Part shown: one piece after another, positions 1 through 64,000 of the stretch
How positions within the stretch are numbered: the first letter of the stretch is position 1
Layout of the letters: each line of letters starts with the position of its first letter
Origin: Psychrosphaera sp. B3R10
GTDB lineage: Bacteria; Pseudomonadota; Gammaproteobacteria; Enterobacterales; Alteromonadaceae
Assembly: GCF_018861025.1 (NCBI RefSeq)
Contig: NZ_JAHKQH010000044.1
Span: forward strand, 62,389 to 126,388
DNA: 64,000 nucleotides
Direction: 5' to 3'
Translations under genes and position numbers: made by a program
The notes under the pieces: generated by a model
What the model was told of the DNA's origin: nothing
The model's database searches: none
The model's input: the letters and a program-made list of their open reading frames with translations, nothing else

Positions 1-1
1 A

Positions 2-985
<984 letters not shown>

Positions 986-992
986 CGTAAAA

Positions 993-1268
993 TCACGAGG
1001 GATAATCGCTTTGATTAAGCAATGCAAATACAATCAGAACAATTAAAGAAACTATTATAAATATAGTAAAAAGCCGTTTTATAATTAATATAAAACGGCT
1101 ATGTCTTTTATCGACAAAATAATGTGTTAACGCCATATCAGCTTCACCGGTGAACACTTGAATTTCCAAGCCACTATTTTCAAGTACAGCGATTGCAAAT
1201 TAAGTTCCGAGAATGCTAATTTCAAAACTTGGAATTAAAACAGTAAAACCAATCGTTTGCTCTGACAT
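993..1268 (-). pseudogene. Broken small membrane-protein gene with one in-frame stop
   Basis: On the minus strand an ATG at 1268-1266 is preceded at good spacing by a strong Shine-Dalgarno (GGAGGTACAT then ATG). It encodes MSEQTIGFTVLIPSFEISILGT, then a TAA at codon 23, and the same frame then continues open for about 68 codons (FAIAVLENSGLEIQVF..., then a hydrophobic stretch FTIFIIVSLIVLIVFALL) to a TGA at 995-993. The second part looks like real protein: a short alpha/beta segment resembling 'putative signal-transducing' DUF2007-type domains, then one membrane helix. A single nonsense change would explain the pattern. The DUF2007 likeness is only my impression. The katG terminator hairpin lies inside this frame. 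Alternatively the frame is open by chance. Confidence 0.4.
1072..1108 (+). terminator. Hairpin terminator after katG
   Basis: An 11-bp perfect inverted repeat (AGCCGTTTTAT at 1072-1082 and ATAAAACGGCT at 1090-1100, 7-nt loop) lies 87 bases after the katG stop and is followed by ATGTCTTTTA. The T-tract is short, so termination may be imperfect. The same bases read through the minus-strand pseudogene. Confidence 0.6.
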
Positions 1269-1424
1269 ATGTACCTCCAGACCAGTATTTTAAAAATCTA
1301 ATGTTATTGGCGCTTCGAGTGAAAATTTTATGACATGGATAATGTTCAAATTCCTCGTCAATGCTTGCCAAAAAGAACTCTCTAATTAACGTCCTCGGAA
1401 ATAATTTTAAAATTTTCGATAAAA

Positions 1425-1436
1425 TATGTGTCACTT
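1425..1436 (+). promoter_or_regulatory. Upstream motif shared with the GH50 gene
   Basis: TATGTGTCACTT lies 97 bases before the GH16 start; TATGTGTCATTT lies at 11729-11740, 60 bases before the preferred GH50 start. Eleven of twelve positions agree. These are the two genes of the locus that encode exported depolymerases and that seem to have their own promoter regions. It could be part of a binding site for the locus sigma factor or another regulator, or chance in AT-rich DNA. Confidence 0.2.
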
Positions 1437-1521
1437 CATTTTTCCAAAAACAATACCTATTAATTAACGCAAATATGGCCTTCAAATTTTTGGTCATCAA
1501 CTGTCAATTAAAGGTATAAAA

Positions 1522-2814
1522 ATGAAAAAGTGCATATTGCTGCAGACTTCCATCGTTTTATTTAGCTTATTATCTGTAGCGTCAGCGAGCGCTGAAACCA
1601 CTAACAAGACAACTCCTACTCCAGAGATGATTGATTTAACTCAGTGGCAACTCGCGTGGAGCGATGAATTTGAATACCCTAATAGCCAGTTAGACCAAAA
1701 CTGGATTTCACAAAACGGTCCTACAGAGAATGCTTGGGTTTTAAGCAGTCGTTGGCGAGATAACGCCGTCGTAAAAGATGGTGTTTTGCATTTGATGAGT
1801 AAAAAAGAAAACCGCGGTGGGCAAGAATGGACAACCGGTAATATCTGGTCCAAACGTGCTTTTCATTATGGCTATTATGAAGCCCGCTATAAATACGCCG
1901 GAGCCTATGGTACCAATAACTCATTTTGGTTTTGGCCAAAACAAGGTGTTGCTGAAGGCGAAAAAGCCTGTGAAATTGACATTAATGAAGGTCACTACCC
2001 AAACGTTATGAACACAAATGTTCACAATTGGACTGATACTTATACCCTGCCAAATGGCCGCGTAACGCATTCGGATAATCAATTACACCACACGTTGATG
2101 GGTCAGCCCGATCATACAATCGCTTTAAGAAATACGATCAAAACAAAAAAAATACGTTTACGTTCTCAAAATCCAGCATCAATTCATATTAATGAATTCA
2201 GAGTTTTTGCCCCTTCTTCAAGTGGCTACCCTAATGCTTTTGACGAAAAACAAATGACAACCGTAACCAATTTGGCGTTGGCCGAAGACGTTTCGTTAGT
2301 AACTAACGGCATATACTCACGACTTGTATCCAAAGAAGAATTCGCCATAGACGACAGAATTGACACTCGTTGGGTCTCCGAAAAACACGGTGATAAGTTT
2401 ATTGAGTTGAGCTGGGAGCAGGAAAAAAGCATTGGCGCAATTCAGTTTATAAATGGCTGGTTACAGGAATCTGGTCCTTCAAAAGGTTTTTATCGCAACT
2501 TGATCACTGACTATCAAATTGACTATTACGATGGCAATAAATGGGTTGAAATTGCTAACTACGACGCTGCGAATGTCGCCGACTTTTCTGAGGAATATCA
2601 TACTTATGGGTTAGCTTGGGATAAAGATTATTTCAAATTTTACCTAGACGGCAAGTTATACCACACCATGCGTAACGAGGTGTGCTTCAGTGAAACAACC
2701 ATGTTGTTCAGTCTAGCCATACTAAAAGCAGCAATTGCAGGTCCTGTAAGCGATGATATTGACGGCACAAGTATGGCAATTGACTGGGTTCGCTATCACA
2801 CAAAAAAACCTTAA
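1522..2814 (+). CDS. Secreted GH16 glycoside hydrolase with an inserted discoidin-like domain
   Basis: Likely endo-acting beta-galactanase (agarase or porphyranase type) attacking algal galactan outside the cytoplasm. Residues 1-24 are a signal peptide (hydrophobic core, SASA cut) with no lipobox. GH16 begins near residue 40 (LAWSDEFEYPN) and the catalytic motif EIDINE is at 151-156 (nucleophile E151, acid/base E156). Residues 356-430 (HTYGLAWDKDYFKFYLDG, then SMAIDWVRYH) are the last part of the same GH16 jelly roll. Between them sit about 190 extra residues: 197-230 resemble the end of an F5/8-type C (CBM32-like) domain, and 248-350 resemble its beginning, so the order is inverted (see findings). 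It starts the agar locus; AAGG lies a few bases before the ATG. Substrate is inferred from the GH117 and GH50 neighbours, not from the sequence alone. Confidence 0.85.
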   Translation: MKKCILLQTSIVLFSLLSVASASAETTNKTTPTPEMIDLTQWQLAWSDEFEYPNSQLDQNWISQNGPTENAWVLSSRWRDNAVVKDGVLHLMSKKENRGGQEWTTGNIWSKRAFHYGYYEARYKYAGAYGTNNSFWFWPKQGVAEGEKACEIDINEGHYPNVMNTNVHNWTDTYTLPNGRVTHSDNQLHHTLMGQPDHTIALRNTIKTKKIRLRSQNPASIHINEFRVFAPSSSGYPNAFDEKQMTTVTNLALAEDVSLVTNGIYSRLVSKEEFAIDDRIDTRWVSEKHGDKFIELSWEQEKSIGAIQFINGWLQESGPSKGFYRNLITDYQIDYYDGNKWVEIANYDAANVADFSEEYHTYGLAWDKDYFKFYLDGKLYHTMRNEVCFSETTMLFSLAILKAAIAGPVSDDIDGTSMAIDWVRYHTKKP

Positions 2815-2821
2815 CGACAAA

Positions 2822-2841
2822 TCTCAAATTTAACTTTGAGA
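2822..2841 (+). terminator. Small hairpin between GH16 and symporter genes
   Basis: TCTCAAA (2822-2828) and TTTGAGA (2835-2841) form a 7-bp stem with a 6-nt loop just after the GH16 stop. No T-tract follows, so it is more likely an mRNA-processing or stability hairpin inside a polycistronic message than a full terminator. Confidence 0.25.
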
Positions 2842-2869
2842 CGAAAGGAATAATAACAGGACTTATGAA

Positions 2870-4585
2870 ATGAATATTATCGATATTAGTGTGATTTTAC
2901 TGTTTACCTTGTTAGTAGTGGGTTGCGGTTTAAGCTTTTCGAGCTCAGGAAAAAATATGAAAAGCTTCTTCTCAGCAGGTGGCGCGCTACCTTGGTGGAT
3001 GAGTGGCTTATCACTGTTTATGAGCTTTTTCTCAGCGGGGACGTTCGTCGTTTGGGGCTCAATTGCCTATAAACATGGTTGGGTGGCCGTCACTATCCAA
3101 TGGACCATGTGTATCGCAGGCTTAATTATCGGCTTTTTTATCGCGCCCAAATGGCAAAAAACCAGAGTATTAACCGCCGCCGAGTTTATTAAAGATCGCT
3201 TGGGCATTAAGGTACAAAAAGTGTACACCTACATTTTTTTAGCCATCGCAAGCTTTTCTACCGGTGCATTTTTATATCCGGTTGCCAAAATTGTAGAGGT
3301 CTCTACTGGGTTATCAATAGAACATACCATAATCGCTTTAGGTATCTTAATTTTACTGTATACAGCGATTGGCGGGCTTTGGGCGGTAATCGTCACCGAC
3401 ATTCTACAGTTTGTGGTACTAACCGCCGCTGTCTTAATTGTGGTGCCACTTTCATTAGATAAAATTGGTGGACTTGGTAACTTTGTAGATAAAGCGCCTG
3501 AGGGATTTTTTGCCTTAACTAATAGCGAATATTCATGGGGATTCATTTTTGCCTTTGGTCTATACAATCTCTTTTTTATTGCGGGTAACTGGGCTTATAT
3601 TCAACGATTTACAAGTGTAGATAAACCAAAAGACGCAAAAAAAGTTGGCTGGTTATTTGGCGGCTTATATCTCATAAGTCCAGTAGTTTGGATGATAGCC
3701 CCAATGATTTACCGTGCACTAAATCCTGAACTCGCCGGCTTCGAAAACGAAGGTGCTTATTTGTTAATGAGTAAAGAAGTTCTACCAATTGGAATGTTGG
3801 GTCTAATGCTTGGCGCGATGATTTTTGCCACATCTAGCTCAATCAATACCTCACTAAATATTGCCGCCGGTGTTATTACTAATGATGTTTTTAAACACTT
3901 CAAACCAAATGCATCTCAAAAAACACTGGTAAAGGTTGGAAGAACAGCTACGGGCTTGTTGGGCATAATCACCATTATTGTTGCCTTATTAATACCTTAT
4001 ATGGGCGGCGTAGTTGAAGTAGTAATGACTATGGCGGCTTTAACGGGTGGTGCATTATTTTTACCGCCTATTTGGCTATTGTTCTCACGCTACCAAACAG
4101 GCGCTAGTATTTTAACGACAACAATTGTGTCATTAGCCGTAAATGGTTTCTTTAAGTTCATCAGTCCTGAATTTCTGTCAGTGTCGTTAGACCGTGCTCA
4201 AGAAATGATGTTAGGCGTTGGTTTACCTGTAATTATATTGGCGGTTTTTGAGCTTGTTTTACGAGCTCGAAAGCAACAAGCACCACTTTATCAAGCCTAT
4301 GTAGAAGCAACAGCTGCCAGAACAGTTGCCGCAGAACTTGTCTCTAATGAACAACATAATTCTGACAATACAAAGGGCATTAAAGTAATTGGATTTGGTA
4401 TCACAGCAATAGGGGCGATTATGCTTTCCCTTGCATTTATTGCCGACAAAGGACAAATAGTCGTGGCCACCATGGGCGCAATTATTTTTGCTATAGGTTT
4501 AGCGATCTTTTTTGTTTGCCGAACAAAACCACTCCAATCAAGCCCTAAAGATGACAATGACACTTTATTTAACAGAGGCTCCTAG
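2870..4585 (+). CDS. Sodium:solute symporter (SSS family), probable sugar importer
   Basis: Inner-membrane transporter of the sodium/solute symporter (SLC5-like) family, 571 residues. The first helix is at residues 3-22, and the segment after it (SSSGKNMKSFFSAGGALPWW) is the characteristic SSS loop. Many further hydrophobic segments follow, consistent with 13-15 membrane spans, and the protein ends in a charged tail. In agar loci such symporters are placed to import galactose, neoagarobiose or anhydrogalactose; the exact substrate cannot be read from the sequence. It lies 55 bases after GH16 and 101 bases before the GH117-like gene, all on the same strand. A Shine-Dalgarno-like AAAGGAA sits upstream; the ATG at 2865 is followed at once by a stop, which fixes the start at 2870. 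Confidence 0.88.
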   Translation: MNIIDISVILLFTLLVVGCGLSFSSSGKNMKSFFSAGGALPWWMSGLSLFMSFFSAGTFVVWGSIAYKHGWVAVTIQWTMCIAGLIIGFFIAPKWQKTRVLTAAEFIKDRLGIKVQKVYTYIFLAIASFSTGAFLYPVAKIVEVSTGLSIEHTIIALGILILLYTAIGGLWAVIVTDILQFVVLTAAVLIVVPLSLDKIGGLGNFVDKAPEGFFALTNSEYSWGFIFAFGLYNLFFIAGNWAYIQRFTSVDKPKDAKKVGWLFGGLYLISPVVWMIAPMIYRALNPELAGFENEGAYLLMSKEVLPIGMLGLMLGAMIFATSSSINTSLNIAAGVITNDVFKHFKPNASQKTLVKVGRTATGLLGIITIIVALLIPYMGGVVEVVMTMAALTGGALFLPPIWLLFSRYQTGASILTTTIVSLAVNGFFKFISPEFLSVSLDRAQEMMLGVGLPVIILAVFELVLRARKQQAPLYQAYVEATAARTVAAELVSNEQHNSDNTKGIKVIGFGITAIGAIMLSLAFIADKGQIVVATMGAIIFAIGLAIFFVCRTKPLQSSPKDDNDTLFNRGS

Positions 4586-4686
4586 TGGTCTGTGTTTGTT
4601 CAGTAGCGACAACATACATTGATGTTCAACGATTAATACACCGCCGCTTTTGTAAAAAACAAAACGTGTAAAGAATAAAATGAGTA

Positions 4687-5907
4687 ATGAACATGACGAA
4701 TAAATATGACACTAAAGGGTTCCCTTGGCATCTACCGCCAACGCGCCCAAACCGAGACTTGAGTCAAGCTATGGAACGACTTTATAGCAAATACCCGACT
4801 CCGAGACCGGAAGACAACCCGTTATTCACAAGCTTTAAATATACCGAAATTGAAGGCTTTGATTATGGTAACCGAGACGGCAAAATCTCTCGTCGTGACC
4901 CATCCAAAATTATTTGTGAAAACGGCCGTTATTATATTTGGTACACCAAGCGAAATACGATATCTCCGCCTCGCGGGGCGGACTTATGCACCGATGAAAT
5001 TCCATCAATGGACTGGGACTTAAGTGAAGTTTGGTATGCAACGAGTGAAGACGGGTTTACCTGGCAAGAACAAGGTGTTGCTGTGCCACGTCCCAAAAAG
5101 CCGGCTTTAGGTTGGCGCGCGGTGTGCACACCAGACATTTTAGTTTGGAAAGGTAAATATTACTTATATTATCAAGCCTTTGAAGAAGCTAGTGGAACCA
5201 AAGGCGACAACTGTCCTGTGACGGTTTCTTATGCCGACTCCCCCGATGGTCCTTGGACCCCCTGCAATCACATTGTGGTGGAAAATGGCCCTGAAGGAGA
5301 CTGGGATCAATATTCCATTCACGGCCCTTACCCTATGGTCGTCAACAATCAAATTTACCTTTATTACAAAGCCGCGTTAGGGGTTCGTCCTGACTATTTA
5401 GTCGGTAACGGGTTAGCCATTGCGGATGATCCTCTTGGGCCATTTACCAAGCACCCCCTCAATCCGATATTAAATTCGGGCCACGAAACAACCGTATTTC
5501 GGTTTGGTAAAGGCATTGCCGCTTTTTCTATTCGTAATGGCATTGAAGCCAATACAATTCAATACTCTGAAGATGGCGTAAATTTTGATATTGCTGCCGT
5601 CACCTCCTTAATGCCTGTTGGCGCAGGACCTTTTATTCCTGACATATTCACCAGTGAAGGTGATGGCCAAGGCTTTACTTGGGGGTTGTCGCATTTTTGT
5701 GATCATAAAGCGGTTGATACAAAGTTTAGCTTTTTAGGTCGATTCGACTGTGATTTACAGAACAAAATGCCACGTTCTCAGGTCGCTAATAATACCGATG
5801 TTATTCATGACCCAAGTGTCTTTTTTGCCCAGGGACTGAGCGACGAAATACGTAATGAACGCATGGTTGCCGCTAAAAACATTGCCCGAAGCAGTGCCCG
5901 CAGTTAG
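4687..5907 (+). CDS. GH117-like enzyme, probable alpha-1,3-(3,6-anhydro)galactosidase
   Basis: Five-bladed propeller hydrolase of the GH117 type, which in agar users releases 3,6-anhydro-L-galactose from neoagarobiose. It has no signal peptide, so it should act in the cytoplasm on imported disaccharide. Visible family signatures are SRRDPSKI (catalytic-base Asp at residue 71), repeated blade motifs (NGRYYIWYTKR, KGKYYLYYQAF, NNQIYLYYKA), and the His-Glu pair H266-E267 (GHETTVFRF), which matches the H302/E303 pair described for Bacteroides GH117. At 211-216 the sequence is IHGPYP, where an Asp would be expected in place of Gly213; this may weaken or alter activity (see findings). The substrate could differ from the classical one. 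The neighbouring symporter and the GH50 agarase support a role in agar use. Confidence 0.8.
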   Translation: MNMTNKYDTKGFPWHLPPTRPNRDLSQAMERLYSKYPTPRPEDNPLFTSFKYTEIEGFDYGNRDGKISRRDPSKIICENGRYYIWYTKRNTISPPRGADLCTDEIPSMDWDLSEVWYATSEDGFTWQEQGVAVPRPKKPALGWRAVCTPDILVWKGKYYLYYQAFEEASGTKGDNCPVTVSYADSPDGPWTPCNHIVVENGPEGDWDQYSIHGPYPMVVNNQIYLYYKAALGVRPDYLVGNGLAIADDPLGPFTKHPLNPILNSGHETTVFRFGKGIAAFSIRNGIEANTIQYSEDGVNFDIAAVTSLMPVGAGPFIPDIFTSEGDGQGFTWGLSHFCDHKAVDTKFSFLGRFDCDLQNKMPRSQVANNTDVIHDPSVFFAQGLSDEIRNERMVAAKNIARSSARS

Positions 5908-5937
5908 ATAAGAAAATTAAAGTAGAGTACAGATTTA

Positions 5938-8223
5938 ATGATAAAAGAAAATTTCAGTACAGCTTCGCGTAAAAACAAAACAATTGAACTCAATACCCAA
6001 TTTGTTATCGCAGGCGGTGGACTTGCAGGCACATGTGCGGCGATTACCGCGGCCCGTGCTGGTCGCAAAGTGATACTTGTTCAAGACCGCCCCGTTTTAG
6101 GTGGTAATGCCTCAAGTGAAGTCCGACTGTGGGCATTAGGCGCAACGTCACATATGGGAAACAATAACCGTTGGTCGCGTGAAGGCGGGGTTATTGATGA
6201 AATAATGTTAGACAACATGAAGGTCAATTCTCAAGGTAACCCGCTCATTTTTGATGCTTTATTATTAGATAAAGTCGTGGCGGAAAAAAATATCAACTTA
6301 TTACTCAATACTGCTGTTTTTCAAGTTAATAAATCCGATGACACGACTATTTCTAGTATTGAAGCTTTTTGCAGTCAAAACTCAACCCATTATGTAATTG
6401 CAGCCCCCTTATTTTGTGACGCAACTGGCGACGGTTTAGTTGCCTTTAATGCTGGTGCTGCATTCCGCATTGGCGCCGAATCTAAGGATGAGTTTAACGA
6501 ACAACTGGCATCTGATGAAGCGAATAACGAATTACTTGGGCATACTCTATTTTTTTACAGCAAAAAAGCCGGTAAACCGGTGAGTTATAAAGCTCCGGCG
6601 TTTGCTTATACACAGGAAGAAATCGGCGCTATCCCACGCTGTAAAGATATACATGGTACTGATTCGGGTTGTAAATTCTGGTGGATAGAATTTGGTGGAA
6701 TTCGCGACACAATTTATGAAACAGAAGAGATAAAATGGGAACTATGGAAAATTGTTTACGGTATCTGGGATTACATTAAAAATAGCGGTAAGTTTGAGGA
6801 TGTTGATGACTTAACATTAGAGTGGGTTGGCACAGTACCGGGCAAACGAGAAAGCCGTCGTTTCGAAGGTAAGTACATGCTTAAGCAACAGGACATTGTT
6901 GAGCAAACCCAGTTTGATGACGCCGTATCCTATGGCGGGTGGGCCATAGACATTCACCCTGCAGAAGGAATTTATAGTAACCGCCCTGCGTGCTCACAAT
7001 TTCATTCTAAAGGAGTTTACCAAATTCCCTATCGTAGTTTTGTGAGCCGTGATATCGACAACTTATTTCTTGCGGGTCGTATTATAAGTGCGACACACAT
7101 GGCTTTTGGTTCAACACGAGTCATGATCACTTGCGCGCATGGCGGACAAGCCGTAGGTGAAGCCGCTGCAATGTGTAGCGAATTATCGTTACAACCCAAA
7201 GCACTTCTAACCTCAGACAAGATGCAAACGTTGCAGCAACGACTTAATTCATTTGGTCATGGAATTCCTGGAATTGCACTAGACAAATCACTCAATCTTG
7301 CCACTTTGGCAGACGTTAAAGCTAGCAGTGAACTTGCATTGAGTGGATACGAAAACAGTGGTGAAACCGTTTCGTTAGCGCAATCTGTCGCACAATTATT
7401 ACCGTTTAATAACGGCCCTGCACCAAAAGTAACTATTCAATTAATTGCCAAGCAAGCCACTGAACTTACCTGTCAACTTAGAGTGAGTTCTAAAGCTGAA
7501 AACTATACCCCCGATGTCACTCTCAAAACGATTATTCTCCCTGTACTAAAAGGAAAACAATCACTCAGTTTTGATTTTTCTGATGTAGTCACGCTTGAGC
7601 AATATGGTTTCATTTGTTTTTTAGCAAATGATGACATTGAGCTTGCGAACTCTACTCAGCGAGTGACAGGCACTATGCCAGTATTTAACAAGGTTCATAA
7701 AGCAGTTTCGAACAATGGTAAACAAACAGCGCCTGTTAATAGCGGTATCGACGAATTCGAATTTTGGACGCCCGAACGCCGCCCCAAGGGACAAAACTTA
7801 GCACTGACATTCACTCCAGCACTTAACTCATTTTCGGTAAGTAATGTGCTTAACGGCCATTTAAGACCTTGGTTAAGCAGTAATGCCTGGGTAGCTAACT
7901 GGCAAGACAAACAGCCAAGCTTGTGTTTTACTTGGCCATCAGAAACCACGATTTCAACTGTTACTTTGTTTTTTGATACTGACTCAGACCATGCATTAGA
8001 AACCGTATTAATGGAGCATTCTGAAAACCAAATGCCTTATTGTGTAACAAGTTACCGACTGAAACTAGCCGACGGCACATTATTAGCCGAGGTATCCGAT
8101 AATTATCAAACAGTAAATAAAATTGTATTGCCAATGCCTGTAACAACAAAGCAATTAATTATTGAAATAGATCATCCATCTGCTGATGTTCCGGCATCGT
8201 TATTTGAAGTTCAAATTAATTAA
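5938..8223 (+). CDS. FAD-dependent oxidoreductase with C-terminal beta domain
   Basis: A 761-residue cytoplasmic protein (no signal peptide) whose first 430 residues form an FAD-dependent oxidoreductase of the PF12831 kind. The dinucleotide-binding motif is VIAGGGLAGTCAA near residue 24, followed by the family's VLGGNASSEVRL segment. FLAGRIISATHMAFGSTRV, near residue 380, is a second conserved FAD-family block. Residues from about 500 onward are beta-rich and resemble a discoidin or other sugar-binding-like fold. The gene starts 30 bases after the GH117-like stop and ends 27 bases before the lipoprotein gene, so co-transcription is likely. Members of this family are common in Planctomycetes and Verrucomicrobia carbohydrate loci, but the reaction is not known to me. 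Oxidation of an agar sugar is a guess from context. Confidence 0.75.
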   Translation: MIKENFSTASRKNKTIELNTQFVIAGGGLAGTCAAITAARAGRKVILVQDRPVLGGNASSEVRLWALGATSHMGNNNRWSREGGVIDEIMLDNMKVNSQGNPLIFDALLLDKVVAEKNINLLLNTAVFQVNKSDDTTISSIEAFCSQNSTHYVIAAPLFCDATGDGLVAFNAGAAFRIGAESKDEFNEQLASDEANNELLGHTLFFYSKKAGKPVSYKAPAFAYTQEEIGAIPRCKDIHGTDSGCKFWWIEFGGIRDTIYETEEIKWELWKIVYGIWDYIKNSGKFEDVDDLTLEWVGTVPGKRESRRFEGKYMLKQQDIVEQTQFDDAVSYGGWAIDIHPAEGIYSNRPACSQFHSKGVYQIPYRSFVSRDIDNLFLAGRIISATHMAFGSTRVMITCAHGGQAVGEAAAMCSELSLQPKALLTSDKMQTLQQRLNSFGHGIPGIALDKSLNLATLADVKASSELALSGYENSGETVSLAQSVAQLLPFNNGPAPKVTIQLIAKQATELTCQLRVSSKAENYTPDVTLKTIILPVLKGKQSLSFDFSDVVTLEQYGFICFLANDDIELANSTQRVTGTMPVFNKVHKAVSNNGKQTAPVNSGIDEFEFWTPERRPKGQNLALTFTPALNSFSVSNVLNGHLRPWLSSNAWVANWQDKQPSLCFTWPSETTISTVTLFFDTDSDHALETVLMEHSENQMPYCVTSYRLKLADGTLLAEVSDNYQTVNKIVLPMPVTTKQLIIEIDHPSADVPASLFEVQIN

Positions 8224-8250
8224 TACCAGAACAAAAAAGGAAGATAACTA

Positions 8251-9474
8251 ATGAACAAGGGTTTACGGATAGCTCGAAATTTAAATAAAGTCGCCAAAAA
8301 TATAATACGACCATTTATTATGGCCACCTGTGCGATATCACTAGCAAGTTGCCACCCCCCATCTTTGTCTGAAGGTAAATTGCTAAGCTCTAATTTAATT
8401 GAAAGCACTGATTTAATGGAAAAAACGACAGACAAAGATTACTTTCTCGTCGGTGGCTATAATAAAAATCCAGATGATGGTATTTCTTTAGTATCTTATA
8501 ATTCAACTACAAACCGATTAGTAAATGAAAAAGTCGTAGCGAACACCTTGAACCCGAGTTATTTAAATTGGCAACAAAAGCAAAAAACACTCTACAGTAT
8601 TGCAACAACAGCTGATAAATCTCCACTATTGCAAGTGTACCAATGGCAAAAAGCCAAGAAACAATTTTATCTGGTGCATTCTCAAGAGGTTTTAGGTAAA
8701 GGTATTTGTCATGTTAACGTGAATCAAGACCAATCTCAGCTTGCCATCGTAAATTACACCAGTGGCGAAAGTTCGTTTTACGCATTGAAATCCCCTTCTG
8801 CACAGCCCAGTTTAATTGGCCATTTCAAAAACTATGGACATAGTAAAACCAAAAGACAAAAAAGTGCACATCTACATTACGCCGGTTGGGGCAACCAAAA
8901 CCGCTACGTGTATTTAACGGATTTAGGGACCGATGAGATAATCGTATTCGATAGCCTAGCAACAAAGATTGAACCCAAATTTAGAATTAAACTCACACCG
9001 GGCGACGGTCCTAGGCATCTTGCGTTTCATCCAACTAAAAACACTGTTTATAGCCTAAATGAACTAAGTAATAGTATTACCGTTTTTACGCAAAACGAGA
9101 ATACCGGCAACTTAACCTTTGTCGATAAGGTCATGTTATTCAACGAGAATGTTAATACCAAAAATACAATTGCTTCAGCAATACGAGTGACTCAAGACGG
9201 AAAATATTTATACACGGCCTCTCGTGGAGAAAACATGATTTATGGGTTTGCTATTCAGGCGAATGGCCAGCTTAAATTTGTTAATAAAGTCAGCTCAGGG
9301 GGCGAACACCCGCGAGATTTTAACTTTTCCTCTAACCAAAGCTATTTACTAGTAGCAAACCAACACGCTAATCAAATTAATTTAGTCAAAAGAGATACAG
9401 AAACCGGTCAGCTAACATTAACTGAAATATCCACAGTAATTAATAACCCCTCTTTTATCCAAGCGTTTAATTAA
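8251..9474 (+). CDS. Lipoprotein with lactonase-type seven-bladed beta-propeller
   Basis: 407 residues. A long basic N-terminus and hydrophobic stretch end in a lipobox (SLASC near residue 35), so the mature protein should be a membrane-anchored lipoprotein outside the cytoplasm. The rest is a beta-propeller of the 6-phosphogluconolactonase/YbhE-like family (PF10282): GDGPRHLAFHPTKNTVYSLN, near residue 251, and SGGEHPRDFNFSSN are its typical blade motifs. Relatives hydrolyse lactones or are annotated as cycloisomerases; being exported, a phosphogluconolactonase role is unlikely. AAAAAAGGAAG gives a good Shine-Dalgarno. Placed directly after the FAD oxidoreductase, it might open a lactone formed from an oxidised sugar, or simply bind oligosaccharide. 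Both are inference. Confidence 0.72.
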   Translation: MNKGLRIARNLNKVAKNIIRPFIMATCAISLASCHPPSLSEGKLLSSNLIESTDLMEKTTDKDYFLVGGYNKNPDDGISLVSYNSTTNRLVNEKVVANTLNPSYLNWQQKQKTLYSIATTADKSPLLQVYQWQKAKKQFYLVHSQEVLGKGICHVNVNQDQSQLAIVNYTSGESSFYALKSPSAQPSLIGHFKNYGHSKTKRQKSAHLHYAGWGNQNRYVYLTDLGTDEIIVFDSLATKIEPKFRIKLTPGDGPRHLAFHPTKNTVYSLNELSNSITVFTQNENTGNLTFVDKVMLFNENVNTKNTIASAIRVTQDGKYLYTASRGENMIYGFAIQANGQLKFVNKVSSGGEHPRDFNFSSNQSYLLVANQHANQINLVKRDTETGQLTLTEISTVINNPSFIQAFN

Positions 9475-9511
9475 AGTGGATACTATCGATGCTAATGAAG
9501 TATAAAAAACG

Positions 9512-10066
9512 ATGAACGAAAAAGACGACCAGCAGCTTATTGAACTCACTAAAGCTGGTGAAATTGAAGCCTATTCAGTTTTAGTGCAACGCTACGAGTC
9601 GTCTGTGCGCGCCTGTTTACGAGTGCGATTAAGTAATTATCATGAAGCAGAAGATTTGGCACAGGAAACCTTCATGTTAGCTTACAAGAAGATAAATGAC
9701 TTTCGACTCGATGGTTCTTTAGGGGCTTGGTTACGAGGTATTGCGATTAATTTACTCCGTAATCATCAACGTAAACATAAAGCCCTTTCTGTTGGTGGTA
9801 ATAACGAACTAGAACTCTTAATTAATAAACAAATAGAGGATAATTTTGAGACTGAGAATGAGTCACCATTATTGATCAATTTAAAAGAGTGTCTTAAGAA
9901 ACTTGATGATAAAATGAATCTACTCTTAACTGAACATTACATTTTAGGACATTCGTTAGCTGAACTTTGTCGAAAATATGACGATAAACACTCAACGATG
10001 ACCATGCGTATGTACCGCTTAAAACAGAAGATTAAAAACTGTGTTGAGAAAAAGGTTGAGGAATAA
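9512..10066 (+). CDS. ECF-type sigma factor
   Basis: 184-residue sigma-70 family protein with only regions 2 and 4. Region 2 covers about residues 22-90 (YHEAEDLAQETFMLAYKK, then GAWLRGIAINLLRNHQRK) and region 4 about 125-178 (KLDDKMNLLLTEHYILGHS, then a helix-turn-helix with HSTMTMRMYRLKQKIK). It would direct RNA polymerase to a small set of promoters, plausibly those of the agar locus. The stop is followed after only 3 bases by the FecR-LamG gene, the usual layout of a sigma factor with its membrane anti-sigma. Its length and style resemble the sigma factors that accompany LamG proteins in Planctomycetes and Verrucomicrobia more than the FecI of proteobacterial iron systems. The Shine-Dalgarno is weak. 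Confidence 0.85.
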   Translation: MNEKDDQQLIELTKAGEIEAYSVLVQRYESSVRACLRVRLSNYHEAEDLAQETFMLAYKKINDFRLDGSLGAWLRGIAINLLRNHQRKHKALSVGGNNELELLINKQIEDNFETENESPLLINLKECLKKLDDKMNLLLTEHYILGHSLAELCRKYDDKHSTMTMRMYRLKQKIKNCVEKKVEE

Positions 10067-10069
10067 GAC

Positions 10070-11671
10070 ATGAGTGATTCAAAATCATTGTCTATTGAAC
10101 AAGAAAAATTAATTGCCGCTTATCTAGCAGGTGAAGATGTCAATGAGTTGCTTCTACTCGCATGCAAAGTAGACCCCGACCTTTTAAAAGAAGTCAGTCG
10201 ATATGTTGCCAACGATAGACTATTAAGCGCTGAATTTGACTCATTATATCAATCGTCCCACTTTACACGTGAAGTGATTGCTCGCATTGATCCCCTCCCT
10301 CAAACATCCATTACGCAACAAGTCAGTAGGAAGTTATTTGAGCAAGAAGCTGCCAATAGTTGGTTTAATAAACCTTGGGTTATGGCAGCAAGTATCGCGA
10401 GCTTTGTCTGTGTCTTATTTATTTCCAGTTTTATTAACAACCATGCCGACTTTGCCCAAGTCACAAAAATAACCGCAACATCCGTCTCAGATACCGAGCT
10501 TAAATTGGGTAACTACTTTGGTCGCGGAGACATAGAACTGACTCAGGGTTTTAGTGAGATCACCTTAAACAATGGCGTTGTATTAATTTTAGAAGCCCCA
10601 ATTAAACTTAACTTAAAATCTTCAGAACAAGTTGTTGTTCATCAAGGAAAACTTGTTGCCCGGGTTCCCAAAAATGCAATTGGTTTTCGTATCGATACAC
10701 CTAGCAGTGAAATTATCGACTTAGGCACTGAGTTTGGTGTTGATGTTAATAAAGATGGAGAATCGCAAGTTCATGTTATTAACGGCGAAGTGAAAGCGCG
10801 TGCAAATAAGTCACAACGTTACAAACTGGTAAAAAAAGACCAAGCCTTAGCCTTCAACTTAAAACATGAAGTGGCAAGTATTAAAAGCGAATCAGCCGAT
10901 TTTATGCGCGTATTGCCAGGTGAATCTATGCAAAACCCTGACTTTTTACATTGGAGTTTTGATAATGGTTCCGCTGCGGGCTTTCCTTCTACCGGTAAAG
11001 GCGTAAATGGTAAACATTATTTGGCGGTAGATAAATCCCTATCAAATACTAAAACAGCAAAAATTAACGGCCGTTTTGGTCAAGGATTATATTTTGACGG
11101 CGAAACAAATTGGTTAGAAACCGATTTTGCCGGTATCGGTAGCGATCACCCTCGTACAGTGGCTTTTTGGCTTAAAGTGCCTTCAGATTTTTCAACTAAC
11201 AAAGCGTATGGCATCGTTAGTTGGGGATTACATGCAAATTATGCTGCGTGGCAAATTTCTCCAAATCCGGAGTTGATTGATGGTCCTTTAGGTCGTCTTC
11301 GCGTTGGTACTTATAAAGCACAAGTCGTTGGCACAACGGACTTGCGTGATGACCAGTGGCACCATATTGCGGTAGTGGTTTATGGCGGTGAAAATTCCAA
11401 CATTTCCACTCACGTATTGTTATATGTAGATGGAAAATTAGAAAAAACCCAACAAAAATCGATTGCCAAGCTCAATACCCAACTGCAAGACCCATTATCC
11501 AGTCCGTTAAGTATTGGCAGAAACATTGCTCACAGCAAAGGCATAGAGCCATTAAAACAAGGTTTTTTCAAAGGTGGTGTAGATGAGCTTTTTGTTTATG
11601 AAGCCGCACTTGAACAGCAACAAATTCAACAATTAATGGAAAAAAATACATTGCTTAACCCAGCGAATTAA
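10070..11671 (+). CDS. Membrane anti-sigma-like protein with FecR and LamG domains
   Basis: 533 residues. About 100 N-terminal residues are cytoplasmic and could hold the sigma factor. One membrane helix lies near 101-122 (WVMAASIASFVCVLFISSF). A periplasmic FecR domain follows (about 140-260; GFRIDTPSSEIIDLGTEFGV, then VHVINGEVKA). A LamG/concanavalin-like domain fills about 293-525 (LHWSFDNG, GQGLYFDGETNWLET, TVAFWLKVP, WHHIAVVVYGG, LYVDGKLE). LamG folds often bind sugars. The architecture suggests a one-protein sensor: a sugar bound outside releases or activates the sigma factor encoded 3 bases upstream. No STN-bearing TonB receptor, the usual partner of FecR, is seen in the window. The gene ends before a clear terminator, so sigma and anti-sigma end the upstream unit and GH50 is transcribed separately. 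Confidence 0.82.
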   Translation: MSDSKSLSIEQEKLIAAYLAGEDVNELLLLACKVDPDLLKEVSRYVANDRLLSAEFDSLYQSSHFTREVIARIDPLPQTSITQQVSRKLFEQEAANSWFNKPWVMAASIASFVCVLFISSFINNHADFAQVTKITATSVSDTELKLGNYFGRGDIELTQGFSEITLNNGVVLILEAPIKLNLKSSEQVVVHQGKLVARVPKNAIGFRIDTPSSEIIDLGTEFGVDVNKDGESQVHVINGEVKARANKSQRYKLVKKDQALAFNLKHEVASIKSESADFMRVLPGESMQNPDFLHWSFDNGSAAGFPSTGKGVNGKHYLAVDKSLSNTKTAKINGRFGQGLYFDGETNWLETDFAGIGSDHPRTVAFWLKVPSDFSTNKAYGIVSWGLHANYAAWQISPNPELIDGPLGRLRVGTYKAQVVGTTDLRDDQWHHIAVVVYGGENSNISTHVLLYVDGKLEKTQQKSIAKLNTQLQDPLSSPLSIGRNIAHSKGIEPLKQGFFKGGVDELFVYEAALEQQQIQQLMEKNTLLNPAN

Positions 11672-11681
11672 TTAGCGACAG

Positions 11682-11712
11682 TCGCTGCTTTATTTCTGCA
11701 GCGAACTTTTTT
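11682..11712 (+). terminator. Rho-independent terminator after FecR-LamG gene
   Basis: TCGCTGC (11682-11688) pairs with GCAGCGA (11698-11704) around a 9-nt loop and is followed by ACTTTTTTGA. It lies 11 bases after the stop codon and separates the upstream genes from GH50. Confidence 0.75.
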
Positions 11713-11788
11713 GATTAATTTTTAGTTTTATGTGTCATTTGTATCGACTGACAACAACTTAATATATTGCTTTCATGAGGAATATATT

Positions 11789-14164
11789 TTGAATAAACCT
11801 ACGACTATTACTGAAAAAATACTAAAAATAATATTTGTAAAAAAACCAGACTTTAGAATATCAATCATTGCGCCATTTATGTTGTTTGCACTTGTGGCGT
11901 GTGGTTCTCAAAACCTAGATGATGACCGAAAAAAAACAACACAAGCCAAGCACATACTTGTTACTGACTTTAATAACACAACGGTGCCAAGTTATATTAA
12001 ACCGTTTGACGCAAAAACAGAGCTTGTTGAGCTAAGTCATAACAATAACGCGCTAAATATTAAATTTTCCACAAAACATAGCAGCTCCGGCATAACCATA
12101 ATACCTGACCTGCCGTGGTCAACATCAGAGCTAGGCAACAATGCCTTTATGGTTGATGTTTACAACAATGGTAAATACGCGACGATGTTATCAACTAACA
12201 TCACAGGTATGACTCAAAAAACACAACGTAGAACAGTTGCAATAGACGCCGGTGAAACAGTTACCTTATATTTTGAGCTCGAAGGATTTGAATTAGATCA
12301 CGATACAGGGTTACGGGATACACCGCCTTCGTTTATAACATCCGCCCGAAAAATGCCCATTAGAGGCAGTAAAGAAATCATTGATTTTTCGCAGGTCTAC
12401 GCAATCAAGATATATACAGAAACGCAAATCAATCCCACGGAGGTGACCATTGATAATCTGCGTTTTGAAGCGACAGGCACACCAAACAAGCAATATGTTA
12501 CGCACATCGTAGACAAGTTTGGTCAACGCGCCGATATTGATTTTGACCTCAAAGTCTCTTCCACAGAAGAACTTAAACGCCTAGCTGATGAAGAACGAGC
12601 ACAATTAAAACGCTCTGAAGGGTGGCCTGGACGAAGTCAGTTTGGTGGTTGGAAAGAAGGTGAAAAATTCAAAGCCACGGGATTTTTCCGTACTCAAAAA
12701 GTCGGTGATAAATGGTCGTTAATAGACCCAGAGGGTTATTTGTATTTCTCATCAGGCATTGCCAATTCAAGAATGTCGAACACATCGACCTTCACCGGCA
12801 TTGATTATAAAGATGACTCAGTTCGTTTTATTGACCCCTTAGATGTCACGCCAGAAGATTCACAGGGTATTAGTGGCAATTATCGTAACGCCCAAAAGAC
12901 AAGCTATGTTGCCAATCAACAACGTCATAACATGTTTGAATGGTTTCCAAGCTACGACGATGAGTTAGCAAATCATTACGGCTATCGTCGAAAAGCGCAC
13001 AAAGGCCCGATGGAACACGGGGAAGTGTACAGTTTTTATCAAGCCAATTTAGAGCGTAGATATGGTGAAAAAACGGAACAGTCTTATTTAATAGATTGGC
13101 ACGACATCACGCTAGACCGTATGGTCGATTGGGGATTTACATCGTTTGGTAATTGGACCGACCCAATGTTTTATGACAACACTAAAATGCCCTATTTTGC
13201 CAACGGATGGATTATTGGTGAATTTAAAACTCTAAGCTCTGGTTTTGATATTTGGGGTAAAATGCCTGATCCATTCGATCCTGAGTTTGTACGTAGAGCA
13301 AAAATAACCACCGAAGTCATAGCAAAAGAAGTAAATGATAGCCCTTGGTGTGTTGGCGTCTTTATCGATAACGAAATGAGCTGGGGCGGCGCTGCACCAG
13401 CTATTAGACGCTACGGTATCGTCTTTGATGCATTATCAAAATCGGTGGACGAAAGCCCGGCCAAAACCGTATTTGTAAAAATGCTCAAAGACAAATATAA
13501 AAAGATCTCTGCATTGAATATCGCCTGGGATAAAAATATAAAATCCTGGCAGGAACTAGCCCAAGGGGTTAATTACAAAAAAGACGCGTCTTACAACAAG
13601 ACATTAACTAATGACGTATCTTGGTTGCTACAAACCTATGCAGATGAGTACTTTAAAGTTGTCAGAACCGCTGTAAAAGAAGTAATGCCAAATCACATGT
13701 ATATGGGTGCGCGTTTTACAACGTGGGGCACTGCACCTGAAGCAAGAGATGCGGCTAAAAAATATGCCGATGTCGTGAGTTACAATTATTATCGTGAAGG
13801 TATAGATGAAATGACATGGGGCTTCTTAGAAGCGTTAGATGCACCAGTCATCATTGGCGAGTTTCACATTGGCTCTACCGATGTAGGTCACCCAAATCCA
13901 GGAATAATACATGCGCCTAATCAAAAAGTTCGGGCAGATATGTTTAAAACTTATATGAACTCAGCGATTGATAATCCCTACATCATAGGCGCACATTGGT
14001 TTCAATATATTGATGCGCCTTTAACCGGACGAGCCCACGACGGTGAAAACTATAACGTTGGATTTGTAACAATCACGGATATACCATTTCCCGATTTGGT
14101 CGACGCAGCCAAGGACGTACATAAAAACCTATATCAACGTCGTTACCTAAACAAACCGCAGTAA
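11789..14164 (+). CDS. GH50 beta-agarase, lipoprotein
   Basis: Exo-type beta-agarases of GH50 release neoagarobiose from agarose and its oligosaccharides. I chose TTG at 11789 as the start: TGAGGA lies 8-9 bases before it, and it places a lipobox (ALVAC, Cys38) at a normal distance; a GTG at 11732 is the longer alternative. From the TTG the protein has 791 residues. About 45-230 form an N-terminal beta-sandwich, carbohydrate-binding-like; the rest is a TIM barrel. The catalytic pair is visible as IDNEMSWGG (acid/base near E529) and VIIGEFHIGS (nucleophile near E691), close in position to E534 and E695 described for Saccharophagus Aga50D. Being a lipoprotein, it should be anchored in the outer membrane or periplasm. 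It lies after a terminator, so it probably has its own promoter. Confidence 0.9.
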   Translation: MNKPTTITEKILKIIFVKKPDFRISIIAPFMLFALVACGSQNLDDDRKKTTQAKHILVTDFNNTTVPSYIKPFDAKTELVELSHNNNALNIKFSTKHSSSGITIIPDLPWSTSELGNNAFMVDVYNNGKYATMLSTNITGMTQKTQRRTVAIDAGETVTLYFELEGFELDHDTGLRDTPPSFITSARKMPIRGSKEIIDFSQVYAIKIYTETQINPTEVTIDNLRFEATGTPNKQYVTHIVDKFGQRADIDFDLKVSSTEELKRLADEERAQLKRSEGWPGRSQFGGWKEGEKFKATGFFRTQKVGDKWSLIDPEGYLYFSSGIANSRMSNTSTFTGIDYKDDSVRFIDPLDVTPEDSQGISGNYRNAQKTSYVANQQRHNMFEWFPSYDDELANHYGYRRKAHKGPMEHGEVYSFYQANLERRYGEKTEQSYLIDWHDITLDRMVDWGFTSFGNWTDPMFYDNTKMPYFANGWIIGEFKTLSSGFDIWGKMPDPFDPEFVRRAKITTEVIAKEVNDSPWCVGVFIDNEMSWGGAAPAIRRYGIVFDALSKSVDESPAKTVFVKMLKDKYKKISALNIAWDKNIKSWQELAQGVNYKKDASYNKTLTNDVSWLLQTYADEYFKVVRTAVKEVMPNHMYMGARFTTWGTAPEARDAAKKYADVVSYNYYREGIDEMTWGFLEALDAPVIIGEFHIGSTDVGHPNPGIIHAPNQKVRADMFKTYMNSAIDNPYIIGAHWFQYIDAPLTGRAHDGENYNVGFVTITDIPFPDLVDAAKDVHKNLYQRRYLNKPQ

Positions 14165-14179
14165 ACCCCATAATGACCC

Positions 14180-14201
14180 GGCCTAAATCTAGATTTAGGC
14201 C
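14180..14201 (+). terminator. Perfect 22-bp palindrome after GH50
   Basis: A fully symmetric palindrome with half-site GGCCTAAATCT lies 15 bases after the GH50 stop, followed by CTCAAAAAA. It can form a strong stem, but the tract after it is A-rich instead of T-rich, so it is more likely a 3'-end stability element or a bidirectional, inefficient terminator. Confidence 0.45.
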
Positions 14202-14533
14202 CTCAAAAAATGTATTTTCTCCGCTCCAAACAGCTTTATGTAATTGGCGAAATTACATCATTGTTGTTGACATATAACATCGAAAATTAGTGGACAGTAA
14301 ATTAGTTGAGTCACTCGTTTAGGCATAAAGAACGGTGATAATACCCGGTGATTCTAAACCGGTGTTCGTTTCAGAACTGGAACTAGAACATCAGCGACCA
14401 GTCAGTCAAATACTTTCTACAGAATATCGAAAATGAAGCGCAGGCTAAGATTTAAGAAAATCTAGGAGTTGTTATGGCGAGTTGCACAAACTCAAATATG
14501 CTTGGTTTTAGATTATTTTATCTTCAGAAAGCA
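14202..14533. other. Gene-free stretch between GH50 and tRNA-Ser
   Basis: No intact gene is seen. It holds an 8-bp inverted repeat (ATGTAATT at 14238-14245, AATTACAT at 14251-14258). A short plus-strand frame after GTG at about 14332 (VIIPGDSKPVFVSELELE, ending after 33 codons) and a shifted frame with one stop (ENEAQAKI, stop, ENLGVVMASCTN) might be remains of a decayed gene. I do not recognise the family. Confidence 0.3.
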
Positions 14534-14565
14534 AAAACCCGTTAATCTCTCGATTAACGGGTTTT
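14534..14565 (-). terminator. Terminator of tRNA-Ser
   Basis: A 13-bp perfect stem (AAAACCCGTTAAT at 14534-14546, ATTAACGGGTTTT at 14553-14565, 6-nt loop) sits 8 bases beyond the CCA end of tRNA-Ser. On the minus strand the right arm runs into a T-tract, as in a rho-independent terminator. Confidence 0.85.
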
Positions 14566-14573
14566 CTAAATAA

Positions 14574-14665
14574 TGGCGGAGAGAGAGGGATTCGAACCCT
14601 CGTTAGGTTTTACCCTAAACACACTTTCCAGGCGTGCGCCTTCAGCCACTCAGCCACCTCTCCGC
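14574..14665 (-). tRNA. tRNA-Ser (anticodon GGA)
   Basis: 92 nt, class II tRNA with encoded CCA. On the minus strand it begins GCGGAGAGGTGGCTGAGTGG, has the anticodon loop CTGGAAA with anticodon GGA, a long variable arm (TTTAGGGTAAAACCTAA region) and the T-arm GGTTCGAATCC. It reads serine codons UCC and UCU. Confidence 0.96.
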
Positions 14666-14687
14666 ATTGCTTTTTTAAAGCCGCGCC

Positions 14688-14716
14688 ATACTATTGAATT
14701 ACGCGGCTTTCTGCAA
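14688..14716 (-). promoter_or_regulatory. Promoter of tRNA-Ser
   Basis: On the minus strand TTGCAG (14716-14711), a 17-bp spacer and TAGTAT (14693-14688) are followed by the GC-rich discriminator GGCGCGGC, the pattern of stringently controlled stable-RNA promoters. Start of transcription would be near 14681, 16 bases before the tRNA. A 9-bp inverted repeat (AAAGCCGCG / CGCGGCTTT, 14677-14685 and 14702-14710) overlaps it. Confidence 0.65.
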
Positions 14717-14767
14717 GCCTATTTATTGATACCACCTGCTAGTTGGTGATAATTCAACCGAATAGGC
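14717..14767 (-). terminator. Nested hairpin at the 3' end of nadA
   Basis: GCCTATT (14717-14723) and AATAGGC (14761-14767, touching the nadA stop) form an outer stem enclosing an inner stem of ATACCACC-type and GGTGATA-type arms. No T-tract follows. Probably the nadA transcript end or a stability structure. Confidence 0.4.
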
Positions 14768-15822
14768 TAAGCGTTACCTTTAACTTTTACTTTGTTGTCA
14801 GCGGCAAAATTGAGCATTCTAGTCAGTGGGATCATCGCTTTTTCAGCTAATGTTTCATCGACAAAAACTTCGTGACCGACAACGTTAACCAATGCTTCCT
14901 CTAACGCTTTAAGACCGTTCATTGCCATCCACGGACAGTGTGCACAACTTTTACATGTTGCGCCGTTACCAGCCGTTGGAGCTTCTATAAACGTCTTGCC
15001 TGGGTTAGCTTGTTGCATCTTATAAAAAATGCCACGATCAGTCGCGACAATAAAAGTATCATTGCTCATTTCTGTAGAAGATTTGATTAACTGTGATGTA
15101 GATCCGACGGCGTCTGCCATCGCAACAACAGATGCTGGCGATTCTGGGTGAACTAATATCGCAGCGTCAGGATATACATTTTTAAGATCGGCTAACGCTT
15201 TTGACGAAAATTCGTCGTGAACGATACATTCCCCATCCCACAACAGCATATTAGCGCCGGTTTGATTATTGATATAACTGCCCAAATGGCGATCAGGCCC
15301 CCAAATGATTGGTTTACCTTCAGCCTCTAGGTGGTCAATAACTTCAAGTGCGATACTCGATGTTACAACCCAATCGGCACGTGCTTTAACCGCCGCAGAG
15401 GTATTTGCATAAACAACGACTGTATGGTCAGGATGAGCGTCACAAAACGCAGAGAAACGGTCAACAGGACACCCCAAATCTAAAGAACAAGTCGCTTCTA
15501 ATGTTGGCATCAACACTGTTTTTTCTGGGGTTAGGATTTTTGCCGTTTCGCCCATAAATTTAACGCCAGCGACCAATAAGGTTTTTGCTTCGTGCTGATT
15601 GCCAAAACGTGCCATTTCCAATGAATCGGCAACACAACCGCCGGTTTCTTCGGCAAGAGCTTGAATTTCAGGATCGGTATAATAATGGGCGACAAGTACT
15701 GCATTTTTTTCAATCAATAACTGCTTGATGCGATCTTTATAAGCTTGTTGCTCGCTATCATTAAGAGGTATTGGTTTTGCAGGAAATGGGTAATCTTGTT
15801 TAACGGCTTTTGCTAGGCTCAT
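14767..15822 (-). CDS. nadA: Quinolinate synthase NadA
   Basis: Condenses iminoaspartate with dihydroxyacetone phosphate to quinolinate, the second step of de novo NAD synthesis, in the cytoplasm, using a 4Fe-4S cluster. The protein matches NadA throughout: [11 protein letters not shown] near residue 38, [13 protein letters not shown] and [13 protein letters not shown] containing the cluster-type cysteines. I chose the ATG at 15822 (351 residues, starting [17 protein letters not shown]), because it aligns with the E. coli start; the frame is open 32 codons further upstream, but that extension has no family likeness. Single gene between tRNA-Ser and the tRNA-Lys cluster; no clear Shine-Dalgarno is seen. 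Confidence 0.95.
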
Positions 15823-16074
15823 ATCTAATTTATTTAAGCTAAAAAATCTTCGAATAATTATACAGGACTGAGTTCTAATGTCACTCAATTGGCAAAGTGA
15901 ACACTGTGCAAAATGCAAATAACATATTTCTGCAACTTTTTGTTTATCGACTAAAAGTTTACAGAAGCCTGAACAGCGTCTACTGCAATGTAAATTTCAA
16001 TGCCTTTCTAATTATAGTTAGAAGCTTAATTGAGTTTCTAATCCAAAATAGAAGAACCATATCGATGATTTTCA
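15823..16074. other. AT-rich upstream region of nadA
   Basis: No gene is supported. A short plus-strand open frame here (15897-16085) has no homology-like features. The nadA promoter should lie here on the minus strand, but I cannot pick a convincing -35/-10 pair. Confidence 0.4.
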
Positions 16075-16153
16075 TCCAATCATGACAAGTGCAATATTTA
16101 TAAGGATTTAGTTTTGATGTAATAAAGGGAGGTTTTAAGTGGTGGTTCATGAT
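16075..16153 (-). repeat. Direct repeat copy 1, ending in a truncated tRNA-Lys 3' end
   Basis: The 71 bases 16075-16145 are identical to 16254-16324, and similarity continues to about 16153 with one mismatch and leftwards into GAACCAxATCGATG. In copy 2 the right end is the 3' end of the first tRNA-Lys gene; in copy 1 the same place reads, on the minus strand, ATCATGAACCACCA, a tRNA-Lys 3' end with one change and no rest of the tRNA. A duplication with loss of the tRNA body explains this. Confidence 0.8.
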
Positions 16154-16157
16154 TTAG

Positions 16158-16235
16158 GATGACTTCAGACATCCTGTCTTACGCCCTTCGGGCCTGCTAA
16201 AGCAGTTCAAAAATATTCCAAACATTTTTGTCGAA
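16158..16235. repeat. Intergenic mosaic of small hairpins
   Basis: Between the two direct repeats lies a string of short inverted repeats: AGACATCCTGTCT, GCCCTTCGGGC, GCTAAAGC, and an AATATTCCAAACATTTTTG segment. This looks like the hairpin-rich interspersed intergenic repeats seen in Colwellia-like genomes (a resemblance from memory). Only one copy is in the window. Confidence 0.4.
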
Positions 16236-16253
16236 CCAAATCGATGGTTCTCG

Positions 16254-16324
16254 TCCAATCATGACAAGTGCAATATTTATAAGGATTTAGTTTTGATGTA
16301 ATAAAGGGAGGTTTTAAGTGGTGG
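16254..16324 (-). repeat. Direct repeat copy 2
   Basis: Identical to 16075-16145 at an offset of 179 bases. Its right end overlaps the 3' CCA end of the first tRNA-Lys gene (16319-16394), so this is the original context of the repeat. Confidence 0.85.
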
Positions 16325-16394
16325 GTCATGATGGATTCGAACCATCGACCAATTGATTAAAAGTCAACTGCTCTACCAACTGAGCTAATGACCC
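16319..16394 (-). tRNA. tRNA-Lys (anticodon TTT), copy 1
   Basis: 76 nt including encoded CCA. On the minus strand GGGTCATTAGCTCAGTTGG, anticodon loop ACTTTTAAT with anticodon TTT, and T-arm GGTTCGAATCC. Identical to the next two copies and last in the transcription unit. Confidence 0.97.
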
Positions 16395-16419
16395 ACTTAA
16401 AATTGGAGTGCTTGTTTGA

Positions 16420-16495
16420 TGGTGGGTCATGATGGATTCGAACCATCGACCAATTGATTAAAAGTCAACTGCTCTACCAACTGAGCTAATGACCC
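16420..16495 (-). tRNA. tRNA-Lys (anticodon TTT), copy 2
   Basis: Same 76-nt sequence as copies 1 and 3, separated from copy 1 by 25 bases and from copy 3 by 21 bases. The flanks GTGG and TGGG next to each copy suggest past unequal exchange. Confidence 0.97.
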
Positions 16496-16516
16496 ATCAA
16501 AACAAGTCAGAATAAG

Positions 16517-16592
16517 TGGTGGGTCATGATGGATTCGAACCATCGACCAATTGATTAAAAGTCAACTGCTCTACCAACTGAGCTAATGACCC
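16517..16592 (-). tRNA. tRNA-Lys (anticodon TTT), copy 3
   Basis: Promoter-proximal copy of the three identical genes. tRNA-Lys genes directly downstream of cpoB (ybgF) are also found in E. coli, so this position is an ancestral gammaproteobacterial arrangement. Confidence 0.97.
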
Positions 16593-16653
16593 ACTATATT
16601 CTGTTAAAACTGCGTCTCGAAAGGAAGTATCTTCCCCCTTGCCGCGGGCGCAT

Positions 16654-16681
16654 ATAATACTTATTTAAAAGTCTGGTGCAA
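16654..16681 (-). promoter_or_regulatory. Promoter of the tRNA-Lys cluster
   Basis: On the minus strand TTGCAC (16681-16676), a 16-bp spacer and TATTAT (16659-16654) are followed by ATGCGCCCGCGG, a GC-rich discriminator typical of stringently controlled tRNA promoters. Confidence 0.7.
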
Positions 16682-16757
16682 GTTATTTTATCAATAATTT
16701 TTGATTTTAGACGCTTTCGGACAAATATCGTACGAAAGCGTTAAAAAACATACTTAT

Positions 16758-17507
16758 CTAATTTAAACTCGTCAATCTAGACTTTGCTAAGCCTGCTGCG
16801 TTTGAATCTGGGTATTCACTAATAACCTGTTCAAACAGCTTTTTAGCTTCACTATTATTATCCAGCTTTTGATAAACTGTTCCTTGCTTCAATAGTGCGT
16901 CACTGCGCTTATTAGAATCAGGGAATGAACGAATGACTTTGTCAAAATGTACTTTTGCCTCGTCATACTTCGCTTTATTAAATAATAACTGACCCAACCA
17001 ATAATGCGCATTGGCAATATAGATAGAATTTGGGAATGTTTTTATAAAGGATTGAAACTCAGGAATTGCGTCGTCATAACGACGTTCTTTTAAGATCAAG
17101 TTTACAGCTTGGTCGTAGGCTTCATTTTCGCCTAAAGTACCGCCATAAGACACTTCATTTGAGTCAGCAGTATCGTTTACTGTTTCCTCAACCTGGGGTT
17201 CAATTGCCTGAACAGAAGATAAACGTCTTTCGATTTCAAGATAAAGCTCTCGTTGTCGATCCACTATTTGTTCAAGTTTATGGCTGTGAGTTTCTGTTAT
17301 CCCTCTAAGTTCACTGACTTCCTCTTGCAATTCATTTAGCTGTTGCTGTAAGGCAACTTGCGAAGCACCACGCGCCTGAATCAGACGTTGCAGTTGTTCG
17401 ATTTGACTAGAGGTAGTAGAACTCGATGAAAGATCAGAAACAGGAGCAGCCGCTAAGGCTGCTCCGTTCACAATCATCAACGCTATAAGCGAGAATCTCA
17501 TATGCAT
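16758..17507 (-). CDS. cpoB: Cell division coordinator CpoB (YbgF)
   Basis: Periplasmic protein that binds TolA and links outer-membrane constriction to peptidoglycan synthesis during division. 249 residues: signal peptide 1-20 (ends ALAAA), a coiled-coil trimerisation region about 35-105 (QIEQLQRLIQARG, QQQLNELQEEVSEL), a linker, then TPR repeats about 128-245 (YDQAVNLILKERRYDDAIPE, YWLGQLLFNKAKYDEA, SDALLKQGTVYQKLDNN). Last gene of the tol-pal cluster, 12 bases after pal. Either Met1 or Met3 could start. Confidence 0.95.
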   Translation of the reverse strand: MHMRFSLIALMIVNGAALAAAPVSDLSSSSTTSSQIEQLQRLIQARGASQVALQQQLNELQEEVSELRGITETHSHKLEQIVDRQRELYLEIERRLSSVQAIEPQVEETVNDTADSNEVSYGGTLGENEAYDQAVNLILKERRYDDAIPEFQSFIKTFPNSIYIANAHYWLGQLLFNKAKYDEAKVHFDKVIRSFPDSNKRSDALLKQGTVYQKLDNNSEAKKLFEQVISEYPDSNAAGLAKSRLTSLN

Positions 17508-17519
17508 CCAAATGGAAGA

Positions 17520-18083
17520 TTAGTAAACTAATTCAGCACGACGGTTTTTAGCAAAACCTTCAGTTGTACGGCTTAAATCAATTGGCTTCTCTTCACCGTA
17601 AGAAACAGTAGAGATCTGCATTGCTGAAACACCTAAGCTTTGTAGGTATTGTGCTACCGCTTTACCACGACGTTCGCCAAGAGCGATGTTGTACTCAGGA
17701 GTACCACGTTCGTCACAGTGACCTTCAACTTTCACTTTTGCAGAAGGGTTTTTAATTAGGTAGTCAGCATGTGCTTGCAACAACTCAAGATATTTTGCAT
17801 CAACCTTTGAACGGTCATAATCAAAATAGATTGTTTGTGTTTGCATTAATGCTGCAAATTTTTGCTGTTGTACTTCTGCTGGCGTTAACGCTTTTTCAAC
17901 AGTAGCAACTTCAATATTGTTTGTTTCAGCGGCCATAGATTCTGTTTGTGCAGACTGTGCTTGCTGACCATTAGTTTGTTGCGCTGCACCTTGAAGTTCT
18001 TCTTCTGAAGTAGAACCACATGCAGTTAATACTAAAGCTGGAATAGCGATTAATAAACCTTTAGTAATTTTGCTAAATTGCAT
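17520..18083 (-). CDS. pal: Peptidoglycan-associated lipoprotein Pal
   Basis: Outer-membrane lipoprotein of the Tol-Pal system that binds peptidoglycan. 187 residues; lipobox LTAC with Cys22, an Ala/Gln-rich linker, then an OmpA C-terminal domain (IYFDYDRSKVDAKYLELL, then VKVEGHCDERGTPEYNIALG, with the diaminopimelate-binding region, then GKAVAQYLQSLGV). Longer linker than E. coli Pal (173 residues). Lies between tolB and cpoB. Confidence 0.97.
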   Translation of the reverse strand: MQFSKITKGLLIAIPALVLTACGSTSEEELQGAAQQTNGQQAQSAQTESMAAETNNIEVATVEKALTPAEVQQQKFAALMQTQTIYFDYDRSKVDAKYLELLQAHADYLIKNPSAKVKVEGHCDERGTPEYNIALGERRGKAVAQYLQSLGVSAMQISTVSYGEEKPIDLSRTTEGFAKNRRAELVY

Positions 18084-18118
18084 TATTTAGTATCCTTTTT
18101 TTGTAATACGTTAATTAA

Positions 18119-19474
18119 TTATTTAAAAAATGGTGACCACGCCGGAGACTTAACTTGTCCGTTCGCAGCCGGTAATCTTGCTTTAAATCGTCCGTCTATC
18201 GACACTAATGCCAATACCTGCCCATTGCCATGCATGGTGCTATAAATAATCATTGAACCGTTTGGTGCAATGCTCGGACTTTCATCTAATCGAGTTGTTG
18301 TCAGGACTTGAAAGTTACCCGTCGCCAATTCTTGTTTAGCGATATGGTATTTACCCTGTGTCCTGTTAACTAAAACCAACTCTTTTCCATTTGGGGTAAT
18401 CGAACCACCAAGGTTCATTTCACCCTCAAATGTTAAACGTTTAACTCGTTTAGTCGCCAAATTTACGCTATAAAGTTGCGCATTTCCACCCCGTTCTGAA
18501 CTGAAAACGATAAATTTACCATCTGGAGACCAACTAGGCTCGGTGTCGATACTGCGATGTCGTGTCAATCTCGTCAAGGTTTTATTTGCTAGTTCTAGCA
18601 CATAAAGTTCAGGATTGCCGTCTTTCGACAAAACTAATGCTAAACGTTTACCCAACGGCCCCCATTGTGGTGCACCATTAATACCGTCATATGAGGTGAC
18701 TAATTGACGTTTCCCCGTATAAATATCCTGGATGTAAATCTGCGAACGATCGTTCTCAAACGTAACATACGCAAGCTTAGCGCCATCTGGTGACCAAGAT
18801 GGTGACATTAACGGCTCTTTAGAACGAAGTAAAATTTGTTCATTCGCACCATCGTAGTCAGCTACAATTAGTTTGTATGGGTAACTCTCGTCCTCATGAT
18901 TAATTGTGACATATGCTATACGTGTTAAAAATGCGCCGCGCTCGCCGGTTAATTTCTCATAAGCGATATCACTAATGCGATGTGCGTAACGGCGGAACTG
19001 GCCAGTACTGATAACAACTTGACGGCTATCCATAATATGATCTTTTGTTTCTACCAAACGACCATTTTGTAAAACTTGTACTGCACCGCCTGTAATTTGA
19101 CCACGAAGTACATCAATTAATTCAAAACTAACGGTGAAACGATCAAGCGCGTTATCAATAATTTCACCGACCAATATCGCTTCAACACCTTCGGCTGTCC
19201 AAGACGAATAATCCACTTCACCATCATTTTTTGGCAACTGCGGCATTTGATCAATTAATAAAGGCTTAAATTTACCACTGCGCATTAAGTCCGCTGCGAT
19301 GATTTCAGAAATATTCAACGGAATTTCAGCTGTACCTTCATACTTAAATGGCACTACTGCTATTGGACGAGCAGTATCGATTCCTTCTGTAATTACTATT
19401 TCTAGGGCGGCTTTGGACGTTTGAGAGAACGCCAACAACGTCAAACCTAAAATTAAAAACAGTTTACGACTCAT
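18119..19474 (-). CDS. tolB: Tol-Pal system beta-propeller protein TolB
   Basis: Periplasmic protein that binds Pal and TolA. 451 residues: signal peptide about 1-22 (ends SKA), N-terminal alpha/beta domain to about 160, then a six-bladed WD40-like propeller with repeated [32 protein letters not shown] and [12 protein letters not shown] blades. The start follows the tolA stop directly; pal follows after 35 bases. Confidence 0.97.
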
Positions 19475-20422
19475 TTACAGCTCCGGTTTTACAGTTAAAT
19501 TGATGTCTTTTAATTGTTGATAGACATCGTCTTCTTTTGATACAGGTAACGTGTCGGCTTTTAATACTGCTCGCTGGGCCGCCTCACAAATAGAGGTTTC
19601 CCCAGATAGCACAGTTACTTTAATAACTAAGCCGCTTGATGCCAATCTAATATTAAGAAGGCATGATTTACCTCTCATACTCTCATCCACAATGAGTTTT
19701 TGTTTAATTTTCGAGGTAATAAGCGCTTTATACTTGTTGACCTCTGTAAGTACAACTTTTTGTCGCGCTTTATTACGAATTGCTTGCTCTTGTTGCAATT
19801 GTTCTTGCAACATTTTTTCCTGAATAGCTTGTTCCGCGGCTAACGCTTTGGCTTCTTTTTCTTTTCGTTCTTTTTCTAGCCTTTCTTTTTCCAGACGTTC
19901 AGCTTCAGCTTTACGCTTTTGCTCTGCATCTTTAAGCGCTTTTTGTTCACGCTCTTTTTTACGCTTAGCTTCTGCTGCTGCTTGATTTGCTTTTGCCGCC
20001 TCTTTTTCACGTTCAACACGTTCTTTTTTGGCTTTGTCTGCTTTCGCTTGTTCTTTTCTTGCTTTTTCTTTTTCTAATTTAGCTTTTTTCTTGGCGTCTT
20101 CCGCAGCTTTTTTACTGTCTTTTTTCTGCTTATCCAAGTCTTTAAGATCTCGCTTAGCTTGCTCGGCACGTTTTTCGAGTTCACGTACCCGCTTTTCTTC
20201 CGCGGCTTTTTTATCCGCTTTCTCTTTTTGAATACGTTTCACTTGCTGATCTAACGACGTTTGGTCGATAACAACAGCGTCGATAGTTGAAATTTCTGGA
20301 GAGTCATCTGGGGTTTCTTTTGGTGCTTCAAAACTGAAACTGGCGACCAAGATCGTTCCAAATACGATATGAATACCAAAAGACTTTACTAAATGGACTA
20401 ACGATGTTGACTGACTCATCAC
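19475..20422 (-). CDS. tolA: Cell envelope integrity protein TolA
   Basis: Inner-membrane protein that spans the periplasm and transmits proton-motive energy from TolQR to Pal/TolB. 315 residues: membrane helix about 12-30, a long charged helix about 65-215 rich in Lys, Glu and Ala (KKAEEKR and EKARKEQAKADKAKK-type repeats), and a C-terminal domain about 225-315 (INRYKALI-like start NKYKALITSKIKQKL, paired cysteines C254-type and C278-type). Overlaps tolR by 4 bases. Confidence 0.95.
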   Translation of the reverse strand: MMSQSTSLVHLVKSFGIHIVFGTILVASFSFEAPKETPDDSPEISTIDAVVIDQTSLDQQVKRIQKEKADKKAAEEKRVRELEKRAEQAKRDLKDLDKQKKDSKKAAEDAKKKAKLEKEKARKEQAKADKAKKERVEREKEAAKANQAAAEAKRKKEREQKALKDAEQKRKAEAERLEKERLEKERKEKEAKALAAEQAIQEKMLQEQLQQEQAIRNKARQKVVLTEVNKYKALITSKIKQKLIVDESMRGKSCLLNIRLASSGLVIKVTVLSGETSICEAAQRAVLKADTLPVSKEDDVYQQLKDINLTVKPEL

Positions 20423-20850
20423 TCTTTTGGCTCCGTCATAAGCCCAACAGAAGGTGCGCCAGCTCGTTGTAATAAGACCATAAGTTCTATCACATAGTTG
20501 TATGCAATTTTACGATCAGCTTTAACGATTACTGGAGTTTCTGGGTCAATCTGCAATTGCGCGGCCACCAAGACAGCAAGGTCTGTTGCTGACATCGGAT
20601 CTTCTGAAGGCTCGCCGCCGGTCGATAAAAAGTATTCCCCTTTATCGTTAATCGAGGCGATCATCGGTGGTTTAGATTCATCTTCTAATGGTTCAGCAGA
20701 CGCTTGTGGTAAATCGACTTTCACGCCCTGCGTAACCAAAGGCGCGGTAACCATGAAGATAATAAGCAATACCAGCATAACATCAATGTAAGGAACAACA
20801 TTGATCTCAGCGACTGGCTTTCGTTTTCGTTTGTTATATTGCATCGACAT
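20419..20850 (-). CDS. tolR: Tol-Pal system protein TolR
   Basis: ExbD/TolR family inner-membrane protein, 143 residues. One N-terminal helix (IDVMLVLLIIFMVTAPL) carrying the conserved Asp (D23) of the proton channel with TolQ; the remainder is the periplasmic domain (ETPVIVKADRKIAYNYVIEL). Adjacent to tolQ without a gap and overlapping tolA. Confidence 0.97.
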   Translation of the reverse strand: MSMQYNKRKRKPVAEINVVPYIDVMLVLLIIFMVTAPLVTQGVKVDLPQASAEPLEDESKPPMIASINDKGEYFLSTGGEPSEDPMSATDLAVLVAAQLQIDPETPVIVKADRKIAYNYVIELMVLLQRAGAPSVGLMTEPKE

Positions 20851-21540
20851 TTAAAGGGTTGTGCTCACGTTAGCAGTAACTTGACGATGCAAAATGTTGG
20901 CAAACTCTTCACAGAAGTTAACATAGCTCGTTTCAAGAATTTCGACTCGACGGGCAAAGCTGTTATAGGCTAGAACCGAAGGGATAGCTGCAAATAACCC
21001 CATCGCGGTTGCGATAAGAGCCTCTGCAATACCAGGTGCTACCATGCTTAGTGTTGCTTGTTGAACTTGACCAAGGGCTAGGAAAGCATTCATGATCCCC
21101 CAAACCGTACCAAACAACCCAATATATGGGCTAATTGAACCAACCGTCGCCAAAAAACTAAGATGACTTTCCAGTTGCTCCACTTCACGAGATAAGCGAA
21201 CACGCATGGCTCTGTGGGTTCCGTCCATATATACTTGAGCAGAACTGACACTGTTCTTCTTTAGGCGAGCAAACTCTTTAAATCCATCTTTAAACAATGC
21301 TTCTAAGCCATCAACATTTTGTCTCGCGGTCATTTCGCTATATAAACGGCTTAAATCAACACCCGACCAAAATTTGTCTTCAAACTTTTTTGTATTTATT
21401 TCTGCATCCGCAAGGACTTTTCGACGTTGGAAAATAAGCGCCCACGACGCTATCGACAATCCCAACAGCGTTAACATTACCAACTTAACAATAAAGCTGG
21501 CTTCCCAAAACAATCCCCAAAAACTAATATCAGCTTGCAC
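20851..21540 (-). CDS. tolQ: Tol-Pal system protein TolQ
   Basis: MotA/TolQ/ExbB family proton-channel protein, 229 residues with three membrane helices: about 15-37, 130-155 (LSFLATVGSISPYIGLFGTV) and 165-190 (GIAEALIATAMGLFAAIPSV). Works with TolR to energise TolA. The start overlaps the end of ybgC by 11 bases, suggesting translational coupling. Confidence 0.97.
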   Translation of the reverse strand: MQADISFWGLFWEASFIVKLVMLTLLGLSIASWALIFQRRKVLADAEINTKKFEDKFWSGVDLSRLYSEMTARQNVDGLEALFKDGFKEFARLKKNSVSSAQVYMDGTHRAMRVRLSREVEQLESHLSFLATVGSISPYIGLFGTVWGIMNAFLALGQVQQATLSMVAPGIAEALIATAMGLFAAIPSVLAYNSFARRVEILETSYVNFCEEFANILHRQVTANVSTTL

Positions 21541-21928
21541 TTTCTAAAACCTCTAAAATGTCTGACGGGATAGCCTTAGGCTTCATCTTCGTCAGATCAA
21601 TACAAGCAACCTGTACATCTGCAGTAAAAACAGATTGCTCTTTGTTATTTATAATTGTTTGAATAAATTCAACACTAGCGCGTTTAATTTGTTTTATTTC
21701 TGTTAGTACCACAACTTCATCATTAAATTTTGCGGCGACTTTAAAGTCAATTTGCATGGACTTTACGACAAAGGCTATATTCTGCTTAAGATATTCGTCT
21801 TGTTCAATACCCAAATGCCTTAAATACTCAGTTCTACCTCTTTCACAGAACTTTAAATAGTTTGCGTGGTAAACGATACCACCTGCGTCTGTGTCTTCAT
21901 AATAAATTCGGATAGGTAATTTAAACAC
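21530..21928 (-). CDS. ybgC: Acyl-CoA thioesterase YbgC (Tol-Pal associated)
   Basis: Hot-dog-fold thioesterase, 132 residues, first gene of the tol-pal cluster. The family motif YYEDTDAGGIVYHANY with the catalytic Asp is at about residues 9-24. In E. coli YbgC acts on short and long acyl-CoA and associates with phospholipid synthesis enzymes. The promoter should lie in the 21929-22196 stretch. Confidence 0.95.
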   Translation of the reverse strand: MFKLPIRIYYEDTDAGGIVYHANYLKFCERGRTEYLRHLGIEQDEYLKQNIAFVVKSMQIDFKVAAKFNDEVVVLTEIKQIKRASVEFIQTIINNKEQSVFTADVQVACIDLTKMKPKAIPSDILEVLESAS

Positions 21929-22196
21929 TTCACTCCCTCATGTTTATGCACGTCCGATGAATAATAAGCCGATTATCCCCTCTGTAGAGTAAAAACTCTG
22001 CATAAAGTTGCATTTTTATTTGGTGAAATAATTTTGACATTACTTATTTTTGTATCGTTCAATAAAAAAACAAATCGCCACACGCGCTACAAATAAAAAG
22101 GCTCAGCCGGTCTAAATTTAATATTAACGTCATATTTGTATGAACACAGCAAAAATCAGATTAGTAATTCTAATCCGAAATATCAATTTTTTTAGT
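21929..22196. other. Non-coding part of the ybgC-ruvB interval
   Basis: No gene is supported. The stretch is AT-rich, includes a TTTTGACATTACTT segment and a small inverted repeat (GATTAG-5-CTAATC near 22159-22175), and should contain the minus-strand promoter of the ybgC-tol operon. The candidate small RNA follows to its right. Confidence 0.4.
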
Positions 22197-22225
22197 TTGA
22201 AGTAATTGCTCTAGATAATTAATAT
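22197..22225 (+). promoter_or_regulatory. Promoter of the candidate small RNA
   Basis: TTGAAG at 22197-22202, a 17-bp spacer and TAATAT at 22220-22225, on the plus strand in a region with no plus-strand gene. Predicted transcription start near 22230-22232. Confidence 0.5.
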
Positions 22226-22229
22226 ACGC

Positions 22230-22358
22230 ACATCTTCTGGACGGGTTGTGTCGTTCAGATGTGAAGTTATCGAATTTTGTAAACTTCTCCTATTCATGTT
22301 CCCTGGAATTTATTCCTCCTTTATATTTTGCCCGTTCAATTTGAACGGGTTTTTTTTT
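22230..22358 (+). ncRNA. Candidate Hfq-type small RNA
   Basis: About 128 nt between a sigma-70-like promoter and a strong terminator, in an intergenic region whose flanking genes run on the other strand. A 5' hairpin pairs CACATC+TGGACG (22229-22243, 3-nt bulge) with CGTTCA+GATGTG (22252-22263). The middle is unpaired and pyrimidine-rich, with ACTTCTCCTATTC and TTATTCCTCCTTT; the latter is complementary to a perfect Shine-Dalgarno (AAAGGAGGAA). The 3' end is a terminator with nine Ts. This is the layout of Hfq-dependent trans-acting RNAs. It matches no RNA family I can recall; no ORF is needed to explain it. Confidence 0.5.
22331..22358 (+). terminator. Strong terminator of the candidate small RNA
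   Basis: CCCGTTC (22331-22337), AATTT loop, GAACGGG (22343-22349), then nine consecutive T. It points along the plus strand, whereas ybgC and ruvB both run on the minus strand. Confidence 0.85.
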
Positions 22359-22416
22359 GCCTTAATTTAAGGACTGACAGCATTCATGAACCCATGCTGC
22401 TCGTCATATTAGCAAT

Positions 22417-23424
22417 TTATTCTTGGTTATAGTCATAACCTAAATGCTGATAAGCCCTTGGTGACGCAATTCGACCGCGCGGCGTACGTTGCAAAAAGCC
22501 TTGTTGAATTAAGTAAGGTTCAATGACATCTTCAATCGTTTCCCGTTCTTCGCCTATTGCAGCAGCAATATTATCTAAACCAACCGGACCGCCGTCAAAC
22601 TTTTCGATCATAGTAATCAGCATTTTTTTATCCATAAAGTCAAAACCTTCGCTGTCTACATTAACCATATTAAGTGCTTGTTTGGCTATATCTTGATCTA
22701 ACCGCCCTTCGCTTTTGACATCTGCATAATCTCTAACTCTTCGCAGTAAGCGGTTTGCTATCCGAGGCGTTCCACGGGCACGTCGAGCGATTTCTAATGC
22801 CGCATCTGTGGTCATTTCCATATTTAACACATTGGCTGAGCGCTCAATAATAAAAGCAAGATCTTCAACTTTATAAAACTCGAGGCGTTGTACAATGCCA
22901 AATCGGTCACGAAGAGGTGATGTAAGCGCTCCGGCACGCGTTGTCGCGCCAATTAAAGTAAACGGCGGTAGATCCAGCTTAATTGACCGGGCAGCAGGAC
23001 CTTCGCCAATCATAATATCAAGCTGATAATCTTCCATTGCAGGGTATAAAACTTCTTCAACAACAGGACTAAGTCGGTGGATTTCGTCAATAAACAAAAC
23101 GTCGTTTTCTTCGAGATTAGTCAACAATGCTGCGAGGTCTCCAGCTTTTTCTAAAACCGGACCTGATGTAGTTTTAATGCTGACTTCCATTTCGTTTGCG
23201 ACTATGTTGGCTAAGGTGGTTTTACCCAGTCCCGGAGGTCCAAAAATAAGCAAATGGTCGAGAGCTTCCTGCCGATTTTTTGCGGCCTGGATGAATATTT
23301 CCATCTGTTCTTTAACATGCGGTTGACCACGGTAGTCTGCTAATAACTTTGGACGTATTGCACGGTCTATCACTTCGTCTTCGCGGGTTTCAATTGCGCC
23401 GACTAATCTATCTGCTTCAATCAT
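22417..23424 (-). CDS. ruvB: Holliday junction helicase RuvB
   Basis: Hexameric AAA+ motor that drives branch migration with RuvA. 335 residues: Walker [13 protein letters not shown] near 63-74, Walker B DEIHRL, sensor [16 protein letters not shown], and a C-terminal winged helix ([17 protein letters not shown]). Eight bases after ruvA, therefore co-transcribed; see the LexA-like site upstream of ruvA. Confidence 0.98.
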
Positions 23425-23432
23425 TATTCACT

Positions 23433-24041
23433 CTACAGCATGTTTTTTAAGGCTAAACGGATCAGGGTTTCTGAATCGTCGCCGTCTTTGAAAATCAATT
23501 TTACTGCTTTATTGGCTTGTTGGGAACTGTACCCAAGGGAGACCAGTGCGGAGACAGCATCGTCAAATTCGTTTGCTTTTTTCATCACCGAACCGGTCAT
23601 TATAGGTTCAAGCGGTCTAAATTCTGGTGCGAGGTTAAGTGCCTGGATCCGATCTCGCATTTCAATCAATAATCGTTCCGCTGTTTTTTTACCAACGCCA
23701 GGCAATTTAACTAATGTCGTCACATCATCCTGTTCAACACAAGTTACAAACTGTTCTGCGGTAAGCCCCGAAAGTATAGTGAGTCCTAACTTAGGACCTA
23801 CACCATTAGCTTTAATCAATAATCTAAATAAACTGCGCTCTTGCTTAGAGCTAAATCCGTATAACAACTGAGCGTCTTCTCGAACCACAAAGTGGGTATA
23901 AATAGTCGCTTGAACGCCTTCTTCAGGCAATTCATAAAAGCTTGTTAGCGGTAATTGCACTTCATAGCCTACACCGTTAACGTCAATTAATACGTCAGGG
24001 GCTTGTTTGTCGGCAACGATGCCAGTGAGTCTTCCAATCAT
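23433..24041 (-). CDS. ruvA: Holliday junction DNA helicase subunit RuvA
   Basis: Binds four-way junctions and loads RuvB. 202 residues: N-terminal OB fold ([20 protein letters not shown]), two helix-hairpin-helix motifs ([15 protein letters not shown] and [19 protein letters not shown]), and a C-terminal RuvB-binding domain ([19 protein letters not shown]). Confidence 0.98.
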
Positions 24042-24069
24042 AGTTAACTTTTATATTTACCTTCAATTA

Positions 24070-24085
24070 CTGTAAATATACCCAG
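24070..24085 (-). promoter_or_regulatory. LexA-like box upstream of ruvAB
   Basis: On the plus strand CTGTAAATATACCCAG; one mismatch from the CTGT-N8-ACAG SOS consensus. It lies in the 77-base gap between ruvC and ruvA, 29 bases before the ruvA start. In E. coli ruvAB is SOS-induced and ruvC is not, which agrees with this position. Confidence 0.65.
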
Positions 24086-24118
24086 TTATCCATACAGTTG
24101 AAAGCCCTAGCTTAAAAT

Positions 24119-24643
24119 TTATCGCCTTAGGCGACCTCTGACGGTTTTTTTCGCTACACCAGCCATGTTTATCAAACTTTGATTTGTGTTGCCATGGCAT
24201 ATTGCTACGGCTAATGCATCGGCTGCATCGGCCTGAGGTTTTCCCGTTAGTTTTAAAATCTGTTGAACCATATGCTGAACTTGGCTTTTATCTGCAGCTC
24301 CACTGCCAACTACGGCTTGTTTTATTTGTCTTGCGGAGTATTCAAATACAGGCAATTTTGCCTGTGACGCCGCAACTATCGCGCTGCCACGTGCTTGACC
24401 CAGCTTGAGTGCTGAATCTGGGTTATGAGCCATAAACACTTGCTCAATGGCAAAGTTATCAGGCTTATATTGTAAGATGATTTCGCTGATCCCAGAAAAT
24501 ATTGTGTCGAGCTTATCCGCTAAACAAGTATCGGGGGTCCGAATACAACCACTTCCTACGTAACTGAATTTAGAACCTACATGGTCGACTAGGCCGTAGC
24601 CCGTGATCCGAGAACCGGGATCAATCCCTAAAATTAGTGCCAT
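24119..24643 (-). CDS. ruvC: Holliday junction resolvase RuvC
   Basis: Endonuclease that resolves four-way junctions. 174 residues from the ATG at 24643 ([17 protein letters not shown]), which aligns with the E. coli start; a TTG 8 codons upstream is possible but unlikely. Catalytic acids are visible in GIDPGS (D7), FAIEQVF (Glu) and [12 protein letters not shown] (two Asp). Ends in a basic RGRLRR tail. Confidence 0.97.
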
Positions 24644-24742
24644 AACGTTCGCGCCATAAAAATTCAACTTCTACTGATCTAATGCTTAGCCTTACCACTT
24701 ATTTGAAGTAAAGACGGCCTTGATTCATTAACTACTTAAACA

Positions 24743-24773
24743 CAAAAAAGCCCGAATACCTAAGGTTTCGGGC
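24743..24773 (-). terminator. Terminator of aspS
   Basis: GCCCGAATACC (24750-24760) against GGTTTCGGGC (24764-24773), with one unpaired base, followed on the minus strand by TTTTTTGTG. It lies 27 bases after the aspS stop. Confidence 0.85.
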
Positions 24774-24800
24774 CTTCTTTATATGGCTAATAAAACAAGT

Positions 24801-26561
24801 TTAGTTTTGTTTTACTATTTCTATTCCAAGATCTTTTAGCGCATCAGGGTTGGCAAAGCCTGGTGCTGCAGTCAACGGACATGCCGCCGTTGTTGTTTTC
24901 GGGAAAGCCATAACATCACGAATTGAGTCAGCCCCAACCATCAACATTAACATACGGTCAAGACCGAATGCTAAACCAGCATGTGGTGGCGCGCCAAATT
25001 GTAATGCGTCTAACAAGAAACCAAATTTCTCCTGCGCTTCCTCTTCACCAATACCAAGAATTCTAAAGACCTCAGATTGCATATCTTGTTTGTGGATACG
25101 AACCGAGCCACCACCTAATTCACAACCATTAAGAACCATGTCATATGCGTCTGACAATGCGCCAGCTGGATCGGCAGCAAGTTCAGCTGGTGTCATGTTG
25201 CTTGGTGCAGTGAATGGATGGTGAAGCGGAGTTAATGCACCGCCTTCAAGTTCTTCAAACATTGGGAAGTCAACAACCCATAAAGGTGCCCACTTGTCTT
25301 CAACGAGATCTAAGTCAGTACCAACTTTCAATCTAAGTGCACCAAGTGCATCGGTTACCACTTTGTAGCTATCAGAACCAAATAATAAAATATCACCCGT
25401 TTGAGCGCCAGTTCGAGCCAAAATAGCATTAACCACTTCTTCATTTAAAAACTTAAGAATTGGTGATTGTAAGCCTGCTAAGCCAGCTTCTAAGTCATTA
25501 ACTTTAATCCAAGCCAGACCTTTTGCTCCGTATTTACCAACAAATTCGGTATAACCGTCAATGTTTTTACGTGTCATTGAAGCACCGCCTGGCACTTTAA
25601 TTACCGCAACACGTCCCTTAGGATCGTTGGCTGGACCGGCAAAAACTTTAAAGTCGACATCTTTCATGATATCGGCTACGTCAACCATTTCTAATGGGTT
25701 ACGAAGGTCAGGTTTATCTGAACCAAAACGTGTCATCGCTTCCAAATAGGTCATGGTTGGAAAGTCACCTAACTCAACGTTAAGCAACTCGCTAAATACT
25801 GAACGTACCATGCCTTCAGCCATTGCCATTACGTCTTCGCCAGACATAAAGGTGGTTTCAATATCGATTTGAGTAAATTCTGGTTGACGGTCGGCACGTA
25901 AATCTTCATCACGGAAACATTTAACGATTTGATAATAACGGTCAAAACCAGCAACCATTAACAACTGTTTAAATAACTGCGGGGATTGCGGCAACGCAAA
26001 AAATTGACCTTTATGAGTTCGGCTTGGCACCAAATAATCACGAGCGCCCTCTGGCGTTGCTTTAGTAAGTATTGGGGTTTCCATATCCAAGAAACCGGCG
26101 TCGTCTAAATATCTGCGAACAGCACTGGTAACTTTTGAGCGGAACTGAAGACGTTGATTCATCACTGGGCGACGTAAATCTAAGTAGCGATATTTTAAAC
26201 GTTGTTCTTCAGAGTTATCTTGATTGAAATCTAAAGGCACTGGTGCAGAAGCATTAAGAATTTCTAAATCTTTAACGTACAATTCAACTTCACCAGTCGC
26301 CATATCTTTATTAGCTTGGCTTTCTGGACGTGCACGTACAACACCAGACAATTTGATGCAAAACTCGTTACGTAGTTTATTTGCACTTTCAAAAATAGCA
26401 GTTTCATCAGGGTCGATAACTGCTTGCACAATACCTTCACGGTCACGTAAGTCGATGAAGATCAAACCACCAAGGTCACGGCGCTTATTCACCCAACCAC
26501 AAAGAGTAACATTTTGGTCAACTAAACTTTTATTTAACTCGCCACAATAATGAGAACGCAT
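24801..26561 (-). CDS. aspS: Aspartyl-tRNA synthetase
   Basis: Charges tRNA-Asp. 586 residues, bacterial-type class II enzyme: N-terminal OB anticodon-binding domain ([20 protein letters not shown]), motif 1 and motif 2 ([20 protein letters not shown]), the bacterial GAD insertion about 285-420, and motif 3 ([15 protein letters not shown]). The length agrees with E. coli AspRS (590). Own terminator downstream. Confidence 0.98.
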
Positions 26562-26590
26562 TGCAAATCCTATTTCTAAAATAATAACCG

Positions 26591-26612
26591 CGCTAAGCAG
26601 TTTAACTTAGCG
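26591..26612 (-). terminator. Small hairpin between the cyclase gene and aspS
   Basis: CGCTAAG (26591-26597) and CTTAGCG (26606-26612) form a 7-bp stem with an 8-nt loop, 67 bases after the cyclase stop on the minus strand. The following sequence is only moderately T-rich. It could end that transcript or lie in the aspS leader. Confidence 0.35.
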
Positions 26613-26678
26613 GAAATGGCGGACATTATAAGGATTTGAACGCTAAAGTCACCGCTTTAACAAAATAAGATGTGAGTT

Positions 26679-29504
26679 TTAGCGTGTGGCAAAATGATAG
26701 CTGTTTTTACCAGTATCTTTAACGACATACATAGCGTCATCGGCACCTTTAAGCAATTCATCAACGGTTTCGCCATGCTCAGGAAAACAAGCGACACCGA
26801 TAGAAGCACCAACATTAATAATTGAAGCGGACAAATCAAATGGACGGACAAAGTCCGTAATAATTTTTTCTGCTACTTTACTTGCCTGTGCCGTATCATC
26901 TAAGTCGGTCACTAAAATAACAAATTCGTCACCACCAATACGCGCCACTGTATCCGACGCCCTGCCAACAACCCGCAATCTATCAGATACCATTATTAAT
27001 AACTCGTCACCGACATCGTGCCCAAAAGTGTCATTAACTTGTTTAAAACCGTCGAGGTCAACAAACATCACAGCCAGCACTTTGTTGTTTCTCCGATGGC
27101 TGACAATGGCCTGATTTAATCTGTCATTAAATAACGCCCGATTTGGCAGTCCGGTCATTAGGTCGTGTGAAGCCAAATGCTTTAATTTTGTTTCTGCGGT
27201 AATTCTAAGTTTGATTTCATTTTGCAATCGTCGATTCCAAAACAATACACTGGCAATTACGACCGTCGCAATGAAGATAAACGCAATAACATTACGGAGG
27301 TATATTTTTGAATTTATTCCCTGTACAACATCAATTTTTGACCAACGAGTAATTATTTTCTCCCGGTCTTTGTCGGTAATTGAACTGACAATTTTTTCCA
27401 TCATTCGCAATTGTTGTTTTAGATCCTGGCGGACGCCAATATTTGAAATATCGTATGGAAGATCTTCGATGACATGGATCTTAAATTGATAAAGATTGTT
27501 TTCCTGCAAGTAACCGGCAGACACCAACATGTTGTCTAATACGCCGTCAATAACCCCCGCTTTTAATAAGGTGAGCGCTTCGTCAAAGCTTTCGACGACT
27601 TGGATGATTACTTGCGGATATCGCTCGCTTAATTCTTTTATCATCTGATATCCCTCGATTAACGCAATGCGCTTACCATAGAACTTCTCAATCGAGTCGA
27701 CGTTTTCCTGGGACTTATGGGTAGTAATTGACCAAGGTGTTTGCCAATAACTAGAGGTAAAATCCGCAAACTTACTGCGACTTTCACTTGCCGTTATATT
27801 GGCCACCATATCGATTTTACCAGAACGGAATGACGTCATTAAGTCACCCCATCTGTCAAACACAACAAATTTATAGTGCTGCCCAGTTAGCTCTGTCGCA
27901 ATTTTAAATATATCAATGCTTATCCCCTGCGGATTTCCCTCGTCATCAATAAATTCGTAAGGGAACCAATCCTTTACCATGCCGACCGTAAGTTCAGGCA
28001 CCATTTTAACCCAATGTTTTTCATCATCGGTTATAGAAACGCGATGTTTTCTACTTTGAAAATACTGATCGCTTTCTTCCCTTATCCAGCGACTTTCAAT
28101 CTCTATTTTTTCTTCAAGTGTTATTAAGTCAAATCCCGCTTGGATTTTTTGGATTAGTGCTCGATTTTCGTCGTTAACTATAGAGTAAATTTTTGCTTCG
28201 TATGTAACGTCTTTTATAACTGAAAACTTATTCTCAACATTATTCTGAACTAACCGCACGTGAGCAACTTGGTTGGCTGAAATAAATCCCAAAATTTCAT
28301 TATTCATCGCCATGGTTATCCCGGCGTCTAACGACTCAAGCCACACAACATCAACTTTAGGAAATCGCTTTTGGAATTCAGTTTTATAAGGAGCGCTTTT
28401 AAACAAACCTATTTTTTTTCCATCCAACTGCGACAACCCTTTTTTAGGGTCATACAGCCCACTGACAAATAGATTCGAGAATACAGAATAAAGGTGTAAT
28501 GCTCGTGGTAATCCGGTATTTACTATCTGGCTCTCAGGGTAGGCAATATGGACATTTGACTTGCCTTCTTGCAAAGCTTGTAACGACAAATCCATTGAAT
28601 TAGGCATAAACTCAACTTCAGTCTTGGTTTTTTCTGCCCATTTACGCCACAGGTCGACAAACAATCCGGTTGCCTCACCATTAGGCGTAATACTCATATA
28701 TGGTTCATTGCCCGTTGTAAAACCAAGTCGAAGAGCCGCGTTAACATTCGACGTACCAAACCATTTCTGATCAAGTGAACCGCGCTCCTTTGCTGTTATT
28801 TGGGCGATACCTGCGTCGACAAACGGCAACAGATATTCGTTCAACTTAGTGACGGCATAAGATGCGTCGACTGCACCTACACTGATCCTCTTATATGCAG
28901 GGTAAAGCTGATTTAGGGAGGCATAACCAGCGTCACTAAACGTGTAATAATCAAAAGTCACAAACGTTTTGACTTCCTCCCTTTGAATACCACTCAACAT
29001 GGCTTCACGGGAGTCATAGAAACGAAAATTTAGGTCGGGATTTTTGTCGATTAAAATGGATTCAAATACTGAGTCTTTTAAAATACCAATGCGGTACGGG
29101 ACCACATCATTAATACTAGAAAGACCAATTAGATCTCGGTGGATATAAATACTAAGCGCCGAAGTGTAAATATTACCGCTAAAAGTAAACGTTGCTTCAC
29201 GTTCAGCATTTTGTCCCAGCGCTCCGTGGACATCTGCATTCCCATTTTTTACATTTTTTAATGTATTCGGCCAACTGGAGGTGACAAATTCGACTTCTAT
29301 TCCGGTTTTTTCCTGCCATAAACGCCAAAAATCGATAACGTAGCCAACAGGCTGATTTTTTTCATCAGAGAATTGGTAAGGGACAATATTGTTGGCTACG
29401 GCAACCTTAATTTTTTCAGGTTTAACAATTAGCGGGGTCGCTAATACCAAAGATGTCCACATCATCAATAATAGAAAGGAAAAAAGAAAGCGAATTCGAG
29501 TCAT
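26679..29504 (-). CDS. Diguanylate cyclase with three tandem periplasmic solute-binding domains
   Basis: 941-residue membrane protein that should make cyclic di-GMP in response to a periplasmic ligand. Signal sequence 1-22; then three SBP-type (bacterial amino-acid-binding, family 3) domains at about 28-245, 250-495 and 510-745. Each begins with a KIKVAVANNIVPYQF-like strand and contains the GYVIDFWRLW, GLFVDLWRKW or GISIDIFKIA motif. A membrane helix follows at about 760-780 (NVIAFIFIATVVIASVLFW). The cytoplasmic GGDEF domain (about 790-940) has an intact RIGGDEFVIL active site. An inhibitory RxxD motif (RASD) is five residues before it. Tandem SBP sensors are known in BvgS-like kinases; three before a GGDEF domain is less usual. 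Single gene, divergent from cmoA. Confidence 0.93.
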   Translation of the reverse strand: MTRIRFLFSFLLLMMWTSLVLATPLIVKPEKIKVAVANNIVPYQFSDEKNQPVGYVIDFWRLWQEKTGIEVEFVTSSWPNTLKNVKNGNADVHGALGQNAEREATFTFSGNIYTSALSIYIHRDLIGLSSINDVVPYRIGILKDSVFESILIDKNPDLNFRFYDSREAMLSGIQREEVKTFVTFDYYTFSDAGYASLNQLYPAYKRISVGAVDASYAVTKLNEYLLPFVDAGIAQITAKERGSLDQKWFGTSNVNAALRLGFTTGNEPYMSITPNGEATGLFVDLWRKWAEKTKTEVEFMPNSMDLSLQALQEGKSNVHIAYPESQIVNTGLPRALHLYSVFSNLFVSGLYDPKKGLSQLDGKKIGLFKSAPYKTEFQKRFPKVDVVWLESLDAGITMAMNNEILGFISANQVAHVRLVQNNVENKFSVIKDVTYEAKIYSIVNDENRALIQKIQAGFDLITLEEKIEIESRWIREESDQYFQSRKHRVSITDDEKHWVKMVPELTVGMVKDWFPYEFIDDEGNPQGISIDIFKIATELTGQHYKFVVFDRWGDLMTSFRSGKIDMVANITASESRSKFADFTSSYWQTPWSITTHKSQENVDSIEKFYGKRIALIEGYQMIKELSERYPQVIIQVVESFDEALTLLKAGVIDGVLDNMLVSAGYLQENNLYQFKIHVIEDLPYDISNIGVRQDLKQQLRMMEKIVSSITDKDREKIITRWSKIDVVQGINSKIYLRNVIAFIFIATVVIASVLFWNRRLQNEIKLRITAETKLKHLASHDLMTGLPNRALFNDRLNQAIVSHRRNNKVLAVMFVDLDGFKQVNDTFGHDVGDELLIMVSDRLRVVGRASDTVARIGGDEFVILVTDLDDTAQASKVAEKIITDFVRPFDLSASIINVGASIGVACFPEHGETVDELLKGADDAMYVVKDTGKNSYHFATR

Positions 29505-29634
29505 GCGAACCTAATTAAATTATTATTAAGCTCAGTGTAGAACGTTTCTTTACAATTCGGCAATCACATTTTCTTTAGGCTATGTGATTTTTAAGTTAAA
29601 ATGCGGCAATTTCCACGGCATAAAAGATTTTTCG

Positions 29635-30360
29635 ATGCGCGACAACCTATACGCAGACAGTTTAAACAAGGTTAAAGATTTCACATTTGACGAGTCCGTC
29701 GTTGAAGTTTTCCCTGACATGATACAACGCAGTGTACCAGGCTATTCCACTATGGTGAGCGCTATTGGTAAGCTTGCCCAACAATTCCAACAACCCAATA
29801 GTGCAGTCTATGACCTTGGCTGTTCATTGGGTGCAGCAACCTTATCGATGCGTAAGTATATCGACAAACCCAATTGCAAAATCATCGCATTAGATAACTC
29901 TGTGCCTATGGTCGAACGTTGCCGAAATAATATAAAAGCGTATAAATCAGATGTAGAAGTCATTGTTGATCTAGCCGATATACTTGAAGTAGAGCTACAA
30001 CCCTGCTCATTTGTCGTGATGAATTTTACACTGCAGTTTATCGAACCGGAATTACGTTCAGTAGTATTATCAAAAATACATAATGCCTTATTACCCTGTG
30101 GCGCGTTTGTAATGTCTGAAAAACTAAAATGGGATGACAGCAAAATACATGACGCAATCAATAATCTGCATTTGGATTTTAAGCGAGCAAACGGATATAG
30201 CGAACTTGAGATCAGTCAAAAACGCTCTGCCATTGAAAATGTAATGAAAATTGATACCGAACAGACCCACATCACTAGGTTGCAACAAGCTGGATTTACT
30301 AGCCAATCAATCTGGTACCAATGTTTTAATTTTGCTTCTTTTATTGCCATTAAAGCCTAA
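29635..30360 (+). CDS. cmoA: Carboxy-S-adenosyl-L-methionine synthase CmoA
   Basis: Converts S-adenosylmethionine and prephenate to carboxy-SAM, used for the wobble base 5-oxyacetyluridine in tRNA. I place the start at ATG 29635 ([20 protein letters not shown]), which aligns with the E. coli N-terminus; an earlier in-frame codon at 29584 would add 17 residues that do not. From 29635 it has 241 residues: [27 protein letters not shown] (cofactor loop), [10 protein letters not shown] and [17 protein letters not shown] are hallmark segments. cmoB follows after 13 bases. Confidence 0.95.
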
Positions 30361-30373
30361 CCGGAACGCTACC

Positions 30374-31342
30374 ATGACCCAACTATTTAATTCGTTTTAC
30401 CAACAAATTGCGGGCAACCGATTAGCACCTTGGTTAGAGATATTGCCGGCGCAAATAAATCACTGGTACAAAAATGCCCTTCATGGTGAATTTAAAGATT
30501 GGGTTAAAAACATTGATTTGTTGCCCCCTGTTGAGCCAAGTCAGGTCGACTTAGTCAATTCTGTTTCAGTTGGATCGGCTGCAACAATGAATGATGGTTT
30601 AAAGAAAAAAACAACTCATCACTTAATGCAATTGAAGCCATGGCGCAAAGGGCCATATCAATTACACGGCATAAATGTCGATACGGAATGGCGCAGTGAT
30701 TTTAAATGGCATCGACTAGCCCCTTTTATAAGTGATCTAACAGACCGATACGTATTAGATGTTGGTTGCGGGAGTGGCTACCATTTGTGGCGTATGCGCG
30801 GTGCTGGCGCTAAATTTGTGGTGGGCATAGATCCGACTCAACTATTTCTTGCTCAGTTTTGGGCTGTACAACACTTCATTCAAGATAAAGACGTAAACCT
30901 TCTACCGCTTGGCATAGATGATCTTCCAGCAATAAAAGGTTTTGATACCGTATTCTCAATGGGCGTATTGTATCACCGCAAGTCACCTATGGACTTTTTG
31001 CAACAGCTTAAAAATCAATTAGTCAAAGGTGGTGAACTTGTTTTAGAAACACTTATCGTCGATGGTGACGAAACAACTGTTTTAGTTCCAGAAGACCGAT
31101 ATGCAAAAATGCGTAATGTTTGGTTTATCCCAAGCGCCAGTGCATTAGAATTGTGGCTAAAGAAAGTTGGGTTTAGTAATATTCGTTTGGTTAATATTGA
31201 CCAAACAACCTTAGATGAACAAAGAAAAACAGATTGGATCGACACTGAGTCTCTCGAAGATTTCCTCGATCCGAGTGACCCTACAAAAACAATTGAAGGC
31301 TATCCAGCCCCTAAACGGGCAATTTTTATCGCCAATGCGTAA
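30374..31342 (+). CDS. cmoB: tRNA U34 carboxymethyltransferase CmoB
   Basis: Uses carboxy-SAM from CmoA to modify U34 of several tRNAs. Start at ATG 30374 ([20 protein letters not shown]), as in the E. coli family; a longer open frame reaches back over cmoA and is artefactual. 322 residues with [14 protein letters not shown] (cofactor loop), [24 protein letters not shown] and [12 protein letters not shown], all highly conserved. Forms an operon with cmoA. Confidence 0.97.
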
Positions 31343-31377
31343 AAATTGAGGGCTATTTGGCCATTTTATCTTATAAC

Positions 31378-31408
31378 TTGCGCGGTTTTGGTATAAAATC
31401 CCGCGCAA
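31378..31408. promoter_or_regulatory. Inverted repeat upstream of purM
   Basis: TTGCGCGG (31378-31385) and CCGCGCAA (31401-31408) flank a 15-bp AT-rich centre that includes a TATAAAAT -10-like element, 68 bases before the purM start. It could be an operator overlapping the promoter (for a PurR-like repressor) or an attenuator hairpin. It does not match the E. coli PurR box. Confidence 0.4.
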
Positions 31409-31475
31409 TAGTCTATATACAATTTAGTGTACAAAACATCACCAAATTGCTTCACTCCATTTTGAGGAAACAACA

Positions 31476-32519
31476 TTGAGCGACAATCAATCTCTTAGCT
31501 ACAAAGACGCAGGTGTAGATATCGATGCAGGTAACCTGTTAGTTGAACGTATTAAAGGTGCGGTAAAACGTACGACTCGTCCAGAAGTTATGGGTGGTTT
31601 GGGTGGATTTGGTGGTTTATGTCAAATTCCTAAAGGTTACGATGAGCCCCTTCTTGTAGCGGGTAATGACGGCGTTGGCACAAAATTACGTTTAGCGATT
31701 GATCTTAAAAAACACGACACCGTTGGTATCGACTTAGTTGCGATGTGTGTGAATGACTTGATCGTACAAGGCGCAGAGCCTCTGTTTTTCCTTGATTACT
31801 ACGCCACGGGTAAACTTAATGTAGATGTGGCTGCCGATGTTGTAAGTGGTATTGCAGACGGTTGTGTCATGTCAAACTGTGCATTGATTGGCGGCGAAAC
31901 AGCTGAAATGCCAGGTATGTACGAAGGTGATGATTATGATCTCGCGGGCTTCTGTGTTGGTGTGGTAGAAAAGGCTAAAGTCATTGACGGCACCAAAGTT
32001 AAACCTGGTGATCAACTTATTGCCTTAGGTTCTTCTGGTCCTCATTCAAATGGTTATTCTTTAATTCGTAAAGTCATTGAAGTTTCAAAAGCAGACTTAA
32101 GCGCTGAATATGAAGGAAAACCTTTAGCTGACCATTTGATGGCCCCAACTAAAATATACGTTAAACCTGTATTGAAATTATTAGAAACCGTTGATGTTCA
32201 TGCGCTTTCGCACATCACAGGTGGTGGATTCTGGGAAAATATTCCTCGCGTACTTCCGACGCAAACTAAAGCTGTAATTGATGGTGATTCGTGGCAGTGG
32301 CCAGCCGTGTTTAACTGGTTGCAAGATAATGGCAACATCGAAACACATGAAATGTATCGTACCTTTAACTGTGGTGTTGGCATGATCATCGCAGTTGACG
32401 AAGCCGACCTAGCGAACAGTATTGACATATTAACTGCTGCTGGCGAAAAAGCATGGCACATCGGATCAATTGCTTCTGCAAACGATAATGAAGAGCAAGT
32501 TGAGATTTCAGGTATTTAA
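31476..32519 (+). CDS. purM: Phosphoribosylformylglycinamidine cyclo-ligase PurM
   Basis: Fifth step of purine synthesis (FGAM to AIR, with ATP). 347 residues starting at TTG 31476 with TTGAGGAAACAAC giving a good Shine-Dalgarno 8-9 bases upstream; no ATG fits. Diagnostic motifs: [69 protein letters not shown]. Directly followed by purN. Confidence 0.97.
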
Positions 32520-33200
32520 ATGTCATCAACTCAATCTACTACCGGTGCTGATGCGTCAGCACCGTCAATTGTTGTATTAATATCTGGCAGTGGCAGTAAT
32601 CTTCAAGCCATAATCGACGCTTGTTTGCAAAACAAAATCGACGGCCACATAAATGCCGTGATTAGTAATAAAGCAGATGCTTACGGACTCGTCCGTGCAG
32701 CGCAAACTAACATTAATACGCATGTTGTAAGTCATAAAGATTTCGAATCTCGGGAACTATATGATCAAGCGTTAGTCGAAGTCATTGACCAATACCAACC
32801 ACAAGTTGTTGTACTGGCCGGTTTTATGCGGATATTAACGGCAAACTTTGTAGAGCACTATAAAGGGAAACTGATCAATATCCACCCATCTTTATTACCT
32901 AAATATCAAGGCTTAAATACGCACCAAAGAGCTATTGACGCAGGTGATGAAGAACATGGTTGTAGTGTGCATTTTGTTACGGAAGAGCTCGACGGTGGGC
33001 CAGTTATCTTGCAAGCTAAGGTTCCTGTGTTTAGTGACGACGATGCCGACGACTTGGCACAACGAGTCCATGTTCAAGAACATTTAATCTATCCTATGGT
33101 GGTTAAATGGATGTGTGAAGACCGATTGAAAATGGCAACTGATGGTGCCTATTTAGATAATGAACGGCTCCCAATTCAAGGATATGCTTTTGATGATTAA
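32520..33200 (+). CDS. purN: Phosphoribosylglycinamide formyltransferase PurN
   Basis: Transfers the formyl group from 10-formyl-THF to GAR, third step of purine synthesis. 226 residues, with about 14 extra N-terminal residues (Ser/Thr/Ala rich) before the family start IVVLISGSGSNLQAI. Catalytic region INIHPSLLPKYQGLNTHQRA and the GCSVHFVTEELDGGPVI segment are intact. The ATG follows the purM stop directly. Confidence 0.96.
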   Translation: MSSTQSTTGADASAPSIVVLISGSGSNLQAIIDACLQNKIDGHINAVISNKADAYGLVRAAQTNINTHVVSHKDFESRELYDQALVEVIDQYQPQVVVLAGFMRILTANFVEHYKGKLINIHPSLLPKYQGLNTHQRAIDAGDEEHGCSVHFVTEELDGGPVILQAKVPVFSDDDADDLAQRVHVQEHLIYPMVVKWMCEDRLKMATDGAYLDNERLPIQGYAFDD

Positions 33201-33924
33201 GCGAGTTTACAACTTGGCGATAACAAGTTTGTTATTAGGATTATTTACCACGGCAATTGCAGCCGCCGAATTACCTGATGACAATACGATTAAGCCCTTT
33301 ACGGCTATTTACGATATGTATCGTCAAGGTGATAAACTTGGTCAAGGGAGTCGCATTATGACGTCCCTTGGCGACAATAACTTTTCGATAGAGCTGACAA
33401 GCAACATTGAATGGTTAATATTTTCAGACCGTCGTTCAGAGTTAAGTATCTTCAATTATGTAGACGGTAAAGTTTCACCGCTGTCTTATTCTTACGAACG
33501 CAGTGGCACAGGTTCAGACAAAGAGCTGACAATCGAATTTCGTCAAAATAAAGATCTCATCGTTAAACCTGAAGCAAAAGAATCTCCAGATAAATGGGAA
33601 GATGGTTGGTTAGACGAAATGTCACTGCATGTACAAATTCAAGCAGACCTGATTGCAGGTAAAACGGCTTTTGAATATAGCTTAATTTCAAATCGCGGAA
33701 CGCTAAGAACCTATAAATTAGAAGTCATCGGACACGAAATTATTAGCACTGGCTTAGGTCGATTTAACGCAGTTAAAGTCGCTAGAGTTTACGACAAGCA
33801 AAAGTTTTATGCCCAGCATGCCTGGTTTGTTCCAGAGCTAAACTATACCCTTGCCCGTATGTGGAGAATGAAAAAAGGTGTAGAGCAATATGACTTAGTG
33901 ATAAGTCAATATACTCAACACTAA
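33193..33924 (+). CDS. DUF3108 periplasmic protein
   Basis: 243-residue protein of unknown function, DUF3108 family. ATG 33193 overlaps the purN stop by 8 bases and yields a clean signal peptide (IKRVYNLAITSLLLGLFTTA, cut after AIAAA). The rest is beta-rich without membrane spans (KPFTAIYDMYRQGDKLGQGS, TLRTYKLEVIGHEIISTGLG), suggestive of a soluble beta-sheet scaffold in the periplasm. DUF3108 genes downstream of purMN are frequent in Alteromonadales (recollection). Converges on yafJ with a 21-base gap. Confidence 0.8.
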   Translation: MIKRVYNLAITSLLLGLFTTAIAAAELPDDNTIKPFTAIYDMYRQGDKLGQGSRIMTSLGDNNFSIELTSNIEWLIFSDRRSELSIFNYVDGKVSPLSYSYERSGTGSDKELTIEFRQNKDLIVKPEAKESPDKWEDGWLDEMSLHVQIQADLIAGKTAFEYSLISNRGTLRTYKLEVIGHEIISTGLGRFNAVKVARVYDKQKFYAQHAWFVPELNYTLARMWRMKKGVEQYDLVISQYTQH

Positions 33925-33945
33925 GTCTACATCGCACCACCAAAG

Positions 33946-34713
33946 CTAATGTATTTGAACACCTAGTTTAAATAATACGTATTCTTCTGGGGCTAACTTT
34001 GTCCAACATTCATTGTCGGTTAGTGGCCTCGTTGCGATTACAGTTACAATATCATTTTCAGTTGTGACTTCGTTAAAGTTGACATTAAACTCTGTGTCGA
34101 TCAGATTCGCCTCACCAAATGGCGCACGACGGGTAATCCAACTCAAATTATTGCTACAATACGCCAATAAATGCTCGCCATCAGAAATCAATGCGTTGAA
34201 AACACCGTACTGATTCAACTGCTTACATAACCCAGCGATATATTTAAATACACTTTGCCAATTTCTCGGTTTTGTTTTGTATCGAGCCTTTAACTGATCC
34301 ATTATCCAGCAAAATGCAAACTCACTGTCAGTATCCCCCACAGGATGAAACTGGGACAAGCTGAGTTTTTTATACCTCGACAACTGGCCATTGTGCGCAA
34401 AAGTAATATGCCTCCCCCAAAATTCGCGAATAAAAGGATGGGTATTTTCTAACTTTATCCCGCCTCTATTTGCTTGTCTTATATGGGAAATAACCGAACA
34501 ACTTTTTATTGGGTAATCCATAACCAAGTTAGCAATTTTTGATTCAGCGCTGGGCCTTGGGTCTTTAAATGTTCGACACCCTTTTCCTTCGTAGAAAGTA
34601 ATCCCCCAGCCGTCGGTATGAGGTCCTGTCTTACCGCCTCTTTGCACGAGTCCTGTAAAACTAAATACAATGTCAGTTGGCACGTTTGCCGACATCCCTA
34701 ATAATTCGCACAT
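33946..34713 (-). CDS. yafJ: Class II glutamine amidotransferase YafJ
   Basis: 255 residues of the YafJ type, related to Ntn-hydrolase glutaminases. The start MCELLGMS exposes Cys2 as nucleophile once Met is removed; HTDGWGITFYEG, HIRQANRGG, HPFIREFWGRHITFAHNGQL and GDTDSEFAFCWIM are family motifs. Substrate of the amide transfer is unknown. Divergent from ygfA. Confidence 0.92.
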   Translation of the reverse strand: MCELLGMSANVPTDIVFSFTGLVQRGGKTGPHTDGWGITFYEGKGCRTFKDPRPSAESKIANLVMDYPIKSCSVISHIRQANRGGIKLENTHPFIREFWGRHITFAHNGQLSRYKKLSLSQFHPVGDTDSEFAFCWIMDQLKARYKTKPRNWQSVFKYIAGLCKQLNQYGVFNALISDGEHLLAYCSNNLSWITRRAPFGEANLIDTEFNVNFNEVTTENDIVTVIATRPLTDNECWTKLAPEEYVLFKLGVQIH

Positions 34714-34809
34714 AATATTTTAATCTCTACCTAAGTGATTGCAGATGATATCGTTCTTCGTTATAACTCTCATCCTAAAAGTAATTCCGTCAGATTAAAA
34801 GCGAGAATC

Positions 34810-35424
34810 ATGACAGACACTAAATCAATTCGTACAACGCTCAGAGCAAGATTTAGGGCACTAAGGCAATCGTTATCGCCTAACGCTCAGCAACAGGCCA
34901 GTGAAGCCTTAGCTTTGGCCTGTAACAGCTTGTCCAAAAACACCCAAGTTGTTGCACTTTACTTACCAAACGATGGCGAAATTGATCCAACCTTAGCGAT
35001 TAAACATTTATGGCAACACAATAAACATGTGTTATTACCGGTCATAGACCCAAACAATAAAGGTCATCTCATTTTCCAGCGTTATGAACAAGATACAAAA
35101 TTACCCCTAAATCAATACGGCATTCCTGAACCTAAATATGACCCAGCTGAAATTGTCGATATCACGACGATTGATATCATCTTTATGCCACTCGTTGGAT
35201 TTGACTCACAGGGCAATAGACTCGGCATGGGTGGCGGTTATTATGACCGAACATTAAGCGCCGTCGCACCACACAAGCCAGTTCTTATAGGCCTCGCGCA
35301 TGATTGCCAGCAAGTTGATAGGCTTCCTGTTGAAGTCTGGGACATACCTTTGCATATCATTTTAACGCCAAGCCAAAAATTAATCACAAAACACGGTGAA
35401 AAGTTATTCGAGCTACCGTTATAA
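34810..35424 (+). CDS. ygfA: 5-formyltetrahydrofolate cyclo-ligase
   Basis: Converts 5-formyl-THF to 5,10-methenyl-THF with ATP. ATG 34810 (MTDTKSIRTTLRARFR) is preferred to a codon at 34735, whose 25-residue extension lacks family likeness. About 204 residues; RLGMGGGYYDRTL near residue 140 is the ATP/substrate signature, and VEVWDIPLHIILTPS closes the family domain. Followed by rpiA and serA, the usual gammaproteobacterial neighbourhood. The 6S RNA gene that precedes ygfA in E. coli is not here. Confidence 0.93.
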   Translation: MTDTKSIRTTLRARFRALRQSLSPNAQQQASEALALACNSLSKNTQVVALYLPNDGEIDPTLAIKHLWQHNKHVLLPVIDPNNKGHLIFQRYEQDTKLPLNQYGIPEPKYDPAEIVDITTIDIIFMPLVGFDSQGNRLGMGGGYYDRTLSAVAPHKPVLIGLAHDCQQVDRLPVEVWDIPLHIILTPSQKLITKHGEKLFELPL

Positions 35425-35492
35425 TACGCTTTACTTAGTACATAATAAGCCCACAATGAAAGCTCATTAACAGCCTACAATCTGGAACAAAA

Positions 35493-36149
35493 ATGACACA
35501 AGATGAATTAAAAAAAGCCGCGGCTTATGCAGCCCTCGATTTTATTGAACCTGATACGATTGTCGGCGTTGGCACAGGCTCCACTGTAAATCACTTTATC
35601 GACGCCTTAGCCACTATTAAGAACAAAATTACTGGTGCCATTTCAAGTTCAGATGCATCCACTAAAAAGTTAAAGGATTATGGAATCGAAGTTTTCGACT
35701 TAAATGAAGTTTCCTATATAGATGTGTACGTCGACGGTGCGGATGAGATCAATTCTGATAAGGCTATGATAAAAGGGGGCGGCGCTGCCTTAACTCGTGA
35801 AAAAATTGTCGCAGCCGTTGCTCGAAAATTTGTTTGTATCGTAGACAACACAAAACAGGTTCGATTTCTTGGCGAGTTTCCTCTACCAATTGAAGTCATT
35901 CCAATGGCTCGCAGCTACGTTGCCCGTGAGATTGTCAAACTTGGTGGTGACCCGGTTTATCGTGACGGTGTTGTTACCGACAACGGCAATGTGATCTTAG
36001 ATGTCTTCAACATGAAAATAGCGCAACCAAGAAAACTTGAAGAACAATTGAATAATATCGTCGGTGTTGTGACCAATGGATTGTTTGCCCATCGCTGCGC
36101 TGATGTCGTGATCGTTGGTAATCCCGATGGCGTCGAAATTCTATCCTAA
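35493..36149 (+). CDS. rpiA: Ribose-5-phosphate isomerase A
   Basis: Interconverts ribose-5-phosphate and ribulose-5-phosphate. 218 residues, family-standard length (E. coli 219). [33 protein letters not shown] (catalytic Asp) and [14 protein letters not shown] (catalytic Glu) are visible. Sixty-eight bases after ygfA. Confidence 0.97.
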
Positions 36150-36320
36150 TATTTGCTATCGCTAATTCGTCTTTAACTAAAGTTGTTTAAAGGTGTAAAT
36201 TATTTTGAAATACGCATTAGAATTTCTAATTTATACCAATAAATTACTTTATTAAAGACGCAAAATAGAGTATTAATTCTAAATTAAGTCAATTTCTTCA
36301 CCGTGGGGACAAATAAAAGA

Positions 36321-37550
36321 ATGAGCAACGTATCACTAGCCAAAGATAAAATTAAGATATTACTACTTGAAGGTTTACACCAAAGTTCAGTAGATACACT
36401 TAAAGCACAGGGCTACAACAATATTGAATCCCTTAAAACGTCTCTTCCAGAGGATGAGTTGATCGAGAAGATCAAAGACGTTCATTTCATTGGTATTCGT
36501 TCTCGCACACAATTGACTAAAAATGTATTTGCTCACGCTAAGAAACTAGTCTCTGTTGGATGTTTTTGTATTGGTACAAATCAGGTTGACTTAAAAGCGG
36601 CTAAAGAAAAAGGCATCGTGGTTTTTAACGCGCCCTTCTCTAATACCCGTTCGGTTGCCGAGTTAGTTTTAGGTGAAATTCTTTTACTTATCCGTGGCGT
36701 TCCAGAAAAAAGTGCTAAAGCGCACCGTGGAGAATGGAATAAGTCTGCTGTTGGCTCATTTGAAGCTCGTGGTAAAACACTTGGTATCGTTGGTTACGGT
36801 CACATTGGTACTCAGCTCGGTATTATGGCTGAAAATATTGGTATGAAAGTCCAATATTTTGATATTGAAACTAAGTTAAGTCTTGGTAACTCTTCGCAAG
36901 TCGCATCAATGCAAGAATTGCTAAATACGTCTGATGTCATTTCACTTCATGTTCCTGAAACTGTGCAAACCCAAAACATGTTTGGTGCTGCAGAATTCGA
37001 ACAAATGAAACAAGGCGCTATTTTCATTAACGCATCTCGTGGAACAGTTGTTGATATTGACGCATTGGCTGAAGCTATCAAAAGCAAAAAATTATCTGGT
37101 GCAGCAATAGACGTATTCCCTGTTGAACCAAAATCAAATGATGAAGAGTTTGTCTCACCACTTCGTGGATTAGACAATGTTATCTTAACGCCACATGTTG
37201 GGGGATCAACTCAAGAAGCCCAGGAAAACATTGGCATCGAAGTCGCAGGAAAAATGGCAAAATATTCAGACAATGGTTCAACCCTTAGCGCGGTAAACTT
37301 CCCTGAAGTATCCTTACCTGAACATACGGGTCGAAGCCGCCTGTTGCATCTTCATAAAAACCAACCTGGTGTTTTAACAAAGATAAATGAAGCATTTGCT
37401 AAACACAATATCAATATCGCGGCTCAGTATTTACAAACTGACGATACTCTAGGTTATGTTGTTATCGACATTGACGCCGATGATCGTAAAGTGGCTCTTA
37501 AAGAACTAAAAGCCATCGAAGGTACAGTTAAAGCTCGTATACTTCACTAA
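36321..37550 (+). CDS. serA: D-3-phosphoglycerate dehydrogenase
   Basis: First step of serine synthesis (NAD-linked oxidation of 3-phosphoglycerate). Start ATG 36321 (MSNVSLAKDKIKIL) aligns with E. coli; a GTG six codons upstream is the alternative. 409 residues: substrate domain, NAD-binding GIVGYGHIGTQLG near 150, catalytic Arg in NASRGTVVD, catalytic His in LTPHVGGST, and a C-terminal ACT domain (about 335-409) for feedback control by serine. Confidence 0.97.
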   Translation: MSNVSLAKDKIKILLLEGLHQSSVDTLKAQGYNNIESLKTSLPEDELIEKIKDVHFIGIRSRTQLTKNVFAHAKKLVSVGCFCIGTNQVDLKAAKEKGIVVFNAPFSNTRSVAELVLGEILLLIRGVPEKSAKAHRGEWNKSAVGSFEARGKTLGIVGYGHIGTQLGIMAENIGMKVQYFDIETKLSLGNSSQVASMQELLNTSDVISLHVPETVQTQNMFGAAEFEQMKQGAIFINASRGTVVDIDALAEAIKSKKLSGAAIDVFPVEPKSNDEEFVSPLRGLDNVILTPHVGGSTQEAQENIGIEVAGKMAKYSDNGSTLSAVNFPEVSLPEHTGRSRLLHLHKNQPGVLTKINEAFAKHNINIAAQYLQTDDTLGYVVIDIDADDRKVALKELKAIEGTVKARILH

Positions 37551-37587
37551 GCATTCGCTCTCGCCATACAAAAATGACGATAAAATT

Positions 37588-37616
37588 AAGCCGAGTTTTT
37601 TAACTCGGCTTTTTTA
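37588..37616 (+). terminator. Terminator of serA
   Basis: AAGCCGAGTT (37588-37597) and AACTCGGCTT (37602-37611), 4-nt loop, followed by TTTTTATTTG; 37 bases after the serA stop. Confidence 0.9.
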
Positions 37617-37659
37617 TTTGTAAAAATTTTCAAGTGGTGCTTTACACCAGTAGTATTTA

Positions 37660-37675
37660 CTGTATATTTAAACAG
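37660..37675 (+). promoter_or_regulatory. LexA box of yebG
   Basis: CTGTATATTTAAACAG, a match to CTGT-N8-ACAG with an AT-rich core, 36 bases before the yebG start. yebG is a known LexA-controlled gene in E. coli. Confidence 0.88.
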
Positions 37676-37710
37676 TCTTTTGTTTAAATAATCTACATCA
37701 GGAGTTTACT

Positions 37711-38172
37711 ATGGCTGTTGCAACCCAATATGTTGTGATCCGTACGACTAGACAAAATGAGGAGCAAGAAGTAATGACATTTACCGACAAGCGTGCCGCT
37801 GACGATTACGACAAAATGTTAGATATGGCAGACGGCATGTTTGAACTTCTGCATAATTCAGACGTAACCTTGTCTGAAGAACAATGTGAAGAACTCAGTA
37901 TTTTTCTTGCCAAAGAGCGCGAAGAGGTTCTTATAGCCCTTCAAGCGAAGAAAAAACCAGTGCCAAAAAAAAGTGAAAAATCAGTAAAGGCGAAAGCCAC
38001 TGATAAAAATCAGGCAGATTTACTAGACGAAGAGCAGATCAGTAATCAGAGTTTGTCTGACACTTTAATCGTTAAAAAAGACAGTAAAAATAAACAAAGC
38101 AAGTCGGTTGCTGAAACAGACAGCGACGACAAACTTGTCGATTTTGTTATAGAAAAAGACGAAGCTGCTTGA
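37711..38172 (+). CDS. yebG: SOS-inducible protein YebG family
   Basis: 153 residues. The first 85 match YebG: MAVATQYVVIRTTRQ, FTDKRAADDYDKMLDMAD, LAKEREEVLIALQAK. E. coli YebG is 96 residues; here a charged, low-complexity tail of about 65 residues follows (KKPVPKKSEKSVKAKATDK, then acidic DEEQ/DSDDK runs). Function is not well defined; the protein is induced by DNA damage. CAGGAGTTT gives a strong Shine-Dalgarno, and a LexA box overlaps the promoter region. Confidence 0.92.
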   Translation: MAVATQYVVIRTTRQNEEQEVMTFTDKRAADDYDKMLDMADGMFELLHNSDVTLSEEQCEELSIFLAKEREEVLIALQAKKKPVPKKSEKSVKAKATDKNQADLLDEEQISNQSLSDTLIVKKDSKNKQSKSVAETDSDDKLVDFVIEKDEAA

Positions 38173-38241
38173 TATTTAATTGATTTAACTCCATAAAGAG
38201 CCAATTAATTTAGTTTAACGCGTCTCTTGTGGAGTTTAACC

Positions 38242-38955
38242 TTGAATAAAAGTCTTTTAACAAACCTAATTGCATTTGTCGCCTGTTTACTTGGATGGCA
38301 ATTTTCTATTGAATGGCTATTTATTACCGCGCTATTCGCTTTGTCTGGTGCAGTTACTAACTGGCTAGCTGTACATATGTTATTTGAAAAAATACCGGGG
38401 CTATATGGCTCTGGTGTTGTGCAAGTTAAGTTTAAACAGTTTAAAAACGGTATCCAAACATTAATAATGGAGCAGTTTTTTACAGAAGAAAACTTATCTA
38501 AGTTTATGTCTGAGCAAAATACCTCTCCACAACCAGCTGGTTTTGATCTAAAGCCGATCATCGAAGATGTTGACCTATCCCCCGCTTTTGACTCTCTCAT
38601 TGTTACAATTCAAAACAGTTCATTTGGCAGCATGTTAGGTATGCTTGGTGGTGTAGAAGCGCTAGCACCAATGCGTGAACCATTTGTCGAAAACTTAAAA
38701 ACATCAATAGTAGAAATTAGTCAAACAGATGATTTTCAACAAAAGCTGTTAACTAACCTATCTGATCCGCAGCACATGTCAGATATAAAACAAAAGGTAG
38801 ATGCCGTTGTCAGCCAACGTCTTGATGAATTAACGCCGCAAATGGTGAAAACAATCATCCAAGATATGATCCGTACACATTTAGGTTGGTTGGTCGTGTG
38901 GGGTGGTGTTTTTGGCGGCTTAATAGGCTTTGGTGCGCACTTAGCCGGTATTTAA
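38242..38955 (+). CDS. DUF445 family membrane protein
   Basis: About 237 residues from TTG 38242, which has GGAG 8 bases upstream; a TTG at 38227 is possible. Two N-terminal membrane helices (LLTNLIAFVACLLGWQF, WLFITALFALSGAVTNWLAV) and one at the C-terminus (LGWLVVWGGVFGGLIGFGAH) bracket a soluble helical region. VTNWLAVHMLFEKIPGLYGSG is the family motif. Its role is unknown. The stop codon lies inside a perfect 26-bp palindrome. Confidence 0.82.
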   Translation: MNKSLLTNLIAFVACLLGWQFSIEWLFITALFALSGAVTNWLAVHMLFEKIPGLYGSGVVQVKFKQFKNGIQTLIMEQFFTEENLSKFMSEQNTSPQPAGFDLKPIIEDVDLSPAFDSLIVTIQNSSFGSMLGMLGGVEALAPMREPFVENLKTSIVEISQTDDFQQKLLTNLSDPQHMSDIKQKVDAVVSQRLDELTPQMVKTIIQDMIRTHLGWLVVWGGVFGGLIGFGAHLAGI

Positions 38956-38966
38956 ATACCGGCTAA
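38941..38966. terminator. 26-bp perfect palindrome over the DUF445 stop codon
   Basis: Half-site TTAGCCGGTATTT, perfectly symmetric, spanning the last four codons and stop (38953-38955). Likely ends the DUF445 transcript or stabilises its 3' end. A second hairpin follows at 38969-39018. Confidence 0.6.
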
Positions 38967-38968
38967 AA

Positions 38969-39018
38969 CCAGCAACCTCATATTAGTAGCCTAAAAGCTA
39001 ATATAGTCTCGTTGCTGG
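38969..39018. terminator. Long hairpin between convergent genes
   Basis: CCAGCAAC (38969-38976) pairs with GTTGCTGG (39011-39018); inside, ATATTAG (38980-38986) pairs with CTAATAT (38998-39004). Located between the convergent DUF445 and GGDEF-EAL genes, fit for a bidirectional terminator, though without T-tracts. Confidence 0.5.
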
Positions 39019-39050
39019 CGTTTACCTATCGTTCTTCATTATGGTTTGGA

Positions 39051-41594
39051 CTAACGACGTAAATCTAGTCGATTTGACTCTTGCAACCATCGCATATATT
39101 CAATAAATGGCATTGGTTTTGAGTAGAAATACCCTTGGCCAATGAGTCCTTCATAGTCTTTAAGCATATTTGCGACAACTTCTGTCTCAATACCTTCTGC
39201 AACAGCTTTGACTTTCAGTCGGCTTGCTAACGTAATTGTCATTTCAGTTATTGTTTGGTTCCGCTCCGACACATCAATATTCATAAAACATTTATCAATT
39301 TTTAATTCATGGAATGGTAACTGCGACAAATAGTCTAGGCTCGAATAACCTGTACCGAAGTCATCGATAGCAATTTTAAATCCTTGTTCGTATAAATCGG
39401 TCAGAATACGTTTGGCTAATTTAGGATCTTCTGCTGTCGCTGATTCGGTTAATTCAAAAATGATTGATGCCGGTGGGATACTAAAACGACTGACTGTTGT
39501 TAAAATATGCGCGACGAGACTATTATCATTTAAATCTTTACCCGAAATATTAATCGATACTGTGTGTTCAAATCCTAATTTCAGCAGTTTACTATGCTGA
39601 GATAACCCACGCTCAATTACCCATTCAGTCACTTGATGAATAACACCGGTTTCTTCTGCAATATCGATAATATAATCTGGTGGGATAAAGCCCATTTCAG
39701 GGTGCATCCAACGTAATAACAATTCACTACCTACAACGTCTCCAGTGGCAATATGGATCTGTGGTTGGTGGTATAATTCTAAATCGTCATCTTCTATCGC
39801 TTTCTGTAATTCCGCAGCTAACGCGAATCTTTTGTGCATATCATCAGACCGAGATTGATCAAACTTAACCCAACTCAAGTCATTGTTTTTTGTCGCACGA
39901 ATCGCCTGATAGGCGGAAATTAGTAATTTATCTCTTTCTTTAATATCGGTAGGGTAATTCACCATACCGGCAACGCAGCTGACTGATAGTGAAACGCCAT
40001 TTATTTCAATTAAAGAAGAAACCCCTTCTTGTATCGTCAAAAAGTTGTAGTTAAGTGCCTCATCATCTAACTCTCCCATAAAGAGAATTGCAAAGTTAGA
40101 ATCTGAAATTCGAGCGATATTGTATTGCTCTGTTTGGCTATCGACTTCATCAAAAAAATGTGTGGTGCTAAAACCTTTTGCGTAATCGGCAACATTTTTA
40201 AATAAAGTTTTAAAAAACGTATTTGCACTTTCTATCCCTAAAGCAGGAATGATTTCTTTTGCTTGAGGTACTTCAAACACAGCAAGACTGAATGGAATGC
40301 GGGCATCAACTAGCTTTTTCAAGGCTTTCTCCAATGCCAACGAATTAGGCAATCCGGTCACACCGTCGTGATGCATCCGGTACTCCTTATCAATTTCATT
40401 AGCACGGAATCTGTCCATCAATGCCACAGACATAATGCATATTTCAGCTAATACCCCTAAAACAGCGCCATTTCGCGTGACAAAGTTGTACGGTACACCA
40501 CCATTAAAGGCTGCAACGCCAACCCCTACTCCCACAAATAAAGGAAGCCAACTCGCAATATAATATTTAACCCACAACATTTTACTTTTGACGCAATTCA
40601 TTATCAAAATGACGGCATAGCAATAAACACTCGCCACTGCAGCAAAATAATAAGGTGTTAATGTGGCTTCAGTAAAAACAAAACCACTTGCGGCAAAAAC
40701 AAACATCAGTGACGACAATTTTCGGCCTAAATTAATAAACCAAGGTTCAATCTTATCCATTCTCAAAAAGGAAATCGCAAATCGGATAGCAAACGCTAAC
40801 CCACAAAAATGCGAAATCATGAGATGCTGATTAAACCACTGGGCAATACTGATAGGCAGTATGTAAAAAATAAAGCCGTTTATTAGGGATAATGTAAAAC
40901 ACGCAAAAAATACATAACCGATGTAGTTCATGTAAGACGTATCGCCTATACCTCTGAACATAAAGAAGTTATAGATGATCATGATCAAGGATACGCCAAG
41001 AAACGATCCCAAAAGTAAAAATTGCGCGGTACTTCTAAAAATTGAATCTTTAATTGGCTCGATGATTATTGGACTTGCACTGGCACCATTGGTTTGAACA
41101 TGGATGTATATTGATTTAGTACCATCGAATAGTTTAAAGATGTTAATTTGAGGGACGACATAATCAAGAGTTAAGTCGTTAGTGGACTTATCTCCAAGAT
41201 GGCGTTCATCAATTACATTACCATTTTCAATTAGATAAAATGAAATCGTATCTAATGTAGGGTTATCGACGGTAACGGCAAAGGCTTGGTCAATTGGTGC
41301 GGCAAAGTCGTTGAGGCTCAATCGGTACCATACGGAAAAATCGAGCGACTGTGGTTTATGCATATGAACTTTACTATCAGCAAACATCCCTACAGGGAGT
41401 CTCTGAATTTGTTCAATGTTTAAAGGACTTGTGGAGTCATCAACGTATAATATATCAATGCTATTACTAAGATCCGTGCCGTCGATTGCGACTATGTCGT
41501 TAGCAAAGCTTGAACTTAATGTTAATAAAAATATTAAGGCTGCGAGTAAATATCCACCTTTGTATCTTTCCAATCGTTTTATGACCAAAGTCAA
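39051..41594 (-). CDS. 7TM receptor-type GGDEF-EAL protein, probable c-di-GMP phosphodiesterase
   Basis: 847 residues. Signal or first helix about 12-30; a periplasmic 7TMR-DISM extracellular domain about 50-185 (DFSVWYRLSLNDFAAP, SIYIHVQTNGAS); seven membrane helices about 190-405; GGDEF-like domain about 415-575; EAL domain about 590-840. The GGDEF site reads SDSNF, so cyclase activity is probably lost. The EAL residues look intact: SELLLRWMHP, NISGKDL, FELTES, DDFGTGYSS, LKIDK, AEGIET, GQGYFYSKP. It should therefore degrade cyclic di-GMP in response to a periplasmic, possibly carbohydrate, ligand. Transcribed after dcd, but a structured gap separates them. Confidence 0.92.
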   Translation of the reverse strand: MTLVIKRLERYKGGYLLAALIFLLTLSSSFANDIVAIDGTDLSNSIDILYVDDSTSPLNIEQIQRLPVGMFADSKVHMHKPQSLDFSVWYRLSLNDFAAPIDQAFAVTVDNPTLDTISFYLIENGNVIDERHLGDKSTNDLTLDYVVPQINIFKLFDGTKSIYIHVQTNGASASPIIIEPIKDSIFRSTAQFLLLGSFLGVSLIMIIYNFFMFRGIGDTSYMNYIGYVFFACFTLSLINGFIFYILPISIAQWFNQHLMISHFCGLAFAIRFAISFLRMDKIEPWFINLGRKLSSLMFVFAASGFVFTEATLTPYYFAAVASVYCYAVILIMNCVKSKMLWVKYYIASWLPLFVGVGVGVAAFNGGVPYNFVTRNGAVLGVLAEICIMSVALMDRFRANEIDKEYRMHHDGVTGLPNSLALEKALKKLVDARIPFSLAVFEVPQAKEIIPALGIESANTFFKTLFKNVADYAKGFSTTHFFDEVDSQTEQYNIARISDSNFAILFMGELDDEALNYNFLTIQEGVSSLIEINGVSLSVSCVAGMVNYPTDIKERDKLLISAYQAIRATKNNDLSWVKFDQSRSDDMHKRFALAAELQKAIEDDDLELYHQPQIHIATGDVVGSELLLRWMHPEMGFIPPDYIIDIAEETGVIHQVTEWVIERGLSQHSKLLKLGFEHTVSINISGKDLNDNSLVAHILTTVSRFSIPPASIIFELTESATAEDPKLAKRILTDLYEQGFKIAIDDFGTGYSSLDYLSQLPFHELKIDKCFMNIDVSERNQTITEMTITLASRLKVKAVAEGIETEVVANMLKDYEGLIGQGYFYSKPMPFIEYMRWLQESNRLDLRR

Positions 41595-41676
41595 CTCCGT
41601 TTGCCTCTCGCAAGCATCAATTTCAACACGTTTAATAGTTACAGTTTAGAACAGTTAAAAATAATTGAAATGATTT

Positions 41677-41719
41677 TTTCTAAAAATCAAAGCTTTGATT
41701 TCACTTCGATTTTTAGAAA
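41677..41719 (-). terminator. Complex hairpin after dcd
   Basis: TTTCTAAAAATC (41677-41688) and GATTTTTAGAAA (41708-41719) form a perfect 12-bp stem. Overlapping it, ATCAAAGCTTTGAT (41686-41699) is a perfect 14-bp palindrome followed on the minus strand by TTTTTAGAAAAAAT. The two folds exclude each other. Located 13 bases after the dcd stop. Confidence 0.6.
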
Positions 41720-41731
41720 TGCACTTGGCGT

Positions 41732-42328
41732 TTATCCTAAAGACTTTTCGTCTCGGTCAATACGACTCGCAATTGCTCCGTCCTGGTCTTTGTATTTTGC
41801 ATCTATTCGCGAACGATACGGGTTAGCCGCAGGTCCTGATAAGGTTTCAAAGCTAAGTGCGCCAATCTTCATATGCGGCTTTAATGCCAATGGCAATTTA
41901 CCTGAATTGTAGAATTCTAGTACGATATTACCTGACCAGCCTGGATCTATGCGGTGAGCCGTTACGTGCACCATTAATCCTAAACGGGCTAATGAAGAAC
42001 GGCCATCTAACCAACCAACAAGGTTGTCTGGTATCGTGATAGATTCATGTGTCATCGCTAATGCAAGTTGTCCAGGGTGAAGAAAAAACGCTTTTTCCTC
42101 ACTAATAATAATTTCGTCACTCATTATCGATTCAAGCGCTTTTTCAGTCTCAGCTTTCGGACCACTTAAATCAATGTAAGGCGCGGCATGATCTTGGAAT
42201 ACACGAAAGCGATTTCCTAACGTTAAATCGACAGTAACCCCGGTGATATAATCGTCCGAAGGTCTAGGCGAAATGGCAATAAGCCCCTCGTTTAAATGAT
42301 TGATTATGTCGGTATCGCAAAGACGCAT
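41732..42328 (-). CDS. dcd: dCTP deaminase
   Basis: Deaminates dCTP to dUTP for thymidylate synthesis. 198 residues (E. coli 193). [15 protein letters not shown] start, [20 protein letters not shown] and [14 protein letters not shown] (catalytic Glu) are hallmark motifs. 27 bases after mrp; same operon. Confidence 0.97.
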
Positions 42329-42355
42329 GAGTTTTTTCCTATTGGGTATTGGCTG

Positions 42356-43405
42356 TTACGCCAGCGTAATAATTTGTTGAGTCTGTTTAGACAGTTGCAT
42401 CATAAGTGAAAATGCCAATTGCTGGTACTCTTTATCTTCATTTTCTGACATTACAAACGGTACACCTGAATCGCCAGAACTACGTACTAATGGATTTAAC
42501 GGCAATTCAGCTAACAAAGGGACGTTATGATTAGACGCACACTTTTCGCCACCACCTGTACCAAAAAGATGATGGATATGGCCACAATTATCACAAACAA
42601 ATTGACTCATATTTTCGACAACGCCAAGCACCGGAGTAGCAACTTTTTGAAACATCTCAATGCCTTTTTCAGCGTCAGCCAACGCCACATTTTGTGGTGT
42701 TGTGACGATTAATGCTCCGTCACACTTAACGTTTTCTGACATCGTCAGTTGTATATCACCAGTTCCCGGCGGCATATCAACTAATAAGATATCTAACTCA
42801 GGCCAATTAGTCTCGTTGACGACCTGCATCAAAGCGCGTGATGCCATCGGTCCTCGCCAGATTGCCGCTTTGTCTTTTGGAATAAGAAAACCTATAGAAT
42901 TGAGCGCGACGTCAAACTTAACATGTGGTTCCATCGTTTTTTCATCTTTCGTGGTAACCGATTCCCCTTCCAAACCAAACATCATTGGCATCGATGGCCC
43001 ATAAATATCCGCGTCAAGCACACCGACTTTGTGGCCTAATTTGGCCAAGGTTACAGCTAAATTTGTTGTAACCGTTGATTTACCCACTCCGCCTTTACCA
43101 GACGCAACCGCGACGATACTTTTAACGCCGCTGACGTTTGAATGATTTCCTACCGTTGGCTTGTAGACATATTCAACATGGGGATAAATATCGTTTACGT
43201 ACTCTGCCAAAAATGTTGATACTGTTGCAGATTCGAAAGGCAATGACACGACTAATCTTTTGCCTTTTTGCTCAATTTCGATCTGACCAAAAATCCCCTT
43301 AGGAAACCATTTGTTGTTAACTGATTTGAGTCTATCTCGTATCTGATTTTTTTGTTCAGAGAGATCTTTACCGGTAAATAGTTTAGTTAGATTCATTTTA
43401 TTCAA
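42356..43405 (-). CDS. mrp: Iron-sulfur cluster carrier protein Mrp/ApbC
   Basis: P-loop ATPase of the NBP35/ApbC family that carries 4Fe-4S clusters. 349 residues: a short MIP18-like N-terminal part, deviant Walker A GKGGVGKSTVTTNLAV near 96, VDMPPGTGDIQL, and the cluster-binding CDNCG motif near residue 270. Divergently placed next to metG, as in E. coli. Confidence 0.96.
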   Translation of the reverse strand: MNKMNLTKLFTGKDLSEQKNQIRDRLKSVNNKWFPKGIFGQIEIEQKGKRLVVSLPFESATVSTFLAEYVNDIYPHVEYVYKPTVGNHSNVSGVKSIVAVASGKGGVGKSTVTTNLAVTLAKLGHKVGVLDADIYGPSMPMMFGLEGESVTTKDEKTMEPHVKFDVALNSIGFLIPKDKAAIWRGPMASRALMQVVNETNWPELDILLVDMPPGTGDIQLTMSENVKCDGALIVTTPQNVALADAEKGIEMFQKVATPVLGVVENMSQFVCDNCGHIHHLFGTGGGEKCASNHNVPLLAELPLNPLVRSSGDSGVPFVMSENEDKEYQQLAFSLMMQLSKQTQQIITLA

Positions 43406-43544
43406 TTTCTAGGTGTATAGATGGGTGCATATTGAGGCTAAATTATGTAACATCACGGCTTTGATTAGTAGTGTTAACTGCACTATCTTTTTTCTACTTA
43501 TTAAGTCCGCCTGACCACAGGCCACTAAAGGTTTTTTCAACATT

Positions 43545-45566
43545 ATGACAGCGACTCGCAAAATCCTTATTACGAGTGCATTACCATACGCAAATGGTTC
43601 TTTGCACTTAGGCCATTTGATGGAATATGTGCAAACCGATATTTGGTACCGTTTCCAAAAAGCACAGGGTAACGAATGTTATTACGTTTGTGCCGATGAT
43701 GCGCACGGCACACCTATTATGTTAAGGGCACAACAACAGGGCATAGCTCCTGAAGATATGGTTGCTGAAGTTCGAAAAGAACGAATTCAAGACTTTGCCG
43801 ACTTCCATATCGAGTTTGACAATTATCATAGTACGCATAGCGATGAAAACCGCGAGCTTGCTTCATTAATTTATAACAAACTAAACGATGCGGGTTATAT
43901 CGCTCGTCGTTCGATTAGTCAGCTGTTTGATCCTGAAAAAGAAATGTTTTTGCCAGACCGTTTTGTAACTGGAACTTGTCCTAAATGTGATTCACCAGAT
44001 CAAAATGGTGATAACTGTGACAAGTGCGGCGCTACATACGGTCCAGTAGATTTAAAAAATCCTAAGTCGGCTATTTCTGGTGCAACACCTGTACTGAAAG
44101 ATTCTGAACATTACTTTTTTGACCTGCCAAAATTTGAGCCTATGTTAAAAGAATGGTTGCACAGCGGCAGCATTCAAGCCGAAATGGCAAACAAATTAGA
44201 AGAGTGGTTTGAGCAAGGACTACAACAGTGGGACATCAGCCGCGACGCGCCATATTTTGGATTTGAAATTCCAAATGCGCCGGGCAAATATTTTTATGTC
44301 TGGCTTGACGCACCAATCGGTTACATGGCCAGTTTCAAAAATTATTGTGATAATAACAATGTAAATTTTGATGAGTTTTGGCAAGCGGATTCAGAGGCTG
44401 AGCTATACCATTTTATAGGTAAAGACATCATCTATTTCCACAGCCTATTTTGGCCTGCTATGTTAGAAGGCGCAAACTTCCGCAAACCGACTAATGTATT
44501 TGCCCATGGGTTTGTTACGGTTAATGGCGAAAAAATGTCTAAATCTCGTGGCACGTTTATTAAAGCAAGAACGTACCTAGACCACCTCAATCCAGAATAT
44601 CTTCGCTATTATTTTGCGGCGAAACTCAATAGCGGGATCACCGACCTAGATCTTAATCTTGACGACTTTGGCCAGAAAGTGAATTCAGACTTAATAGGTA
44701 AAGTAGTTAACATCGCAAGTCGATGTGCCGGCTTTATTAAAAAACGCTTTGAAGGCCAGTTGTCGGCCACTATCGACAGCCCAGAATTATTGCTTGAGTT
44801 CCAACAAGCCAAAGAATCTATTACAGCAAACTATGAAAACCGCGAATTTGCAAAAGCAATCCGCGAAATCATGTCGTTGGCAGATAAAGCCAATAAATAC
44901 ATTGACGAAAAGGCACCATGGGTAACCGTTAAAGATGAAAACCTGCAGCAACAAACACAAGATGTTTGTTCTATGGGAATTAATCTATTTAGAATTTTAA
45001 TGATCTATCTTAAACCGGTATTACCAGCGATGGCGAAAGAAGTTGAAACATTCTTGAATAACGAGCTTACTTTTGACGGCGTAGACGCACCACTTGTTAG
45101 CCACGAAATCAACAAATTTAAAGCTTTAATGCAACGTGTCGACATGGACAAAGTTGCTGCAATGGTTGAAGATTCAAAAGAAAGCTTAGCTGCAACGCAA
45201 CCTGTAAAAACAGGACCATTAGCAGATGACCCAATTGCCGATGAAATTGAGTTTGACGACTTTGCCAAAATTGACCTTCGTATCGCTAAAATTATAAAGG
45301 CGGAACATGTTGAAGGGGCAGAGAAACTGCTGAAGTTCCAACTTGATATTGGTGGTGAGACACGCCAAATTCTATCTGGTATTAAGGCTGCTTATTCGCC
45401 TGAAGATTTAGAAGGAAAACTAACCGTTGTCGTGGCGAATCTGAAACCACGAAAAATGCGATTTGGTATGTCTGAAGGCATGATCTTAGCGGCCGGACCT
45501 GGTGGCAAAGAGTTGTGGATATTAGAACCACACGAAGGCGCCCAGCCTGGTATGCGAGTTATGTAG
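43545..45566 (+). CDS. metG: Methionyl-tRNA synthetase
   Basis: 673 residues (E. coli 677). Class I motifs [11 protein letters not shown] (HIGH) and KMSKSRGTF (KMSKS), a zinc knuckle with CPKCDS and CDKCG near 145-162, the anticodon-binding helical domain, and a C-terminal tRNA-binding (EMAP-II-like) domain about 570-673 ([18 protein letters not shown]) that dimerises the enzyme. Followed by its own terminator. Confidence 0.98.
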
Positions 45567-45586
45567 CTTGTATAAATAAATATTAG

Positions 45587-45611
45587 AGCCAGCCGTCGTG
45601 CTGGCTTTTTT
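45587..45611 (+). terminator. Terminator of metG
   Basis: AGCCAGC (45587-45593), CGTCGT loop, GCTGGCT (45600-45606) and six T; 20 bases after the metG stop. Confidence 0.9.
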
Positions 45612-45650
45612 GTATTAGACTGCAAATTGTCAAGCCAACTGCCTCAAGCG

Positions 45651-46163
45651 CTAAAACCGATAACGCAGCTTAAGGCCACTTGTCAGAACACCGCCATTGT
45701 CGGTCGGTATATAAAGTAAATCCCCGCCAATTGTCCAATCTTGGTTAACATCATACTCAGCTCCAACAAATGGACTCACTCCTAATGTCACAATACCATC
45801 TATATTGGTTGCCAAATTTCGACCGTAACCCGTCGCCGCAGCAATTGACACGCCATAACTAATCTCAATATTGGAGTCAAAAAATGGCATTTGGTTATAC
45901 CAAATTTGATACCCCAACAAATAACTACGCTTGTTGTAACTATTAATAAATGTGCTTATAAACCACCTATTATAAAAAATAGATGTAATTTTATTGTTTT
46001 CATTAGTCGCGTTATCGTTTGTCCTATCTACATGATAAGTATCCAAACCTAACCACAATGCGACGTGTTGGTTTTGAGCTGCATTTGTCGACCAACTATT
46101 CAATGTAATGATAATGAAAATAATTGGTCTTAAAAATTGGCTTAACTCGTTATTTTTATTCAT
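45651..46163 (-). CDS. PagP-like outer-membrane beta-barrel protein
   Basis: 170 residues from ATG 46163; a TTG at 46208 would add 15. Signal peptide about 1-30 (hydrophobic IIFIIITLNSWS, ends TNAA). The mature part resembles the lipid A palmitoyltransferase PagP: DTYHVDRT (His as in PagP H33), FINSYNKRSYLLGY aligned with PagP FKDSWNKWEPIVGY, SPFVGAEYDVNQDWTIGG, YIPTDNGG aligned with YIPGTYNNG, and a C-terminal strand ending RYRF, aromatic last residue as in outer-membrane barrels. The catalytic Asp-Ser pair reads Asn-Ser. It could be a lipid A acyltransferase relative or a catalytically dead barrel. The alignment is by eye. Confidence 0.6.
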   Translation of the reverse strand: MNKNNELSQFLRPIIFIIITLNSWSTNAAQNQHVALWLGLDTYHVDRTNDNATNENNKITSIFYNRWFISTFINSYNKRSYLLGYQIWYNQMPFFDSNIEISYGVSIAAATGYGRNLATNIDGIVTLGVSPFVGAEYDVNQDWTIGGDLLYIPTDNGGVLTSGLKLRYRF

Positions 46164-46225
46164 AATGAGTTTGAACATCCAATAATAATAATTAGTAATC
46201 GTACTCAATCATAAAGGGAATGAAG

Positions 46226-47884
46226 ATGGACTCATCTCAGTTTACACCAGTACATTGGTTAAACCATTGGTCAGAAACCACTCCAGATAAAATATTCTTA
46301 GAGCAGCCTGTCGATCGCACCTATCAAACGCATACATGGTCGCAAATAAAGGCAAAAGTAGATCATGTTTCTTCAAGTTTATTCCAACTTGGACTAAAAC
46401 GTGGAGATAAAGTCGCTATTTTTGCAAAAAACTGTGCCGAATGGATTATTGCCGACCTTGCTATAATGAGAGCCGGGATGGTCAGTGTTCCAATCTACCC
46501 TTCAGCGAACGCTGAAACTGTTCAATATGTTTTAGAACATTCTGAGTCAAAGGCCGTTTTTATTGGCAAAATTGACAAATGGGAGCTCGCAGAACCTGGC
46601 GTTACTGGAAACATAATTCGCATAGATATGGGTTACAAAACCATGCCGTGCCAATACAGTTGGGCACAATTAGACAATTTTGGCAGCCCTATTCCGGATT
46701 TTGTTCCCCATATTGACGACCTAATGTCGATTATTTATACGTCTGGGAGCACAGGTAATCCAAAAGGTGCAATGGTAAATTACAGTGCATACGGTTGGGC
46801 AAACCAGCAAATTGTTAAAGTACTTGGCATTGATGAGAAAGAACGATTTTTGTCCTATTTGCCATTAGCCCATATTACCGAACGCGTACTTGTTGAGGGT
46901 GCAGCATATCACTCGAATATGACGCTCTATTTTACCGAGTCGCTCGAGCATTTTGTTAGTGACCTGCAATATGCCAAACCGACTATTTTCTTTAGTGTTC
47001 CACGACTATGGAGCCTATTTCAAAAAAATATTATCGACAAAATTGGCAATACCAAACTTAACATCTTGTTATCCATTCCGATTGTTAGTGGCTTAATAAG
47101 AAGTAAAATCCAAAAAGGTCTAGGGCTAGAACATGCACGTCTAACCGCGTCGGGATCTGCTCCAATTTCACCGGCTATTATTCGTTGGTACCAAAAAGTA
47201 GGTATTAACATTTGTGAAGCTTGGGGAATGACCGAAAATTGCATCTACGCTTTAGGTAACTTTCCGTTTAATGAACGCATGATTGGAAGTGTCGGGCCGG
47301 TACTTGATGGTTGTGAAATTAAAACCACGGATGAGGACGAGCTGCTATTTAAAAGTCCTGGGCTATTTTCTGGGTACTACAAAAACGAAGAAGCAACCAA
47401 AGAAGCATTTGATAAAGATGGTTTTTTCCGCACCGGCGATTTAGCTAAAATTGGTGAATTAGGCGAAGTGAAGTTAATTGGCCGAGTAAAAGATAACTTC
47501 AAGACCGCAAAAGGCAAGTTTGTATCACCAGTTCCTATTGAAAAAATGTTAGCACAGGATACACACATTGAACTGCTTTGTGTTGTCGGTTCTGGCATGT
47601 CAGCACCGGTCTGCTTAGTACAATTGTCTGAAGGTGCGAGCCATCAGCCAAGAGAACAAGTTCGCAGTGCATTAGCCAATACGCTTAAAGGTATTAATAA
47701 GAGACTTGAGTCCCATGAGTGCATTGGGGCAATGGTAGTTGTTAAAGAAAGTTGGACACCAGAAAATGGTATTTTAACCCCAACGCTTAAGATTAAACGC
47801 CATGTTCTCCACGAAATGTATAATGAAAAAGTAGATGAACTAAAAGGCAATCAAGTCATTTGGGAAGATGAATTGAACGCCTAA
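46226..47884 (+). CDS. Long-chain acyl-CoA synthetase (AMP-binding)
   Basis: 552 residues from ATG 46226, which has AAAGGGA at proper spacing; ATG 46220 is too near that site. ANL superfamily enzyme activating fatty acids with ATP and CoA on the inner membrane. Motifs: IIYTSGSTGNPKGAMV (P-loop), EAWGMTE near residue 330, FFRTGDLAKIGELGEVKLIGRVKDNFKTAKGKFV (adenylate/CoA hinge; shown here in part as RTGDLAKIGE and GRVKDNFKTAKGK). Closest in style to plant or eukaryotic-like FAA/LACS types rather than E. coli FadD. Terminator after the stop. Confidence 0.88.
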   Translation: MDSSQFTPVHWLNHWSETTPDKIFLEQPVDRTYQTHTWSQIKAKVDHVSSSLFQLGLKRGDKVAIFAKNCAEWIIADLAIMRAGMVSVPIYPSANAETVQYVLEHSESKAVFIGKIDKWELAEPGVTGNIIRIDMGYKTMPCQYSWAQLDNFGSPIPDFVPHIDDLMSIIYTSGSTGNPKGAMVNYSAYGWANQQIVKVLGIDEKERFLSYLPLAHITERVLVEGAAYHSNMTLYFTESLEHFVSDLQYAKPTIFFSVPRLWSLFQKNIIDKIGNTKLNILLSIPIVSGLIRSKIQKGLGLEHARLTASGSAPISPAIIRWYQKVGINICEAWGMTENCIYALGNFPFNERMIGSVGPVLDGCEIKTTDEDELLFKSPGLFSGYYKNEEATKEAFDKDGFFRTGDLAKIGELGEVKLIGRVKDNFKTAKGKFVSPVPIEKMLAQDTHIELLCVVGSGMSAPVCLVQLSEGASHQPREQVRSALANTLKGINKRLESHECIGAMVVVKESWTPENGILTPTLKIKRHVLHEMYNEKVDELKGNQVIWEDELNA

Positions 47885-47899
47885 CGTACGATAAAATCA

Positions 47900-47927
47900 G
47901 GTCCGGGCACGACACCCGGACCTTTTC
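47900..47927 (+). terminator. Terminator of the acyl-CoA synthetase gene
   Basis: GGTCCGGG (47900-47907) and CCCGGACC (47915-47922), 7-nt loop, then TTTTCTC; 15 bases after the stop. Confidence 0.85.
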
Positions 47928-48063
47928 TCATAAAAATACTGTTGTAAAACAGAGTTTAAAATTCAAACTTCAAAATTTCATCGCCTTTAATCTTAAATAA
48001 TCTAACGAAGCAAATCCTCTGAACTAAGATCATATAGCGACATTGATGTATTCGGAGGATCCC

Positions 48064-48288
48064 ATGAATAACGTAATGAAATGCCAAGCCGCTACAATTA
48101 ATGAATATTTTTGCCATCATAAATCCCTTGAGCTCGCAGAATTTATGTCTGACATTAATATGCCATTTGATCAACAAGATCGGGTTTTGAATGCAATTCA
48201 GCGACTGTCGAAGCCGTCAGCACGAAAGATTAGTATAATTCTGGAACTTGCGGGAAATAACACTATGACCGAGCAACTACTCAAATAA
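48064..48288 (+). CDS. Small hypothetical protein
   Basis: 74 residues. The ATG at 48064 has a strong Shine-Dalgarno (GGAGGATCCC before it), which argues that it is translated. Cytoplasmic, no membrane span; the sequence (NEYFCHHKSLELAEFMSDIN, LNAIQRLSKPSARKISIILE) looks helical. I do not recognise the family. Stands alone between two hairpins. Confidence 0.6.
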   Translation: MNNVMKCQAATINEYFCHHKSLELAEFMSDINMPFDQQDRVLNAIQRLSKPSARKISIILELAGNNTMTEQLLK

Positions 48289-48296
48289 CCAAATGC

Positions 48297-48340
48297 AGTA
48301 AATCAGACTAAAGAATGCGCTAATCTGATTTACTTTGAAT
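48297..48340 (+). terminator. Terminator-like hairpin after the small ORF
   Basis: AGTAAATCAGA (48297-48307) and TCTGATTTACT (48324-48334) form a perfect 11-bp stem with a 16-nt loop, followed by TTGAAT. It begins 9 bases after the stop. The T-tract is poor. Confidence 0.5.
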
Positions 48341-48531
48341 ACCTAAGTTTCATACATTTGATAGACAAGGACGTCTCTTTTTTATAAATATCAATTAGAT
48401 GTCATACTATGCAATTCAGTTTATTAATCCCATTCCTTATAATGAACGTAGCAGTTCAAAGTCTCATCAGCCTAGGTTGAGCTAAACATTTGTTAGCTAA
48501 TTTAGTGGCTGACAATTCAAGTTATGATCTT

Positions 48532-50556
48532 CTATGAATTTTTAATTAATTGCTCGTGAAGTCGTTTCACCTGATCACGCAACTCACCCGCTTTTTCAAA
48601 CTCTAGGTTTTTAGCGTGTTCTAACATTTGCGCCTCTAGTGTTTTAATTTCTTTGGCAATTTCTTTTGGAGATTTCGTACGGTAATCAACCAAACCTTCT
48701 TTAACCAAAATTTTCATCGCCGCATTATTCGGCGCTTTTCCTTCGCCAAGATCCATGATGTCACCAATCTTTTTGATAACACCCCGAGGAGTGATCCCAT
48801 GTTTTACATTATGCGCATGTTGCTTTTCACGACGGCGGTCTGTTTCATCAATCGCTTTACGCATTGATTTTGTGATCCGATCACCGTACAAAATTGCTTT
48901 ACCATTGACGTTCCGCGCGGCGCGACCAATGGTTTGGATAAGAGATCGTTCCGAGCGTAAAAAGCCTTCTTTGTCGGCATCTAGTATTGCAACCAAAGAA
49001 ACCTCAGGCATATCTAGGCCCTCTCGGAGTAAGTTAATACCAACTAATACATCAAAGTGACCCGCCCGCAGATCTCGAATAATTTCGATACGTTCAACAG
49101 TATCTATGTCCGAATGCAAGTAACGAACACGGATGCCGTGATCAGCTAAGTAATCAGTCAGATCTTCAGCCATACGTTTAGTTAATGTCGTTACCAGTAC
49201 ACGTTCATTTTTTTCAACTCTAATACCAATCTCAGACATTAAATCATCGACCTGAGTACCGACCGGACGCACTTCGATAATTGGGTCTAATAAGCCTGTC
49301 GGGCGAACTACCTGCTCGGCTACTTCGCCATCGGACTTTTCAATTTCATAGTTACCTGGGGTCGCTGAAACATATATCGTTTGCGGCACTAAACGCTCAA
49401 ATTCATCAAATTTGAGTGGTCTATTATCTAATGCTGATGGCAACCTGAAACCAAATTCAACCAAATTTTCTTTTCTTGAACGGTCTCCTTTGTACATAGC
49501 GCCAACTTGTGACACGGTAACATGGGATTCATCAATAATTAGTAGGCCATCTGATGGGAAATAATCAATGAGCGTCGGAGGCGCTTCACCTGGGTTTCGA
49601 GTTGACAAATAACGAGAGTAGTTTTCGATGCCAGAGCAATAACCTAATTCCTGCATCATCTCAATATCAAATAATGTCCGTTGACTTAGTCGCTGTTCTT
49701 CCACCAGTTTGTGGGACTCTCGAAGTTGCTTTTTACGGCTCTGTAATTCAACTTTGATTTCTTCAACCGCGGCTAAAATTTTAGCTCGTGGTGTAACATA
49801 GTGAGTTTTAGGGAAAATAGTCGCCCTTGTGATCTTTTTCTCAACGGCACCGGTGAGAGGATCAAACCAGGTCAGTTTCTCGATTTCTTCATCAAACAAT
49901 TCAACCCGCACGGCAAACTTATCTGAATCAGCAGGATAAATATCAATAACATCGCCGCGAACACGATAACAACCTCGCTGGAAATCGATGTCATTACGTT
50001 TATATTGCAGTTCTGCCAACCGACGTAAGATTTGACGCTGGTCAACCATATCCCCAACTTTGAGATGCAATAACATTTTCATATACGACTCGGGATCACC
50101 CAGACCGTATATTGCAGATACCGACGCAATGATAATTACGTCGCTACGCTCCATCAGCGCCTTTGTGGCGGACAAACGCATCTGTTCGATATGTTCGTTT
50201 ATCGTTGCATCTTTCTCAATGAAGGTGTCCGTAGAGGCAACATAAGCCTCTGGTTGGTAATAGTCATAATAGGAAACAAAATACTCAACTGAATTATTTG
50301 GGAAAAACTCTTTCATCTCACCGTACAACTGGGCTGCCAATGTTTTATTGTGGGCCATTATTAACGTTGGACGAGAAACCTGTGAGATGACATTCGCCAT
50401 GGTAAATGTCTTGCCGGTCCCCGTTGCACCAAGTAGGGTTTGATAAGCTAAACCGTCATTAAGCCCCTCAACTAGCTTTTTAATTGCCGTTGGTTGGTCT
50501 CCATCTGGTTTATATTCACTATGTAATTCAAATGGTTTTGATTGTTTCTCTAACAT
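48532..50556 (-). CDS. uvrB: Excinuclease ABC subunit B
   Basis: Damage-recognition helicase of nucleotide excision repair. 674 residues (E. coli 673): Walker [16 protein letters not shown] near 39, beta-hairpin [21 protein letters not shown]-like IDESHVT, helicase motif TIGRAARN, and a C-terminal UVR domain ([20 protein letters not shown]) for UvrC contact. It follows the MATE gene after only two bases, so both should share a message; no LexA-like site is seen directly upstream of either. Confidence 0.98.
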
Positions 50557-50558
50557 AA

Positions 50559-51911
50559 TTAAGTGGTTACCAAATCGGGTTTAGGAAGGTTTTTAATAAA
50601 CCAAAAGTACGCAATGAATGCGGTGAATACGTTGCCGATTAAAGCCCCGACAAAAAGTCCAGGCAAGCCATAAAAATAGGAACCTACAAAAGCAAATGGC
50701 ACATAAAAGACAAACAGACGAATAACGCTTAACACCAACGCCACCATCGGTTTGTGTAAAGCATTAAACGACGAATTAGATAAAATTATGATGCCCTGTA
50801 AGCCATAGCCTAATGGCAGAGTCCAAAGGAACAATTTAATGACCTCCATCACTTCCGGATCGTCTTTACCAAACGCGATTGCAATATAACCTGCAACGAG
50901 CAGCAATACGACATAAACAGCGGCTTGCCACACTAACACAAATTTAATGCACATTTTGTAGGCCTGTTCGACCCGATCCCAATTACCCGCACCAAAATTT
51001 TGACTAATAAAAGGCGGTAATGTCATCGATAAGGCCAATACCACAATACTTGCCATCGACTCTATTCGAGTCCCTACCCCAAAGCCGGCCACTGCGGCGT
51101 TACCATGTACCGCAATCATCGCCGTAAGTATTGCCATCGCAATTGGCGTTAACATATTTGCCCCAGCAGCTGGCAATCCAATCCCCAAAATTCGACGGCT
51201 AATGCCAGCAAACTCACCAAGAGATAAACGTCGAATATTGATTAACTTTTTCTGAACCGCTAATACATAAAATACCGCAGCAAAACCCACCGACCATGCA
51301 ATCACGCTGGCAATAGCTGCGCCTTGGATCCCGAGTTCTGGGAATGGGCCGTAACCAAATATAAGCAAAGGATCTAAAATCGCGTTAATGAAACCACAGG
51401 ACGCCATAATCACACTAGGTGTTTTGGCGTCACCGAATGCTCGCAATATTGAATTACCCACCATCGGTGACATTAAAAAAACCGCACCGATATACCAAAT
51501 ATCCATGTACTCGTGGATGAGTGGCAATAATTCTGGACCAGCGCCAAGTGAGGTAAAGATCAAATCGGTGAATAAAAAGGTCACAAATGCTAAAACAGAT
51601 ACTAACAAAAACGACAAAATCAGAGCGGCAAATCCGTCATCTTTTGCTGCATCTATGTTACCGCTGCCGCGGGCTTTAGCAATAACAGCGGATGTTCCGA
51701 TACCTAACCCGATTGATAAACTGATTATGGTAAATGTGATAGGAAAGGTAAAACTGATCGCAGCCAACGGCTCAGTCCCTAATAAACCGATAAAATAAGT
51801 ATCAATCAAATTGAATGACATCAACATCAGCATGCCGACCACGACTTGTTTAGTCATTTTAGACAAGATTGGAGAAATTGGAGCGGTTAATAGATCCTGC
51901 TGAGCAGACAT
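50559..51911 (-). CDS. MATE family efflux transporter
   Basis: 450-residue inner-membrane antiporter with 12 predicted spans in two symmetric halves: [19 protein letters not shown] and [20 protein letters not shown] in the first, [20 protein letters not shown] in the second. Likely sodium- or proton-driven multidrug export. Immediately upstream of uvrB in the same direction, an uncommon pairing. Confidence 0.92.
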
Positions 51912-52541
51912 ATTTTCTGAGCCATTAATTTAAAAAAGCCATTTTAAAGAACTTCTCAAGTGGTTACACCTATTGATTTTAAATAAATGTAAGAAACTTG
52001 ATCTAATATCGAATGCGTTTCTTATATCATTATGGTATTGCCGCGCAAAGTGGCCCAAATGATGCCCACTTTTAATATGTGGTTTAATATAATATTTAGG
52101 CATATTGATCCTATTTATTGCACAAAAATGGCGCGTTGTGCACAGCGGTTGTTTACAAAAATGACATTACGGTTAATATTCATCCCGATCATGAAAGTTA
52201 CCCACAAAAACAATTTAACCCATTGATATAAATGGATATATTAAAAATGTAACATTTTTTCAACTTAGAGTATTGACACACGTTCTTACTGGCCTGAAGC
52301 AATATATAACAAACTCATTCACAAACTTATCCACAGAAACAGTGGATAACATTCTGTAAGCCATGAGTAACAAAGATCAACGGATCTTTTTGGCAAAAAA
52401 ATAATTATATTTTTGAGATTTCAATTGCAATAATTGCAATATCGATTGACGCTATCGTGCCACTTTTCACTTATGGTTTGACAAATTTGATTAGGAACTG
52501 AGCAAACAGTTAAAAAACTGTCACTTTAGCCATAAAAGAGG
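51912..52541. other. AT-rich gene-free region with DnaA-box-like sites
   Basis: No credible gene; a 64-codon plus-strand frame (52032-52226) is shadow-like. The stretch has one perfect DnaA box (TTATCCACA, 52327-52335) and four with one mismatch (52136-52144, 52198-52206, 52315-52323 and minus-strand 52341-52349), five GATC sites (52000, 52107, 52187, 52375, 52383) and a long AT-rich run (52385-52450) beside GATCTTTTTGGCA, which is like the 13-mers of oriC. See findings. Confidence 0.45.
52327..52349. promoter_or_regulatory. Pair of inverted DnaA boxes
   Basis: TTATCCACA on the plus strand (52327-52335) and TTATCCACT on the minus strand (52349-52341), 5 bases apart, in face-to-face orientation. 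The first is a perfect consensus box. Confidence 0.6.
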
Positions 52542-52570
52542 TTGACAGGTAGGGGGCGGGTAATTAACAT
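52542..52570 (+). promoter_or_regulatory. Promoter of the tRNA-Asn cluster
   Basis: TTGACA (52542-52547), 17-bp spacer, TAACAT (52565-52570), then the GC-rich discriminator TGCGCCCC. Predicted start near 52577, 22 bases before the first tRNA. Confidence 0.8.
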
Positions 52571-52598
52571 TGCGCCCCGTTGTCAGATGGCACTTTGT

Positions 52599-52675
52599 TC
52601 CCCCTTAGCTCAGTTGGTTAGAGCGACGGACTGTTAATCCGCAGGTCCCCCGTTCGAGTCGGGGAGGGGGAGCCA
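52599..52675 (+). tRNA. tRNA-Asn (anticodon GTT), copy 1
   Basis: 77 nt with encoded CCA: TCCCCCTTAGCTCAGTTGG, anticodon loop CTGTTAA with GTT, T-arm CGTTCGAGTCG. Identical to the next two copies. Confidence 0.97.
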
Positions 52676-52703
52676 CTTCAACGTACTACAATTTGATATT
52701 TGT

Positions 52704-52780
52704 TCCCCCTTAGCTCAGTTGGTTAGAGCGACGGACTGTTAATCCGCAGGTCCCCCGTTCGAGTCGGGGAGGGGGAGCCA
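52704..52780 (+). tRNA. tRNA-Asn (anticodon GTT), copy 2
   Basis: Identical to copy 1; spacer of 28 bases. The CACTTC after each CCA is also shared. Confidence 0.97.
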
Positions 52781-52818
52781 CTTCAAAATATCATTTACAA
52801 TATATACCGTTTTATAGT

Positions 52819-52895
52819 TCCCCCTTAGCTCAGTTGGTTAGAGCGACGGACTGTTAATCCGCAGGTCCCCCGTTCGAGTCGGGGAGGGGGAGCCA
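52819..52895 (+). tRNA. tRNA-Asn (anticodon GTT), copy 3
   Basis: Identical to copies 1 and 2; spacer of 38 bases after copy 2. Confidence 0.97.
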
Positions 52896-53074
52896 CTTCT
52901 TTTGGCTAAAATCACGATTCCCTTAAGCCACCGCAATATTTGTTAACAAACAAACTGTCCGCTATTCACTCTAAATTGTTTATTTAACTGACCTTTTCTG
53001 TTTAAATAAGTGCTTATTATTTCCACTGCATTTAAAATCAAATGCAAATACCCGTGCTGTTTGAGGGAGCAAAT

Positions 53075-54997
53075 ATGAATAAGCTGAGAAATCTGCTTTT
53101 AATTCAATTATTAACAGGACTTTTAATAGGTGTAGCTGTTGCCGGCGCAGGCCTCTTTACAATTTCTACATTAATACATAGCGAACAGCAGTATCATAAA
53201 GAATTGATCCAACAATTTTCTATTGGTAATTTAATTGATGAACCTAAGCTGCTGTCCAAACAGTTAAAAGCATCAATTGAGTTTGAATATTTAACGATCA
53301 AAGATCGTGAAGGCCATGTACTTTATAGCTTCAATAAAGCCCAAGAAGACATGCCTGTGTTGACCAGTATTTTGAAAGAAGCCGATTTGCACACCACACC
53401 AAAAACCTTAGCAAGCCCTGAAGGTTCGTTGTTAATAGACTTCCACTCTTCTTATGACGACATATTAACCCCTGCCCTCTCTGCGCTTATCGTCGCTATT
53501 TCAACGCCACTCATCATTGTCTTAATTAGCTTTTTGCTGTTTCGAATTTCAATGGGTCAAATTTTTAGACAAGTTGCTCAAGACTGCGCTAAAAATATTG
53601 AAAGTGTCATGACTGACAAATCTGAAGTAGAGCTACAGGAGTTACCTAAACAATTTAAATTAATTGAAAAATCAACGGCAAAATTAAAAGCCTTTTTTGA
53701 AAATCAATTAGTCGAATTTGAAAACTCTGCATCTGAATTAAAAACAGAAGCATATAAAGATAGCCTGACGAACTTGCCAAACCGCACACGATTTGTTGAA
53801 GAGTTTGAACAAGAAATTGGCCAGCCAGACAAACATAATCAATTTGGCGTCTTACTTTTATTGCGTGCGACGGAATTGCAGCATATTAACCAATCTAAAG
53901 GTTATCAGTCGGGTGATAAATACGTTAAGGGCATCTCAGATATTCTGGTCAGCGTGGTTGGTACATACTCTAACGCCAAACTTTACCGTTTAAATGGTTC
54001 AGACTTTGGCATGATTTTGCCAAATATTACGGCAAAAGAAGCAGACACTATGGCGCAAAATATTCACTCTCGATTGAACGAATATATGCGAATTTCTGAA
54101 TTATCAGCTGTTGGCAGCATGGGCATTGTTACTTATGGTCATGGTAAACCTTTAGGCGAGTTACTGGCATCTGCCGATACCGCAATTAGTTTAGCGCAAA
54201 CCAAACACGTAAATGCTTGGCATGTGCATAAAGACAACAACCTCGGTCAAACATCAGCAACCACATTTGGTAACCAAAATTGGCGTGCTGTTATTGATGA
54301 TGTCATTAGCAATGGCAATGTCACTTTGCTGTTCCAACCAATTAAAGCGGCAAATCGCGGAACAAAAGCCTATTCTGAAGTTTTATCTCGATTTAAATCA
54401 GACGATGCGCAAGTGTTGCCGACAGCGTCATTTTTAGCTATGGCCGAAAAATTGAACCGCGTGGTTGAGATTGACCAACTCATAGTTGAAAAAGTCCTAG
54501 AGCTGATTAAAACGAAGAGCATTACTGACCAATTTTTTGGGATCAATGTAACGCCGGCCTCAGTTCACAATGACCAGTTTATGATTTGGTTGGAAAGAAA
54601 ATTATTAAAAGAAGCGTCAATAGCGACAAAATTAGTATTTGAAGTGAGTGAGTTTGGCTTGCAACAAAATATTAATTCAAGTCGTCGTTTCATCAACATG
54701 ATCCATCGTGCCGGTGCTCGGGTAACGGTTGAGAAGTTTGGCGTAGGTATTACATCCTTTAAGTTTTTCCAAGAACTTAAACCTGATTTCATCAAACTTG
54801 ATGGCAGTTACACTCGCAACATTGAAGATGAAAAGAACAATCAGTACTTTATTCGTATGATCGTCGATTTATCGCATCGTATCGGTGTAAACGTACTGGC
54901 TGAGTGTGTTGAAACTCAAGAAGAAAAACACGTATTAGAGAAATTGTTTGTTGACGGTTGTCAGGGCTATTATTTAGGTAAACCTGGACCGTTATAG
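53075..54997 (+). CDS. CsrD-like membrane protein with degenerate GGDEF and EAL domains
   Basis: 640 residues from ATG 53075, preceded by GAGGGA at 6-7 bases; an ATG at 53042 would add 11. Membrane helix about 8-30, a small periplasmic segment, second helix about 150-172, a HAMP-like linker, GGDEF domain about 225-380 and EAL domain about 400-640. The cyclase site reads NGSDF, the EAL site SEVLSRF, and the DDFGTG loop VEKFGVG, so neither activity is expected. This matches CsrD (E. coli 646 residues), which steers degradation of the Csr small RNAs, or its Vibrio relative MshH. A LapD-like receptor role is an alternative. Confidence 0.85.
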   Translation: MNKLRNLLLIQLLTGLLIGVAVAGAGLFTISTLIHSEQQYHKELIQQFSIGNLIDEPKLLSKQLKASIEFEYLTIKDREGHVLYSFNKAQEDMPVLTSILKEADLHTTPKTLASPEGSLLIDFHSSYDDILTPALSALIVAISTPLIIVLISFLLFRISMGQIFRQVAQDCAKNIESVMTDKSEVELQELPKQFKLIEKSTAKLKAFFENQLVEFENSASELKTEAYKDSLTNLPNRTRFVEEFEQEIGQPDKHNQFGVLLLLRATELQHINQSKGYQSGDKYVKGISDILVSVVGTYSNAKLYRLNGSDFGMILPNITAKEADTMAQNIHSRLNEYMRISELSAVGSMGIVTYGHGKPLGELLASADTAISLAQTKHVNAWHVHKDNNLGQTSATTFGNQNWRAVIDDVISNGNVTLLFQPIKAANRGTKAYSEVLSRFKSDDAQVLPTASFLAMAEKLNRVVEIDQLIVEKVLELIKTKSITDQFFGINVTPASVHNDQFMIWLERKLLKEASIATKLVFEVSEFGLQQNINSSRRFINMIHRAGARVTVEKFGVGITSFKFFQELKPDFIKLDGSYTRNIEDEKNNQYFIRMIVDLSHRIGVNVLAECVETQEEKHVLEKLFVDGCQGYYLGKPGPL

Positions 54998-55005
54998 GTC
55001 ATTCG

Positions 55006-55040
55006 GCCTTACTGTTATTATTGAACAACAGTAAGGCTTT
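55006..55040 (+). terminator. Terminator after the CsrD-like gene
   Basis: GCCTTACTGTT (55006-55016) and AACAGTAAGGC (55027-55037) form a perfect 11-bp stem, 10-nt loop, then TTTG. It lies 8 bases after the stop. Confidence 0.8.
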
Positions 55041-55320
55041 GACAAAATCACATCCCAAGCATAAACCCGTCGTATTTTAACGAACAGACAGGTCTGCCGC
55101 TCAAATTCATTGTCGTTTTGAAACCCTAATGCGGATCCAATAATAATTTTTACATCAGTGACTTTACCTGTAGTAAATGGCTTTATCCCTATAGTTCATC
55201 AAAAATTTAGCTTTTTTGAGTTGTTTCAACAAAATATTCCAATAACCAACCGATTCAACTGTTGTTAAAAGGTCGTTAAAACCGGATAATGTCGAGTGAA
55301 TTTTTACGGTAAACTGATCA
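55041..55320. other. Upstream region of the rnf operon
   Basis: 280 bases with no supported gene; a minus-strand open frame here (55164-55442) is a shadow that runs into rnfA. The rnf promoter must lie here, but I cannot point to a clear -35/-10 pair. Confidence 0.4.
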
Positions 55321-55902
55321 ATGTCTGAATATTTTTTACTTCTCGTTAGTACAGTTCTGGTTAATAACTTTGTCTTGGTAAAGTTTTTGGGCCTTTGTCC
55401 ATTTATGGGGGTTTCTAGTAAATTAGAAACGGCCATAGGCATGGCAATGGCGACAACGTTTGTATTGACCTTGGCATCGATGTTTTCCTACTTATTAAAT
55501 CACTATATTCTTATGCCGATCGGCCTAGAGTACTTAAGAACCATCGCCTTTATTTTAGTTATCGCTGTTGTCGTGCAATTTACTGAAATGGTCGTTAACA
55601 AAACAAGTCCTAAGCTTTACCGTTTATTAGGTATATTTTTACCTCTGATCACAACGAACTGCGCTGTATTAGGTGTTGCCCTTCTCAATGTAAATGCGCA
55701 CCATGGATTTTTAGAATCTATTGTATATGGCTTTGGCGCAGCAGTTGGTTTCTCAATTGTTCTCGTCTTGTTTGCGTCAATGCGTGAACGTTTAGCTTTT
55801 GCCGACGTTCCGCAAGTATTTAAAGGCTCCGCTATCGCAATGGTCACTGCGGGCTTGATGTCTCTGGCATTTTTAGGATTTACGGGGTTAGTTAAAATAT
55901 AA
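55321..55902 (+). CDS. rnfA: Electron transport complex subunit RnfA/RsxA
   Basis: Inner-membrane subunit of the ion-pumping ferredoxin:NAD oxidoreductase. 193 residues, six membrane helices; [18 protein letters not shown] and [16 protein letters not shown] carry the conserved Cys that hold an intramembrane iron-sulfur centre with RnfE. First gene of a complete rnfABCDGE operon; overlaps rnfB by one base (TAATG). Confidence 0.97.
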
Positions 55903-56459
55903 TGGTTAGTGTATTTTATGCCTTGTCTGCTCTGGTTTTAATGGCATTAATTTTTGGTGCTATTTTAGGCTATGCGTCGGTTCGATTTAAAGTTAAAAGT
56001 GATCCATTAGTTGAACAGCTCGACCAGCTATTGCCTCAGACTCAGTGCGGCCAATGTGGCTATCCGGGCTGTAAACCTTATGCCGAAGCCATTGCCAATG
56101 GCGATGACATAAATAAGTGCCCTCCTGGTGGCGACGCGACGATTAAACTAATCGCAGACCTAATGGGAGTCGAAGCTGTCTCGTTGGACGCCGCACATGG
56201 CGAAGAAGATGTTAAAAAAGTCGCCTACATTCGAGAAGATGAATGTATTGGTTGTACTAAGTGTATTCAAGCTTGCCCAGTCGATGCCATTGTCGGAGCG
56301 TCAAAAGTTATGCACACCGTTATTGTTGACGAATGTACTGGCTGTGATTTGTGCGTAGAGCCTTGCCCTGTCGACTGTATCGACATGGTACCGCTTCATA
56401 CTGGAGCAGCAAATTGGAAATGGGACTCGCTTGTGATCCCAACAAAAACCGTAGCGTAG
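55902..56459 (+). CDS. rnfB: Electron transport complex subunit RnfB/RsxB
   Basis: 185 residues. N-terminal membrane helix, then a CxxC..C cluster motif [19 protein letters not shown] about 45-63, and two ferredoxin-type 4Fe-4S motifs ([15 protein letters not shown] and [15 protein letters not shown]). Accepts electrons into the complex. Confidence 0.97.
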
Positions 56460-56473
56460 TCGGTAGGTAAATA

Positions 56474-58786
56474 GTGCAATCTGAACTCACCCTTATTGAA
56501 CAAGTTAAACTCGGCAAGATCTGGGAATTTCCCGGTGGCATAAATCCACCTGAGCGAAAGTCGTTGTCAAACCAAACTGAGATTGGCAATTTTACCACTC
56601 ATACTTTATATATCCCTATCCAACAACATATTGGTGTCGCCGGGAGCCTATTAGTTACTAAGGGCGAATCCGTATTAAAAGGTCAGGCATTAACGAGTCC
56701 TGGTGAAGGCCTTTCGTTACCAGTGCACGCACCAACTTCTGGTGTCATTTCAGATATCATTGACCACGTAGACGCACATCCGTCTGGTAAAACCGTATTA
56801 ACTATTGTCCTTGAAGCCGATGGCAAAGATCTTTGGGTAAACAAAAACCCGCTGTTAAATTGGCAAGAACTCGACCGAGATACAGTGGTAAAGCATATAC
56901 AAGCCGCTGGAGTTAGTGGACTTGGTGGCGCGAGTTTTCCGACCTACGTCAAATTATCTCCCCATAAAAATATTGACCTGCTCATTTTGAATGGCGTTGA
57001 ATGTGAACCTTACATCACAGCCGACGACGTTTTAATGCGTTATCACGCCAATGAAATTGTCCAAGGTGCACAAATAATCCAGCATTTAGTTGCAGCTAAA
57101 CTCTGCGTAATTGCAATTGAAGATAATAAAACAGAAGCGATTGCTTCAATTGAAAAAGCGTTAGCTGACGTTGCTGATATTGAATTACGAGTTGTTCCCA
57201 CCAAATACCCTTCTGGCGGTGAAAAGCAGTTAGTTGAACTTATCACGGGTCTGCAAGTTCCTTCTGGCGGTATCCCGGCAGACATTGGTATTGTGATGCA
57301 AAATGTCGGAACCAGTTTTGCTGTAAAACGAGCAACAATCGATGGCGAAGCCTTGGTTTCTCGAGTAGTAACAGTAACTGGCGAACGGGTGAAAAATCCA
57401 CAAAATCTATGGGTACCTTTAGGGACACCAATTAAAACATTACTGCAAAACGTCGGTTATTCTCCAGAAAAAACACCTCGATTGATAATGGGTGGACCTA
57501 TGATGGGCTTTAATATTGTCGACGACATGATGCCGGTTGTGAAGAGCACTAACTGTATTTTGGCCCCTAGTAACTTTCATTTACCAGAGCGTGGTGTTGA
57601 GCAAAACTGCATCCGATGTGGTCAATGTGCTGACGCTTGCCCTGCCGAATTATTGCCACAGCAATTACAATGGTTTGCGAAAGCTGATGAACACGAAAAG
57701 CTTAAAGAATACGACTTGTTTGATTGCATCGAATGCGGTGCTTGTGCCTATGTCTGTCCATCACAAATTCCTTTAGTGCAATATTATCGAATTGCAAAAT
57801 CTGATATTCGTCAAGCTGAAGAAGAAAAGCTCAAAGCTGAAAAAGCGAAACGCAGATTTGAAGTTCGTCAAGAGCGACTAGAGCGAGACAAGCAAGCTCG
57901 GTTATTAAGGCATAAAGAATCCGCTGAAAAACGCAAAAAAGCATTGGCTCAAGACGGTAGTGCAAAAGATAAAATTGCAGCGGCCCTTGCTCGAGCAAAA
58001 GCTAAAAAAGCAACATCTGAAAATACTGATGATTTAGCAGCGAGTGATACACCTCAGGATAAAGTTGCAGCAGCAATAGCCCGCGCGAAAGCCAAAAAGT
58101 TAAAATCAAGTAAGGTATCTGTTGATAACTCAGCCGATTCAACGCCAGAAGCATCCCTAGAAACATCGCTAAAAGCAACGGATACGGCACCAACGACAAA
58201 CCCTAATAAAGATCGTGTTGCCGCCGCTGTCGCTCGCGCCAAAGCGAAAAAGCTTGCCAAAGAAGAGCAAGAAAAAGTCAAAAATGACGCTGAACTTAAA
58301 AACGAGACCGACCATAAAGGTCACGCAGACGCTGCTGACAAGCCCGTCAGCGAAGCGCAAGTTGACAAGACATTAACAGCTGCGGAAGAACGAAAAGCCA
58401 AAGTCGCGGCTGCTGTTGCTAAGGCAAAGGCCAAAAAACAAAAAGCGGCTGCCGATGAGCCTAATCAAGAGCCAACGTTAGACTTCGTCGATAAAGCAAG
58501 TGCCAAAATATCTAATGAAGATAAAAAACGCTCTGCTGATGATGAAAGAAAAGCCAAGGTTGCTGCAGCAGTAGCTAAAGCCAAAGCCAAAGCCAAAAAG
58601 CAAGCAACTGAAAGCGAAAATTCAACCAATACTAGTGATAAAGAAACACCTGATTTAAACGTTGCAGACGATTTGAGTCAAACACCTGAACAAATTCGAA
58701 AAGATAAGGTTGCTGCGGCAATAGCTAAGGCCAAAGCAAAAAAAAATGCCAATAATGACACAGACAACGGGAGCAACAACTCTTGA
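56474..58786 (+). CDS. rnfC: Electron transport complex subunit RnfC/RsxC
   Basis: 770 residues starting at GTG 56474. The catalytic part (about 1-450) binds NADH/FMN (SGLGGASFPTYVKLS, GVECEPYITADD) and two 4Fe-4S clusters (CIRCGQCADACP near 375 and CIECGACAYVCP near 415). A long C-terminal tail (about 450-770) is charged and Ala/Lys-rich with six copies of a DKVAAAIARAKAKK-type repeat. The tail length is typical for gammaproteobacterial RnfC, though repeat number varies. The tail overlaps the rnfD start by 4 bases. Confidence 0.96.
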   Translation: MQSELTLIEQVKLGKIWEFPGGINPPERKSLSNQTEIGNFTTHTLYIPIQQHIGVAGSLLVTKGESVLKGQALTSPGEGLSLPVHAPTSGVISDIIDHVDAHPSGKTVLTIVLEADGKDLWVNKNPLLNWQELDRDTVVKHIQAAGVSGLGGASFPTYVKLSPHKNIDLLILNGVECEPYITADDVLMRYHANEIVQGAQIIQHLVAAKLCVIAIEDNKTEAIASIEKALADVADIELRVVPTKYPSGGEKQLVELITGLQVPSGGIPADIGIVMQNVGTSFAVKRATIDGEALVSRVVTVTGERVKNPQNLWVPLGTPIKTLLQNVGYSPEKTPRLIMGGPMMGFNIVDDMMPVVKSTNCILAPSNFHLPERGVEQNCIRCGQCADACPAELLPQQLQWFAKADEHEKLKEYDLFDCIECGACAYVCPSQIPLVQYYRIAKSDIRQAEEEKLKAEKAKRRFEVRQERLERDKQARLLRHKESAEKRKKALAQDGSAKDKIAAALARAKAKKATSENTDDLAASDTPQDKVAAAIARAKAKKLKSSKVSVDNSADSTPEASLETSLKATDTAPTTNPNKDRVAAAVARAKAKKLAKEEQEKVKNDAELKNETDHKGHADAADKPVSEAQVDKTLTAAEERKAKVAAAVAKAKAKKQKAAADEPNQEPTLDFVDKASAKISNEDKKRSADDERKAKVAAAVAKAKAKAKKQATESENSTNTSDKETPDLNVADDLSQTPEQIRKDKVAAAIAKAKAKKNANNDTDNGSNNS

Positions 58787-59862
58787 GTTTACTCACTAAT
58801 ATGTTTGTTAGTTCCCCACATGGAAATTTAGGGTTGACAACAAATCAGATGATGCGGATTGTTGCCTATGCAACGTTACCAGGCCTAGCAGCACAAATTT
58901 ATTTTTTTGGTTGGGGTAGCCTAATTCAAGCTATTTTGTGTATTAGCACCGCTCTTATTGCCGAAGCGGTGGTGTTAAGTTTGCGAGAAAAACCAATTCG
59001 TCGAACGTTATCCGACGGTTCTGCAATGTTAACCGGCTTGCTACTGGCACTAAGTATCCCGCCATTAGCGCCTTGGTGGATTGCCGTAATAGGTACTGTA
59101 TTTGCGATAATCGTAGTCAAACAGTTGTATGGCGGAATGGGATTTAATTTATTTAACCCTGCGATGGCAGGTTATGTCGTGTTATTAATTTCATTCCCAG
59201 TAGCAATGACAAATTGGTTACCACCAACAGAATTATTGCAACACCCGATGGCCTTTGGTGATGCGTTTTTGGCAGTATTTACCGGCTTTACTTATGATGG
59301 TTACAATTTAACGCAATTAAAAATGTCAGTGGATGGCATTACGATGGCGACACCGTTAGACCATTTTAAAACAGAACAAATATTAAATTACACAACTACC
59401 GAAATACTTAATTCCCCTTTATATGGTGAATATGGCGGTACCGGCTGGCTGGAAGTAAACCTAGCCTTTTTGCTCGGTGGCCTTGCGTTGTTAAAACTGG
59501 GAATTATTCGATGGCATATCCCAGTAGCTGTTATCGGTAGTTTAGGGGTTTGTGCTTTGTTAGGAATTACTATTGCGCCTGATCAAACTTACCCACTAAG
59601 TTTTAGTCTGCTATCCGGCGCAACGATGTTTGCGGCGTTTTTTATCGCAACTGATCCCGTATCTGCGTCGACAACAAATCAAGGTCGTATTGTATATGGC
59701 TGCTTTATCGGCGTTATGATTTACATTATTCGAATTTGGGGCGGTTACCCTGATGGCATTGCATTTGCTGTGTTATTGGCAAATATGTGTGTGCCATTAA
59801 TTGACCACTACACTAAACCGGTGACATACGGCCACAAACGTCGTCGGGAAGCTAAATCATGA
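58783..59862 (+). CDS. rnfD: Electron transport complex subunit RnfD/RsxD
   Basis: 359 residues, nine or ten membrane helices, start TTG 58783 overlapping the rnfC stop. The covalent FMN site is in LLSGATMFAAF (Thr); GFNLFNPAMAGYV and FFIATDPVSAST are family blocks. Part of the sodium or proton channel of the complex. Confidence 0.96.
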   Translation: MSLLTNMFVSSPHGNLGLTTNQMMRIVAYATLPGLAAQIYFFGWGSLIQAILCISTALIAEAVVLSLREKPIRRTLSDGSAMLTGLLLALSIPPLAPWWIAVIGTVFAIIVVKQLYGGMGFNLFNPAMAGYVVLLISFPVAMTNWLPPTELLQHPMAFGDAFLAVFTGFTYDGYNLTQLKMSVDGITMATPLDHFKTEQILNYTTTEILNSPLYGEYGGTGWLEVNLAFLLGGLALLKLGIIRWHIPVAVIGSLGVCALLGITIAPDQTYPLSFSLLSGATMFAAFFIATDPVSASTTNQGRIVYGCFIGVMIYIIRIWGGYPDGIAFAVLLANMCVPLIDHYTKPVTYGHKRRREAKS

Positions 59863-60554
59863 AAAACAAATTAGCGTTTCTTAAAACAAAACAAAACGCC
59901 CTATTACTGACAAGTTTTGCAACAGTTTGTACGCTTGCAGTGTCGCTTACTCATATGTGGACAGCGCCGCTTATTGAGCAGCAAAAGCAGATAGCCGTGC
60001 TAAACAGTCTAAACGAGTTGTTAGATCCTGCAAAATTTGACAATAACCCTCTGTTAAATTGCACAAAATTAAGCGTACCTAAGATAACAGGCAGTGATTT
60101 GCCACAAACGTTTTATCGCGCCACATTAAATGGCCAACCTTACGCCACCGTTTTCCAAACTCGCACAGAACAAGGTTACAACGGGTTAATTGAGTTATTA
60201 GTCGCTATTGATAATAACGGTGTCGTTCAAGGTACACGAACGCTAACGCATCAAGAAACGCCTGGTCTTGGAGACAAAATCGAACTTGCTAAATCTGACT
60301 GGATCTTAAGCTTTAACCAAAAGTCAGTTCGCAGTGAAGATGATGACAAGTGGAATGTGAAAAAAGATGGTGGTCGATTTGACCAGTTCACTGGGGCAAC
60401 AATTACCCCGCGGGCTATAGTTAAGCAACTAAGACAGTCCGTTTTTCAAGCTCAACAAAATTTCGATAACATATTTGCCTCACCCAACGACTGTTTGGCT
60501 TCGTCAAATAAACAAAACCAGTCCTTAACAGCTAAGGAAAATAGTGATGAGTAA
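59859..60554 (+). CDS. rnfG: Electron transport complex subunit RnfG/RsxG
   Basis: 231 residues. N-terminal membrane anchor ([19 protein letters not shown]) and a periplasmic FMN-binding domain; [12 protein letters not shown] carries the covalent FMN threonine (S/T-G-A-T-x-T) and [12 protein letters not shown] is conserved. ATG overlaps the rnfD stop by 4 bases. Confidence 0.96.
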
Positions 60555-61314
60555 TGACAGCAATGTCGCTGACCCTATCGATGATTTAGTCGATAATGAC
60601 CAACCCCAGGCTAGCTCATTTGACTGGCGCAGTATTACCTTCCAAGGGTTATGGAAAAATAACCCGGCGTTAGTGCAATTGCTTGGCTTGTGTCCTTTGC
60701 TCGCGGTTACTAATAGTGTCACAAATGCGTTGGGTTTAGGTTTGGCAACATTACTGGTTTTGGTTGTCTCAAATCTAACAGTATCCCTTGTCAAAAACTG
60801 GGTTACAAAAGAAATCCGAATCTCAGTATTCATTATGATCATTGCGTCTTTTGTCACCATTGTGCAGTTGCTTATGAACGCGTATACCTATGAGTTATAT
60901 TTATCACTTGGTATTTTCATTCCTTTAATCGTTACCAATTGCGCGATTATAGGACGAGCGGAAGCGTTTGCTTCTAAAAACCCTCCAAAAGAAGCAGCTC
61001 TAGATGGCTTAATGATGGGCCTTGGGTTCGCTATCGTCTTAGTCTTTTTAGGCGCGATCCGTGAAGTACTAGGCCAAGGTACATTATTTGACGGTGCTCA
61101 CCTTTTACTGGGGGATTGGGCAAAAGCACTAAAAATAGAAGTATTTAAAGTAGACCAAGCGTTCTTACTCGCGATTTTACCGCCAGGCGCCTTTATCGGT
61201 ATGGGATTTATTATCGCTGGAAAAAACTACATCGATAACAAAATCGCTCAACGTCAAGCAAGTTCGAAACCGAAAAAGTCAGTTACACGCGCCCGTGTTA
61301 CTCACGTTAATTAG
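60547..61314 (+). CDS. rnfE: Electron transport complex subunit RnfE/RsxE
   Basis: 255 residues from ATG 60547 (a GTG directly before is possible). About 25 acidic N-terminal residues, then six membrane helices with [19 protein letters not shown] and [18 protein letters not shown], partners of RnfA. Overlaps rnfG by 8 bases; nth follows after 14 bases. Confidence 0.95.
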
Positions 61315-61328
61315 TAAAAAGATACGTT

Positions 61329-61961
61329 ATGAATAAAGAAAAACGTTACGAAATCCTCACTCGGTTGCGCGCTAATGATCCGAACCCGACAACCGAATTG
61401 GATTTTACTTCACCCTTTGAGCTACTTATTGCCGTATTATTGTCGGCCCAAGCCACTGATGTAAGTGTTAACAAAGCAACGGCGAAATTATTTCCAATTG
61501 CTAGAACCCCAGACGAAATGTTGAAACTTGGAGTCGATGGTGTAAAACAACACATTAAAACAATTGGCTTATTTAATTCAAAAGCTGAAAACACCATTAA
61601 AACGTGTCGAATTTTGGTTGAACAACACAATTCACAAATACCAGAAAACCGCGAAGCACTCGAAGCTTTGCCTGGTGTAGGTCGGAAAACGGCAAATGTG
61701 GTACTAAATACCGCATTTGGTTGGCCTACAATTGCTGTAGACACCCATATTTTTAGATTATCCAACCGAACCCGTTTTGCCCCTGGGAAAGACGTGGTAG
61801 AAGTTGAGAAAAAACTTATTAAATTTGTTCCTAAAGAATTCAAAGTTGACGTTCACCATTGGTTTATTTTACATGGTCGATACGTTTGCACGGCTCGCAG
61901 ACCTAAATGTGGTGCGTGTATAATTGAAGATCTTTGTGAATTTAAAGAAAAAACAGATTAG
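61329..61961 (+). CDS. nth: Endonuclease III
   Basis: DNA glycosylase/AP lyase removing oxidised pyrimidines. 210 residues (E. coli 211). Helix-hairpin-helix ALPGVGRKTANVVLN with catalytic Lys, VDTHIFRLSNR with catalytic Asp, and a C-terminal 4Fe-4S motif (CTARRPKCGACIIEDLC). Co-oriented with rnf, as in many gammaproteobacteria. Confidence 0.98.
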   Translation: MNKEKRYEILTRLRANDPNPTTELDFTSPFELLIAVLLSAQATDVSVNKATAKLFPIARTPDEMLKLGVDGVKQHIKTIGLFNSKAENTIKTCRILVEQHNSQIPENREALEALPGVGRKTANVVLNTAFGWPTIAVDTHIFRLSNRTRFAPGKDVVEVEKKLIKFVPKEFKVDVHHWFILHGRYVCTARRPKCGACIIEDLCEFKEKTD

Positions 61962-61976
61962 AGCAGAACCGAACAC

Positions 61977-62168
61977 ATGCCTGTTATTACCGCGATTTTT
62001 GCAGCAGTCCTTAGTGGCTACCTTTTTTATATAGACTGGCCTATTATCGCCGGTATTCTTTTAATTTTTGCAGTTGGGCTTTACCTAACGGCCAAACCAA
62101 AAAGAACCCTAGACTTTACCGATTTAACACCAAGTCAGATTGACGAGATCAAGCAGGGGAAACGCTGA
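61977..62168 (+). CDS. Small two-helix membrane protein
   Basis: 63 residues: helices about 3-20 and 22-41, separated by YIDW, then a basic and polar tail (KPKRTLDFTDLTPSQIDEIK). Fifteen bases after nth and two before udk, so it lies within a tight operon, which makes it likely to be real. Function unknown; I do not recognise the family. Confidence 0.7.
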   Translation: MPVITAIFAAVLSGYLFYIDWPIIAGILLIFAVGLYLTAKPKRTLDFTDLTPSQIDEIKQGKR

Positions 62169-62170
62169 TA

Positions 62171-62773
62171 ATGACCATTCTTATCGCGATAACCGGCGCT
62201 TCGGGTTCTGGTAAAACAACTTTAGCAGAAAAACTAAAAAGCCAATTGGGTTCAAAATACAACGTCGATATCATCAGCATGGATGATTATTATAATGCGC
62301 AAGACGACCTACCAATGGTTGAACGTGAGCGTACAAATTACGACCAGCCAGCGGCATTTGATTTACCTTTACTGGCGACTCAACTTGAGCAAATAAAATC
62401 CGGCAAACACGTTTATAAGCCTAATTATGACTTTACTGTGCATACCCGATGTCAGACAACAGACGTAATTGAACCTTTAGATATCTGCATAATTGAAGGC
62501 ATTTTACCGATTTGCAATGACGAGTTAGCGCAAAGTTACGACCTCAAATTTTACTTGGATATCGCCATCGAAACCTGTTTAGAACGCCGAAAACGTCGAG
62601 ATATAGTTGAACGTGGCCGGACCGAAGAATGTGTCGAAAGACAGTTTAAAGAAACCGTTATCCCAGGTTATAAACAATATATTGTCGCGCAAAAAGACCA
62701 AGCGGACATTTGTCTAACAGGTCAGGAATCGTTAACAACTGTTGCCAAAAAAATTGAGCAATTGCTTCCTTAG
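62171..62773 (+). CDS. udk: Uridine kinase family protein
   Basis: 200 residues, P-loop kinase phosphorylating uridine (and cytidine) with GTP or ATP. Walker A GASGSGKTTLAEKL near 8-21, ISMDDYYNAQDDLPMVER, NYDFTVHTRC, and RRKRRDIVERGRTEE lid segment. A little shorter than E. coli Udk (213), so a specialised paralogue is possible. Confidence 0.88.
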   Translation: MTILIAITGASGSGKTTLAEKLKSQLGSKYNVDIISMDDYYNAQDDLPMVERERTNYDQPAAFDLPLLATQLEQIKSGKHVYKPNYDFTVHTRCQTTDVIEPLDICIIEGILPICNDELAQSYDLKFYLDIAIETCLERRKRRDIVERGRTEECVERQFKETVIPGYKQYIVAQKDQADICLTGQESLTTVAKKIEQLLP

Positions 62774-62830
62774 GACATCGCTTAATATAGACCGATAGTG
62801 GGTAAAACGAACAAAGTATAGTCTCAATTC

Positions 62831-62894
62831 TATGGCAAGTTTAATTAGTTAGTATTGATATTGACTTGCCAATAGACTATTAACTTGCCAATAG
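62831..62894. repeat. Repeated ACTTGCC(A)ATAG motif
   Basis: ACTTGCCAATAG at 62864-62875 and 62883-62894 (direct, 19 bases apart) and an inverted near copy ACTTGCCATA at 62840-62831. Located between udk and gph; could be an operator array or chance. The rest of the 62774-63058 gap shows no gene. Confidence 0.35.
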
Positions 62895-63058
62895 GAAGCG
62901 AAGCAATTCTTCGTATATCAAACCAAGTCCTGGTGAATTTTATTATTCGTTTTAAAATGGCGCTAATTTTCACCAACTCTGACCCCACAGATCCTCTTTG
63001 TCAGAGTTAAAGCGTAGAAACCCACCTAGATAAAAGATAGAATACATCACATTATTAT

Positions 63059-63781
63059 GTGAGAAAACATTGGAATTTGACGTTGAAATTTACGAATAAA
63101 GAAGTGCTGATATTTGATTTGGACGGGACGTTAATTGACAGCGTACCTGATTTGGCACTTAGCATTAATCAGATGTTAAAAACATTGAACATGCCTGCGT
63201 TTTCTACCGAGGTGATCCGCAGCTGGGTGGGTAACGGTGCAGAGGTTTTAACCAAAAGAGCCTTATCTGGAAATATTGAAATAAACCCAGAACTTGATCC
63301 TTCATTTGTTACAAAGGCCCTTACTATATTTTTAGACTTCTATGAAAAAAATGTTTGTGTAGATACCAGTGTTTATCCACACGTTAAAGCGACTTTAGAA
63401 AGCCTTTACAGTAGCGGTTACCGCTTAATGATTGTCACCAACAAGCCTGAACAATTTGTTCGTCCAATCCTTGAAAAGCTAGGCTTAAACAACCTATTTG
63501 AAATAGTGGTTGGTGGCGACAGTTTGCCTAAACGAAAACCAGATCCAATGCAGTTAGAATACGTTTGTGACAAGCTATCCGTTGCGCCATCAAAGTGTCT
63601 AATGATTGGGGATTCCAAAAATGACATTTTTGCCGCGACTGCCGCTAATATGGAAAGCATCGGTTTAACCTATGGTTATAACCATGGTGAAGACATAAAC
63701 ACGCACGGAGCAAGCCTAGTATTGGCGAGTTTTGCAGATATCCTTGGTTCTTTAGAACCTACAACAGTCGTTGCTCGTTAA
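63059..63781 (+). CDS. gph: Phosphoglycolate phosphatase (HAD family)
   Basis: Removes phosphate from 2-phosphoglycolate, arising from DNA repair. 240 residues from GTG 63059; a TTG at 63083 is the nearest alternative and the N-terminus is uncertain. HAD motifs: DLDGTLIDSVPDL (nucleophile Asp), VTNKPEQF, GGDSLPKRKPDP (Lys) and GDSKNDIFAATAANM (acidic pair). WVGNGAEVLTKRAL is a Gph-specific cap segment. Confidence 0.9.
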   Translation: MRKHWNLTLKFTNKEVLIFDLDGTLIDSVPDLALSINQMLKTLNMPAFSTEVIRSWVGNGAEVLTKRALSGNIEINPELDPSFVTKALTIFLDFYEKNVCVDTSVYPHVKATLESLYSSGYRLMIVTNKPEQFVRPILEKLGLNNLFEIVVGGDSLPKRKPDPMQLEYVCDKLSVAPSKCLMIGDSKNDIFAATAANMESIGLTYGYNHGEDINTHGASLVLASFADILGSLEPTTVVAR

Positions 63782-63839
63782 TGAAGTACCACGGCGTTTT
63801 CATCAATCGTAATCTAACTTCAAATAATAGCTAATCGTT

Positions 63840-64000
63840 TTGGATCAAAATACTAAACAATCAAATATCCGCATTGGTATCATTGGCGGTGGTGTCGGGG
63901 GCGCAACCATCGCATTGCAGTTGAGTAAGCAAGGTGCAAATGTTGTACTATTCGAAAAAGAAACGAGTTTAGTCAACGGGCCACCAATGTGTCACCTGCA
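63840..64000 (+). CDS. FAD-dependent oxidoreductase, N-terminal fragment (cut by window edge)
   Basis: Open to the right edge, 53 codons visible. Start TTG 63840 is the first usable codon after an in-frame TAG at 63828-63830; no good Shine-Dalgarno is seen. The Rossmann motif GIIGGGVGGATIALQLSKQG and the strand-2 end VVLFEKE show an FAD-binding amine or sugar oxidoreductase (DAO-like). GPPMCHL is reminiscent of a marine gammaproteobacterial FAD family, but the substrate cannot be assigned from this piece. Confidence 0.8.
   Translation, partial: MDQNTKQSNIRIGIIGGGVGGATIALQLSKQGANVVLFEKETSLVNGPPMCHL

Follow-up and report, generated by a model that had tools for sequence, protein, structure and literature searches.

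A putative ECF sigma factor/FecR-LamG anti-sigma pair in an agar locus of Psychrosphaera sp. B3R10 and its predicted promoter sequence

Classical FecR acts together with a TonB-dependent receptor bearing a signalling domain, and in Bacteroides TonB-dependent transporters pass the signal to an ECF/anti-sigma system. The receptor PupB uses its signalling domain to bind PupR, a FecR-like protein, at two subdomains in the periplasm (PMC9249621). In Clostridium thermocellum, substrates are sensed by RsgI factors, which RseP cleaves and ClpXP degrades (PMC12203970). A 2024 review covers ECF/anti-sigma systems for polysaccharides in Bacteroides, Cytophaga, and Clostridium, and the sections of it at hand contain none of the build described below (PMC10766802).

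The pair analyzed here lies in a 64,000-nucleotide stretch of DNA, called the window throughout. Like FecI/FecR/FecA (PupI/PupR/PupB), it places an ECF sigma factor beside a one-helix protein with a periplasmic FecR domain; unlike that system, it has a LamG domain, gives no FecR_C match, and has no adjoining STN-TonB receptor, and its sigma factor is nearest to TIGR02989, whereas TIGR02985 is the best match of the two FecI-like sigma factors of the genome. The second periplasmic subdomain seems to have been replaced in the window partner. With SigI/RsgI it would share, if our reading is right, an anti-sigma protein that acts as the substrate sensor and controls genes for polysaccharide degradation (PMC12203970 and PMC10766802), but the sigma family and the domains differ: the window pair belongs to a Gram-negative periplasm and carries a FecR domain and a LamG sensor, and no RsgI N-terminal domain was found in the partner. 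The Bacteroides ECF/anti-sigma pairs associated with SusC/D also control polysaccharide loci, but there TonB-dependent transporters are regulated (PMC10766802). The TIGR02989 ECF factors of Planctomycetes and Verrucomicrobia with FecR partners share the best model and the gene order, and include the LamG type in Lentisphaera, Akkermansiaceae, and Kiritimatiellae; the window sigma factor differs from them in its sub-cut-off score and in a promoter spacer of mostly 16, not 15, bases. The window partner would be an anti-sigma protein carrying its own glycan-type sensor, a kind of system already known. Among the papers that literature searches listed, we recognized no described FecR-LamG sigma pair in an agar locus, and the PVC sigma group may carry an earlier name.

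The genes for the GH16 enzyme, symporter, GH117-like enzyme, FAD-dependent oxidoreductase, lactonase-like protein, sigma factor, and anti-sigma-like protein are all codirectional and separated by 3 to 101 bases (Table 1). GH117 and GH50 are labels that we assume for the window enzymes, for which Pfam gives GH43 and Agarase_CBM. The original prediction of an ECF sigma factor followed 3 bases on by a protein with a cytoplasmic part, one membrane helix, a FecR domain, and a LamG domain was confirmed by the open reading frames, by Pfam, and by a structural model. Its placement of the pair between the catabolic genes and the GH50 gene also held; the latter comes next after the terminator-like hairpin that follows the anti-sigma gene (a simple scan flagged a smaller hairpin at 11673-11687 as well) and has a promoter-like motif of its own. 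The mechanically called GH50 start, GTG 11732, falls within this motif, and the start is likely the in-frame TTG 11789 behind GAGGAAT, which yields a lipoprotein-like leader.

Table 1. Features of the agar locus, in positions of the window
Feature	Position	Strand	Basis or detail
Promoter-like motif TGTGTCA-N16-ACAA, 5' of GH16 operon	1427..1453	+	exact match
GH16 enzyme, signal-peptide-like start, first gene of operon	1522..2814	+	PF00722; N-terminus read
Sodium:solute symporter (SSS)	2870..4585	+	PF00474
GH43-like enzyme, putative GH117	4687..5907	+	PF04616
FAD-dependent oxidoreductase, no role assigned	5938..8223	+	PF12831
Lactonase-type beta-propeller, lipoprotein-like start	8251..9474	+	PF10282
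ECF sigma factor, 184 aa, nearest TIGR02989 (Rhodopirellula/Verrucomicrobium)	9512..10066	+	profile matches
Anti-sigma-like membrane protein, 533 aa	10070..11671	+	cytoplasmic 1-95, TM 103-124, FecR 162-242, LamG ~290-530
Terminator-like hairpin and T run, gap between anti-sigma gene and GH50	11682..11712	+	z -2.9
Promoter-like motif TGTGTCA-N16-ACAA, 5' of GH50	11731..11757	+	exact match; upstream regions compared
GH50-type agarase, lipoprotein-like start	11789..14164	+	PF17992 Agarase_CBM; start context

The sigma factor matches Sigma70_r2 of Pfam (2.2e-13) and the sigma70-ECF model of NCBIfam (8.2e-19). TIGR02989 is its best NCBIfam model, at 107.9 bits, below the curated cut-off of 124.55, which is passed by the Lentisphaera relative (128.5) and by the sigma factor of a second pair in this genome (131.1). 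Neither a FecI-type nor a SigI-type model is among the best 25 of 77 models, and the two FecI-like sigma factors of the genome are set apart from the window sigma factor in the tree. A FecR-type partner, which lies outside the definition of the TIGR02989 model, adjoins the sigma factor both in the window and in its relatives. The sigma tree of 34 rows resolves an agar type (7 rows, support 95/96), a PVC group (7 rows, 83/96), a group of L041, L042, and L058 (96/93), a pair with another sensor (100/100), and the type of the second pair (98/99).

In the partner, FecR (residues 162 to 242, PF04773, 2.3e-8) and Laminin_G_3 (residues 344 to 520, 6.2e-14) both exceed the Pfam cut-offs. Its single strong hydrophobic stretch, at about residues 103 to 122, forms a helix (103 to 124) in the AlphaFold2 model, which predicts further helices at residues 9 to 95 of the cytoplasmic part, where no Pfam anti-sigma domain is matched. 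The model, built on an 18-row alignment, has a mean pLDDT of 79.1 and a pTM of 0.53, so that the single domains are usable and their mutual arrangement is unreliable. The top three Foldseek matches are whole AbnA arabinanase chains, and the best single-domain match is AbnA domain 4 (5hon; TM 0.71 of target, rmsd 4.5, 20% identity), whose ligand is presumably an arabino-oligosaccharide. This match appears to cover the LamG part and to agree with the sequence search for solved structures, which gave two weak matches. The Foldseek matches also include 4m0h, a putative Parabacteroides anti-sigma factor that probably aligns with the FecR part; many of the remaining matches come from large proteins with lectin-like jelly rolls and agree at fold level only.

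Among the 20 LamG loci, LamG is the best conserved part overall; inside the agar clade it is level with FecR (63% identity each). The cytoplasmic part is the least conserved section, yet by raw correlation it best tracks the sigma distances (r 0.81, against 0.77 for LamG and 0.62 for FecR), the pattern that a region contacting the sigma factor should show. With two non-LamG loci added, the values are 0.78, 0.55, and 0.53, respectively.

The pair is patchily distributed. Among 295 genomes of the family, 12 match at E<=1e-10 and 10 are of the close type, the window's own genome being included in both counts, and none of the seven other genomes of the genus in that set matches at E<=1e-10. Three of 394 genomes sampled from the order match at 1e-60, one of them, at 60% identity, from another family; so do 10 of 288 genomes of the phylum to which Lentisphaera marina belongs, L. 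marina among them. A contig scan yielded 41 loci, of which L052 to L068 are of the LamG type and the remaining 24 match mostly over the FecR part. LamG-type loci occur in Catenovulum, Agaribacter, Gayadomonas (in the plasmid pG7 record), Colwellia, and a Pseudomonadales MAG. The homologue search found the predicted order of sigma factor and FecR-LamG protein beside GH16, GH117, or GH50 genes in other genomes. The type, which the original prediction called rarely studied in gammaproteobacteria, is not chiefly one of that class: the same LamG type is also found in Lentisphaera, Akkermansiaceae, Kiritimatiellae, and other Verrucomicrobia. Its scattered occurrence and the relatives in PVC phyla point to horizontal transfer of the pair.

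In related genera the pair closes a GH16-symporter-GH117-FAD operon, and the synteny reaches into another family. The full operon order is conserved in Agaribacter, Catenovulum, and genome G372, is shortened in Gayadomonas, and lacks a called FAD gene in genome G113; the lactonase-type gene is present in the window, Agaribacter, and G372 and was not found in the Catenovulum loci read. Other members adjoin sulfatases, GH97 enzymes, or FAD oxidoreductases. The second sigma/FecR-LamG pair of the genome (L046, contig C13) follows MFS, HXXSHH, and planctomycete-cytochrome-type genes. The gene behind the Lentisphaera pair (810 aa) matched nothing in Pfam at 1e-5 and nothing in the PDB.

Aligned upstream regions share GTGTCA, 16 bases, and ACAA, usually with AT in front of the motif. 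It was spotted by eye in a subset of the sequences then counted, so the initial counts lack independence. The window holds two exact copies of TGTGTCA-N16-ACAA, those of Table 1, against 0.03 expected, and none of 100 shuffles had two. With one mismatch allowed, there are four sites against 1.71 expected, which is not significant. The genome contains five exact sites, and the two of the locus are the only intergenic ones; one of the other three lies in the signal-peptide region of a rhamnosidase-like gene. In 20 stretches (347,562 bases) of this sigma clade, 15 N16 sites were counted against 1.33 expected (shuffle maximum 3, 60 shuffles) and 9 N15 sites against 1.27 in shuffles (shuffle maximum 4), and the other spacings from 10 to 23 gave 0 to 4 sites each. 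Sixteen control loci (280,047 bases) had no N16 and no N15 ACAA site, a result that says little alone because just 0.82 and 0.72 were expected; one of these controls, L182, was placed by the later tree in the wider motif clade. A sigma-70 consensus scan did no better than shuffled sequence (31 sites versus 37.1) and was dropped.

The motif stands 5' of GH16 in all 10 agar-type loci, three times as a variant (GTGTCG in Gayadomonas, L038; ACAT in Agaribacter; an N15 spacer in G372). Of the seven loci in the PVC group, five (L059, L067, L176, L177, and L178, with L059 and L176 being close kin) carry GTGTCA-N15-ACAA 5' of the sigma gene, with ACCA in L177. In a small separate group of two PVC loci, L180 has an N16 site inside the called sigma frame, which is probably too long, and L182 has none, so that a motif directly ahead of the sigma gene is missing in three of nine PVC loci (L062, L064, and L182). 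L041, L042, and L058 have an N15 spacer with ACAC or ACAT. Spacer length therefore tends to follow the sigma clade, the N15 site of G372, an agar-type locus, being an exception. The second-pair type has an exact GAAACA-N15-ACAAT in four of six loci; TGAAACA-N15-ACAAT has a single exact site in this genome (4.7 Mb), about 77 bases 5' of the operon of the second pair, and its reversed control pattern has two matches. We infer that the two pairs of this cell may be kept apart by their -35 elements.

Genome-wide counts poorly distinguish genomes with the pair from those lacking a close one (30 exact sites in 8 genomes with it, 32 in 20 genomes without a close pair), which makes raw counts weak, and gene-linked tests were used. 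Half of the sites in pair-bearing genomes (15/30) are flagged as intragenic, in at least one case, the agarase site of L129, only through a miscalled start. For the agarase test, upstream stretches of about 550 bases were taken from 57 of the 61 Agarase_CBM genes of 10 pair genomes and from 40 of the 71 in 20 genomes without a close pair. The strict motif occurs in sense orientation at 9 of the 57 and in antisense at none, and at 0 of the 40 (Fisher p 0.006, an optimistic value because the rows are related). Each of the 10 pair genomes has one motif-bearing agarase, nine strict and one variant, the latter being the locus agarase of Agaribacter with a motif ending in ACAC; looser matches at two other Agaribacter agarases are taken as chance. 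The motif-bearing agarase is not at the sigma locus in C. sediminis, G113, C. agarivorans DS-2, and strain 2E275, where the distance ranges from about 14 kb to a place on a different contig. Three anonymous intergenic sites were inspected in C. sediminis and G113: two lie 5' of agarases and one 5' of an NHL-repeat gene. The motif-bearing GH50 genes form two separate lineages, one of the window, Agaribacter, G372, and Gayadomonas and one of Catenovulum, the C. sediminis member of which is a 421-aa open frame; six Catenovulum GH50s nearer the first lineage in a midpoint-rooted tree have no motif. Of the 57 agarase genes in pair genomes, 47 have no motif, the three others of this genome among them; the switch would accordingly act on a core set of agarases only. 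The strict regulon of this genome is predicted to comprise two transcripts.

We consider it likely that the two proteins act together as a transmembrane sigma/anti-sigma switch controlling the agar operon. Its link to the agar locus is well supported by synteny and the shared motif, and the switch probably turns on agar-digesting enzymes through its own promoter sequence. Without substrate, the helical cytoplasmic part of the 533-aa protein would hold the sigma factor. Agar oligosaccharides released by the secreted GH16 enzyme would reach the periplasm and be sensed by LamG or by a partner acting on the anti-sigma protein; the FecR domain would relay the change across the membrane and free the sigma factor, perhaps by proteolysis. 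The free sigma factor would direct RNA polymerase to TGTGTCA-N16-ACAA promoters, one predicted to drive the genes from GH16 through the symporter, GH117, FAD, lactonase, sigma factor, and anti-sigma protein and the other GH50. As both regulators lie inside the operon they would drive, the switch would feed itself, and a TonB-dependent transducer would be unnecessary.

The FecR domain of the partner does invite a search for such a transducer, as the periplasmic part of PupR/FecR binds the signalling domain of its receptor (PMC9249621). In the 4.74-Mb genome (48 contigs), with receptors counted by Pfam-called STN, there are nine FecR and three STN matches. One STN match belongs to a TonB receptor encoded immediately behind a FecI and FecR of its own, the other two belong to secretins, and none of the three is on the contig of the window. 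The second classical FecI-FecR pair likewise has its own receptor behind it, with a Plug domain (2.9e-15) and no called STN. FecR_C is found in both classical FecRs (27.7 and 23.8 bits versus a cut-off of 24.4) and has no match at E 0.01 in the window partner, in which LamG occupies that place. With classical FecIR systems that have FecR_C and receptors present in the same genome, the window pair is built differently. The STN inventory, the neighbors of the receptors, and the missing FecR_C led us to reject control by a TonB transducer, as the original prediction had anticipated, and an STN-bearing receptor elsewhere in the genome that controls the pair is highly improbable. It is hardly more credible that TGTGTCA-N16-ACAA is the operator or promoter of another regulator with the sigma pair as a passenger. 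The connection between sigma factor and motif does come from sequence alone, but the motif accompanies this sigma clade in several phyla with a spacer that tends to change with the clade, and both its sense-only occurrence at agarases and the lack of ACAA forms in the control loci oppose this explanation.

Two further alternatives keep the sigma factor at the locus and deserve more weight. LamG could read another ligand, such as an envelope glycan, a common galactan, or a periplasmic partner, e.g., a locus lipoprotein, with sigma factor and promoters as described. LamG residues W394, Q395, N399, P400, D427, W430, H431, H432, G439, G440, T447, and H448 are invariant alike in agar, sulfatase or GH97, and PVC loci, and just 16 partner residues are fixed across the agar clade yet rare outside it, of which nine fall in LamG (including Y391, Y415, Q418, Q429, and S443). 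Against this, the related pairs L049 and L051, beside sulfatases or, in one genome, a GH50, have no LamG match, and L051 has a CBM_4_9-like part in its place (1.1e-4, below cut-off), which fits exchangeable glycan sensors. We regard a different ligand as unlikely, though a serious candidate, and binding of an agar oligosaccharide by LamG itself as plausible. It is also doubtful, and a little more so, that the partner is required for sigma activity in a FecR-like pro-sigma role, the signal activating a complex instead of relieving inhibition. Likeness to FecR is confined to the periplasmic FecR domain, and the N termini of relatives weakly match RseA_N below cut-off (L049, 0.00046; L059, 0.0071; L051, 0.0058), RseA being an inhibitor. 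This pro-sigma role takes its force from E. coli FecR, in which the N-terminal 59 residues are essential to ECF activity (PMC7406223).

More broadly, we tentatively propose, at somewhat less than even confidence, a transferable family of one-piece polysaccharide sensors, in which a TIGR02989-like sigma factor and an anti-sigma protein would use clade-specific promoter codes and an outer domain (LamG, CBM-like, or others), exchanged by locus, would read the glycan directly. Such a family would be common to PVC-type bacteria and marine gammaproteobacteria, with two GH50 lineages brought under one promoter. To our knowledge, the sensing of algal polysaccharides by marine bacteria outside Bacteroidetes is poorly understood, and the locus is a compact system that combines a predicted promoter, a sensor domain open to testing, and, in this genome, a strict regulon predicted at two transcripts. 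Should the promoter code hold, it could allow regulons to be predicted for other FecR-type sigma pairs of Planctomycetes and Verrucomicrobia that are still uncharacterized; a cell with two pairs and two different promoters would also supply separate parts for induction.

The Psychrosphaera sp. B3R10 genome carries a second pair of ECF sigma factor and anti-sigma-like FecR-LamG protein (L046), which follows an operon of planctomycete-cytochrome (PSD/PSCyt), HXXSHH, and MFS genes in this gammaproteobacterial host. The sole exact TGAAACA-N15-ACAAT site in the genome stands upstream of this operon. One exact copy of the TGTGTCA-N16-ACAA motif (L097) falls where a rhamnosidase-like gene encodes its signal peptide and is therefore intragenic; it was read as a chance occurrence. 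In two other loci, L049 and L051, a related sigma factor is partnered by an anti-sigma factor without a LamG match, which in L051 has a CBM-like part; their motif sites end in ACCAAT or ACAAT, and a sulfatase and GH50 adjoin the L049 pair.

Features beside sigma pairs and the motif copy
Feature	Location	Strand
Second sigma and FecR-LamG pair with its operon	L046 (own genome C13:1-18000), 7055-15874	-
Exact motif copy	L097 (own genome C47:66083-66109)	
SSS symporter	window 2870-4585	
FAD_oxidored protein	window 5938-8223	
Lactonase-type beta-propeller lipoprotein	window 8251-9474	
~810-aa protein 3' of PVC pair	L059:11653-14085	
~810-aa protein 3' of PVC pair	L176:4665-7088	

In the window, the lactonase-type lipoprotein gene immediately precedes the sigma gene, an arrangement found among the loci read only in this genome, Agaribacter, and another genome with an agar-type locus (G372); its product is a possible periplasmic partner. 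Most of the agar-type loci that were read retain the FAD_oxidored (PF12831) protein, and some PVC (Lentisphaera/Verrucomicrobia-type) loci have relatives of it. The C-terminal part of the symporter matches DUF6249 weakly (2.2e-5, under the cut-off).

The Pfam search gave no match for either ~810-aa protein, nor did the PDB search for that of L059. Both genes have the N15 form of the promoter-like motif close to their starts, and their products may be glycan-active enzymes.
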